Shown: positions 1-40,164 of the stretch, piece by piece | How positions within the stretch are numbered: position 1 is the first letter of the stretch | Layout: every line of letters begins with the position of its first letter | Assembly (NCBI GenBank): GCA_005889295.1 | Contig: VBEY01000239.1 | Span: 1-40,164, forward strand | DNA: 40,164 nt | Source: Chloroflexota bacterium | Lineage (GTDB): Bacteria; Chloroflexota; Limnocylindria; P2-11E | Reading direction: 5' to 3' | Notes under the pieces: model-generated | What the model was told of the DNA's origin: nothing | Database searches by the model: none | Seen by the model: only the letters and a program-made list of their open reading frames with translations | Made by a program: the position numbers and the translations under genes

Positions 1-1047
1 CTAGGGGATGGGCTTCAGCTTCCCGGATGCCATGTCCGCGATCGCCTGCTTGAGTTTGTCTTCGAGTCCGGCGGGAATCGGGTTCAGGTTGCGGATCGGC
101 GAGGCGCCGATGCCGCCGTTGGTGGCGTCGTTCACGAAGTTGCCGGTCTGCTTGCCTTTGTCCTTGAAGCGCTTGATCGCATCGCGAGTGGCGTTCTGCA
201 GGTGCTTTTCGGCGCTGGTGACGATGCAGGCCTGGGAGTCCGGAAGGGACTGCCACTGATCGACGTCCACGCCGATTCCCCAGATCTTCGCGCTGCACGC
301 GGCGCGTAGGGCGCCGGCGCCGGTGAGGCCCGCCACCTGGAAGATGACGTCCACACCCTGGCCGATCATCGTTTTCGCCGAGGCCTCGCCCTTGTCTGGT
401 GCGTTGAAGTCCTCGACGTAGTTGATGACGACCTGCACGCCGGGCTTTGTCGTCTTGGCCGCGTTCTCGTAGCCCTTGATGTAGTTCACGACGGGGGGCA
501 CATCAGAGCGGCCGCCGACGGCGCCGATCTTATTCGACTTGGTGATCGTTCCCGCGACGATGCCGGCGAGGTATCCCGCCTGCGCCTCGTTGAAGATCAG
601 GCCCTGGTAGTTAGGCGGCGCCGGGTCGGCGACGAATTGGTCGACGCCGAAGAACTGAATATTCGGGTTCGCTTTCGCCATCGCTGTTGTGTCGGTCCCG
701 ATCAGGAACCCGACGGTCACGATGATGTCGTATTTCTGATCCACGAAGCTTTGGATGTTCTGCTTGTAGTCCGCGATGTCCTTGGTGACGATGTTCTTGG
801 CGGTCCCGCCCACCGCGGCGGCGCCGTCCTGCACACCCTTCCAAGAGAACTCGTTGAATGACTTGTCCTCGAGCTGGCCAATGTCCGTGACCATTCCGAT
901 CTTCAGGGCGGGGGTCGCGCTCGCCGTGGGACTCGCGCTTGCGGCGGTGCTCGTGCTGGGGCTGGGGCTGGGGCTCGGGCTGGCTACGCCGCCGCAGGCA
1001 GCGACAACGAGTCCGAAGACGAGCCCGATTGTTAGAAGCCGCTTCAT
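1..1047 (-). CDS. BMP-family (PnrA-like) nucleoside ABC transporter substrate-binding lipoprotein
   Basis: Extracytoplasmic binding protein of the basic membrane protein family, which usually captures nucleosides or similar solutes for an ABC importer. The N-terminus is a lipoprotein signal (MKRLLTIG, hydrophobic core, lipobox VVAAC), then a Ser/Pro/Thr-rich linker of about 30 residues, then the family core: KIGMVTDIGQLEDKSFNE, a VTVGF segment and an FFGVDQF segment. I chose ATG 1047 over an in-frame start at 1146 because the lipobox must lie near the N-terminus and GGGAGG lies upstream. The protein is 348 aa, a normal length, and its TAG stop is the first codon of the window. Permease and ATPase genes would have to lie beyond the left edge. 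The family is clear; the ligand is not visible. Confidence 0.9.
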   Translation of the reverse strand: MKRLLTIGLVFGLVVAACGGVASPSPSPSPSTSTAASASPTASATPALKIGMVTDIGQLEDKSFNEFSWKGVQDGAAAVGGTAKNIVTKDIADYKQNIQSFVDQKYDIIVTVGFLIGTDTTAMAKANPNIQFFGVDQFVADPAPPNYQGLIFNEAQAGYLAGIVAGTITKSNKIGAVGGRSDVPPVVNYIKGYENAAKTTKPGVQVVINYVEDFNAPDKGEASAKTMIGQGVDVIFQVAGLTGAGALRAACSAKIWGIGVDVDQWQSLPDSQACIVTSAEKHLQNATRDAIKRFKDKGKQTGNFVNDATNGGIGASPIRNLNPIPAGLEDKLKQAIADMASGKLKPIP

Positions 1048-1105
1048 GTCTCTCGTCCGACCTCCCTCAATTCGCCGCGCGGGCGCGCGACGCGGGGATT
1101 CTAGG

Positions 1106-2179
1106 TCAGGCGAGGACGCTCCACAGGACGTAACCGATGAACACAACGTAGAGGCTCCCTCCGAGCATCAGGGACGACAGCGGGAGGGTGTTCTCGCGGG
1201 CCCGCACGCGGAGTTGCACGTAGATCACCAGGCCGGAGAGGAGCGCGAAGACGGCGGCGACGGTGCCAAACTGGCCGAGTTGCCACGGGGTGAGGAGCAC
1301 CCCGATCGTGACCGGGAAGGTCGATTGGAAGACCATCGCGCCGGCGACGTTCCCCAGCGCGATGACGTCCTTGCCGTCCCGCGTCCAGATGAGTGAATTC
1401 GCGGCTTCGGGGAGCTCGGTGGCGAGCGGCGCGAGGATCAGCGCGACGAGGAGCGTGTTGAAGTGCATCGCGTGCGAGAAGTCCTCCACGAAGTCGGCGA
1501 AGAAGCGCGCGCCGAGGAGGATCGCGCCGAACGACACGACGACCTGCCCGAGCACGAGCCAGAGCGGCGGGGTCGCGTCGCGAAGGCTGACGCCGAGCCG
1601 CCCGAGGAGCGAGACGAAGGTCAGCTGATCGAATGCCTCGCGCTCCTCCAGCTCCTCCTCGATGTCCGCGGCGCTTCGGCGAGGCGCCCGCAACACGAGG
1701 TAGAGGTAGAGGAAGTAGGCCGGAAGGAAGATCCAGCCGATGTAACCCTTCAGGAAGTGGAAGTCCGGCGGCAACACGGCCAGCCCCAGGGCGATCGAAT
1801 AGAGCACGAGAAAGAACGACAGATCCCGAAGCGCATGCGGAGCGTCCACGTGCAGCGTGTCGCGCTTGCGTTTTTTCCGCAGCACGTACGCCGTGACGCC
1901 GATGAGGAGCATCACGAGCGTTCCGAGCATGAACGGGGCGCCCAGGATCGCGCCGACACCGATCTCGTCGGAATCCGGTGTGTTGGTGAAGAGGATGGCC
2001 ACGACGGGAATGAGCGTCTCCGGGGTCGCCGTACCCACCGCGGCGAGGATGCTCCCGGTCGCGCCCTCGCTGATGCGCAGCTTGAGGCCGAGCCACTCAA
2101 CGCCGTTCGTGAAGACCTCGGCGCCGACGAGGATCAGGACGAACGCGCCCACGATCAGCGCGATGTCGATGGGACTCAT
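1106..2179 (-). CDS. Sodium/calcium exchanger-family (CaCA) membrane protein
   Basis: Integral membrane cation antiporter of 357 aa with about ten hydrophobic segments. The two alpha-repeat signatures of the CaCA family are visible: GSILAAVGTATPETLIP in the N-terminal half and ILAPLATELPEAANSLIW in the C-terminal half, each with the acidic residue (TPE, TELPE) that coordinates the cation. A charged cytoplasmic loop (RRSAADIEEELEEREA) separates the halves. It probably exchanges Ca2+ or another divalent ion for Na+ or H+; the ion is not deducible. ATG 2179 is 12 nt downstream of the tctA stop, so it is likely the fourth gene of the tct transcript. 58 nt separate it from the BMP lipoprotein gene. 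Confidence 0.85.
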   Translation of the reverse strand: MSPIDIALIVGAFVLILVGAEVFTNGVEWLGLKLRISEGATGSILAAVGTATPETLIPVVAILFTNTPDSDEIGVGAILGAPFMLGTLVMLLIGVTAYVLRKKRKRDTLHVDAPHALRDLSFFLVLYSIALGLAVLPPDFHFLKGYIGWIFLPAYFLYLYLVLRAPRRSAADIEEELEEREAFDQLTFVSLLGRLGVSLRDATPPLWLVLGQVVVSFGAILLGARFFADFVEDFSHAMHFNTLLVALILAPLATELPEAANSLIWTRDGKDVIALGNVAGAMVFQSTFPVTIGVLLTPWQLGQFGTVAAVFALLSGLVIYVQLRVRARENTLPLSSLMLGGSLYVVFIGYVLWSVLA

Positions 2180-2191
2180 CGCGCCGGAACT

Positions 2192-3760
2192 CTAGGGGTG
2201 AGCGGCGGCGCTACCCGCGCCAGCCGTGGGCGAGACACCCCGCCGACGTGCGCGAATGGAGCGGACAAGCGGAATGAGCACGAGTACGATCGCGAGGACG
2301 AGGAGCACCGTCGAGAGCCCGCTGTTAAAGAAGTACAGCGGGCTTCCGTGACCGGCGATGAGCGCTTTGCGAAGCTCTCGTTCGGTCGAGTCGCCGAGGA
2401 CCAGCGCGACCACGAGGGGCGCTAGCGGGTACTTCATCTTTCGTAACCAGTAACCGATCACTCCGAAGACGACGGTGATGAACACATCGAGCATGCTGTT
2501 GTTGAGCGAGTACGACCCGATGATCGAGATGACGACGATGAACGGCGTGATGATCGCGTACGGCACCCGCATGATCATCGCGAGAAGCGGCACCGCGAGC
2601 AGGCAGAGGACGAAGGTCAAAAGGTGCCCGAGGTAGATGCTCGCGATGAGGCCCCAAACGAAGTCGGGGTGCTGGATGAACAGGACCGGGCCTGGCTGGA
2701 GGCCCCAGATGAACAGGCCGGCCATGATCACGGCGGAGGTCGGCGACCCGGGGATGCCGAGCGTGATCATGGGGACGAGCGAAGCGACGCCGGCGGAGTC
2801 GGCAGCGGCCTGCGGCCCCATGATCCCGGAGATCTCGCCTTTACCGAAGTTCTCCTTGTTCTTCGAGTACTGCCGCGCGAGGCCGTAACCGAGGAACGAC
2901 GCGGCCGTGGCGCCATGGCCGGGCAGCACGCCAAAGAAAAACCCGATGATCGCGTTCGAGAGCACCAGGCGCAGGCGCTTGCGGAGCTCGCGAACCGCTT
3001 CGAGGACGTCTCGTAGGCCCAGGCGCGCCGAGATGTTCTCGACGAATCCGATGCCCTGCTCCTCGGCGGAGGCCAGGATCTCGCCGATGCCGAAGAGGCC
3101 GATGGTCACCGGCACGAAGCTGATCCCGGAGAGAAGGGAGATCTGGCCGAAGTTGAGCCGTTGCTCGCCGGTGATGGTGTCGAACCCAATGGCCGCAAGG
3201 AGCAGGCCCAGAGCGAGCATGGCGAGGCTCTTCATCGGCGCCTCCGCCCCGAGACCGATGAGCGTGGCGAAGGACAATGCGAAGACCGCGAAGAGCTCAG
3301 CCGGTCCGAACTCGAGCGCCTTCAGCGCGATCGGTAGCGCGAAGAAGGTGAAGAGGATCGTGGATACGAGCGCTCCGAGGAACGACGAGACAAATGAGCT
3401 CGCTAGCGCGAGGCCCGGTTTGCCGAGGCGCTTCGCGAGCGGGAAGCCGTCGAAGAGCAGGACGACCGCCCACGGCTCGCCGGGGATGTTGAAGAGGATC
3501 GAGGTGATGACTCCGCCGAAGAGAGCGCCCCAGTAGATGCCGGCGAGGAAGATGATCGCAGTGGTCGCGTCGGACCCCGGCAGCGAGCCATGTGCGATGA
3601 AGACGGTGATCGGAAGGAGGATCGCGACGCCGCTCGTCCCGCCGAGCCCCGGAAGCACACCGATGACCAGACCGAGTACGACGGCGACGAAGAGCATCGC
3701 CATGTTGATCGGGTGAAGGGCGACCGCGAAGCCGCCTGCGAGCTGCCCGAAGACCTCCAT
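2192..3760 (-). CDS. tctA: Tripartite tricarboxylate transporter large membrane subunit, TctA family
   Basis: Large permease subunit (522 aa, about 12 membrane segments) of a TctCBA-type secondary transporter for carboxylates. Two copies of the family glycine/proline motif are visible: VIGVLPGLGGTSGVAILLP near residue 35 and FFGVLPGHGATAASFLGYG near residue 275, one per inverted half. The ATG at 3760 directly abuts the TAG stop of tctB, so the two are translationally coupled. Substrates known for the family include citrate, other tricarboxylates, terephthalate and similar acids; nothing here says which. The C-terminus ends in a basic tail (RSIRARRRG), consistent with a cytoplasmic end. Confidence 0.93.
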   Translation of the reverse strand: MEVFGQLAGGFAVALHPINMAMLFVAVVLGLVIGVLPGLGGTSGVAILLPITVFIAHGSLPGSDATTAIIFLAGIYWGALFGGVITSILFNIPGEPWAVVLLFDGFPLAKRLGKPGLALASSFVSSFLGALVSTILFTFFALPIALKALEFGPAELFAVFALSFATLIGLGAEAPMKSLAMLALGLLLAAIGFDTITGEQRLNFGQISLLSGISFVPVTIGLFGIGEILASAEEQGIGFVENISARLGLRDVLEAVRELRKRLRLVLSNAIIGFFFGVLPGHGATAASFLGYGLARQYSKNKENFGKGEISGIMGPQAAADSAGVASLVPMITLGIPGSPTSAVIMAGLFIWGLQPGPVLFIQHPDFVWGLIASIYLGHLLTFVLCLLAVPLLAMIMRVPYAIITPFIVVISIIGSYSLNNSMLDVFITVVFGVIGYWLRKMKYPLAPLVVALVLGDSTERELRKALIAGHGSPLYFFNSGLSTVLLVLAIVLVLIPLVRSIRARRRGVSPTAGAGSAAAHP

Positions 3761-4288
3761 CTAGAAAGGAAGAAGGCCGGAGGTGTAGAGGAAGCTCTTT
3801 GGCAGCGACACGCGGAAACCGATCTCGAACACGGCGAAGATCACGATCGGGAAAGCCACCGTGATCGCGGCAACCCACCAGATCTTGTAGCGGCCGATCC
3901 ACCACGCAAACAGACCCATGTAGAGCGCCGTCGCCAGGTAAAAGCCAAACGGCGGCAGGATCCTATAGGTGAAGTCGGTCGTCCTGAAGCCGATCCCGCC
4001 GATGAGGAGCGCGTACACGAGCATCGGCACCGCGATCTTCAGCACGGCGAATAGGCTGCGTGATCCTTCGAACACACCTTCGATCGCCTGCGGCGTGGTG
4101 AGTGCGCGGTAGGCGACGATGAGCGAGGCGACGCCCATGATCGAAGCGGCCCAGAAGGGGTACCAGCGCGAGCCGACGTCACCCGGCGCGGTGCTTGCGG
4201 ACGGATTGAACGCAGCACGCGAGTCGAACATGGCGACGGCGGCGATCAGCACGATCGCCGCCGCCGTCGCTACCTGGTACGGCCTCAC
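3761..4288 (-). CDS. tctB: Tripartite tricarboxylate transporter small membrane subunit, TctB family
   Basis: Small membrane subunit of 175 aa with an N-terminal hydrophobic anchor (ATAAAIVLIAAVAMFDSR), an extracytoplasmic stretch starting FNPSASTAPGDVGSRWYPF, and three further membrane segments. This is the usual TctB layout; the region before the second segment (WYPFWAASIMG) carries the characteristic RWYP. It starts with GTG at 4288, 7 nt after the tctC stop. Sequence conservation in TctB is low, so the call rests on size, topology and its position between tctC and tctA. Confidence 0.85.
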   Translation of the reverse strand: MRPYQVATAAAIVLIAAVAMFDSRAAFNPSASTAPGDVGSRWYPFWAASIMGVASLIVAYRALTTPQAIEGVFEGSRSLFAVLKIAVPMLVYALLIGGIGFRTTDFTYRILPPFGFYLATALYMGLFAWWIGRYKIWWVAAITVAFPIVIFAVFEIGFRVSLPKSFLYTSGLLPF

Positions 4289-4295
4289 GTGGCCG

Positions 4296-5333
4296 TTATG
4301 GGACCCACTTGAACTTCGTCGCGATGTCCTGATGGAGCTGCTGGTATTGCTGGATGAACTGGAGGAAGTCGGCTCCGGACTTGAAGTCGGGCTGGAGCGC
4401 GTTGTCGCTCATGAACTTCTTCCACTCGTCGGTGTCGTACACCTTCTTGAACACATCGACCCAGAACTGCTGCTGTCCCGCGGAGAGTCCGGGAGGCGCC
4501 ATGATCGCGCGCATGATGAAGTAGTCGTCGATCGCGATGCCCTGCGATTTGCAGGTGGCAAGGCTCACGTAGACGGCGGTCGTGGGGCTGGCAGGCATGA
4601 ACGCGCAGAGCGGCCGAAGCTTCTTGGCCTGGTACAGCTGGAGTCCCTCGCTCGGGTTGTTGACGGTGGCCATGACACCGCCCTGATGTCCGGCGAGGGC
4701 CGCGGCGACTGTTGCGCCCGAAGTCTGGGGGACATACGTGAAGGGCTTCGTCTTCATCGTGTCCTCGATGCGTCGGAAGAGTGCCTCGTCCTCCTGTTTT
4801 GTGCCGGTGCCGGCGACGGTCACCGAGTCCTTCTGGGCCGCGGCGATGAAGTCCTGCGCGGTCTTCCACGGGCTGTCGTCATTGACCCAGAGGAAGAAGG
4901 GGTCCAGAGCGAGATTGGCGACCGGGGTGAAGTCCGTCGCCTTGAACGAAAGCTTCTGCGTGATGATGGTCGTGAAGAAGCTGTTGAGCGTGATCATCAC
5001 GTAGTGCATGTCACCCGTCTTCTCGTACACGTACTGGAATGCGACCGCGCCGGAGCCGCCCTCCTTATTGAGCGGGGTCACCGGCTGCGGAGAGAACTTC
5101 TTGGTCTCGATGATGGTCGCCATCGCGCGCGCGTAGATGTCCGAGCCTCCGCCGGGCGCGGTGCTGATCACGAACTCAACCGGGTGGCTCGGCTGGATCA
5201 CGGCTAACGTCGCGGATGCCGACGGAGCAGTTGACGGGGTCGGCGATGAGGGAGCGTTGGCCGTGGCGCACGCGGACAGGGTGACGAGAGCGGCTGCAAG
5301 GATCGCCAGTGTCCGGATCACAGGCCTCGACAT
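4296..5333 (-). CDS. tctC: Tripartite tricarboxylate transporter substrate-binding lipoprotein, TctC/Bug family
   Basis: Periplasmic-type solute receptor of 345 aa that delivers a carboxylate to TctAB. It begins with a lipoprotein signal (MSRPVIRTLAILAAALVTLSAC), then a Pro/Ser/Thr linker, then the Bug fold opening with PVEFVISTAPGGGSDIYAR; the APGGGSD loop typically binds the substrate carboxylate. ATG 5333 was chosen over 5363 because GGAGGT ends 7 nt before it and because the signal peptide then has a normal length. First gene of the tctCBA cluster, transcribed away from the aminotransferase gene, with a perfect inverted repeat (5387-5401) in the shared upstream region. Confidence 0.92.
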   Translation of the reverse strand: MSRPVIRTLAILAAALVTLSACATANAPSSPTPSTAPSASATLAVIQPSHPVEFVISTAPGGGSDIYARAMATIIETKKFSPQPVTPLNKEGGSGAVAFQYVYEKTGDMHYVMITLNSFFTTIITQKLSFKATDFTPVANLALDPFFLWVNDDSPWKTAQDFIAAAQKDSVTVAGTGTKQEDEALFRRIEDTMKTKPFTYVPQTSGATVAAALAGHQGGVMATVNNPSEGLQLYQAKKLRPLCAFMPASPTTAVYVSLATCKSQGIAIDDYFIMRAIMAPPGLSAGQQQFWVDVFKKVYDTDEWKKFMSDNALQPDFKSGADFLQFIQQYQQLHQDIATKFKWVP

Positions 5334-5386
5334 GACACGCACCTCCATGGAGCAGGTACGCACCGGGGTGTCTAAGGGGTCACACC

Positions 5387-5401
5387 GGCGGTCTGACCGC
5401 C
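5387..5401. promoter_or_regulatory. Perfect 15-bp inverted repeat between divergent tctC and aminotransferase genes (candidate operator)
   Basis: GGCGGTC-T-GACCGCC is a perfect 7-bp palindrome with a one-base centre. It lies 54 nt upstream of the tctC start and 99 nt upstream of the aminotransferase start, within the 166-nt divergent intergenic region. Its size and symmetry fit a dimeric regulator site. No regulator gene is adjacent, so the partner is unknown. GC-rich palindromes also arise by chance in this genome. Confidence 0.35.
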
Positions 5402-5499
5402 AGTAATCCTGTCACAATGGCGGAAGCGGGTCGGCATGGGGCGTGCGGTCGGCCGGTCCAGAGCTCGTTCGGTCAAGCGGCCGAGCAAGGAGTGTGGGC

Positions 5500-6468
5500 A
5501 TGGTGCAGGAGCTGACCAGACCGACGTCGCTGCGACGGGGCGCCGCCCCAGACACCGCATTTGCGTTCCTGGACGGTGAATTCATCCCCGTGCGTGACGC
5601 GAAGGTGAGCGTCATGACTCACGCCTTCAACTACGGGACGGGTGTCTTCGAGGGCATCCGAGCCTACTGGAACGGCGGCGACGAACAGCTCTACGGGCTC
5701 CACCTGAAAGAGCATTTCCTCCGGCTCCACCGCTCTTGCCGGATCATGCGGATCGCACTCCCGTACACCGCGGACGATCTCGTCGGCATCACGCTCGAGC
5801 TCCTGCGCAAGTGCAATTACCGCGAAGATGCGTACGTCCGGCCGATCGCGTACAAGTCGAGCCCGGTCATCGGCGTTCGGCTTCACGACCTCGAGGACAG
5901 CCTCACCGTCTTCGCGGTCCCCTTCGGGACATACATCGACATCGACCGCGGGATCTCGTGCAGTGTCTCCAGCTGGAGGCGCACCGATGACAACGCGATC
6001 CCCGCGCGCAGCAAGATCACCGGCGCGTACGTGAACGCGGCTCTCGCGAAGACCGAGGCGCAGGAGGCCGGGTTTGACGAGGCGATCGTGCTGACGCAGG
6101 ACGGACACGTGAGCGAGGGCAGTGCCGAGAACCTCTTCCTCGTTCGGGACGGAACTCTCATCACCCCGCCGGCAACCGACAACATCCTCGAAGGGATCAC
6201 TCGGGACTGCGTTCTGAAGATCGCCGCCGACAACGGGATCAGAACGGCCACCCGGCAGGTCGACCGGACCGAGCTCTACATCGCCGACGAGGTGTTCCTC
6301 TGCGGCACGGGCGCGCAAATCTCGCCCGTGACGAGCATCGATCACCGCGCGATCGGCAGAGGAGAGCGCGGACCGATCACGGCGAAGGTCAGCCAGATCT
6401 ATTTCGATGCTGTTCGCGGCAAGGTCTCGCAGTACCGCAATTGGGTCACACCCGTTTACAAGCGATAG
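5500..6468 (+). CDS. ilvE: Branched-chain amino acid aminotransferase (class IV PLP aminotransferase)
   Basis: Transfers the amino group between glutamate and the 2-oxo acids of valine, leucine and isoleucine using PLP. The 322-aa protein shows the fold-type IV landmarks: FNYGTGVFEGIRAYW (44-58), SSWRRTDDNAIPAR (157-170) followed by the PLP lysine K172 in RSKITGAYVNAALAKTEA, and SEGSAENLFLVRDGTLITPP (205-224), which binds the cofactor phosphate and substrate. ATG 5500 is preferred over 5443 because AAGGAG lies 7 nt before it and because family members start near there. D-amino acid transaminase or ADC lyase are class IV alternatives, but the spacing and the SSWRR segment favour BCAT. Confidence 0.9.
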   Translation: MVQELTRPTSLRRGAAPDTAFAFLDGEFIPVRDAKVSVMTHAFNYGTGVFEGIRAYWNGGDEQLYGLHLKEHFLRLHRSCRIMRIALPYTADDLVGITLELLRKCNYREDAYVRPIAYKSSPVIGVRLHDLEDSLTVFAVPFGTYIDIDRGISCSVSSWRRTDDNAIPARSKITGAYVNAALAKTEAQEAGFDEAIVLTQDGHVSEGSAENLFLVRDGTLITPPATDNILEGITRDCVLKIAADNGIRTATRQVDRTELYIADEVFLCGTGAQISPVTSIDHRAIGRGERGPITAKVSQIYFDAVRGKVSQYRNWVTPVYKR

Positions 6469-6506
6469 CGCGCTGCTAGGTGCGAACCACAAGAGGCAGA
6501 CAGGCG

Positions 6507-6734
6507 TTGACTACAAATAAGAAGAAGAGCAAGAAGCCGAGCGCGCTCAGGCGCATCGCGCAGGCCATTGACGCCGCTGGACGTGACGCCGACGTTGCGC
6601 GCCGGCGTGCGAGCGATCCGGCGTTCAGACGCGGAGTGCGCGACGACCGCCGCAAGACGCTGTCCGAATTCACGACCGTGAAGCACGCACTCGCCGACCG
6701 CGAGCGCATCGAGAAGTCCAAGAAGAAGACTTAG
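6507..6734 (+). CDS. Small, highly basic hypothetical protein
   Basis: An open frame of 75 codons beginning TTNKKKSKKPSALRRIAQ and ending ERIEKSKKKT. It is strongly basic at both ends, with an amphipathic middle (AQAIDAAGRDADVARRRAS), and has no recognised domain. The start is uncertain: TTG 6507 has AGAGG upstream, while an in-frame GTG at 6480 would add nine residues but has no ribosome-binding site. Lysines are encoded by AAG as in neighbouring genes, and a hairpin follows immediately after the stop. Together these favour a real gene over a chance frame. It could be a nucleic-acid-binding protein, but there is no evidence for that beyond charge. Confidence 0.5.
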   Translation: MTTNKKKSKKPSALRRIAQAIDAAGRDADVARRRASDPAFRRGVRDDRRKTLSEFTTVKHALADRERIEKSKKKT

Positions 6735-6738
6735 CGGA

Positions 6739-6752
6739 CTCGCGACCGCGAG
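6739..6752 (+). terminator. Candidate hairpin terminator after the small basic protein gene
   Basis: CTCGCG-AC-CGCGAG begins 4 nt after the TAG stop at 6734. The 3-prime flank is CCTCGTTT, a weak T tract, so intrinsic termination is possible but not strong. The rest of 6735-6934 is GC-rich, lacks an ORF with good support and contains one more hairpin. Confidence 0.3.
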
Positions 6753-6791
6753 CCTCGTTTGGCGCGTCGCGGGTCCTGTCCGCTCCGCGGT

Positions 6792-6809
6792 CAGGGGCCC
6801 CCGCCCCTG
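6792..6809. repeat. GC-rich inverted repeat in the 6735-6934 intergenic region
   Basis: CAGGGGC-CCCC-GCCCCTG is a 7-bp perfect stem with a 4-nt loop. No T tract follows on either strand. It lies between the convergent small basic protein gene and the LCP gene and may act as a bidirectional roadblock or mRNA 3-prime stabiliser. I see nothing else in this interval. Confidence 0.35.
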
Positions 6810-6934
6810 GGGTCGGGGTCGCGCACTCGCCTACCGGTCCGCTGCGATCGCGTGCGACCAGCCTCAGGGCGACGCGGCCGGTGAGCGGCTCGCGCGCAAC
6901 CCGCTCCCCCGTGCCACCCGCGACGCGCGGTTTC

Positions 6935-8560
6935 TTAGCGCGCCAAGTCGGTTGCGAGCCCCCTGAAGTCGGTTCCCACTCGGACAACAATGTCTGCTCC
7001 GGTCGCCTCGCTGCTGGAAAGCGTATCGACGGGGAGGCCGCCGAGCTGCGCCGACAGTGCGTTTGCGGTGTAGCGCTTCGTATTGTTGCGCACGAGCACG
7101 GCCGAGCGGCCAACAGCGCCGTCGCTGACGTTGGAGACCGTGAACGCCCGCTCGGTCAAACGATCGGCGACGCTTTGTGCCAGGCCGTTTCGGGCTCCCG
7201 CGCTTCGCACCTCTACCGACGCACCCTCTGATTTCACTTGCGGGTCATAGAAGAGGGCGGCGGCGAAGTCCCGGATTTTGGCCCGGTCGGGGATCAGGAT
7301 GAAGCCGTTGTCTCCGCTCGAGGCCTGCAGTTCGCAATGGGGGTAGGCCCCACCGCACGGGTAGAGAACCTCGCTTCGGATCGCTGAGCCATCGATGCCA
7401 GAGCCGAATTGTGCGAGCGGGATGATGTTCGCGGGATCGAAGTTCGTCTCGACCGTGCTGCCAACGCGATCGACGAGCGCTGGGAGGCTCCGGAGGAAGT
7501 CGCCCTCGGCGAGTCGCGTGCGCAGGGCCGAGAGGACGAGCTGCTGGCGCTGCGCGCGGCTGTAGTCGTTCGTGTCGTGTCGCGACCGCGCGAAGTGCAG
7601 CGCCGCCGAACCGTCCATGAGCTGCGGACCCGCCGTGATGTCGAGGCGCTCGACCCCGTAGTCCGGAGTGGGGTACGCCTCGTCGCGGACGGGGCGCTTC
7701 ACGTCGATCACCACACCGCCCACGGTGTCGACGATCTTGGTGAAGGAATCGAAATCGACGAGGGCGTACGCGGTGAGCCGGATGCCGAGCAGATCCTCGA
7801 CGACCCGTCGGGTGAGGTCGTAGCCGCCGAAGGCATAGGCGGCGTTGATCTTGTCGGTGAAGACGCCGGGGCGATCTATGTACACGTCGCGCGGGATCGA
7901 GAGCATCGCCGCCGTCTTGTTCACAGGGTCAAGGCTCAAGACGATCATCGTGTCGGTGTTCTGAGTCTGCGATGAGTCGCCGCGAGAGTCGATCCCGAGC
8001 AGCAGAACATTGAGTCGCTCCGTTCCGGTCCATTCGGGAAGCGACGGGACCTGTCCCGGCGCTGCGCCGACGAGCGGTGGGTTGGCGAGCGGCGCGAATA
8101 TCTTCGATGCGAGTCCGGCCCAGGGCGCGGATCCGCGATATGCCGTCGTGTAGAAGCCGACGAGCGAGATGCAGACCAGGCCGAGCACCACGTAGTCGAT
8201 GACGTGCCGGCCGCGAAAGGGGCCCTTCCCGCGCGGCTTTCCGGCGAACGCGTCGGCCACGACGAGGAGGTGGTACGTGAAGAACCCACCCGCGGCGAGG
8301 AACGTCACCTCCGCGGCGTTGCGAAGGACGAAGCTCGTTAGCGGATCGGCGATCGCGACGAACGCGCCCGTGAGTAACACCGTGAAGATGGGAAGAAGGA
8401 GCATCAGGATGCCGCGAACCCATCGTCCGTGGTACATCTGGCCGAGGCCGGGCAGGAGCAACGACAGGATCGCGGCGAATCCCGGAGAGCCCCTCACGGA
8501 CGGTGCCGAAAGCGAGCGGACAGGCGGAAACGCGGCCGACGCTGCTCCCCGATTCGACAC
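6935..8560 (-). CDS. LytR-CpsA-Psr (LCP) family cell-wall glycopolymer ligase with N-terminal multi-TM module and LytR_C domain
   Basis: LCP proteins move undecaprenyl-linked glycopolymers onto peptidoglycan at the outer membrane face. The 541-aa protein has an N-terminal membrane module with a TM2-like motif (LLLPGLGQMYHGRWVRG, about 34-50) and roughly four hydrophobic segments. The LCP domain (about 183-350) starts LNVLLLGIDSRG and contains NTDTM, SIPRD (R224, D225) and FARSRHD (R325, R327). The C-terminal LytR_C domain (about 448-533) starts ASVEVRSAGARNGLA. I chose GTG 8560 over 8695: the longer start would run through the promoter and start of the divergent gene, and AGAGG precedes 8560. 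Most LCP proteins have a single N-terminal anchor, so the membrane module is unusual. Confidence 0.9.
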   Translation of the reverse strand: MSNRGAASAAFPPVRSLSAPSVRGSPGFAAILSLLLPGLGQMYHGRWVRGILMLLLPIFTVLLTGAFVAIADPLTSFVLRNAAEVTFLAAGGFFTYHLLVVADAFAGKPRGKGPFRGRHVIDYVVLGLVCISLVGFYTTAYRGSAPWAGLASKIFAPLANPPLVGAAPGQVPSLPEWTGTERLNVLLLGIDSRGDSSQTQNTDTMIVLSLDPVNKTAAMLSIPRDVYIDRPGVFTDKINAAYAFGGYDLTRRVVEDLLGIRLTAYALVDFDSFTKIVDTVGGVVIDVKRPVRDEAYPTPDYGVERLDITAGPQLMDGSAALHFARSRHDTNDYSRAQRQQLVLSALRTRLAEGDFLRSLPALVDRVGSTVETNFDPANIIPLAQFGSGIDGSAIRSEVLYPCGGAYPHCELQASSGDNGFILIPDRAKIRDFAAALFYDPQVKSEGASVEVRSAGARNGLAQSVADRLTERAFTVSNVSDGAVGRSAVLVRNNTKRYTANALSAQLGGLPVDTLSSSEATGADIVVRVGTDFRGLATDLAR

Positions 8561-8568
8561 CGAACCTC

Positions 8569-8575
8569 TAGCGTA
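8569..8575. promoter_or_regulatory. Overlapping, symmetrical -10 elements for divergent LCP and membrane-protein genes
   Basis: TAGCGTA reads TAGCGT on the plus strand (8569-8574) and TACGCT on the minus strand (8575-8570). The minus element ends 9 nt before the LCP GTG at 8560; the plus element ends 21 nt before the ATG at 8596. The divergent starts are only 35 nt apart, so one symmetrical hexamer could serve both directions. No -35 resembling TTGACA is evident. Confidence 0.5.
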
Positions 8576-8595
8576 CGAGACTCGGCGTCCCGAAG

Positions 8596-9087
8596 ATGGA
8601 GCGCCCGCTTCCGGCCGACTCCGCGACGCTGCGCGGCGCTCGCGCCGTGGGAATCGTCTGCGCCACCCTTTTCGTCCTCCCGGTGGTGCTGTCAATCGCG
8701 TTCCCCTCGGCGTTCCTCTTCCCGCCCTACAACCGGATCTACGAACGGATGATCGCGGCCGTCCTGCTGGCGTTCGGCCTGGGCCTCCTGCTCGCGCTTC
8801 GGGATCCAGTCCGTAACGCGGGCGTTTTCGCGGTCGTCGGACTCGCGACCGGACTTCTCGGAGGTGCGGTCGTCTACGCGCTCGTGGTCGACCGCGCGGA
8901 CCCGCTCCACTGGGTCGCCCAGGTCCCGATCCTCGCCGCCATCACGGCGACCCTCGTGGTGACATACACGCGTCTCCGTCGCCCCAACCCGATCGTGGTC
9001 CGCATCGTCGTCGCGGCCGTGGTCCTCCTGCCGTTCGCGTTTTTCCTTCACGACCTCGCGTACGCCGCATTCGTCGCGAACCGATAG
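8596..9087 (+). CDS. Hypothetical four-TM membrane protein
   Basis: 163 aa with four clear hydrophobic segments: ATLFVLPVVLSIAFPSAFLF, MIAAVLLAFGLGLLLAL, a long segment from VFAVVGLATGLLGGAVVYAL, and a C-terminal pair around ILAAITATLVVTY and VVAAVVLLPFAFFL. No catalytic motif or known domain is recognised. It starts 35 nt from the divergent LCP gene and ends 10 nt before the ABC ATPase gene, so it may share their transcript or a cell-envelope role. That is an inference from position only. Confidence 0.75.
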   Translation: MERPLPADSATLRGARAVGIVCATLFVLPVVLSIAFPSAFLFPPYNRIYERMIAAVLLAFGLGLLLALRDPVRNAGVFAVVGLATGLLGGAVVYALVVDRADPLHWVAQVPILAAITATLVVTYTRLRRPNPIVVRIVVAAVVLLPFAFFLHDLAYAAFVANR

Positions 9088-9090
9088 CGT
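9085..9090 (+). promoter_or_regulatory. -10 hexamer placed for a leaderless transcript of the ABC ATPase gene
   Basis: TAGCGT ends exactly 7 nt before ATG 9098, and no Shine-Dalgarno is present. This is the geometry expected if transcription starts at or next to the A of the start codon. It lies inside the stop region of the preceding gene, giving the ABC operon its own promoter. Confidence 0.45.
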
Positions 9091-9097
9091 TCTGGTC

Positions 9098-9856
9098 ATG
9101 ACGCCGATCGTGCAAGTCGCTGACCTGCGGAAGCGCTATGGGGAGATCGAGGCCGTCCGCGGGATCAGCTTCTTCGTCGAACCCGGAGAGGTCTTCGGCC
9201 TCCTCGGTCCGAACGGAGCAGGGAAGACGACCACCGTCGAGATCCTCGAAGGACTTCGAAAAGCTGATGGCGGTTCCGCGACCGTCGCCGGCGTGGACGT
9301 GTTCGCCGATCCCTCCGGGGTGAAGCGCCGCATCGGCGTCCAACTCCAAGCGAGCGCGTTCCCTGACAACCTGACCGCGCGCGAGACGGTCCGGTTCTTC
9401 GCGGCGTGCTATGACCTCGACGTTGACGAGCTGGCGCTCCTACGTCTGGTGGAGCTCGATGAGCGCGCCGGACAGCCGCAGGCGAAGCTCTCGGGCGGCC
9501 AGCGACAACGGCTCTCGATCGCGACGGCCCTCGTGAACCAGCCCCAGGTCCTCTTCCTCGACGAGCCGACCACCGGGCTCGACCCGCAGGCGCGACACAA
9601 CCTCTGGGCCCTGATCCGGAGCATCCAGGCCCGCGGTACCACGGTCTTCCTCACGACCCACTACCTCGATGAGGCCGAGATCCTGTGCGACCGGGTCGCG
9701 ATCATGGATCAGGGAAACATCGTCGCGCTCGATCCGCCGCGAAAGCTCATTGACGATCTCTTGGCGCGCGGGTTCACCAAGCCGGTCCTGCAGCAGAAGG
9801 CGAACCTCGAGGATGTCTTCCTCGCCCTCACGGGCCACGAGCTGCGCGAAGGGTGA
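9098..9856 (+). CDS. ABC-2 type transporter ATP-binding protein (DrrA-like)
   Basis: Cytoplasmic ATPase of a two-component exporter. All motifs are intact: Walker A GPNGAGKTT (38-46), Q-loop region (GVQLQASAFPDNLTA), signature LSGGQRQRL, Walker B VLFLDEPTTGLD, and H-loop TTHYLDEAE. At 252 aa it is shorter than the roughly 300-aa DrrA/CcmA-type proteins because the C-terminal extension is reduced. The stop overlaps the permease start by 4 nt (GTGA), indicating translational coupling. Cargo (drug, lipid or polysaccharide) cannot be read from sequence; proximity to the LCP gene makes an envelope role possible. Confidence 0.93.
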   Translation: MTPIVQVADLRKRYGEIEAVRGISFFVEPGEVFGLLGPNGAGKTTTVEILEGLRKADGGSATVAGVDVFADPSGVKRRIGVQLQASAFPDNLTARETVRFFAACYDLDVDELALLRLVELDERAGQPQAKLSGGQRQRLSIATALVNQPQVLFLDEPTTGLDPQARHNLWALIRSIQARGTTVFLTTHYLDEAEILCDRVAIMDQGNIVALDPPRKLIDDLLARGFTKPVLQQKANLEDVFLALTGHELREG

Positions 9857-10947
9857 GACAGACCCGTCGCCTCTTCGCGCTGCTTCTGCGCGCGTACCTT
9901 CGCGATCGCACGGCGCTCTTCTTCAGCCTCGTCGTTCCCCTGATGCTCATGGTGATCTTCGGCTACCTGAATCTCGGAGACTTCGGTCGGGTCGGTCTGG
10001 CGATCGACGATCAAGCGAAGAACCAATCGAGCGCGCAGTTCGTGCAGATCCTGAAGGGCATCGAGACGCTCCGGGTGAGTGAGCTTCCAGCGGATGAAGC
10101 CCTGAACATGGTCCGCCGGACCGAGCTCGACATGCTCGTCGTGATACCGCCAGACTTCGCGATCGCGCCGGCGCGACCCGGTCAAACGGTTCCGCAGATC
10201 GTCATCTACGGCGATGACGCCCGGCCGCAGCAGGTCGCCGTCGGCCGGCAGATCGTGGCGCAGGTCATCGATCGGCTCTCGTTCGCCGTGACGCAGACGG
10301 CGCCGGTCATCGCGGTGAAAGAAGAAACGATCCAGGGCGTGAGGCTCCGGTATGTCGACTTTCTGGTGCCCGGGATCCTCGGTATCAACATCATGCAGCT
10401 CGCCATTTTCTCGGTCGCCTTCGCGCTGGTGGCTGACAAGCAGAAAGGTGTCTTGCGCCGGATCATGGCGACGCCGGTACGCGTATCGAATCTGCTCGCC
10501 GCGCACGTGCTGACCCGACTCGTTATCGCCACCGGTCAGGTCGCCGTGCTGCTCCTTGTGGCGCTCGTGCTCTTCAACGTGACGATCGTGGGCGGGCTCG
10601 CGCCCCTTTTTGCCGTGGCGCTGCTGGGAACGATCCTCTTCCTCACGATCGGCTTCGCGCTGGCGGGCTGGGCCACGACCGAGAACCAGGTGCCGGCGAT
10701 CGCGCAGCTCATCACGCTTCCTCAGTTCTTCTTTTCCGGCGTGTTCTTCTCCAAGAACGCGGCGCCGGAGCTGATCCGGCCGGCAACGAACTGGCTCCCG
10801 CTCACATTGCTCAACGACGCCCTTCGCGAGATCAGCGTGCAGGGCGCGACGCTATGGGACGTGCGGGTCCAGATCCTCGGACTGCTCGTGTGGACGCTCG
10901 CTGGCTTCATCCTCGCGGTCCGCTTGTTCCGTTTCGAAAAGTTTTAG
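9853..10947 (+). CDS. ABC-2 type transporter permease
   Basis: Membrane partner of the preceding ATPase, 364 aa. One N-terminal membrane segment (TALFFSLVVPLMLMVIFGYL) is followed by an extracytoplasmic domain of about 140 residues and then about five membrane segments from YVDFLVPGILGINIMQLAIF onward, the ABC2_membrane_3 layout. The segment LPQFFFSGVFF followed by NWLPLTLLNDALREI is typical of the family. Starts with GTG at 9853, overlapping the ATPase stop. Its TAG stop overlaps the convergent Nudix gene stop by 4 nt, so no intrinsic terminator fits between them. Confidence 0.92.
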   Translation: MRQTRRLFALLLRAYLRDRTALFFSLVVPLMLMVIFGYLNLGDFGRVGLAIDDQAKNQSSAQFVQILKGIETLRVSELPADEALNMVRRTELDMLVVIPPDFAIAPARPGQTVPQIVIYGDDARPQQVAVGRQIVAQVIDRLSFAVTQTAPVIAVKEETIQGVRLRYVDFLVPGILGINIMQLAIFSVAFALVADKQKGVLRRIMATPVRVSNLLAAHVLTRLVIATGQVAVLLLVALVLFNVTIVGGLAPLFAVALLGTILFLTIGFALAGWATTENQVPAIAQLITLPQFFFSGVFFSKNAAPELIRPATNWLPLTLLNDALREISVQGATLWDVRVQILGLLVWTLAGFILAVRLFRFEKF

Positions 10948-11525
10948 TTCCCTAGCGCGTCGTGCACCACCCGGTGGACGATCGCGCGGAAGTGTCCCCA
11001 GTCGGCCCAGTCGCCGCCGATGTCCTCGGAATGGGCGGACGCGATCGTGTCGAGCCGCTCGGCGACTTCGTTCAGAGCGGAGGGCTCGATCTCGATCCAG
11101 CTCTCGATCTGCTCCGCTTCGTCACTCGTCTTGAAAGTCCCGCCGACCTCGGTGAGGAGAAAGGCGAACGAGTGGAAGAGTGGGGGACCGTCCGGATCGG
11201 CCACGTCCCGGTAGGTGATCCACGCCAGGAAGCGCTCGATCCGTGTCTCGAGTCCGGTCTCTTCGGTCGTCTCGCGGCGTAAAGCGTCGAGGATGCGCTC
11301 GCCGCGGTGGATGCCGCCTGTCGGCAGGCGGTGGGCGCCTCGCGGATAGAAGGTCTTTATGCAGAGGGGCACCCTCCCGCTCCGACGTCGCACCACCATG
11401 CAGACCTCGGCGAATCGGTCAGGGTTCTGGACGGGATCGAAGAACGGCCGAATCGCGACGTCCATGCGGCGCGGCTCGCCAAAGCGGGCCGCGATCTGGA
11501 CGATCTCCGCTTCGAGCTCCGCCAA
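10944..11525 (-). CDS. Nudix hydrolase family protein
   Basis: Hydrolyses a nucleoside diphosphate linked to another moiety; the substrate is unknown. The Nudix box is complete in spacing: GGIHRGERILDALRRETTEE followed by TGL, matching Gx5Ex7REUxEExGU except that the first U position is Thr. The preceding RLPTG is the usual lead-in. The protein is 193 aa. The start is TTG 11525, immediately after the stop of the cyclase gene. An internal ATG at 11465 (MDVAIRPFFDP) would still keep the whole Nudix fold. Co-transcription with a GGDEF protein hints at a nucleotide-signalling link, but housekeeping clean-up is equally possible. Confidence 0.82.
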   Translation of the reverse strand: MAELEAEIVQIAARFGEPRRMDVAIRPFFDPVQNPDRFAEVCMVVRRRSGRVPLCIKTFYPRGAHRLPTGGIHRGERILDALRRETTEETGLETRIERFLAWITYRDVADPDGPPLFHSFAFLLTEVGGTFKTSDEAEQIESWIEIEPSALNEVAERLDTIASAHSEDIGGDWADWGHFRAIVHRVVHDALGN

Positions 11526-12197
11526 TCACTCGCGATCGTACTTGCGCAGCACGTCCTCGAGCCCTTCACGCAGCAGCACGGCTTCCTTGGTCTTCTTCCG
11601 TTCGGCCAATGCCTTGAGGCGTGCGAGCTGCGCCGCGCTGTAGTAGGAGGACTTTAGGACCATATCGTCGCCGGGCGTCAGGCCGACCGTGTCGCCCCCC
11701 TGCTCTTTGGCGGCGTACAGCGCAAGATCCGCCTTGCGCATCAGGTCCTCGGGACCCTTCGCATCGCGCGGAATATTCGCGACGCCCACGCTCACGGTGC
11801 AACGCTGACCGCGGATGAGGACCTTCGCGATCGCGGCATCAAGATCGCGGCGGAGTCCGTCCGCGCGGAGGAAGGCCACCTCGACCGTGACACTCGGAGC
11901 GAGGACCGCGAACTCGTCGCCGCCGATGCGACCGAACGTCCACCGTTCGCGCTTTGCTGCCTTCGACAGCTCGACTGTAACGGCACCGATCGCGCGATCG
12001 CCGGCCTCGCGACCGTGTGTGGTGTTGAGCTCGTGCAGGTTGTCGAGGTCGAGCAGCAAAAGCGTGATCTGACTCTCCGCGCGTCCGTGTGACTCCTTCC
12101 AGACCATGTTTAGCGCGGCACCGAACGCCGGGCCGGTGAGGCATCCATCCTTGTCGAGCCGTATCCGAACGCTCTTGTCCTGCACTGCCCTGGCCAT
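11526..12197 (-). CDS. Soluble GGDEF-domain diguanylate cyclase
   Basis: Makes cyclic di-GMP from two GTP. The 223-aa protein is essentially one GGDEF domain with no sensor: LLLLDLDNLHELNTTHGREA (46-65, metal-binding Asp50), RIGGDEFAVL (90-99, intact GGDEF), TVSVGVA (134-140), ADLALYAAKEQGGDTVGL (156-173). There is no RxxD inhibitory site five residues before GGDEF, so product feedback is unlikely. A basic helical tail (LARLKALAERKKTKEA) follows. I chose ATG 12197, residue 10 of the longest frame, because GGAGG precedes it at 4 nt and a consensus promoter lies 27 nt upstream. Expression level may set activity, since no sensory domain is fused. Confidence 0.9.
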   Translation of the reverse strand: MARAVQDKSVRIRLDKDGCLTGPAFGAALNMVWKESHGRAESQITLLLLDLDNLHELNTTHGREAGDRAIGAVTVELSKAAKRERWTFGRIGGDEFAVLAPSVTVEVAFLRADGLRRDLDAAIAKVLIRGQRCTVSVGVANIPRDAKGPEDLMRKADLALYAAKEQGGDTVGLTPGDDMVLKSSYYSAAQLARLKALAERKKTKEAVLLREGLEDVLRKYDRE

Positions 12198-12223
12198 AAC
12201 ACCTCCAGCCGCGTAACGCCACA

Positions 12224-12252
12224 TATATATATCTCAGACATAAGTACGTCAA
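12224..12252 (-). promoter_or_regulatory. Consensus housekeeping promoter of the diguanylate cyclase gene
   Basis: Reading the minus strand, TTGACG (12252-12247) is followed by a 17-nt spacer and TATATA (12229-12224). The expected transcript would start near 12217, giving a leader of about 20 nt that carries the GGAGG of the cyclase gene. This AT-rich patch stands out from its surroundings and is the best match to a full -35/-10 promoter in the window. Confidence 0.7.
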
Positions 12253-12257
12253 TAACC

Positions 12258-12278
12258 TGCGGCTCCTTCGGTGCCGCA
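12258..12278. repeat. Hairpin upstream of the cyclase promoter
   Basis: TGCGGCTCC-TTC-GGTGCCGCA forms a 9-bp stem with one T-T mismatch and a 3-nt loop. It sits just upstream of the cyclase -35 element. It has no T tract on the plus strand. It might bind a regulator as DNA or be a remnant terminator. The remainder of 12279-12482 holds no gene I can support. Confidence 0.3.
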
Positions 12279-12482
12279 CCGACACGATCCGAGCAAGATC
12301 CGATCGCGAGCCGGATGGAAAAGGCCTAGCCGAGACGCACGACCGGTTCGCGGAACTCCTTGTCGTCAGTGATGTCGTGCTCGGATGCCCCAGGCGCGAG
12401 GCAGCTAGCGGGCCGCCTTCCGGTTGGCGCGAAGCTCGATGACGCTCGTGCCCGGATGCTTCTCGAAATCGCGCGCACCTCG

Positions 12483-12488
12483 TACACT
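12483..12488 (+). promoter_or_regulatory. -10 element of the ileS T-box leader
   Basis: TACACT at 12483-12488 would start transcription near 12495, about 12 nt before the first hairpin of the T-box. The same hexamer is used on the opposite strand upstream of the tetR gene. No clear -35 is visible at the usual distance. Confidence 0.4.
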
Positions 12489-12494
12489 CGTCGC

Positions 12495-12653
12495 ACAAGC
12501 GTGTAAGGGGCCATCCACCCCGAGCTGCCGGAAGAAGACGAGTAGAACCGGCCGGACCGCGCACCGTTACCGGCGCAGCGAGTGGACGCAGGCCGCGTCA
12601 ACTCGGGTGGTACCACGGCGTGCGGCCGTCCCGAGAAGTCGGGACGGCTTTTT
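12495..12653 (+). ncRNA. T-box riboswitch (ultrashort stem I, isoleucine specifier) controlling ileS
   Basis: The leader senses uncharged tRNA-Ile. Its landmarks run in the usual order. A minimal stem I, GGGG-CCAUCCA-CCCC (12507-12521), presents an AUC codon (12513-12515) in its loop. Stem II, GCCGG/CCGGC (12527-12531 with 12548-12552), encloses an AGUAGAA S-turn-like motif. The antiterminator pairs CUCGGG (12602-12607) with CCCGAG (12630-12635) and ACGGC with GCCGU, with the 7-nt bulge UGGUACC (12608-12614) containing the UGGU that pairs with the tRNA acceptor end. The competing terminator is separate below. Binding of uncharged tRNA would favour the antiterminator and ileS transcription. 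The T-box core and terminator are certain by eye; the stem I specifier is inferred from pairing. Confidence 0.92.
12625..12653 (+). terminator. Intrinsic terminator of the ileS T-box
   Basis: GCCGTCCCGA (12625-12634), loop GAAG, TCGGGACGGC (12639-12648), followed by TTTTT and GTTTG. A 10-bp GC-rich stem plus T tract is a strong Rho-independent terminator. Its 5-prime arm overlaps the 3-prime side of the antiterminator (12625-12635), so the two folds are mutually exclusive. Confidence 0.93.
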
Positions 12654-12674
12654 GTTTGTGCGAGGAGATCGAGC

Positions 12675-15600
12675 ATGGCGAAGGCGAGCGAAAGAGCGCG
12701 ATTCCGGCCGGTCGGCGGGAAGCTCGACCTGGCCGAGGTCGACCACCGCGTCCTCGATCTCTGGGAGCGCGAGGACACCTTCAACCTGCTCCGAAAGAAG
12801 AACGCCGGCGGGCCACGCTTCTCGTTCATTGACGGACCGATCACGGCGAACGTCGAGGGGATGGGGATCCATCACGCCTGGGCGCGCACCTATAAAGACG
12901 TCTACCAGCGCTACAAGGCGATGCGCGGCTTCGATCAGCGTTACCAAAACGGCTTCGACTGCCAGGGTCTCTGGGTTGAGGTGCAGGTCGAGCGCGAGCT
13001 GAACCTCAACAGCAAACGCGATATCGAGACGTACGGCATCGCGAAGTTCTCCGACGCCTGCCGCGCGCGCGTGGATCGCTCCGCCGCGGCGATCACCAAG
13101 CACTCCATCCGCATGGGCCAGTGGATGGATTGGGCGAACTCGTACTTCACGTACACCGACCTGAACATCTCGCACATCTGGCACGTCCTGAAGCTCTGCC
13201 AGGAAAAGGGTTGGCTCTACAAGGGCCATCGCTCGATGCCCTGGTGCGCGCGATGCGGCACCGCCCTGTCCCAGCACGAGATGATCGACAGCTACCGCGA
13301 GATGACGCATTTGAGCGTCTACGTCCGGTTCCCGATCGAAGGACGGAAGAATGAGTCGTTCCTCGTTTGGACCACGACGCCGTGGACGCTTCCCGCGAAC
13401 GTCGCGCTCGCCATCAATCCGGACATCGAGTACGTGCGTGTAGAAGTGGGCGACGAGGCATTCATCGTTGCCAAGGCGGCCGCCGAGCAAATCTTTGAGC
13501 GCGCGGTGATCAGGAACCAAACCGCAATAGAGGCCCGTTCCCTGCTGGGCCTTCGCTACACGGGCCCATTCGACGGGCTGCCAGCCTCGAGCGAAGGCGT
13601 CGTCGGCCACCGCGTCATCGAGTGGAAAGATGTCACGGCCGCAGAGGGGACCGGGCTCGTCCACATCGCTCCCGGCTGCGGTGCCGAGGACTTCGCGCTC
13701 TCGAAGACCGAGAAGCTGCCCGTTCTCGTGCCGATCGACGAGATGGCTCGTTTCGTGAAGGGTTATGACTGGCTCGAGGGCAAGGACGCGCGGGATGTCG
13801 CGCGCGAGATCGCCGACGACCTCGAGAAGCGAGGCCGTCTCTTCCGTGCTGCCGACTACACGCACCGGTATCCCGACTGCTGGCGGTGCCACGAAGAGAT
13901 CGTCTTCCGCGTCGACGACGAGTGGTTCATCTCGATGGAGGAGCTCCGACCGAAGCTCATGGCCGCGGCCGAAAAGGTGACCTGGCTACCCCCCGCCGCG
14001 GGACGGCGGATGCAGAACTGGCTGCACAACATGGGCGATTGGAACATCAGCCGCAAGCGCTACTGGGGCCTCCCTCTTCCTTTCTATACGTGCGCGAACG
14101 GCCACTTCTTCGTCGTCGGGAGCGAGGAGGAGCTGCGGAAGCTCGCGAAGCGCGGCCTCGACAGGCTTCGCGAGCTGCACCGCCCGTGGATCGACGACGT
14201 CGTGGTCGGCTGCCCAACGTGCGGGGCGGATAGCAAGCGGGTGAAGGAGGTCGGTGACTGTTGGCTCGATGCCGGCATCGTCCCTTTCTCGACGCTCGAC
14301 TGGCTGCACGACAAGGATTACTGGGCGCGGTGGTTCCCGGCCGACTACATCGTCGAGATGGTCGAGCAGGTCCGGTTGTGGTTCTACTCGCAGCTTTTCT
14401 TTTCCGTAGTACTCACTGGCGAGGCACCGTACAAGGTCTGCCAGTCATTCCAGCCAATGCTCGCGGCACCGGGCGAGGAGTTCCACAAGTCCGGCGGCAA
14501 CATGGTCGATCTCTACGAAGCCTGCGAGCTCGTCGGCGCGGACGCGATCCGCTGGATCGTGGCGCGCGAGGACCTGCAGGAGATCATGTATTTCGGGTGG
14601 CCGCCGTTCGAGGATTTCAAGCGAAAGCTGCTCGTCCTCTGGAACACATATTCCTTCTTTGTCCGGTATGCGACCTTGGATCAATTCGACCCGTCCGAGA
14701 AGCAGGTCCCGATCGCGGAACGGCCACTCCTGGACCGCTGGGTGCTCTCGACGCTCGCCCGGCTCGTCGCGGAGTCGCGCGCATTGATGGACGCCTACGA
14801 CGTGCGAGCCGTCGTCTTCAAGCTCGAGGCGTTCTGGGACGACCTCTCGACGTGGTATCTGCGCCGCAATCGTCCGCGCTTCTGGAAGGCCCGCTCGGAG
14901 CGTGACTCCCTCGCCGCGTACCAGACGCTGTACGAAGCGCTCACCACGCTGATCCGGCTGCTCGCTCCGGTGACGCCCTTCCTCGCCGAGGATATGTATC
15001 AGGGCGTGGTTCGTGAGGCGTCGCCGAGCGCCGAGGCGTCTGTCCACCTTACGGCGTACCCGGAGGAATGTCCCGAACGAGTCGATGAAGATCTCGAGCG
15101 GCGGATGCGGGCCGCGCGCCGCGTGGTCGAGCTGGGTCGAGCCGCTCGTTCCTCGGCGGGCGTGAAGACGCGGATGCCGCTGTCGAAGCTCATCGTCGTC
15201 TTCGACGCGAACGACCGCGACCGTGGGGCGCTCGACACCGGCTCGGAGCTGGCCGACATCGTGAAGGACGAGCTCAACGTAAAAGCGATCGAGATCCGAG
15301 ACGCCGCGGAAGGTCTCGTAAGGGAGACGGTGAAGCCGGACCTCAAGGTGCTCGGGCCGAAGCTCGGCAAGGACCTCCCACGAGTGCGACAGGCGCTCGC
15401 CGAGGGACGGTACGAGCGTCGTGATGGAACGATCAGGGTCGAGGGCTTCGAGCTGTCGGACACAGAGGTCCTCCTGTCACACGAGGGCGCGCCCGGCCAT
15501 GCCGTTGGTCGCGACGCGGGTGCCATCGTCGCGCTCGAAACCAAGGTCACCCCGGAGCTCGAGCTCGAAGGGCTCGCTCGCGAGCTCGCGCATCACCTGA

Positions 15601-15812
15601 ACAACCTCCGCAAGGAGGCGGGCCTCGAAATCTCCGACCGCATCGCGCTTCGCTATTCAGGTCCCATCTCGCGCGCGTTCGAGCGGTACGGCGACTTCAT
15701 CGCGCAGGAAGCGCTCGCCACGAGCATCAAAGAGGGGCTCCACGACCGCGGCCACAAGTGGGAGGGCGAGCTGAACGGGGTGCCGGGCAAGCTCGAGCTG
15801 GAGAAAGCGTGA
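12675..15812 (+). CDS. ileS: Isoleucyl-tRNA synthetase, type 2, with GXHH-type HIGH motif
   Basis: Charges tRNA-Ile with isoleucine; 1045 aa, full length. ATG 12675 has GAGGAG 7 nt upstream and follows the T-box terminator. Class I signatures are present but altered: the HIGH region reads GPITANVEGMGIHHAW (54-69), giving GIHH, and the KMSKS loop reads EEFHKSGGNMV (601-611). The CP1 editing domain is intact (LVWTTTPWTLPANVALAINP and GTGLVHIAPGCGAEDF). The zinc-type segment PWCARCGTALSQ and the C-terminal DUF5915 domain (TPELELEGLARELAHHLNNL) mark the type 2, eukaryote-like clade. Type 2 enzymes, and especially GXHH variants, are known for mupirocin resistance; whether this one is resistant is inference. 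The frame is intact and shows no sign of decay. Confidence 0.96.
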   Translation: MAKASERARFRPVGGKLDLAEVDHRVLDLWEREDTFNLLRKKNAGGPRFSFIDGPITANVEGMGIHHAWARTYKDVYQRYKAMRGFDQRYQNGFDCQGLWVEVQVERELNLNSKRDIETYGIAKFSDACRARVDRSAAAITKHSIRMGQWMDWANSYFTYTDLNISHIWHVLKLCQEKGWLYKGHRSMPWCARCGTALSQHEMIDSYREMTHLSVYVRFPIEGRKNESFLVWTTTPWTLPANVALAINPDIEYVRVEVGDEAFIVAKAAAEQIFERAVIRNQTAIEARSLLGLRYTGPFDGLPASSEGVVGHRVIEWKDVTAAEGTGLVHIAPGCGAEDFALSKTEKLPVLVPIDEMARFVKGYDWLEGKDARDVAREIADDLEKRGRLFRAADYTHRYPDCWRCHEEIVFRVDDEWFISMEELRPKLMAAAEKVTWLPPAAGRRMQNWLHNMGDWNISRKRYWGLPLPFYTCANGHFFVVGSEEELRKLAKRGLDRLRELHRPWIDDVVVGCPTCGADSKRVKEVGDCWLDAGIVPFSTLDWLHDKDYWARWFPADYIVEMVEQVRLWFYSQLFFSVVLTGEAPYKVCQSFQPMLAAPGEEFHKSGGNMVDLYEACELVGADAIRWIVAREDLQEIMYFGWPPFEDFKRKLLVLWNTYSFFVRYATLDQFDPSEKQVPIAERPLLDRWVLSTLARLVAESRALMDAYDVRAVVFKLEAFWDDLSTWYLRRNRPRFWKARSERDSLAAYQTLYEALTTLIRLLAPVTPFLAEDMYQGVVREASPSAEASVHLTAYPEECPERVDEDLERRMRAARRVVELGRAARSSAGVKTRMPLSKLIVVFDANDRDRGALDTGSELADIVKDELNVKAIEIRDAAEGLVRETVKPDLKVLGPKLGKDLPRVRQALAEGRYERRDGTIRVEGFELSDTEVLLSHEGAPGHAVGRDAGAIVALETKVTPELELEGLARELAHHLNNLRKEAGLEISDRIALRYSGPISRAFERYGDFIAQEALATSIKEGLHDRGHKWEGELNGVPGKLELEKA

Positions 15813-15822
15813 GCTAGCCGCC

Positions 15823-16275
15823 TTGCCGACGATCCGCATTGCCACCGAGATCGACGCCCCTCCGGAGCGATGCTTCGACCTCGCGCGCGATGTAAGTGCC
15901 CACATACGCTCGACGGCGCGCACTCAGGAGCGAGCGGTCGCCGGCGTCACCGAAGGAATGCTCAGTCTTGGGGACGAGGTCACGTGGGAAGCGCGGCACC
16001 TGGGAGTCCGCCAGCGCTTGACCGCGCGGATCACGCGTTTCGAACGGCCCGTCCTTTTCGAGGACGAGATGGTGCGCGGTGCGTTCGCCTCACTCCGTCA
16101 TCTCCACGAGTTCCTGCCGCGCGAGGGCGGCACGACGATGGTCGATACCTTCACCTTCAAGAGTCCGTTGGGGGCGCTCGGTGCTCTGGTCGACCGCCTG
16201 TTTCTCGCAGGCTATCTGCGCCGGTTCCTCATCTCGCGGGCAGCGGAGCTCAAGCGGATGGCCGAGAGCCGCTAG
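15823..16275 (+). CDS. SRPBCC-fold (polyketide cyclase/START-like) protein
   Basis: 150 aa, probably a lipid- or ligand-binding single-domain protein. It opens with the family pattern IRIATEIDAPPERCFDLARD, has a beta-rich middle (EVTWEARHLGVRQRLTARI, then RFERPVLFEDEMVRGAF) and ends with the long C-terminal helix (LRRFLISRAAELKRMAE) that closes the cavity. The start is TTG 15823, 10 nt after the ileS stop, and no other start fits the conserved first strand. No catalytic residues are assigned in this fold. Its stop overlaps the convergent membrane-protein stop by 4 nt (CTAG). Confidence 0.82.
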   Translation: MPTIRIATEIDAPPERCFDLARDVSAHIRSTARTQERAVAGVTEGMLSLGDEVTWEARHLGVRQRLTARITRFERPVLFEDEMVRGAFASLRHLHEFLPREGGTTMVDTFTFKSPLGALGALVDRLFLAGYLRRFLISRAAELKRMAESR

Positions 16276-17480
16276 ATCCGAAGGAGCTGCTTCTTCTTGG
16301 CGGCGAACTCCTCATCGGTGAGAACGCCGCGGTCGTGGAGCTCCGAGAGCATCAAGAGGTCGTCGATGCTCGTGGAATGAGGAGCGCTGGGATGCACCGC
16401 CGGCTTGATCCGCCGGTCGACCCGTGCCTGCAGGGTGTTCTTGACGGGCGTGAAGACCGTCGCAAGGACGAAGAGCGTCATCACAATCGCGATATCGGAG
16501 CCCTGCCCGGTCATGGAGACGAACATCCGTTGGAAGAGCGCGACGCTGGCGGTGTAGACCCCGGCGAGGACGGCCGTCAGCAGCACGTAGACGACGGTCC
16601 GATTGATGATGAGATCGATGTCGTAGAGGCGATAGCGCAGGATCGCGATCCCGACAGCAGCTGGAATCGCGCTGACCGCGAGGACTGCGAAGACTTCGCT
16701 TGCGCCGGCGAGCGAAGGCACCAGGTCGGCGGCGGCCTGGACCAGGAACGCCGCGACGAGAAGCGCGCCGGCAAAGGCGAACCACTTGATCTGCTGGCGC
16801 TCCTCGCCGTCCGCGCGGCGGACTCGGTCGAGGAGTACCAGGCCGCCGACCACGACAAGAACCACCAGCAGGGGTTGAAGGATCGTGCCGATCGCGTCGA
16901 AGACAGCGGCGTACTGATCGAGGCCGACCGGGTTTCGTATCGACGCATATCCGACGGCGGCGAGAGTCTGTGGGGCCACCATCGTGATCGCCACGGCGAG
17001 AACGACGGACACGGCGGCGAAGTAGGCCGCTGGCCGCCACCGCGGAGATGGCAGGCGTCCATCCGGAAATAGGAGCGGAAGGAATAGGACGATCGCGGCG
17101 ATGCCTGGCATCCCGACCCAGAAGCTGAACCACGCCATGGCCTGCCCGAAAGGCAGCGTTCCTGGCGCGACGACCAGGGCTTGGATCGCGTATTGAGCCG
17201 CGAAGGACGAGAACCCGAGGCTGACGGCGGCCCCGCAGAACATCCAGCCGATCGGGTGGGCGTGATGCGTGCTGACGATGAGCGCACCGATCACCGCGTA
17301 TCCGAGGATCGCCAACGCGAACCAGATATCGAGCAGGGTTGCTCGTCCGACGAAGCGCACTTCGAGTGCGATGCTCGTGGCGGCGAGGACCACGTAGAGG
17401 ACTACGCTCGACCACGCCAGCCAACGAGCGCGTGAACCCGACGTTAGGACTCCGACCATCGCTCCGGACGCCGCCGTCAT
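16272..17480 (-). CDS. Histidine-kinase-like membrane sensor module ending in a SHOCT domain, no kinase
   Basis: 402 aa with about ten hydrophobic segments. The central part strongly resembles the membrane region in front of many actinobacterial and chloroflexal sensor kinases: GEERQQIKWFAFAGALL, then ILRYRLYDIDLIINRTVVY with LLTAVLAGVYTASVALF. Where a kinase would begin (after FTPVKNTLQARVDRRI) the protein instead has a Pro-rich linker and a C-terminal SHOCT-type helix pair, SIDDLLMLSELHDRGVLTDE plus EFAAKKKQLL. SHOCT domains are short oligomerisation or partner-binding tails. ATG 17480 is the likeliest start; TTG 17486 and ATG 17459 are alternatives. Function unknown; it may be a stand-alone sensor or scaffold. 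It lies 24 nt downstream of the tetR gene on the same strand. Confidence 0.78.
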   Translation of the reverse strand: MTAASGAMVGVLTSGSRARWLAWSSVVLYVVLAATSIALEVRFVGRATLLDIWFALAILGYAVIGALIVSTHHAHPIGWMFCGAAVSLGFSSFAAQYAIQALVVAPGTLPFGQAMAWFSFWVGMPGIAAIVLFLPLLFPDGRLPSPRWRPAAYFAAVSVVLAVAITMVAPQTLAAVGYASIRNPVGLDQYAAVFDAIGTILQPLLVVLVVVGGLVLLDRVRRADGEERQQIKWFAFAGALLVAAFLVQAAADLVPSLAGASEVFAVLAVSAIPAAVGIAILRYRLYDIDLIINRTVVYVLLTAVLAGVYTASVALFQRMFVSMTGQGSDIAIVMTLFVLATVFTPVKNTLQARVDRRIKPAVHPSAPHSTSIDDLLMLSELHDRGVLTDEEFAAKKKQLLRI

Positions 17481-17504
17481 ACCCAAGAGCGTACGCGTGC
17501 CCTA

Positions 17505-18098
17505 CTAGAGGAGGGCGCTCCGGAGCGCCGAGTAGATCAGTCGGGGAGCGCGCCGACGCCCGGGACCGGTCAGGGCCGTCCGCCACGTCGGATAGGAAAG
17601 GAGTGCGTGCGCGAGCGCGATGGCGTCGCTTGGTCGGATCCGGAGCCCGCCGTGCCGCGCGAGGTCATTGATCGTTCGTGTGATGATCGCGAGCCGTACG
17701 CCGTCGAGCTCGCGAAGGAGCGCCGCGATCTCGCGGGGCAGCGCTCCGTCAACGAGTGTCTCGAGCAGGACGGACTCGGCGCGGTACTCGCGCTCGTGCA
17801 TGGCGATGAGCTCGCCGAGGACCGCATCCGCGCTCTCACCTCGCGGGCGCCATCGCTCGATACGGCCGATCAACCCTTTCGCACGTCCTCGCAGCGCCGA
17901 CTCGACGAGCCGTTCCTTCGTAGGGGCGTGCAGGTAAACGGTTCGGGAAGCGACGTGAGCGCGTCGTGCCACTTCAGTGATCCGAAGGTCCGCATACCCG
18001 CGGCGGGCGACCTCGCGCAGCGCGGCCGACTCGATGGCGGTCGATGTTCGCGCCGTTCGGCGTGCACGCTCGCGTTGGACGTACCTTCGATTCGCTAC
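17505..18098 (-). CDS. TetR-family transcriptional regulator (non-canonical GTA start inferred)
   Basis: Dimeric DNA-binding repressor of about 197 aa. The TetR N-terminal domain is complete: RRYVQRERARRTARTSTAIE (4-23), helix 1 SAALREVARRGYADL, then the helix-turn-helix RITEVARRAHVASRTVYLHA (39-58) and TKERLVESAL. The ligand domain fills the C-terminal 120 residues. The first ATG, GTG or TTG codon in frame is GTG 17972, which would cut the DNA-binding domain in half. Upstream the frame is open to a TGA near 18141 with no canonical start. GTA 18098 lies 6 nt after a TACACT -10 hexamer and gives a normal TetR N-terminus, so I place the start there; it is inferred, not proven. The membrane SHOCT gene follows and is the likeliest co-transcribed partner. 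Confidence 0.72.
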   Translation of the reverse strand, partial: VANRRYVQRERARRTARTSTAIESAALREVARRGYADLRITEVARRAHVASRTVYLHAPTKERLVESALRGRAKGLIGRIERWRPRGESADAVLGELIAMHEREYRAESVLLETLVDGALPREIAALLRELDGVRLAIITRTINDLARHGGLRIRPSDAIALAHALLSYPTWRTALTGPGRRRAPRLIYSALRSALL

Positions 18099-18104
18099 AG
18101 GTCG

Positions 18105-18110
18105 AGTGTA
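18105..18110 (-). promoter_or_regulatory. -10 hexamer of tetR, leaderless geometry
   Basis: TACACT on the minus strand (18110-18105) ends 6 nt before the inferred GTA start at 18098. The 60-nt interval between tetR and fabD therefore holds a promoter for each direction. Confidence 0.4.
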
Positions 18111-18142
18111 TCGGAATATCGAGAGCTCTCGACCCGATGCGC

Positions 18143-18148
18143 TATCGT
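18143..18148 (+). promoter_or_regulatory. -10 hexamer of fabD, near-leaderless geometry
   Basis: TATCGT ends 10 nt before GTG 18159 and no Shine-Dalgarno precedes that start. It would initiate the long fabD-to-rlmN gene run with a leader of 0-4 nt. Confidence 0.4.
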
Positions 18149-18158
18149 TGCATCACAC

Positions 18159-19172
18159 GTGGGAGATCTCGCCTTCGTTTTCCCTGGGCAAGGCTCGCAG
18201 ATCGTCGGCATGGGCCGCGCGGTCTACGAGCAGTCGGCGCGCGCCCGCGAGATCTTCGAGGAAGCCGACCGGACGGTCGGATACGAGCTGTCGAAGATCT
18301 GCTTCGACGGACCTTCGGGCGACCTCGACAGCACGACGGTGGCCCAGCCCGCAATCCTAACGACGAGCGTTGCCATCCTCGAAGCCTTCATCGAGTCGGT
18401 GAACGTAAAGCTCGGCCGACGCTCGAGCGACGGCGTCGAACCGCGTGGCGTCGCCGCGCTTCCGGCGTCGCTTCGTCCGCGCTTTGTGGCAGGGCACTCG
18501 CTCGGAGAATTCACGGCGCTTGTCGCGGCCGGTGTACTGACGTTCCAGGACGCGCTCCGCCTCGTGGCCGAGCGTGGTCGCCTCGCGGCATCACGGGGGG
18601 CGAAGGGGGCGATGGCCGCGATCGTCGGCCTGCCAGCGGAAGAGGTCGACCGCGTGATCAAGGACACACTGCCGCTCGGGAGCGCGGTGGTCGCGAACGA
18701 CAACGGGCCCGCGCAGGTCACCATCGCCGGCGACAGCGAGAGCGTCGCAAAGGTGAGCGAAGCGTTGACCAAACACGGCGCCCGGAAGGTCGTGCCGCTG
18801 CGCATCTCCGCGCCGTTCCATTTCCCGGACATGGGACGGATCGGCCCGGACCTCGCCGCCTTCATGCACACGCTTCACTTCCATGAGCCTGTCGTCCCCG
18901 TCGTCGCCAACGTCAGCGCGATACCGCACCCGTCGGCGTCGGCCATCCCGGAGGCCCTCGTTCGGCACCTTTCGAACAGGGTCGAGTGGCTGCGGTCGGT
19001 GCGATACATGGCCGAGCGCGGCGCGTCTACGTTCGTCGAGATCGGCGCGGGCCAGGTCGTGAACGGCCTCGTAAAGCGCATCGCCGACGTGAAGCTGCTC
19101 AACGTGTCGGATCCCCTGTCCATCAAGGGAGCGCTGTTGACCCTGCGGGAACGCGCCGCCGCGTCGCGGTGA
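18159..19172 (+). CDS. fabD: Malonyl-CoA:ACP transacylase
   Basis: Loads malonate onto acyl carrier protein for type II fatty-acid synthesis. The 337-aa protein begins MGDLAFVFPGQGSQIVGMGR, has the nucleophile Ser114 in AGHSLGEFTA, the catalytic His221 in RISAPFHFPDM and the NVSA segment near the C-terminus. An extra loop of roughly 25 residues (about 82-107, VNVKLGRRSSDGVEPRG) precedes the nucleophile motif and makes it slightly longer than usual. GTG 18159 is chosen because the conserved first strand starts there; the open frame extends far upstream into tetR antisense. First gene of the fabD-fabF-fabG cluster; the stop overlaps fabF by 4 nt. Confidence 0.95.
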   Translation: MGDLAFVFPGQGSQIVGMGRAVYEQSARAREIFEEADRTVGYELSKICFDGPSGDLDSTTVAQPAILTTSVAILEAFIESVNVKLGRRSSDGVEPRGVAALPASLRPRFVAGHSLGEFTALVAAGVLTFQDALRLVAERGRLAASRGAKGAMAAIVGLPAEEVDRVIKDTLPLGSAVVANDNGPAQVTIAGDSESVAKVSEALTKHGARKVVPLRISAPFHFPDMGRIGPDLAAFMHTLHFHEPVVPVVANVSAIPHPSASAIPEALVRHLSNRVEWLRSVRYMAERGASTFVEIGAGQVVNGLVKRIADVKLLNVSDPLSIKGALLTLRERAAASR

Positions 19173-20404
19173 CGCGCCGCGTCGTCGTCACGGGCCTCGG
19201 GGCCGTGACGCCGCTGGGCCTGGACGTACCGAGCACCTGGGACGCGCTCGTCCATGGACGGAGCGGCATCGGCCGCATCACACGATTCGACCCTTCGCCG
19301 TACGAAACCCAGATCGCCGGGGAGGTCAAGGGGTTCGACCCCGCGAAGTACATGGATCGCAAAGAGATCCGGCGCACCGACCGCTTCACCCAATACGCCG
19401 TCGGCGCGGCGGCGCAGGCCCTCGCCGACGCGGGTCTGAAAGGCGGCGGCCCGGACCGCGATCGCATCGGGGTCGCGATCGCCACGGGGGTCGGCGGCAT
19501 CGAGACGCTCATCGACCAGGTGCTCCTGATGAAGGAGCGCGGACCGTCGCGCCTCTCGCCGTTCCTCGTGCCGATGCTGATGGCGAACGCCGGATCGGCC
19601 CAGATTTCGATGCAGTTCGACGTACGCGGCCCGAGCCTCACCCACGTCTCGGCGTGCGCGTCGAGCGCGCACTCGATCGGCGAGTGTGCCGAGCTCATTC
19701 GCCGCGGTCAGGCCGAGGTCATGGTGAGCGGCGGGGCTGAGGCCGCCGTGCTGCCGCTCCCGATCGGCGCCTTCGCGACGATGCACGCGATGAGCCGCCG
19801 GAACGACGCGCCCCAGAAAGCGTCGCGGCCGTTCGACAAGGATCGCGATGGATTCGTCCTTTCGGAGGGGGCAGCCGTCCTCGTTATCGAAGAGCGCGAA
19901 CGCGCCCTCGCACGCGGCGCGAAGATCTATGGCGAGCTCGTCGGCTACGGCGCCACGGCCGATGCGTACCACATCACCTCGCCGTCGCCGGAGGGCGAGG
20001 GCAACGCGCGCGCGATGCGGATGGCGCTCGACCAGGCCGGCATGAAACCGTCGGACATCGAGTACATCAACGCCCACGGCACGTCGACGCAGCCGAACGA
20101 CCGGGAGGAGACCGCTGCGATCAAGCACGTCTTCGGTGACCACGCGTACAAGCTCATGGTGTCGTCGACGAAGTCGATGACCGGTCATCTCCTCGGGGCC
20201 GCGGGCGCGCTCGAAGCCATGGCCTGCGTGCTCGCGATGCGCGACGGGTGCGTCCCCCCCACGATCAACTACGAAACGCCTGACCCGGCGCTGGATCTCG
20301 ATTACGTACCCAACGAGGCTCGCGCCCGGCCGATCAAGACCGCGCTCTCCAACTCGATGGGCTTCGGCGGCCACAACGCCTCGCTGATTTTCCGCGCCGC
20401 CTAG
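19169..20404 (+). CDS. fabF: 3-oxoacyl-[acyl-carrier-protein] synthase II
   Basis: Condensing enzyme that extends acyl-ACP with malonyl-ACP. The 411-aa thiolase-fold protein has the full Cys-His-His triad: C163 in VSACASSAHSIG, H303 in NAHGTSTQPND and H340 in KSMTGHLLGAAG. The C-terminal NSMGFGGHNASLIF is the usual ending. GTG 19169 overlaps the fabD TGA (GTGA) and gives the typical start MTRRVVVTGLGAVTPLG. No acpP or fabH lies beside it, so the carrier protein and initiating synthase must be encoded elsewhere. Confidence 0.96.
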   Translation: MTRRVVVTGLGAVTPLGLDVPSTWDALVHGRSGIGRITRFDPSPYETQIAGEVKGFDPAKYMDRKEIRRTDRFTQYAVGAAAQALADAGLKGGGPDRDRIGVAIATGVGGIETLIDQVLLMKERGPSRLSPFLVPMLMANAGSAQISMQFDVRGPSLTHVSACASSAHSIGECAELIRRGQAEVMVSGGAEAAVLPLPIGAFATMHAMSRRNDAPQKASRPFDKDRDGFVLSEGAAVLVIEERERALARGAKIYGELVGYGATADAYHITSPSPEGEGNARAMRMALDQAGMKPSDIEYINAHGTSTQPNDREETAAIKHVFGDHAYKLMVSSTKSMTGHLLGAAGALEAMACVLAMRDGCVPPTINYETPDPALDLDYVPNEARARPIKTALSNSMGFGGHNASLIFRAA

Positions 20405-20436
20405 CCGCTGGCACCGCTGGTGCACGCTCATCGCCT

Positions 20437-20853
20437 ATGAAGAAACCGCCCGAGCGACCCCCAGAGGAGTGGAAGAGCGCCGCCGAGCCGATGACCGACT
20501 CGCAGGCGTCATTCCTTAAGCGTCTGTCCGCCGATGCGGGCCAGGAGTTCGACCCGAGCCTGAGCAAGGCGGCCGCCTCGCGCCGTATCGACGAGCTTTT
20601 GAGTCGCGGCAAGGGTGGCGGGTCCGCGCCCTCAACCCCGAGCCGGCGCCCGCGGAAAGCGGCGGCGTCTCGGCCGGCGAAGGCGCGTTCCGACGGGATG
20701 AGCGACGCGCAGTCGGCCTACCTGCAGGAGCTCGCCGAGGAGGAAGGCGGCGATTTCGACCCGGACCTCACAAAGGAGGAAGGGGCGCGGCGCATTGGGG
20801 AGCTTCTGGTCAAGCAGATGGCGCGCCGGTCTCCAACGGAGCCGCCCTTCTAG
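20437..20853 (+). CDS. Tandem DUF3072 protein
   Basis: 138 aa made of two copies of a short helical motif joined by a basic, Ala/Pro/Ser-rich linker. Copy 1 (19-59) reads MTDSQASFLKRLSADAGQEF then DPSLSKAAASRRIDELL; copy 2 (88-128) reads MSDAQSAYLQELAEEEGGDF then DPDLTKEEGARRIGELL. This matches the DUF3072 pattern, which normally occurs once. No enzyme motif is present. It lies between fabF and fabG on the same strand with gaps of 32 and 26 nt, so it is probably co-transcribed. The function is unknown; the helix-loop-helix look suggests a protein- or nucleic-acid-binding module. Confidence 0.78.
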   Translation: MKKPPERPPEEWKSAAEPMTDSQASFLKRLSADAGQEFDPSLSKAAASRRIDELLSRGKGGGSAPSTPSRRPRKAAASRPAKARSDGMSDAQSAYLQELAEEEGGDFDPDLTKEEGARRIGELLVKQMARRSPTEPPF

Positions 20854-20865
20854 ACCGCGTCCTGT

Positions 20866-20871
20866 TAGTTT
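20866..20871 (+). promoter_or_regulatory. -10 hexamer of fabG, leaderless geometry
   Basis: TAGTTT ends 8 nt before ATG 20880, and no Shine-Dalgarno is visible in the 26-nt gap. It would let fabG and the genes after it be transcribed independently of fabD and fabF. Confidence 0.4.
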
Positions 20872-20879
20872 CGGCGCGC

Positions 20880-21629
20880 ATGGGCCTCGAGGGGCGAACC
20901 GCCCTCATCACCGGCGCGGGCCGCGGGATCGGGCGCGCCACGGCCATCCGCCTCGCCCGTGACGGCGCGCGTATAGCGATGAACTTCAAAGGAAACGCGG
21001 AGGCCGCCGAGGAGGCGAAACGCCTCGTCGAGAAGGGCGGCGGTCAGGCGACACTGATCCAGGGCGACGTGTCCGTTGACGCTCAGGCCGAGAACGTCGT
21101 GAAAGGAGCGCTCGCGTTCGGCGAAGGCCGGCTAGACATCCTGGTCAACAACGCGGGCATCACCCGTGACAACCTGCTCGTCCGAATGAGCCCCGAGGAC
21201 TGGGACGCGGTCCTGGACCTGAACCTCCGAGCCGCGTTCCTCGTTACCAAAGCCGCGATGCGCCCGATGATGAAGCAGCGCTCGGGGCGCATCGTGAACG
21301 TCTCTTCGGTCGCCGGCGTGGCTGGGAACGCGGGCCAGGCGAACTACGCCTCGGCCAAGGCCGGCCTCATTGGATTCACGAAGACCGTGGCGCGAGAGAT
21401 GGCCGTCCGCAACATCACCTGCAACGCCGTGGCGCCCGGGTTCGTGCCGACCGATCTCACCAACGCGCTGATCAAGCAGATGGAAGACACGATCCTCAAG
21501 CAGATCCCTCTCGGCCGCTTCGGCACAGTCGAGGATGTCGCGAATGCCATCGCGTTCCTGGTGTCGGACGAGGCGAGCTATATCACCGGTCAGGTGCTGG
21601 TCGTCGACGGCGGGATGGTGACGGCCTAA
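20880..21629 (+). CDS. fabG: 3-oxoacyl-[acyl-carrier-protein] reductase
   Basis: NADPH-dependent reductase of the fatty-acid cycle, a classical short-chain dehydrogenase of 249 aa. The cofactor loop TGAGRGIGRA lies at 11-20, NNAG at 90-93, and the catalytic residues are Ser143 (NVSSVAG), Tyr156 and Lys160 (ANYASAKAG). The C-terminus ITGQVLVVDGGMVTA is standard for FabG. Clustered with fabD and fabF, which supports FabG over other SDR functions. lspA starts just after its TAA stop. Confidence 0.94.
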   Translation: MGLEGRTALITGAGRGIGRATAIRLARDGARIAMNFKGNAEAAEEAKRLVEKGGGQATLIQGDVSVDAQAENVVKGALAFGEGRLDILVNNAGITRDNLLVRMSPEDWDAVLDLNLRAAFLVTKAAMRPMMKQRSGRIVNVSSVAGVAGNAGQANYASAKAGLIGFTKTVAREMAVRNITCNAVAPGFVPTDLTNALIKQMEDTILKQIPLGRFGTVEDVANAIAFLVSDEASYITGQVLVVDGGMVTA

Positions 21630-21631
21630 GC

Positions 21632-22120
21632 GTGCGGCCCTCGCGGTTCCTTCTCGTTGTGGGCGTTGCCGCCCTGGTCTTCGCGCTCGACCGGCTGACG
21701 AAGGCCTGGGTCAGCGAGAACATTCCCCTCGGCACAGCACGCCCGATCGTTGGCGATTACGTGCGGATCGTCCACGCGCAGAACACCGGTGCCGCGTTCG
21801 GCCTGCTTCCTGAGCGAACGACCCTTCTGTCAGTGTTGTCGGTCGTCGCGGTGCTGGCGATCGTCTACTACTACCGTCAAATCGCGAGCACGTCCTGGCT
21901 CGTGTCGGCGACGCTCGGCATGCAGCTCGGCGGCGCCTTTGGAAACCTCCTCGACCGCATCACCCAGGGCTACGTCGTCGACTTCGTCGACGTTGGGGTC
22001 GGCGAGATCCGGTTCTGGGCGTTCAATGTCGCGGACTCGTCGATCGTCGTAGGGATCATCCTCGTCACCGCGGCGCTTTGGTACGAGGAGCACCGCACAG
22101 CAACACCGAAGCCGGCCTAG
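21632..22120 (+). CDS. lspA: Lipoprotein signal peptidase (signal peptidase II)
   Basis: Membrane aspartyl protease that removes signal peptides from prolipoproteins such as those of tctC and the BMP protein here. 162 aa with four membrane segments. Family motifs: FALDRLTKAWV near the N-terminus, HAQNTGAAFGLL (48-59), GGAFGNLLDRITQGYVVDFV (100-119), and FNVADSSIVVG (131-141). The two catalytic aspartates lie in the VVDFVD and NVADSS segments. Starts with GTG 21632, 2 nt after the fabG stop; its TAG stop shares one base with the rluD GTG. Confidence 0.95.
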   Translation: MRPSRFLLVVGVAALVFALDRLTKAWVSENIPLGTARPIVGDYVRIVHAQNTGAAFGLLPERTTLLSVLSVVAVLAIVYYYRQIASTSWLVSATLGMQLGGAFGNLLDRITQGYVVDFVDVGVGEIRFWAFNVADSSIVVGIILVTAALWYEEHRTATPKPA

Positions 22121-23067
22121 TGGGGGAGCGGATCACTCTCCGCGTGGATGAAGGCGGGCAGCGCGTCGATCGCTTTCTCGCGGCGCACAGCCTCCTGTCG
22201 CGCAGCGCCATCGCCCGGCTCGCTCGCGACGGCCATGTGCTGGTCAACGGAGCCGCGGTGGAGCCGGCTTACAAAGTTCGGCTCGGCCAGGAGCTCGTCG
22301 TCGACGTCCCGGATGCGGAGCCCGCCCTATCGCTCGCCCCGGAGAACATCCCGATCGACGTCCTCTACGAGGACGAGGACGTGATCGTCGTGAACAAGCC
22401 GGCGGGCCTCGTCGTCCATCCCGCGTACGGCCACGCCACGGGCACACTGGTGAATGCGGTCGTCGGACGCATCACGGCCGAGACCGGCCGCGCCGCATCG
22501 CGACCAGGGATCGTGCACCGCCTCGACAAGGACACCAGCGGCGTGCTCGTCGTCGCGAAGAACGACACCGCACACCTCGCTCTCGCCCGCCAGATCCAGG
22601 CTCAGAAGTTCGGCAAGGAGTACCTCGCCCTGGTGTGGGGCGATCCCGGTTCCACTCCCGCCATCGTCGAGGCTCCCCTGCTCCGCGACCCGGACGATCG
22701 CCGCCGGATGGTCGTGCGAGCCGGGGGTCGAGAGGCAACGACGCGCTTCGAGCGTATCGCGGCGTGGGCGTCCGGGGCCGAGCGGCGGGCGCTCCTCCAT
22801 GTCCGACCGCTGACCGGGCGAACCCACCAGATTCGGGCGCACCTCGCCTACGCGCGACTCCCTATCGTTGGCGATCCGGTGTATGGAAAGCGCGGCGAGC
22901 AAAGCGGTCTGGAACGCCAGTTTCTCCATGCATGGCGCCTCACCGTCCGTTTGCCGCATGCCGGCGAGCGCACCTTCACCGCCCCGCTCGCTCCAGAGCT
23001 CGCCGATTACCTGCGCGGGCTCGGCGCGCCGGTCACAGCCACGCCGGTCCTGGAGGAGGTTCGCTGA
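22120..23067 (+). CDS. rluD: RluD-family 23S rRNA pseudouridine synthase
   Basis: Isomerises uridines to pseudouridine in RNA, most likely 23S rRNA. The 315-aa protein has an N-terminal S4 RNA-binding domain (about 14-70: QRVDRFLAAHSLLSRSAIAR) and a catalytic domain with VVNKPAGLVVHPAYG (90-104) and IVHRLDKDTSGVLVVAKND, where D136 is the catalytic aspartate. LTGRTHQIRAHLAYARLPIV is the conserved C-terminal motif. GTG 22120 overlaps the lspA stop by one base and gives a normal S4 start. The lspA-rluD order is common in Terrabacteria. Exact target uridines cannot be assigned. Confidence 0.92.
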   Translation: MGERITLRVDEGGQRVDRFLAAHSLLSRSAIARLARDGHVLVNGAAVEPAYKVRLGQELVVDVPDAEPALSLAPENIPIDVLYEDEDVIVVNKPAGLVVHPAYGHATGTLVNAVVGRITAETGRAASRPGIVHRLDKDTSGVLVVAKNDTAHLALARQIQAQKFGKEYLALVWGDPGSTPAIVEAPLLRDPDDRRRMVVRAGGREATTRFERIAAWASGAERRALLHVRPLTGRTHQIRAHLAYARLPIVGDPVYGKRGEQSGLERQFLHAWRLTVRLPHAGERTFTAPLAPELADYLRGLGAPVTATPVLEEVR

Positions 23068-23660
23068 GCGTCGACGGCCGCGGCCTCCTCGTGATCATCT
23101 CCGCGCCGTCGGGCGCCGGGAAGGACACGGTGATCCACCGGCTGGTCAAGGAGCTCGACGATGCGGTCGTCTACGTGACCGCGACGAGTCGCAAGCCGCG
23201 TCGCAACGAACACCACGGGGTCGACTACTACTTCTACGAGCCCGAGAAGTTCCGCGCCGAGATCGAGGCGGGGAACTTCCTCGAATGGTCGATGGTGCAT
23301 GGCGACTTCAAGGGAGTGCGCAAGGACGCGCTCGCCGACACGCTGCGCGATCACCGGATCGTCATCGTCAAGCCGGAGCCGCAGGGAATGCGGAAGATCA
23401 AAGCGAAGCTGCCTGAGGCGCTGACCATCTTCATCATGCCCCCGTCGCTGGAATCGCTACGGAGACGGCTCGTGGATCGCGGGACCGAGAGCGACGAGCA
23501 GCGCGATCTGCGGATGCGGAACGCCGAGATCGAGATGGCCGCGGCGCCTGAATACGACTATGTCGTCGTGAACGACGACGGCAAGATCGACGAGACCGTG
23601 AAGGAGATCGCGGAAATCGTGCGGAAGGAGATGAAGAAACCGCGGCATTACGACCTGTGA
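23064..23660 (+). CDS. gmk: Guanylate kinase (CTG start inferred)
   Basis: Phosphorylates GMP to GDP. The 198-aa protein has the P-loop SAPSGAGKDT (13-22), the GMP-binding segment SRKPRRNEHHGVDYYF, and the lid region RLVDRGTESDEQ. No ATG, GTG or TTG precedes the first strand RGLLVIIS in frame. The GTG inside that strand (codon for V10) would delete it. CTG 23064 follows GGAGGAGG by 4 nt and overlaps the rluD TGA as CTGA, mimicking the ATGA/GTGA coupling used by the neighbouring genes, so I take CTG as the start. The stop overlaps priA by 4 nt. Confidence 0.92.
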   Translation: MSVDGRGLLVIISAPSGAGKDTVIHRLVKELDDAVVYVTATSRKPRRNEHHGVDYYFYEPEKFRAEIEAGNFLEWSMVHGDFKGVRKDALADTLRDHRIVIVKPEPQGMRKIKAKLPEALTIFIMPPSLESLRRRLVDRGTESDEQRDLRMRNAEIEMAAAPEYDYVVVNDDGKIDETVKEIAEIVRKEMKKPRHYDL

Positions 23661-25858
23661 CGGCCAGGACCGCGGAGGTCGCCGTCTTCGCGGGCGTGCG
23701 CGGGCCTGCGCGCACGTTCAGCTACCTCGTCCCCGAAGGCCTCGACATTCTGCCGGGCCACCTGGTTCGCGTCGGCCTCGGCCAGCGTGCCGTTCCGGGT
23801 GTCGTGGTCTCGCTCGACGGGGCGGCGGCCGACCGTGAGCTCCGACCCGTCGACGCGCTCGTACATCCGGTTCCGCTCCTTCGATCCCACCAGCTCGCCC
23901 TGGCGAGCTGGATCGCCCGGCGTTACCGCTGCGGCCTCGCCGACGCGGTGCGCGCGATGGTCCCACCGGCGCTCGCTTCTCGGGCACGGTCGCCTCGCCT
24001 CGCCGCGGCGCGCGGCGAGCGGACCGAAGCGGTGTTCGCGCTCGAGACCGCGGGGCGGGACGCGCTCGCGGGATCGGTGCGGGTGGGCGCGCGCCAGCTC
24101 GCGACCCTCCGCGCACTCGCTGCCGGGGCGGTGACGGCGCGCGATCTCTCCGAAGCCGGAGGGTCCGCCGTGGCTGCGCGGGCCCTTGCGCGACGTGGCC
24201 TCGTGCTTGCCGGTTCGCGGTCGGTCCGACGGATACCCGCGGAATTCGCGCTCGCCGACGATGACCGCGCCCGCGATCTTCCGGCGACCGGGCCGCAGGC
24301 GGTCGCTATCGGTTCCCTTACTGGCGCGCTGGGCTCGGGTCGCGGCTTCCTGCTGCACGGCGTGACCGCCAGCGGCAAGACCGAGGTCTACCTGCGCGCG
24401 GCCGCGGCCGTGCTTGCGCGCGGTGACGGCGTCATCGTCCTCGTACCGGAGATCATCCTGACAGCGCAGGTCGTCTCGCGGTTCATCGCGCGCTTCGGCG
24501 ACCGCGTCGCGCTCCTGCACAGCGCCCTCTCGGCCGGCGAGCGCTTCGACGAGTGGCGGCGCGTCCTCGATGGAGTCGCCGACGTCGTCGTGGGCTCGCG
24601 CTCGGCCTTGTTTGCCCCACTTGAGCGCGTCGGCCTCGTCGTGGTCGATGAAGAGCAGGAGCCTTCCTATAAACAGGAGAGCGATCCGCGATATCACGCG
24701 GTCGAAGCCGCGCTCGAGCTCGGACGCATCACGGGCGCGGTTGTCGTGCTGGGAAGCGCCACACCGCGCGTCGTCACATACGAGGCCGCGCGAAAAGGCG
24801 AGATCACCTCCCTCGCGCTGCCGGAGCGCGTCGGCGAGCTGCCGCTGCCTCCCACGACCGTCGTCGACCTACGTCTCGAGCTCCGGACCGGCAATCGCGG
24901 CACGCTGTCGCAGGCCTTGCGCGAGGCGCTGCAGCGCACGGTCGCCGCGGGCGAGCAGGCCATCCTCTATTTGAACCGCCGCGGATTCGCGACCGTCGTG
25001 CTCTGCCGCGACTGCGGATACGTCGCGAAATGCCCGGCCTGCGAGATCCCATACGCGTACCACGTCGACGGCGCGCTCGTGTGCCACCGGTGCGGGCGCC
25101 GTGAGTCGCACGCACCGGAGCGATGTCCGGCCTGCGGAAGCGCGCGGATCAAGCATCTCGGGGTAGGAACCCAGCGAGTCGAGGAGGAGGTGCGAGCCGC
25201 CGTTCCGCGCGCGAGGGTCATCCGCCTCGACCGCGACGCGATCCGCGCGAAGGGAGCGCACGCGGCGGCCTACGAACGCATGCGCTCGGGGGAAGCGCAG
25301 GTCATCGTCGGCACGCAGATGCTTGCGAAGGGTTTTGACCTGCCTGGAGTGACGCTGGTCGGTGTCGTCAACGCCGACACGATCCTCAATCTCCCGGACT
25401 TCACGGCGGCCGAGCGAACTTTTCAATTGCTCACGCAGGTGCTCGGCCGGTCCGGCCGCGGCGAGGCCGGCGGGCGCGGAATTCTGCAGACGTATCTACC
25501 GGAGCACTACGCGATCCGCGCGGCTGCCGCGCACGACTACGTCGCGTTCGCCGAGGCTGAGCTTGAAGGGCGCCGCCGGTTTGGCTACCCGCCGTTCGGA
25601 CGGCTCGCCCTCCTATCGACGCAGGCGAAGAAGATCGAGACAGTCGAGAAACGGGCGCATGAGCTTGCGGGATGGCTTCGTGAGGCTGCCGGCGACGACG
25701 CGGAGGTGCTCGGCCCCGCGCCCGCGTTCGCCGCGAAACGCGCCGGGAGCTATCGCGCGCAGATCGTCCTTCGCGGCGATCCCGAACGGGTCCTCGATCG
25801 CGTCACCGTGAGCGACGAGTGGACGGTCGACGTGGACCCGGTGACACTTCTCGGGTGA
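23657..25858 (+). CDS. priA: Primosomal replication-restart helicase PriA
   Basis: 3-prime to 5-prime DNA helicase that reloads the replisome at stalled forks. The 733-aa protein has the N-terminal DNA-binding domain (FSYLVPEGLDILPGHLVRVG), a degenerate stretch of about 100 residues, then the helicase core: Walker A HGVTASGKTEVY (K241), DEEQ box VVVDEEQEPSYKQ (328-340), and GSATPRVVTYEA. The zinc region has eight cysteines in four CxxC pairs (CRDCG, CPAC, CHRCG, CPACG). The QxGRxGR-type motif reads QVLGRSGRGEAGG. GTG 23657 overlaps the gmk stop by 4 nt. Confidence 0.94.
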   Translation: MTARTAEVAVFAGVRGPARTFSYLVPEGLDILPGHLVRVGLGQRAVPGVVVSLDGAAADRELRPVDALVHPVPLLRSHQLALASWIARRYRCGLADAVRAMVPPALASRARSPRLAAARGERTEAVFALETAGRDALAGSVRVGARQLATLRALAAGAVTARDLSEAGGSAVAARALARRGLVLAGSRSVRRIPAEFALADDDRARDLPATGPQAVAIGSLTGALGSGRGFLLHGVTASGKTEVYLRAAAAVLARGDGVIVLVPEIILTAQVVSRFIARFGDRVALLHSALSAGERFDEWRRVLDGVADVVVGSRSALFAPLERVGLVVVDEEQEPSYKQESDPRYHAVEAALELGRITGAVVVLGSATPRVVTYEAARKGEITSLALPERVGELPLPPTTVVDLRLELRTGNRGTLSQALREALQRTVAAGEQAILYLNRRGFATVVLCRDCGYVAKCPACEIPYAYHVDGALVCHRCGRRESHAPERCPACGSARIKHLGVGTQRVEEEVRAAVPRARVIRLDRDAIRAKGAHAAAYERMRSGEAQVIVGTQMLAKGFDLPGVTLVGVVNADTILNLPDFTAAERTFQLLTQVLGRSGRGEAGGRGILQTYLPEHYAIRAAAAHDYVAFAEAELEGRRRFGYPPFGRLALLSTQAKKIETVEKRAHELAGWLREAAGDDAEVLGPAPAFAAKRAGSYRAQIVLRGDPERVLDRVTVSDEWTVDVDPVTLLG

Positions 25859-26475
25859 GCCAGGACATCCCAGAGGGCGAGAAGAAACCGGCGCCGCCGC
25901 GGCTGCGCGTGACCAAGGGGACGCCCTGGCGCATCGACGCCGGGCGCCGTGCAAAGTGGTCCGCGCCCGAGTTCCTCTCGAGCAACGCGGTCGAGGTCAG
26001 GCAGATCGGCGACCCGGTGCTGCATGCGCCGGCAAAGAAGCCGCGCCTCGGCCGTCCCGAGCTCGAAGCGCTCGTCGCGCGCATGTTCGCGTCGATGGTG
26101 GTGGCGCACGGCATCGGCATCGCCGCGCCGCAGATCGGCGTGCCCCTGCGCGTCGTCATCATGGACGTCGACGAGGCAGGGATCGTCGCGGTCGAGCCGA
26201 CGATCGAATGGACCAGCGATGAGAAGGAAGAGACGAGCGAGGGCTGTCTCTCGGTGAAGGGGATGTACGGGATGCTCGAGCGCCCGGTCACGGCGCGTTT
26301 GGTCGCGAATGACCTCACCGGAAAGCGCTTCACCGTCGTGGGCGACGAGTTTGGCGCGCAATGCATGCTGCACGAGACCGACCACCTGAACGGCATCCTG
26401 TATGTCGATCGGCTGCGATCGCGGGAGGATCTCCACACGGTCGAGCCAGAAGAGGAGGAACGGGTTTCCGCCTAG
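25855..26475 (+). CDS. def: Peptide deformylase
   Basis: Metallohydrolase that removes the formyl group from nascent proteins. The 206-aa protein contains all three motifs: GIGIAAPQIGV (86-96), EGCLSV (129-134, metal-binding Cys131) and HETDHLNG (173-180, metal-binding His173 and His177 with catalytic Glu174). It has an N-terminal extension of about 45 residues before the usual start of the fold, rich in Lys and Pro. GTG 25855 overlaps the priA stop by 4 nt. Works with fmt, which follows at once. An AGGAGG (26453-26458) near its end may serve fmt. Confidence 0.94.
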   Translation: MSQDIPEGEKKPAPPRLRVTKGTPWRIDAGRRAKWSAPEFLSSNAVEVRQIGDPVLHAPAKKPRLGRPELEALVARMFASMVVAHGIGIAAPQIGVPLRVVIMDVDEAGIVAVEPTIEWTSDEKEETSEGCLSVKGMYGMLERPVTARLVANDLTGKRFTVVGDEFGAQCMLHETDHLNGILYVDRLRSREDLHTVEPEEEERVSA

Positions 26476-27410
26476 CACAGAGGGCACTCTTCCTCGGCAC
26501 TCCTGAGTTCGCCGTTCGCTCGCTCGAGGCGCTCGACCGACTTCGCGAAAGCGGCGTACTCCAGATCGTCGGCGTGGTCACGCAACCCGATCGTCCCGCT
26601 TCGCGCGGCGTGGTGCGCGAGCCCGCGGTGAAAGTGGCGGCGCGCGCGATGGGCCTCTCGGTCCGGCAGCCGCCTCGCCTCGATGAGAAGGAGGTGGCCG
26701 CGATCCTGGCGCTGCGGCCCGAGCTCCTGGTCTGGTCTGCGTACGGGAACAAGATTCCGAAGACGCTGCTCGCAGCGGTTAGCGGCCGCGCCCTCAACGT
26801 GCACGCGTCGCTCCTTCCGCGGTGGCGTGGCGCAGCGCCGATCGCGCATGCGATCCTCGCCGGCGATACGGAGACCGGAGTGACGCTCATGGAGGGCACC
26901 GCCGAGCTCGACGCGGGCCCGATCCTGGCTCAGACGCGGACGAAGCTCGGCGACGAGACGAAAGGCGACCTCGAGCGGCGCCTCGCGGATCTCGGCGGCG
27001 AACTCCTCGAGCGCGAGATGCCGAATTACCTTGCGGGAAGGCTTGTCCGCCGGCCGCAGGACCCCAAAAAAGTGACGCTCGCGCCGAAGCTCGAGCCGCG
27101 CGAGGGTGAGCTCGATCTCGAGCGGCCCGCGGAAGAGCTCGTGCGCCGCGTCCGCGCGTACACGCCCGATCCAGGCGCGTTCGTGACGTTCCACGGTCAG
27201 CGGATCGCCCTGCTCCGGGCTTCGACCGCCGGTGGAGGCGGTGTCGAGCACGGGACGTTCCAGATCCGCGACGGGGTGCCATACATCGCCGCAGGCGCCG
27301 GATGGCTCCGGCTCGACGAGGTGAAACCGGCGGGCAAGCGCGCGATGGGCGGAGCCGAATGGGCGCGGGGGCTGCGCGACGTTCGACCCGACGAGCGCGT
27401 GCCGTCTTGA
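26472..27410 (+). CDS. fmt: Methionyl-tRNA formyltransferase (CTA start inferred)
   Basis: Formylates initiator Met-tRNA. About 312 aa with the N-terminal fold (RALFLGTPEFAVRSLEAL), the catalytic region WSAYGNKIPK, NVHASLLPRWRGAAPIAHAI and TAELDAGPILAQT, and the C-terminal tRNA-binding domain (RRVRAYTPDPGAFVTF). The conserved start lies within five codons of the def TAG, but no ATG, GTG or TTG is in frame there. The only canonical start, ATG 26361, would add 37 residues translated out of frame from def. CTA 26472 overlaps the def stop as CTAG. AGGAGG lies 13 nt before it, longer than ideal. The start is inferred; the gene itself is certain. Confidence 0.92.
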   Translation, partial: LAQRALFLGTPEFAVRSLEALDRLRESGVLQIVGVVTQPDRPASRGVVREPAVKVAARAMGLSVRQPPRLDEKEVAAILALRPELLVWSAYGNKIPKTLLAAVSGRALNVHASLLPRWRGAAPIAHAILAGDTETGVTLMEGTAELDAGPILAQTRTKLGDETKGDLERRLADLGGELLEREMPNYLAGRLVRRPQDPKKVTLAPKLEPREGELDLERPAEELVRRVRAYTPDPGAFVTFHGQRIALLRASTAGGGGVEHGTFQIRDGVPYIAAGAGWLRLDEVKPAGKRAMGGAEWARGLRDVRPDERVPS

Positions 27411-27420
27411 GGCTCGCCGC

Positions 27421-27426
27421 TACGCT
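27421..27426 (+). promoter_or_regulatory. -10 hexamer of rlmN, leaderless geometry
   Basis: TACGCT ends 6 nt before ATG 27433 and there is no Shine-Dalgarno. The 22-nt gap after fmt leaves room only for this element. The same hexamer precedes the MFS and LCP starts on the other strand. Confidence 0.45.
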
Positions 27427-27432
27427 CGATCG

Positions 27433-28506
27433 ATGACCGAGAGCCGCCGAGCCATCAGTGAGCTCACCAAAGAGCAGCTCGTCGCGTGGCTTCGGAAGCA
27501 CGGCGAGCCGTCGTATCGGGCTAAGCAGATCCGCCGGCACGCGACGCACGGGACCGAGCGGGGCTTCGAAGAGCTGACCGATCTCCCGAAGTCGCTGCGC
27601 GATGCGCTCGCTCGTTCATTTCGTTGGTCCTCGGTCGAGCCGGTGCGCGAGGAGGCAAGCGCGGACGGCGAAACGCGGAAGGCGCTTCTGGAGCTGCGCG
27701 ACGGCCATCACATCGAGAGCGTGCTCATGCCGCACCACGGCGCCCGAAACGCGGTGTGCGTCTCGACGCAGGCCGGCTGCCCGATGGCCTGCGCGTTCTG
27801 CGCGACGGGAGAGATGGGACTCGTGCGAAATCTGACCGCGGGCGAGATCGTCGATCAGATCCGTCACTGGCAGAACGAGCTCGCCCAGCGCGGGGAGCGG
27901 GTCTCGCATGTCGTGTACATGGGGATGGGGGAGCCGTTCAACAACTACGACGCGACGCTCGCGTCCGTGCGCGCCCTGATCGACCCCGAGGCCTTCGGGA
28001 TCAGCCCGCGACGCCTGACGATCTCCACGTGCGGGGTGGTGCCCGGTATCGACGCCCTCGGCGGAGAGGGCCTGCCGATCAATCTCGCGGTCTCGCTCCA
28101 CGCGCCGGATGATCCAACCCGGGCGCGGATCATGCCGATCAATCGAAAGTGGGGCGTCGAGGACGTCCTCGCCGCGGCGGGGCGGTACGTGAAGCGGACG
28201 AACCGCCGAGTGACGTTCGAGTACGTCCTTCTCGCGGGCGTGAACGATGCGGTGGAAACCGCGCGCTCCCTCGCCGCCGCGATTACGCGGCACGGTCCGA
28301 CCAAGGATGCGCACGTGAACCTCATCCCGTACAACCCAGGTGCCGGCGGCTTTCGGCGGCCCTCCGTCAAGCGCATGGAGACTTTCGCGGAGGTGCTACA
28401 GGAGCAGGGGATCGCCGCGACGCTGCGGATCAGCAAGGGCCAGGACATCGCTGCGGGGTGCGGTCAGCTCAAAGTCGCGGAGGGGAAAGCGGCCGTGACG
28501 GCGTAA
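27433..28506 (+). CDS. rlmN: Dual-specificity 23S rRNA A2503/tRNA A37 C2-methyltransferase
   Basis: Radical-SAM enzyme that methylates C2 of an adenosine in 23S rRNA and certain tRNAs. The 357-aa protein has the radical-SAM cysteines C116, C120 and C123 in QAGCPMACAFCATGEMGL, the SAM-binding segment MGMGEPFNNYD, and the C-terminal methyl-carrying cysteine C343 in DIAAGCGQL. The last motif distinguishes RlmN/Cfr from other radical-SAM proteins; the context and N-terminal domain favour RlmN over the resistance enzyme Cfr. It appears to have its own leaderless-type promoter and ends the plus-strand run; the convergent MFS gene stops 10 nt later. Confidence 0.94.
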   Translation: MTESRRAISELTKEQLVAWLRKHGEPSYRAKQIRRHATHGTERGFEELTDLPKSLRDALARSFRWSSVEPVREEASADGETRKALLELRDGHHIESVLMPHHGARNAVCVSTQAGCPMACAFCATGEMGLVRNLTAGEIVDQIRHWQNELAQRGERVSHVVYMGMGEPFNNYDATLASVRALIDPEAFGISPRRLTISTCGVVPGIDALGGEGLPINLAVSLHAPDDPTRARIMPINRKWGVEDVLAAAGRYVKRTNRRVTFEYVLLAGVNDAVETARSLAAAITRHGPTKDAHVNLIPYNPGAGGFRRPSVKRMETFAEVLQEQGIAATLRISKGQDIAAGCGQLKVAEGKAAVTA

Positions 28507-28516
28507 GACAGCCGGG

Positions 28517-29800
28517 TCATGGGGTCGCGCGTGTGCGGCTGCCATCGGGGTCGGCCGCGAGAAAGTCCGAAGCCGCGCGCAGGCCGGGTACCGGAGAGAA
28601 GACGACCCACAGGATCGAGAGCGCCATGCCCGCCCATCCGATCGCGATCGCGCCGCGCACACCGATCTGCTCGGCGACGAACGCCGCGAGGAGGGCGCCC
28701 AGCGGGTAGCCGAGCCCATGCGCGACCACATCGAGCGTCGCGTTGACACGACCGAGGACGCGGTCCGAGACGACGCCCTGGATCAGCGACCGCTCGGCAA
28801 CGCCCTCGATCGTCTGGAGGCCGTCGCCGAGGAGCTGCGGCAGGAACACCATGAGCGTCGCCAGCGCGACCGGCCCCTGGGCCAGCGGAGTGAGCACACC
28901 GAGTAGCGATGCGGCGATGGCCGTGCCAACGAGCGCGCGGCCGATGCCTGCCGTGTTCACGACGCGTGACGCGAACAGCGATCCGACGAGGGACCCGACG
29001 CCGCCCGCCGAAATGACGATGCCGAGCAACAGGGGACCAAGATGCAATTCGCGTAACAGGTAGATCGAATAGAGAACGCCGTAGAAAGCGCCGAAGACAT
29101 GGGCGGGCACCGAGCGCGCGGCCAGGGGGAAGACGATCGCGTGACGGCGCACGATGCGCAGTCCCTCGACGATCTCGTGCACGATCCGCGTCGTCGTTTC
29201 GCGCGGGGGTCGCGGTGGCTCCGGGGCGCGAATCATCAGAAGCGTCAAGGCCGATACGACGAACGAGACCGCGTCGACAAGGATGGCGAAGGGGGCGCTC
29301 ACGACCTGCACGAGCGCACCCGCGAAGCCGGGACCGCCGATCTCCGCGATCGATGAGCTCGTCGCGAGCCTGCTGTTGCCTTCGACGAGCCGATCGCGGC
29401 CGATCAGTGTTGGCACGTACGCGGGGTACGCGGCGTCGAAGAGCGCACCGAGGCACGCTTCGAGGAACATGACGACGTAGAGCTGCTCCATCCGCAGCGC
29501 GCCCACCGCGTACGCAACGGGGATCGACAGCAGCAGCAGAGCGCGGATGAGGTCATCCCAGATGAGCAGCGGTCGGCGCCGCAGCCGGTCGACCCAAGCG
29601 CCGGCGATGAGGCCGACCAGCAGTACTCCCGCGCTCGTCACGATGACGAGTACCGCCAACTCCCATGGGCCGGCGCCCAGGACCAGCAGCGCGACGAGCG
29701 GGACGGCTGTTCGGGTGACGACCGAACCCAGCTGGGACACGGTCTGACCGACCCACAGCCTGCGGAAATCCTCGTGTTGCCACAGTGATCGCGTCGACAC
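28517..29800 (-). CDS. Major facilitator superfamily transporter
   Basis: 427 aa with 12 membrane segments, of the MFS_3 (enterobactin/macrolide exporter-like) type. The N-terminus LWQHEDFRRLWVGQTVSQLG is characteristic, and the loop AGAWVDRLRRRPLLIWDDLI after segment 2 carries the MFS motif A. The second half repeats the pattern (GSLFASRVVNTAGIGRAL). The substrate is unknown; such proteins usually export drugs or siderophores. GTG 29800 is preferred to the longer frame reaching 30076, which would run antisense through rpmB sequence and has non-family content. TACGCT precedes the start by 9 nt. Confidence 0.88.
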   Translation of the reverse strand: MSTRSLWQHEDFRRLWVGQTVSQLGSVVTRTAVPLVALLVLGAGPWELAVLVIVTSAGVLLVGLIAGAWVDRLRRRPLLIWDDLIRALLLLSIPVAYAVGALRMEQLYVVMFLEACLGALFDAAYPAYVPTLIGRDRLVEGNSRLATSSSIAEIGGPGFAGALVQVVSAPFAILVDAVSFVVSALTLLMIRAPEPPRPPRETTTRIVHEIVEGLRIVRRHAIVFPLAARSVPAHVFGAFYGVLYSIYLLRELHLGPLLLGIVISAGGVGSLVGSLFASRVVNTAGIGRALVGTAIAASLLGVLTPLAQGPVALATLMVFLPQLLGDGLQTIEGVAERSLIQGVVSDRVLGRVNATLDVVAHGLGYPLGALLAAFVAEQIGVRGAIAIGWAGMALSILWVVFSPVPGLRAASDFLAADPDGSRTRATP

Positions 29801-29809
29801 GCCGGTGGG

Positions 29810-29815
29810 AGCGTA
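29810..29815 (-). promoter_or_regulatory. -10 hexamer of the MFS gene
   Basis: TACGCT on the minus strand (29815-29810) ends 9 nt before GTG 29800, with no Shine-Dalgarno between. It lies in the 35-nt gap after the rpmB stop. Confidence 0.4.
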
Positions 29816-29835
29816 CCGTCGCGACGGGGGGTCTT

Positions 29836-30042
29836 CTAGCGGCGAGCGCGCTCCCGTTTCTTCGCCATGCGTGCGTCCTTTGTCTGCGTCCTGCGGCAAC
29901 GCGTGCAGACAAGGAGCTTGACGCCGTCGATGACGGCCGGGTGAAGGTTCGCGTCGAAGCGACGGTGCGTGTGCACCTTCGAGTGGCTCACGTTGTATCC
30001 GTAGGCGGCGGTCTTGCCGCAGATCGCGCAGGCGCGTGGCAT
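29836..30042 (-). CDS. rpmB: Ribosomal protein bL28
   Basis: Large-subunit ribosomal protein of 68 aa. MPRACAICGKTAAYGYNVSH and HRRFDANLHPAVIDG are the classic L28 segments. Two CxxC pairs (C5/C8 and C46/C49, VCTRCRR) mark the zinc-binding paralogue type. ATG 30042 is preferred over 30060 because AAGGAG precedes it and MPRxC is the standard start. Divergent from fakA, an arrangement derived from the common rpmB-fakA neighbourhood. Confidence 0.95.
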   Translation of the reverse strand: MPRACAICGKTAAYGYNVSHSKVHTHRRFDANLHPAVIDGVKLLVCTRCRRTQTKDARMAKKRERARR

Positions 30043-30076
30043 CGCGGCGAACTCCTTCAAGGGGAACTGAACTCAA

Positions 30077-30086
30077 ATGTTACAGT
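30077..30086. promoter_or_regulatory. Overlapping divergent -10 elements of rpmB and fakA
   Basis: ATGTTACAGT holds TACAGT on the plus strand (30081-30086), 7 nt before the inferred fakA start at 30094, and TAACAT on the minus strand (30082-30077), about 35 nt before rpmB. The two hexamers share two base pairs, so polymerase could bind in either direction but probably not both at once. Confidence 0.45.
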
Positions 30087-30093
30087 CGCGACC

Positions 30094-31701
30094 ATCGTTA
30101 GGCAATTCGATGGCGCCGCGCTGCTGCGCGCGCTCGAGGCCGCGACAGCGCGACTTGAGGCGGGTGCGGAAGAGGTAAACGCGCTCAACGTCTACCCCGT
30201 TCCCGATGGTGACACCGGCACGAACATGCTGCACACGATGCGCGCGGCGGTGAAACGCGCGCGCGAGGCGGAACCGACGATCGAGAAGGTGAGCGCGGCC
30301 GCGGCATACGGCGCCCTGATGGGTGCGCGCGGCAACAGCGGCGTGATCCTTTCGCAGGTGATCCGGGGATTGAAGGAAGCGTTCGCCGGCAAGGAGACGG
30401 CCGATGTCGCCGAGGTCCGCCGGGCTGCCGAGCTCGCGCGGAAGTACGCCTACGAGGCGGTGAGCGCGCCTGCTCCCGGCACGATCCTGACCCTCACGGC
30501 GTCGTTCGAGAAGTCCGCCGCGGCGGATGCCGGAGACGTCGTGGAGATGTTCCAACGCATCGCCACCGATGCGCAGACCGCCGTAAAGCGCACGCGCGAC
30601 GAGAATCCGACCAACCGCGCGGCCGGGGTCGTCGATGCGGGCGCGCGCGGACTCCAGCTCATCCTCGAGGGCGTGCTATCGAGCTTCACCGGCAAAGAGA
30701 TTCCCCTCGACCGCATCGCGCCGGCGGACCGCCCGGCAGGGCAGCCGGCGGTCTCGGAGGCGCCGTCCTGGGAGGGCGCGTACGACGTGCAGTTTCTGGT
30801 CGAAAATCCGTCGCGCCCGGTCGCCGCTGTGCGTGAGGAGATGCTCAAGTTCGGCGCCGACTGCGTCCTCGTCGTCGGTGACGAGCAGCTCCTCAAAGTG
30901 CACGTCCACACGCTCGAGCCCGACCAGATCGTCCGCATCGGCCTCACCGCGGGACGTATCGCCGACGTGGTGGTCGAGGACCTGGACGCGATGACCGCCG
31001 AGCACGAGCGCGCCACCGGCATCGTCGTAGCTTCGGCGCCGCGGGCGCCGGCTGCCGCGGTCGGGGTGGTCGCCGTGGTCCCGGGTGAGGGCTTCGCCAC
31101 TGTTGCGCGATCGCTCGGCGCGTCTCCTCTCCGTGGCGGTCCGACGATGAATCCCTCGACCGAAGAGCTCCTCGCCGCGATCACCGCCGCTAACGCGAAG
31201 ATCGTCGTCGTTCTGCCGAACGACAAGAACGTGATCCTCGCCGCTCAGCAGGCCGCGAAGGTATCGAGCGTCACTGTCCACGTCGTGCCGACACGCAACG
31301 TCGCGCAGGGCATGGCCGCACTCGTCGCGTTCGACGCGGCGAAGGATCCCGCCGCGAACGCGAAGGTGATGGCCGAGGTCGCCGAGCGGGCACACGGGAT
31401 CGAAGTCACCCGTGCGGTGCGCGACGCGACCATCGACGGCGAGCGCGTTCGGAAGGGTGAGGCCATGGCCCTCCTCGACGGGCGGGTCGTCGCGCATGGC
31501 CAGGACGAGGTGACGGTCCTCTGCGACGCGGCGAAGCGGTTGACCGATTCCGAGATCTTCACCCTGTACAGCGGTGCGGACGTCGACGACGCTCGGGTGC
31601 AGCACGCCGTGCAGCGCCTCCGCGCAGCCTGCCCGCGCGTTTCGGTGGAGGTCGCCCACGGCGGCCAGCCGCATTATCCGTTCATCGTCGCGGCGGAATA
31701 A
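30094..31701 (+). CDS. fakA: Fatty acid kinase catalytic subunit FakA (DhaL + DegV-like, YloV family; ATC start inferred)
   Basis: ATP-dependent kinase that phosphorylates fatty acids held by a FakB protein, feeding PlsX/PlsY phospholipid synthesis. About 535 aa. The N-terminal DhaL domain (1-200) has the metal-binding aspartates in NVYPVPDGDTGTNM (32-45) and the MGARGNSGVILSQ motif. The C-terminal half has the DegV-like segment GPTMNPSTEELLAAI and the family ending CPRVSVEVAHGGQPHYPFIV. No ATG, GTG or TTG exists between GTG near 29983 (inside rpmB antisense) and ATG 30226 (after the active site). ATC 30094, 7 nt after TACAGT, gives a normal N-terminus (IVRQFDGAALLRALEAA). plsX, its pathway partner, is 6 kb away. 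Confidence 0.9.
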   Translation: MVRQFDGAALLRALEAATARLEAGAEEVNALNVYPVPDGDTGTNMLHTMRAAVKRAREAEPTIEKVSAAAAYGALMGARGNSGVILSQVIRGLKEAFAGKETADVAEVRRAAELARKYAYEAVSAPAPGTILTLTASFEKSAAADAGDVVEMFQRIATDAQTAVKRTRDENPTNRAAGVVDAGARGLQLILEGVLSSFTGKEIPLDRIAPADRPAGQPAVSEAPSWEGAYDVQFLVENPSRPVAAVREEMLKFGADCVLVVGDEQLLKVHVHTLEPDQIVRIGLTAGRIADVVVEDLDAMTAEHERATGIVVASAPRAPAAAVGVVAVVPGEGFATVARSLGASPLRGGPTMNPSTEELLAAITAANAKIVVVLPNDKNVILAAQQAAKVSSVTVHVVPTRNVAQGMAALVAFDAAKDPAANAKVMAEVAERAHGIEVTRAVRDATIDGERVRKGEAMALLDGRVVAHGQDEVTVLCDAAKRLTDSEIFTLYSGADVDDARVQHAVQRLRAACPRVSVEVAHGGQPHYPFIVAAE

Positions 31702-31707
31702 ATCTCG

Positions 31708-31726
31708 GGTCCCTCCCCCTGGGACC
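31708..31726 (+). terminator. Hairpin after fakA
   Basis: GGTCCC (31708-31713), a 7-nt loop, GGGACC (31721-31726), starting 7 nt after the fakA TAA. There is no T tract, so it would be a weak or factor-assisted terminator. It separates fakA from the arsR promoter. Confidence 0.35.
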
Positions 31727-31735
31727 ATCGGGGCA

Positions 31736-31764
31736 TTGCGGATTTAGCGAATTAGCTAAATACT
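31736..31764 (+). promoter_or_regulatory. arsR promoter with embedded inverted-repeat operator
   Basis: TTGCGG (31736-31741), 17-nt spacer, AATACT (31759-31764), ending 6 nt before GTG 31771. Inside the spacer, ATTTAGC-GAATTA-GCTAAAT (31742-31761) is a perfect 7-bp inverted repeat that also contains the direct repeat TTAGC(G/T)AA. A repressor bound here would cover the -10, so autoregulation by the ArsR protein is likely. Confidence 0.6.
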
Positions 31765-31770
31765 CGGCGC

Positions 31771-32079
31771 GTGCGCACCGCTGCCCGGGTTTTCCGGGCA
31801 CTCGCCGACCCAACGAGGCGCCAGATCCTCGAGGAGCTCAAGAGCGAGGAGCTCGCGGCCGGCGAGATTGGCTCCCGCTTCGCGATATCCGCTCCGTCGA
31901 TCTCGCGGCACCTTGCGATCCTGAAGGCGGCGGAGCTCGTCGACGAGCGGCGCGACGGGAACCGTATCCTCTACCGGCTCGAACCGGAGACTCTGATCGC
32001 GAGCCTCAACGGGTATCTGAGCGCCGTCTGCCCGACGCAGGTGCGACAGCGCCGCCGGATCGCGGCGAGGCGGTCATGA
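31771..32079 (+). CDS. ArsR-family winged-helix regulator
   Basis: 102-aa repressor with a complete winged helix: FRALADPTRRQILEELKSEE, recognition helix AISAPSISRHLAILKAAELV, wing ERRDGNRILYRLEPE. It lacks the cysteine metal site of classic ArsR (no CVC in the recognition region), so it resembles the autorepressor (SdpR-like) subgroup more than metal sensors. GTG 31771 is placed 6 nt after the -10, so the mRNA is probably leaderless. The stop overlaps the next gene by 4 nt (ATGA), suggesting the epimerase-like gene is its target. Confidence 0.88.
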   Translation: MRTAARVFRALADPTRRQILEELKSEELAAGEIGSRFAISAPSISRHLAILKAAELVDERRDGNRILYRLEPETLIASLNGYLSAVCPTQVRQRRRIAARRS

Positions 32080-33020
32080 GGGTCGCCGTCACCGGCGGGA
32101 CTGGCTTCGTCGGTCGTCACCTCGCCCGTGCGCTTCTCGCGGGTCGGCACGAGGTCGTCCTTGTCGCACGCGGTGTCGACACGCGCGACTCGTCCATCCT
32201 CGGGACGGGCGCCGAATTCGCGGCGACGCCGACCGACGACGCCGACGCGCTTCGTCGAGCGTTCGCCGGGTGCGACGCGGTCGCGCACTTCGCGGGCATC
32301 AACCGCGAGATCGGATCGCAGACGTACGAACGCGTGCATGTTCGTGGCACGCAAGCCGTCGTCGACGCCGCGCGCATGGCGGGCGTGCGCACGATCGTGT
32401 ACCTGAGCTTCCTGCGCGCTCGTCCCGGGTGTGGCTCGTCGTATCACGAATCCAAATGGGCGGCCGAGGAGATCGTCCGCGCGTCGGGTCTTGGCTACAC
32501 GATCCTCAAATCCGGCGTGATCTACGGCCGGGGCGACCACCTGCTGGATCACGTGAGCCGCGCCCTCTATACGTTTCCGTTCTTCCCCCTCGTGGGCTTG
32601 CGGCCGACACGGCTGCGCCCGGTCTTTGTTGGGGACGTCGTCCGTCTGGCCCAGGCCGCCCTCGTCGACCCTCGGCTCTCGCGTCGGACGATCGTCGTGC
32701 TCGGCCCGGAGGAGCTGCGCGCCGGCGACGCGATCCGCCGGATCGCCGCCGCCGTTGGCCGCACCGTCCCGGTGGTCCCCGCGCCTGTGGTCCTTCATCG
32801 GATCATGGCTTGGGTGTTCGAGCGCACGATGACGATCCCGCTGGTCGCCACCGCGCAGGTGCGCATCCTCTCGGAGAGCGTCGCCGAGCCGCTCCCGTTC
32901 GCGGACGCGCCGCCACCCGATCTCGCCCCGACGACGAGGTTCTCGGTGGAAACGATCCGCGCGGAGCTCCCGCCCGCGGGCCCCTTCGGCCTCCGTGACC
33001 TGCGCCTGTTCCAGCACTGA
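32076..33020 (+). CDS. NAD(P)-binding epimerase-like protein (atypical SDR, NDUFA9-like)
   Basis: 314-aa extended Rossmann protein. The N-terminus MRVAVTGGTGFVGRHLARAL carries the TGxxGxxG cofactor motif, followed by FAGINREIG and a VYLSFLRARPG segment where the catalytic Ser/Tyr of classical epimerases would be. YHESKWAAEEIVRASG gives a YxxxK-like pair (YHESK) and GYTILKSGVIYGRGDHLLDH matches the NDUFA9/complex I accessory and NmrA-like subgroup. The reaction is unknown; redox sensing or quinone/sugar-nucleotide chemistry are possibilities. ATGA overlap with arsR indicates co-transcription. Confidence 0.85.
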   Translation: MRVAVTGGTGFVGRHLARALLAGRHEVVLVARGVDTRDSSILGTGAEFAATPTDDADALRRAFAGCDAVAHFAGINREIGSQTYERVHVRGTQAVVDAARMAGVRTIVYLSFLRARPGCGSSYHESKWAAEEIVRASGLGYTILKSGVIYGRGDHLLDHVSRALYTFPFFPLVGLRPTRLRPVFVGDVVRLAQAALVDPRLSRRTIVVLGPEELRAGDAIRRIAAAVGRTVPVVPAPVVLHRIMAWVFERTMTIPLVATAQVRILSESVAEPLPFADAPPPDLAPTTRFSVETIRAELPPAGPFGLRDLRLFQH

Positions 33021-33046
33021 TCGCCACGCGGCACCATGCTTTGCGC

Positions 33047-35191
33047 GTGACACCGACTGAAGCCCGAAGCAGGGCTGCCGACGATGCGCCGGCCACATCG
33101 CTCGATCTTCCCGCGACCCGCATTCCCGGGATAGGAAGCGAGTCCGCGAAGCTCCTCGAGCGGATGAACATCCACACCATCGGCGATCTGCTCTGGCACC
33201 TCCCCGCGCGGTTCGACGACTTCTCGAAATTCGTTCCCCTTCGACGCCTCATCCCGAACGCGACCCAAACGGCGGTCGCGACCCTCGGACGAATCTCGCA
33301 ACGGCGCACCGCGACCGGGAAACTCATGACCGAGGCGGAGCTCGCGGAGGAGGACGGCACGCCGACGGACGTGCGCGCGACCTGGTTCGGACGCGCGTTC
33401 GTGAAGGAGACGCACCGGGAAGGGGAGCACGTCCGGATCTCGGGAAAGGTCCGATGGTTCGGGCGCGCGCTGCAGTTCAGCCAGCCGTCGCTCGAGCGGG
33501 CCGACGCCGAGGCCGTGCACACCGGACGGCTTGTCCCGATCTACCCGCTGACCGAAGGGATCAAGCCCGGTCAGATGCGGCGGTGGCTCCACACGGCGAT
33601 CGAAGGCGGCCCACGGCGCACCGGGGTGGTTGGCGAGGTCCCCGAGACCCTCCCGCCGGCGATCCGCCAGCGTCATCACCTTCCCGACATCGCGTCGGCG
33701 CTCCGGCAGGTGCACTTCCCCGATGACGTCGAGAGGCTCTTCGCGGCGCGGCGCAGACTCGCCTTCGACGAGCTCCTGGTTTTGCAGCTCGCCCTCGCGC
33801 AGCGACGCGCGCGCTGGACGGCCCAGGCGTCGGCGCTTCCGCTTTCCGTTCCCGACCAGGATCTTTCCAGATGGATCGCCGACCTCCCGTTTGCGCTCAC
33901 GGGCGCGCAACGGCGATCGTTCGACGAGATCCGCTCCGATCTCGCTAGGCACATCCCGATGTCGCGCCTGCTCGAAGGCGACGTCGGCTCGGGCAAGACG
34001 GTCGTCGCGGCGCTCGCCGCTCGGATCGCCGCCGCCTCGGGTGCGCAGACCGCGCTCATGGCCCCGACCGAGCTCCTCGCCGAGCAGCACGCCCGATCGC
34101 TGGCCGGGCTGTTCGCGAACGGCGGACCGACCCACGCGCTTCTCACATCGAGCGTGACCGGCGACCGGCGACGCGAGATCCTGGCGGGCCTCGCGGATGG
34201 GACGATCGACGTCGCCGTCGGCACCCACGCGCTGGTCGAGGAGAACGTCGCGTTCAGGGGACTCGGTCTGGCGATCGTCGACGAGCAGCACCGCTTCGGC
34301 GTTCGTCAGCGCGCGACCTTCCGCGAGAAGGGAACAGGCGCCGACCCACACCTTCTTCTCACGACCGCGACGCCGATCCCGCAGACGCTGAACCAGACCA
34401 TCTACCGCGACCTCGACATCTCCCTGATCGACGAGATGCCGACCGGACGGAAGGAGATCATTACCCACCTGCGCACGCCGGATCAGCTCCCCAGAGTCTG
34501 GGAGGGCGTGCGGCTCGCGGTCGGCCGCGGCCAGCAAGCGTTCGTCGTCACGCCGAGGATCGATCCCGCCGAGGACAGCGGCGACGACGTCCCGAGCGCG
34601 ATCGCGACCGAGGAGGAGCTCCGCAAGGAAGAGCTTCGCGGCCTTCGGCTTGCGGTCATGCACGGTCGCATGCCCGCAAAAGAGCGCGACGCGGTCATGC
34701 GCCGGTTCGCGGCGCGGGACATCGATGTCCTCGTGGCGACGACCGTTGTCGAGGTCGGCATCGACATCCCGAACGCGACCGTCATGGTCATCCTCGGCGC
34801 CGAGCGCTTTGGCCTCGCGCAGCTGCATCAGCTTCGCGGACGGGTCGGCCGCGGCTCCGAGCGGGCGTACTGCGTGCTCGTGAGCGAGGCGTCCGATTCG
34901 GAGCGGCTCGCGGCGATGGTGGAAAAGAAGGACGGCCGGCCGATCGACGGATTCGAGCTCGCGAAACGCGACCTTGCGATCCGAGGCGCGGGCGAATTCC
35001 TCGGAGCGCGACAGCACGGTGTTCCCGAGCTGCGCATCGTCGACCTTGCCGATGTCGACCCGGAGCTGATCAGCGAGACCGCGGAGGAAGCCGACCGAAT
35101 CCTCGCGCGGGACGCGACTCTCGCGCGCCCCGAGCATGCGCAGCTCTCGCGCGCGGTCGATCAGCTCTGGCGCCGCTACGCGCTCGCGTGA
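33047..35191 (+). CDS. recG: ATP-dependent DNA helicase RecG
   Basis: Branch-migrating helicase that regresses stalled replication forks. The 714-aa protein has the N-terminal wedge (LDLPATRIPGIGSESAKLL then TIGDLLWHLPARFDDFS), the OB-like domain, Walker A LLEGDVGSGKTVVA, DEQH box AIVDEQHRFGVRQR, TATPIPQTLNQTIY and the C-terminal helicase lobe with ATTVVEVGIDIPNATVM and QLRGRVGRGSERAYC. GTG 33047 is preferred: it lies 6 nt after CATGCT, a near -10. TTG 33041 would add two residues. No Shine-Dalgarno is visible. The stop shares one base with rsmD (TGATG). Confidence 0.94.
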   Translation: MTPTEARSRAADDAPATSLDLPATRIPGIGSESAKLLERMNIHTIGDLLWHLPARFDDFSKFVPLRRLIPNATQTAVATLGRISQRRTATGKLMTEAELAEEDGTPTDVRATWFGRAFVKETHREGEHVRISGKVRWFGRALQFSQPSLERADAEAVHTGRLVPIYPLTEGIKPGQMRRWLHTAIEGGPRRTGVVGEVPETLPPAIRQRHHLPDIASALRQVHFPDDVERLFAARRRLAFDELLVLQLALAQRRARWTAQASALPLSVPDQDLSRWIADLPFALTGAQRRSFDEIRSDLARHIPMSRLLEGDVGSGKTVVAALAARIAAASGAQTALMAPTELLAEQHARSLAGLFANGGPTHALLTSSVTGDRRREILAGLADGTIDVAVGTHALVEENVAFRGLGLAIVDEQHRFGVRQRATFREKGTGADPHLLLTTATPIPQTLNQTIYRDLDISLIDEMPTGRKEIITHLRTPDQLPRVWEGVRLAVGRGQQAFVVTPRIDPAEDSGDDVPSAIATEEELRKEELRGLRLAVMHGRMPAKERDAVMRRFAARDIDVLVATTVVEVGIDIPNATVMVILGAERFGLAQLHQLRGRVGRGSERAYCVLVSEASDSERLAAMVEKKDGRPIDGFELAKRDLAIRGAGEFLGARQHGVPELRIVDLADVDPELISETAEEADRILARDATLARPEHAQLSRAVDQLWRRYALA

Positions 35192-35754
35192 TGCGAGTGA
35201 TCGCCGGCGATGCGAAAGGGCGCACCCTCGTCGTTCCGCGCGGAGGCGGCACCCGCGCCGCGACCGATCGCATACGCGAGACCCTGTTCGCGATACTCGA
35301 GCCCGAGCTCGAAGGCGCCCGCGTCCTCGATCTCTTCGCCGGCGCAGGGACGCTCGGGATAGAGGCGCTATCCCGGGGTGCGATCCACGCGACCTTCGTC
35401 GAGCGTGGCAGGGAGGCAGTCGGCGCTCTTCGGAAGAACCTCGCTGCGACTGACTTCACGGATCGCGCGTCGGTCGTCGAGGCGAACGTGCTTTCCTTCC
35501 TGAGCGAGCCACCCGTCGAGCCGTTCGACATCGCGTTCTGCGACCCGCCGTTCGCCGACGTGGAACTCGCCGATGCGACCCTCGCGCACCCGGGCCTCGC
35601 CGCCGCGCTCTCACCTGGCGCGCTCGTGGTGGCGCGGTTTCACAGGAAGCATCCGCATTCGCCTCCGGCGCACGCCCGTGTCGCGCGCGTCAAAGAGATC
35701 GGTGAGGAGACGCTCCTATTCCTGCGTTACAGTCACACCGCTGCGGGAGGGTGA
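35191..35754 (+). CDS. rsmD: 16S rRNA (guanine966-N2)-methyltransferase RsmD
   Basis: Methylates N2 of G966 in 16S rRNA. The 187-aa protein begins MRVIAGDAKGRTLVVPRG, has RPTxDRxRE-like TDRIRETLF, the SAM-binding motif VLDLFAGAGTLGIEALSRGA, and the catalytic (N/D)PP(Y/F) motif as CDPPF. ATG 35191 overlaps the recG stop. In many genomes coaD follows rsmD; here a coiled-coil protein takes that place. Confidence 0.92.
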   Translation: MRVIAGDAKGRTLVVPRGGGTRAATDRIRETLFAILEPELEGARVLDLFAGAGTLGIEALSRGAIHATFVERGREAVGALRKNLAATDFTDRASVVEANVLSFLSEPPVEPFDIAFCDPPFADVELADATLAHPGLAAALSPGALVVARFHRKHPHSPPAHARVARVKEIGEETLLFLRYSHTAAGG

Positions 35755-35755
35755 T

Positions 35756-36235
35756 GTGGACATACAGTTCCTGGTCGAGCGTATCGAGGCCCTCGTCGTC
35801 AACGGAAGAAAAGTCCCGATGACCAGCCAGGTCATTCTCGAGCAAGCAGCCATCCTCGACCTCATCGATCAGCTGCGCGTAGCGATCCCTGAAGAGGTCA
35901 AGCAAGCCCGCCGGATCAACCAGGAGAGCGACCGCGTTCTGTCGAAGGCGCGCGAGGAAGCGGAGCAGATCATCGGCGCGGCACAGGAGCAGGCAGCGCT
36001 GCTGCTACAGGATCAGTCGATCATCCGCCAGGCCGAGACGCGCTCGCAGGACGTGCTCGACAAGGCGCAGGCAAGGGCGGAGGAGACCATGCACGGCGCC
36101 GATCAATACGCCGCCGACGTTCTCGTCCGACTCGAGAGCGACCTCGTGAAGACGCTCTCGGTCATCAAGAAAAGCCTCGAGGTCCTCGAGGAACGACGCG
36201 CGGAGCCGCAGGGGCAGGAGCCCCTGGTGCGGTAG
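35756..36235 (+). CDS. Coiled-coil protein of unknown function (DivIVA-like position and composition)
   Basis: 159 aa, largely alpha-helical. A short N-terminal region (VDIQFLVERIEALVVNGRKV) is followed by an almost continuous coiled coil (ARRINQESDRVLSKAREEAE, QIIGAAQEQAALLLQDQ, RSQDVLDKAQARAEETMHGA) with heptad-like Leu/Ile/Ala spacing and high Glu/Arg/Gln content. It resembles DivIVA-type and ATP-synthase-b-type helices, so automatic labels such as ATPase should be distrusted. GTG 35756 has GGGAGGGTG upstream and starts 1 nt after the rsmD stop. A cell-pole or division scaffold role is plausible but unproven. Confidence 0.78.
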   Translation: MDIQFLVERIEALVVNGRKVPMTSQVILEQAAILDLIDQLRVAIPEEVKQARRINQESDRVLSKAREEAEQIIGAAQEQAALLLQDQSIIRQAETRSQDVLDKAQARAEETMHGADQYAADVLVRLESDLVKTLSVIKKSLEVLEERRAEPQGQEPLVR

Positions 36236-36255
36236 CACCCTGAGGGCAGAGCGAA

Positions 36256-36798
36256 GTGAAGATAAACGTCGCGCCGCTGCTGAAGCAGCCGGTCGGCACG
36301 CAGACCGACTACGAGCTCACGGAATCGCCCATCGACCCTCGCGGTGAGAACGCCGGCCTGACCGAGGCGGGCGCAACGAGCATCGATGCCAACATCGTCG
36401 CGACACACACGAACCCCGGCGTGTACCTCGAGGGCGACGCGAGGGCGACGATCGCCGAGCAGTGCAGCCGCTGCCTGCGCCTGATCGAGACCCCGGTCGA
36501 GACACACTTCGCCGAGCAGTACTACTCCACGATCGACGTGGCGAGCGGCGACCCGAAGGACGAGCCGCCCCCCGACGCCAAGCGCATCGGCAGCGACTTC
36601 AGGATCGACCTGACTCCGCTCCTTCGCGAGGAGCTGCTACTGGCGACACCGCTCGCCCCGCTCTGCAAGCCGGACTGCAAGGGTCTCTGCCTGGTGTGTG
36701 GGCGCGACCTGAACGAAGAGCCGCATGACCACGACGCGTCTGTCGATGAGCGCTGGAGCGAGTTGAGCAAGCTCAAGGAATTCCGTCCCGAGCGTTGA
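36256..36798 (+). CDS. DUF177 (YceD) family protein
   Basis: 180 aa. Family hallmarks: CSRCL in the middle (EQCSRCLRLIETPVE), the SDFRIDLTPLLREELLLATP segment, and a Cys-rich tail CKPDCKGLCLVCGRDLNEEP. YceD is a protein of uncertain role linked to 23S rRNA accumulation and to the rpmF-plsX region in many bacteria; here it lies just before rpmF-plsX-nusB, interrupted by one minus-strand gene. GTG 36256 has GAGGG upstream at a suitable distance. Its TGA abuts the convergent stop at 36799. Confidence 0.88.
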   Translation: MKINVAPLLKQPVGTQTDYELTESPIDPRGENAGLTEAGATSIDANIVATHTNPGVYLEGDARATIAEQCSRCLRLIETPVETHFAEQYYSTIDVASGDPKDEPPPDAKRIGSDFRIDLTPLLREELLLATPLAPLCKPDCKGLCLVCGRDLNEEPHDHDASVDERWSELSKLKEFRPER

Positions 36799-37341
36799 CT
36801 ATCGGCCGCTGATCGTGTGCCAGATCCCCTGCAACGCCCCGATCGCGCTGAACTGATCCAGGAACCGATCGACGTGGAGGAAGTACTCCTGCGCTTCCTT
36901 TCCAGCGAGCAAGATCACAAGCGCGACGCCAGCCTGCGGGGGCGTCAGTGCCCGATCTGGCCGGTAGTGGCGACGAGCGGTTACCGCGACGAACCAGAAC
37001 TCGAAGACGTTGGGAAAGAGCAACAGGAGCGCGCGCTCGCCGGTGATCTCGAAGGCCACTTCACCGATCATCCGGTACGCAAATAGCGCCAGCGCGATGA
37101 CGCGCTCGAGCCCCGACCAGCGCGCGGCGACGACGAGGAAGGTCACGAGGTACGCGAGGTCGCAGAGTTTGTCGAGACGCTGATAGTCCGAGATGCCGCC
37201 GATGGCGTCCATCAGAAAGAGATCGGCGAAATCGGCGACCAGCGCGATCAGGGCGCCGGCGAGCGGCCAGCGCAGTGTCGGAAGCGCACTCGCGACGCGA
37301 AACGCGACGAAAACACCGACCTGCCACGTCGGCTCGATCAC
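36799..37341 (-). CDS. Hypothetical multi-pass membrane protein
   Basis: 180 aa with about five hydrophobic segments: WQVGVFVAFRVASALPTL, LAGALIALVADFADLFLM, LCDLAYLVTFLVVAARW, VIALALFAYRMIGEVAFEIT and the region around LFPNVFEFWFVAVTARR, then VALVILLAGKEAQEYFLH. No catalytic motif is recognised. GTG 37341 (VIEPTWQV) is preferred over ATG 37401, which would run through the rpmF promoter and start. It is inserted, in opposite orientation, between the DUF177 gene and rpmF, two genes that are usually adjacent. Confidence 0.68.
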   Translation of the reverse strand: MIEPTWQVGVFVAFRVASALPTLRWPLAGALIALVADFADLFLMDAIGGISDYQRLDKLCDLAYLVTFLVVAARWSGLERVIALALFAYRMIGEVAFEITGERALLLLFPNVFEFWFVAVTARRHYRPDRALTPPQAGVALVILLAGKEAQEYFLHVDRFLDQFSAIGALQGIWHTISGR

Positions 37342-37350
37342 TTCGCCGGT

Positions 37351-37356
37351 TAGAAT
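37351..37356 (+). promoter_or_regulatory. -10 element of rpmF-plsX-nusB
   Basis: TAGAAT matches the TATAAT consensus at four of six positions and would start transcription near 37363, leaving about 22 nt with GAGGAG before the rpmF TTG at 37385. Its complement (ATTCTA, or GATTCT one base over) lies 9-10 nt upstream of the divergent membrane gene GTG at 37341, so the element may act in both directions. Confidence 0.45.
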
Positions 37357-37384
37357 CGTTGAAACCCCCCTCGAGGAGAACGCT

Positions 37385-37582
37385 TTGGCAGGCCAACCCA
37401 AGAAACGGATACCGCGTGCCGCGCAAGGCGAGCGCCGGAGCCACCTCGCGCTGCGCGCGATGACGCTCGTTCCCTGCCCTCAGTGCAAGAGCCCGAAGCC
37501 GCCGCACCAGGCGTGCCCGCATTGCGGGACCTTCCGCGGCCGCCAGGTCATACCGATCAAGGCGAAGCGGACGCCCGCTTAA
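37385..37582 (+). CDS. rpmF: Ribosomal protein bL32
   Basis: 65-aa large-subunit protein. MAGQPKKRIPRAAQGERRSH matches the basic L32 start; C31, C34, C44 and C47 (VPCPQCKSPKPPHQACPHC) form the zinc ribbon, and FRGRQVI is the usual end motif. The start is TTG 37385 with GAGGAG 7 nt upstream. Precedes plsX, the classic rpmF-plsX pair coupling ribosome and phospholipid synthesis. Confidence 0.94.
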   Translation: MAGQPKKRIPRAAQGERRSHLALRAMTLVPCPQCKSPKPPHQACPHCGTFRGRQVIPIKAKRTPA

Positions 37583-37598
37583 GTAGAGCGGCGCCCGA

Positions 37599-38594
37599 GT
37601 GAAGATCGCCGTCGACGCGATGGGCGGCGACCACGCCCCGGACGAGATCGTCCGGGGCGCGCTGTTGTATCGGCAGAAAGGCGGCGCGTCCGACCTCGTC
37701 CTCGTGGGGCGCGAGGAAGCAATACGCGCGCTCTTGGGAGGCACGATCCCTCCCGGCATCACGATCCGCGGCGCAGAGGACGTGGTGGGTATGGACGAAC
37801 ATCCCGCGACCGCGCTGCGGCGTCGGGCCGATACGTCGATCGGCGTCGCGACCGCGATGGTGAAGCACGGCGAGGCCGACGCTGTCGTGTCGGCCGGCAA
37901 CACCGGTGCCACGATGGCGGCGGCGCTCCTGGTGCTCGGTCGCATCCGCGGCATCGACCGGCCCGCGCTGTGCGGGATGCTCCCGACCGCAAAAGGCAAG
38001 CCCGCATGCCTTCTCGACGCCGGGGCCACGATGGACGCGGACGAACACAACATTCTCCAATTCGCGCGGATGGCGTCGCGCTTCATGGAGAAGGTTCACG
38101 GCGTCGATCGGCCTTCTGTCGGGCTCATCAACGTCGGCGAGGAGCCGGAAAAGGGCGGCCGCTTGCAGCAGGCTGCGCACGCGCTCCTGGAGGGCGCCGA
38201 GGATCTCAACTTCTACGGCAACATCGAGGGCCGTGACGTGACGCGCGGCATCACCGACATCTGCGTCACCGATGGCTTCACCGGAAACGTCCTCGCGAAG
38301 GGCATGGAGGGTGTCGTCGACGTCTTCGTCGACGGCATTCGCAACGACATCTTCGGCGGGCCGCTGGGAAAGGTCGCGGGCCTCTTCGCGCTCCGCGGCC
38401 TTTCGAAGTTTCGCGGCCGCATGGACTACGACCCGTACGTGTCCGCGCCGCTCCTCGGTGTTGCCGGAATCTCCGTCGTCACGCACGGTCGCGCGCGGGC
38501 AAATATGGTGCGCCGGGCGATCGAGGTCGCCGAGCGCGCCGTCTCCTCGCGACTTCTGGACGCGCTCGGTGAGGGCGTCGCATCAGCAGCGTGA
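37599..38594 (+). CDS. plsX: Phosphate acyltransferase PlsX
   Basis: Converts acyl-ACP to acyl-phosphate for PlsY. The 331-aa protein begins MKIAVDAMGGDHAPDEIV, contains SAGNTGATMAAALLVLGRI, LLDAGATMDADEHN and the C-terminal VTDGFTGNVLAKGMEG and GVAGISVVTHGRA segments, all conserved in PlsX. GTG 37599 is 16 nt after rpmF. The stop overlaps nusB by 4 nt. Together with fakA in this window it gives a route from exogenous fatty acids to phospholipid. Confidence 0.95.
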   Translation: MKIAVDAMGGDHAPDEIVRGALLYRQKGGASDLVLVGREEAIRALLGGTIPPGITIRGAEDVVGMDEHPATALRRRADTSIGVATAMVKHGEADAVVSAGNTGATMAAALLVLGRIRGIDRPALCGMLPTAKGKPACLLDAGATMDADEHNILQFARMASRFMEKVHGVDRPSVGLINVGEEPEKGGRLQQAAHALLEGAEDLNFYGNIEGRDVTRGITDICVTDGFTGNVLAKGMEGVVDVFVDGIRNDIFGGPLGKVAGLFALRGLSKFRGRMDYDPYVSAPLLGVAGISVVTHGRARANMVRRAIEVAERAVSSRLLDALGEGVASAA

Positions 38595-39025
38595 GCGAGA
38601 GGCCACCGCGCGGCGGCCGCCATCCCGCGCGGCGCCTGGCGCTGCAGACCCTCTTCGAGATCGACTTCAATCGCGCGGACCCCAAGGAGACCTGGCAGCG
38701 GGGCGCCTTCCGCGCGGGACTCACCGAAGAGGCCGCCGCGTTCGCGTGGGACCTCGTCGAAGGGGTCTTAAAGCACCGCAAGGAGCTCGACACGGAGATC
38801 GCTCAGCTCGCGCCCGAGTTCCCCATCGATCAGATGGCGCGGATCGATCGGAACGTGCTCCGGATCGCTCTCTACGAGTTGCGAGTCTCTGGGGACGCGC
38901 CCGCCGGGGTGGTCATCGACGAGGCTGTGGAGCTCGCGAAGATGTTCGGCTCGGAGGCCTCGCCGAAATTCGTCAACGGCGTGCTGGCCACCGCTGCTGG
39001 TGGCCGGGAGCGGCCGTCCGCTTAG
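38591..39025 (+). CDS. nusB: Transcription antitermination protein NusB
   Basis: 144-aa all-helical RNA-binding protein acting with NusE/S10 in rRNA transcription antitermination. RHPARRLALQTLFEIDFNRA is the N-terminal signature and IDRNVLRIALYELRVSGDAP with VIDEAVELAKMFGSEASPKF is the conserved C-terminal half ending in FVNGVLA. GTG 38591 overlaps the plsX stop by 4 nt (GTGA). The TAG stop overlaps the convergent GerMN gene stop by 4 nt. Confidence 0.94.
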   Translation: MSERPPRGGRHPARRLALQTLFEIDFNRADPKETWQRGAFRAGLTEEAAAFAWDLVEGVLKHRKELDTEIAQLAPEFPIDQMARIDRNVLRIALYELRVSGDAPAGVVIDEAVELAKMFGSEASPKFVNGVLATAAGGRERPSA

Positions 39026-40164
39026 CCCACCTTCAGGTGGACGCGCACGAGGCCTTGATCGCTTCCGTCTTTCGGGCTCGCCCAGTACACCTCGAGGAAG
39101 AGGTCGCCCGTCCCAGGAGGTGACGGCGGGATCTGGACGTCGAACTGGAAGGTTCCCCATTGCTGGCTCGTCCCAAGAGTCGCGGTGGCGGATCCGTTCG
39201 CGACGACCCGATCCTGTCCGTCTCGAACGCGCCAGAGGATCCCTGCTTCAAACGTCCGGGCCAGGCCGCTGACACTGAATCGCCGCGCAGGCGGATATCC
39301 AGGGCCGGGAAGGTACACGGCGACCGTGTCGCTGATCGAGCTCGGAGAGCCGCCGAGGTCGATGACGATCCGCTGGGGGTCCTTGAGCATGAGCACTCGC
39401 CAGGGCCGCAGGTCGTCGAGGCCAAGGAGGTAGGTCGTGCGCGCATTGCGCACCGAGGTGCTGATCGTCCGGAGTGGTGATCGATCGATGTACTCGGTAC
39501 CCACCTTCGGATCAGTTCCAGCGATATCGACCTGGAGCGCGTACTTCCCCGATCGAGGCGCCTTCAGCTCATCGACTTTGATGGGCGCGATGCTGAGATC
39601 GGAGGGTTGGCCGGAGTCGACCTGGATCACGAATCGCAGCACTCCGGGCGCGAAGGTATCGACCGAGAACGAACTGCTGAGCTTCGCGGTCGAGGGGCTG
39701 GGACACGGGATCGTGCAGGCGAGCGGCCATCCCTCGCTCGTGAACTGAGGATTCACCCGGCCGTAGCCGGACACGTCCTCTCGCGAAAGCGGCTTGTCGA
39801 CGACGAGCTGGTCAATCACGGCGGTTGGCTTGCCCTTCTCAGTGATGAGCGCCCGATCGATGCCCGGCTCGTCCGTGATCGTGTACACGAGTTGCTGGAG
39901 AAGGGCAAGCGACTGAGCGCTACCGTGGACACCCCAACCGCTAGAGAGGTCGAACTCGACAGTCGCGAGATCGCCCTGGATCCGAACGCTGAGGCCGAAC
40001 CGGCCGGTCCCGCTCTGCGGAGGCGCTACCGAAGTGAGCGGGTTTGTTGCCCCAGTCGGGATCTCGCCCGGGCCGGCGCGACGTAGCGCGCCGATCCGCG
40101 TATCGATCGCGATCTCGCGTGACGAAGAGTTGGGCGGGTAGCCAGGAACAAAAGCCCCAATCGG
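39022..40164 (-). CDS. GerMN / AMIN-like / Gmad2 domain envelope protein (5-prime end outside window)
   Basis: The frame runs open from the right edge, so the N-terminus is missing; an internal GTG at 39888 is not the true start because coding sequence continues upstream. In order: the end of a GerMN domain (VEFDLSSGWGVHGSAQSLAL then LVYTITDEPGIDRALITEKG), a beta-rich middle resembling AMIN-like domains (RTTYLLGLDDLRPWRVLMLK, IVIDLGGSP), and a C-terminal Gmad2 immunoglobulin-like domain (FSVSGLARTFEAGILWRVRD, GTFQFDVQIPPSP, LFLEVYWASPKDGSDQGLVR). These domains occur together in secreted or lipoprotein envelope proteins of Gram-positive and Chloroflexota lineages, sporulating or not. A peptidoglycan-proximal role is likely; the exact function is unknown. 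Confidence 0.83.
   Translation of the reverse strand, partial: PIGAFVPGYPPNSSSREIAIDTRIGALRRAGPGEIPTGATNPLTSVAPPQSGTGRFGLSVRIQGDLATVEFDLSSGWGVHGSAQSLALLQQLVYTITDEPGIDRALITEKGKPTAVIDQLVVDKPLSREDVSGYGRVNPQFTSEGWPLACTIPCPSPSTAKLSSSFSVDTFAPGVLRFVIQVDSGQPSDLSIAPIKVDELKAPRSGKYALQVDIAGTDPKVGTEYIDRSPLRTISTSVRNARTTYLLGLDDLRPWRVLMLKDPQRIVIDLGGSPSSISDTVAVYLPGPGYPPARRFSVSGLARTFEAGILWRVRDGQDRVVANGSATATLGTSQQWGTFQFDVQIPPSPPGTGDLFLEVYWASPKDGSDQGLVRVHLKVG

Follow-up and report, generated by a model that had tools for sequence, protein, structure and literature searches.

The ileS gene of a Chloroflexota bacterium (Limnocylindria; assembly GCA_005889295.1) is preceded by a leader that is, very probably, a tRNA-Ile-responsive T-box in which a Class III sensor with an ultrashort Stem I is joined to a transcription-attenuation output. 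All T-box modules apart from the elbow-binding tip of Stem I are present in its sequence. Judged from sequence, the family of leaders to which it belongs is a new combination, a Class III sensor with a Class I-type output, its two halves being assigned to different classes. The window analysed was a stretch of 40,164 nt (contig VBEY01000239.1, positions 1 to 40,164), to which all unlabelled coordinates refer. Among named organisms, Chloroflexi known as MAGs from soil are its nearest relatives.

Sensor and switch of the ileS leader

The leader (12493–12653; ∼160 nt) lies between a divergent GGDEF gene and ileS, and comprises or adjoins the following features:

11526–12224, minus strand: GGDEF gene, divergent, upstream neighbour of the leader
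12483–12488, plus strand: -10-like promoter box TACACT, 18 nt upstream of the Stem I helix
12498–12506, plus strand: 5' side of the Stem I base, AGC (pairing with 12524–12526) and K-turn strand GUGUAA; base-helix covariation
12507–12521, plus strand: ultrashort Stem I, GGGG/CCCC with 7-nt loop CCAUCCA; paired in 20/20 leaders
12513–12515, plus strand: specifier AUC (isoleucine); invariant in 20/20 leaders
12527–12552, plus strand: Stem II, 12527–12531 with 12548–12552; compensatory changes at two pairs
12532–12536 and 12541–12546, plus strand: Stem II S-turn strands AAGAA and AGUAGA; sequence motif
12553–12576, plus strand: Stem IIA/B pseudoknot, IIA 12553–12555 with 12564–12566 and IIB 12559–12562 with 12573–12576
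12564–12569, plus strand: F-box CCGUUA, within the pseudoknot
12585–12599, plus strand: Stem III, GACGC-AGGCC-GCGUC; two-sided changes at five of five pairs, 100% paired
12602–12635, plus strand: antiterminator, helices A1 (12602–12607 with 12630–12635) and A2 (12615–12619 with 12625–12629); RF00230 match, pair counts, −16.4 kcal/mol
12608–12614, plus strand: T-box bulge UGGUACC; invariant in 20 leaders
12625–12657, plus strand: intrinsic terminator, 10-bp stem 12625–12648 and U tract 12649–12657; −20.6 kcal/mol
12663–12667, plus strand: Shine-Dalgarno AGGAG, from sequence; outside the terminator hairpin
12675–15812, plus strand: ileS, isoleucyl-tRNA synthetase; TIGR00392, 732 bits, above cut-off

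A preliminary description of this DNA had proposed a 4-bp stem presenting AUC, a Stem II carrying AGUAGAA, a UGGUACC bulge and a 10-bp terminator with a T tract whose 5' arm overlaps the antiterminator. Each was recovered, the stem exactly where it had been placed and AGUAGAA at 12541–12547. The specifier agrees with the downstream ileS gene in all 20 homologous leaders, in every one of which it sits in a 7-nt apical loop, CNAUCNA. Other T-boxes have a conserved purine directly 3' of the specifier; in the source leader this base is C, it varies among relatives, and an invariant A follows one base later. The K-turn was recognised by comparison with RF00230, and its strand carries UAA here versus GA in most relatives. 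The base helix of Stem I is 3 bp, with G-C/A-U exchanges at two of the three pairs in the leader alignments; IIA changes from CGG/CCG to CCC/GGG, and IIB shows pair exchanges in a MAFFT alignment of ten leaders. Neither an AGAGA/UGxRA loop pair nor an elbow-binding tip is found in the source ileS leader. Taken by itself, the 4-bp stem has a folding energy that does not reach significance (z −0.48 for a 37-nt segment), so the support for this Stem I is its conservation in 20 species.

A longer Stem I further upstream, set beforehand as the finding that would overturn the proposal, was not found. The upstream gene is divergent, and each of the 20 leaders has a TAnACT box 16–20 nt ahead of the short stem, too close for a longer stem to fit between. 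A scan of the ileS intergenic region returned no consensus sigma-70 site.

On the output side, the terminator reads GCCGUCCCGA-GAAG-UCGGGACGGC (12625–12648) followed by UUUUUGUUU, with 8 T in the first 9 positions. It is the sole terminator-like site that the scan detected in the intergenic region, and its hairpin is stable relative to shuffled sequences (z −6.1). Its 5' arm is the 3' arm of the antiterminator, with a common strand at 12625–12635, and the two folds are therefore mutually exclusive.

Following the established T-box mechanism, we infer that uncharged tRNA-Ile would stabilise the antiterminator and that charged tRNA-Ile would not. The AUC loop would pair with the GAU anticodon, and the Stem II S-turn, set in position by the K-turn and the IIA/B pseudoknot, would clamp the codon-anticodon duplex and so stand in for contact with the elbow. 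The 3' NCCA of uncharged tRNA would then pair with UGGU of the bulge, holding the antiterminator and allowing RNA polymerase to read into ileS; charged tRNA would be unable to do so, and the terminator, ∼4 kcal/mol stronger, would form and stop transcription. A tRNA-Ile(GAU) gene was not found in the source assembly, which is incomplete.

Conservation and output across the family

A leader model was built from ten leaders and run on 28 sampled species of the source family, a group of uncultured Chloroflexota. Full homologous ileS leaders, spanning six genera, were present in 20 of the 28, or 20 of the 22 in which the 5' region of ileS was readable; six of the eight species without a leader are uninformative, their ileS being truncated or not found. 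Across the 20 leaders 98.4% of pair cells were paired, versus 32–49% with slid partners, and 14 pairs had changes on both sides (mean of 5.4 in shuffles, with 0 of 500 reaching 14), although these pair counts lean towards the model because the 20-leader alignment was fitted to it. The MAFFT alignment of ten leaders agrees, with 10 two-sided-change pairs and 0 of 500 shuffles. Covariation was seen in the K-turn base helix, Stem II, IIA, Stem III and the antiterminator. The apical stem is 100% paired and nearly invariant; a single compensatory change (G-C to A-U, in G052) makes its covariation thin, so that, of the two comparative predictions in the preliminary description, conservation of AUC was borne out in full and covariation of the 4-bp stem only slightly.

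A terminator with a U tract is present in 18 of the 20 leaders, a count that includes two (G037 and G004) whose stems, containing a mismatch or a G-U pair, were shortened by the exact-match script and were read from the sequence. Together with the position of the Shine-Dalgarno outside the hairpin, this supports the earlier suggestion that a reduced Stem I combined with a strong terminator apparently controls transcription. The short-stem T-boxes studied by experiment all regulate translation (PMC10482949, PMC7583486), and one leader of this same family (G067) appears to do so; the source leader might likewise still bind tRNA but in reality act on translation, with its hairpin left over as a structural relic or working only as a partial terminator. 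We consider this improbable, given that the source Shine-Dalgarno sits 14–18 nt past the hairpin and that hairpin and U tract are conserved in 18 of 20 species.

Several members of the family depart from the common form. The short-stem T-box of G025 (L006:2797-3010) has a terminator hairpin but no U tract after it. The short-stem T-box of G067 (L010:2838-3010) has a Shine-Dalgarno sequestrator in place of a terminator, the antiterminator's 3' arm pairing with GGGAGG ahead of the start codon; this leader is predicted to be translational, so that output would have changed within the family. G055 (L141) has ileS and has lost the T-box, none being detected just before the ileS start by Rfam or the family model. 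In G077 (L142:588-689, equivalent to L008 near 2900-3000) all that is left of the leader is a hairpin resembling Stem I, GGGG-CCAUCA-CCCC; S-turn and T-box are missing, and the hairpin may be a vestige or a remnant that sequesters the Shine-Dalgarno (CCUC...GGAGG).

Such losses among near relatives, G055 without a T-box and G077 with only the Stem I remnant, would be expected if the source leader were itself decaying, sensing having ended with loss of the Stem I tip and a fixed terminator merely lowering ileS expression. Decay would not, however, preserve AUC, the S-turn and UGGUACC as invariant elements, nor covarying pairs, in 20 species of six genera; we therefore consider this explanation very unlikely and favour that of a working T-box attenuator.

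Origin of the short stem

The elbow-binding tip was probably deleted in place from a transcriptional T-box, since long Stem I arms occur both in the ileS leader of the sister family and in the five other T-boxes of the source genome. The sister family is represented by a single species, G007, whose ileS leader has a normal long Stem I and a terminator (97 bits), and farther off in the class long forms also precede ileS in one other family. The five other T-boxes, which carry AGAGA/UGxRA-type elbow-binding loops, precede pheS, leuS, probable trpE, valS and thrS (names read from downstream sequence). Starting at the specifier and continuing through Stem II, the short-stem leader of G067 can be aligned to the long-stem leader of G007 with hardly a gap, the pattern that a deletion of all that lay above the specifier loop would leave.

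We thus envisage an ancestor of the family with an ordinary transcriptional T-box of the long type, which would have lost its Stem I beyond the specifier loop; one genus may afterwards have moved its output to translation. A path from long transcriptional to short transcriptional to short translational forms is plausible. Whether the elbow tip was lost in one step with the transcription switch retained, one branch then becoming translational and so connecting Class I with Class III by an evolutionary path, we judge to be an even call. In a tree of ileS, G007 falls beside G067 and G077 (96/95), which conflicts with the family labels; owing to the long branches of G007 and the outgroup, the tree was not used for counting changes.

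Alternatively, an actinobacterial ileS T-box could have been the source of the short-stem leader, with the terminator gained after its import. For Stem I/II of many leaders the ileS leader of Nonomuraea gerenzanensis (L125), whose single chromosome represented the Actinobacteria in this comparison, gives scores of mostly 27–52 versus mostly 14–48 for G007 (top shuffled score 29). Because the sensor halves of several leaders are thus nearer to the actinobacterial leader, the in-place origin is no more than probable, and the sensor half may have come from Actinobacteria. Import nevertheless seems unlikely: G067 aligns best to G007 (57), ileS protein identity is 62% to G007 as opposed to 38% to Nonomuraea (47% in the next family), the terminator architecture is the same as in other T-boxes of the source genome, and the Nonomuraea Stem I is of an intermediate rather than ultrashort kind. 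The Nonomuraea leader (L125:1276-1439; its 11.85-Mb chromosome is catalogued among plasmids) is a T-box with a Stem I of intermediate length, of Class IV by its sequence, and its K-turn and Stem II are very similar in sequence to those of the source family; it differs in presenting the specifier beside a longer Stem I, and no U-tract terminator was seen in it.

Relation to known T-boxes and detection

Class III T-boxes have a short Stem I with an apical specifier in a loop of 5–6 nt and require Stem II, and control by Classes III and IV is described as “mostly” translational, a wording that allows for exceptions (PMC10482949). The source leader shares with the Class III ileS leaders of Nocardia farcinica and Mycobacterium tuberculosis the short Stem I without elbow motif, the apical AUC, the K-turn, the Stem II S-turn, the IIA/B pseudoknot and the ileS target. 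Those leaders hide the Shine-Dalgarno and act on translation, whereas the source leader has a terminator on the antiterminator strand; its loop is also longer, at 7 nt, and the base after its specifier is not a conserved purine. With Class I (the B. subtilis tyrS type, represented in the same taxonomic order by the G007 ileS leader) it has in common the antiterminator/terminator switch, Stem II, the pseudoknot and Stem III, but at ∼160 nt it has no Stem I beyond the specifier loop and hence no elbow-binding tip.

The division between long Stem I with transcription and short Stem I with translation has been explained kinetically, elbow contact speeding the capture of tRNA before the terminator is made (PMC7583486), and current reviews deem a short-arm sensor with a transcription stop unlikely. 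The short-stem transcriptional form proposed here conflicts with the idea that elbow contact is indispensable to transcriptional T-boxes, and short-stem leaders with terminators throughout a family would be a natural counter-example to the kinetic explanation of the long Stem I. If the tip was indeed lost in one step with the switch retained, elbow contact would be unnecessary to beat RNA polymerase to the terminator. Single-round transcription assays could be run on these leaders directly, with the G007 ileS leader and the genome's own long-stem T-boxes as matched controls.

The Rfam covariance search suggested with the preliminary description gave a match to RF00230 from end to end (49 bits, E 8e-10, 501 bases searched), from which almost the whole of Stem I is absent. 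The score is under the curated gathering cut-off of 93 bits, so a default Rfam scan reports nothing; since RF00230 is weighted to long Stem I arms, this reflects a limit of detection rather than a structural failure. TBDB searched its class II model in Actinobacteria, with the addition of class I hits whose Stem I is truncated (PMC7778990), which suggests that this restriction would also miss such leaders. More of them may therefore exist, the Rfam cut-off being shown to miss leaders and the TBDB restriction probably doing so too. An ileS T-box has been reported in Dehalococcoides, another Chloroflexota class (PMC2494555). In a sample of 400 genomes of the phylum, which is not exhaustive, we found no other short-stem T-boxes: every strong match from beyond the family, like 20 additional shorter ones from other families, proved to have a long Stem I. 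A plasmid search with the ileS leader gave no match. None of the papers searched contains a description of a short-stem T-box with an intrinsic terminator; an earlier report may exist in the subscription literature.

A separate observation concerns the leuS T-box leader of the source genome (L014:1501-1804), which contains a tRNA-Ala(GGC) gene with an encoded CCA (L014:1679-1753; G000:C15). The gene occupies the Stem III loop, flanked by GAGAGC/GCUCUC, and is the only tRNA-Ala(GGC) among the genome's 30 best tRNA matches. ARAGORN also places this tRNA in the equivalent leaders of ∼17 genomes of the source and sister families (L019, L022-L029, L031, L036, L038, L039 and L041-L043). A tRNA inside a tRNA-sensing riboswitch poses the question of how cutting by RNase P coexists with the leuS decision.
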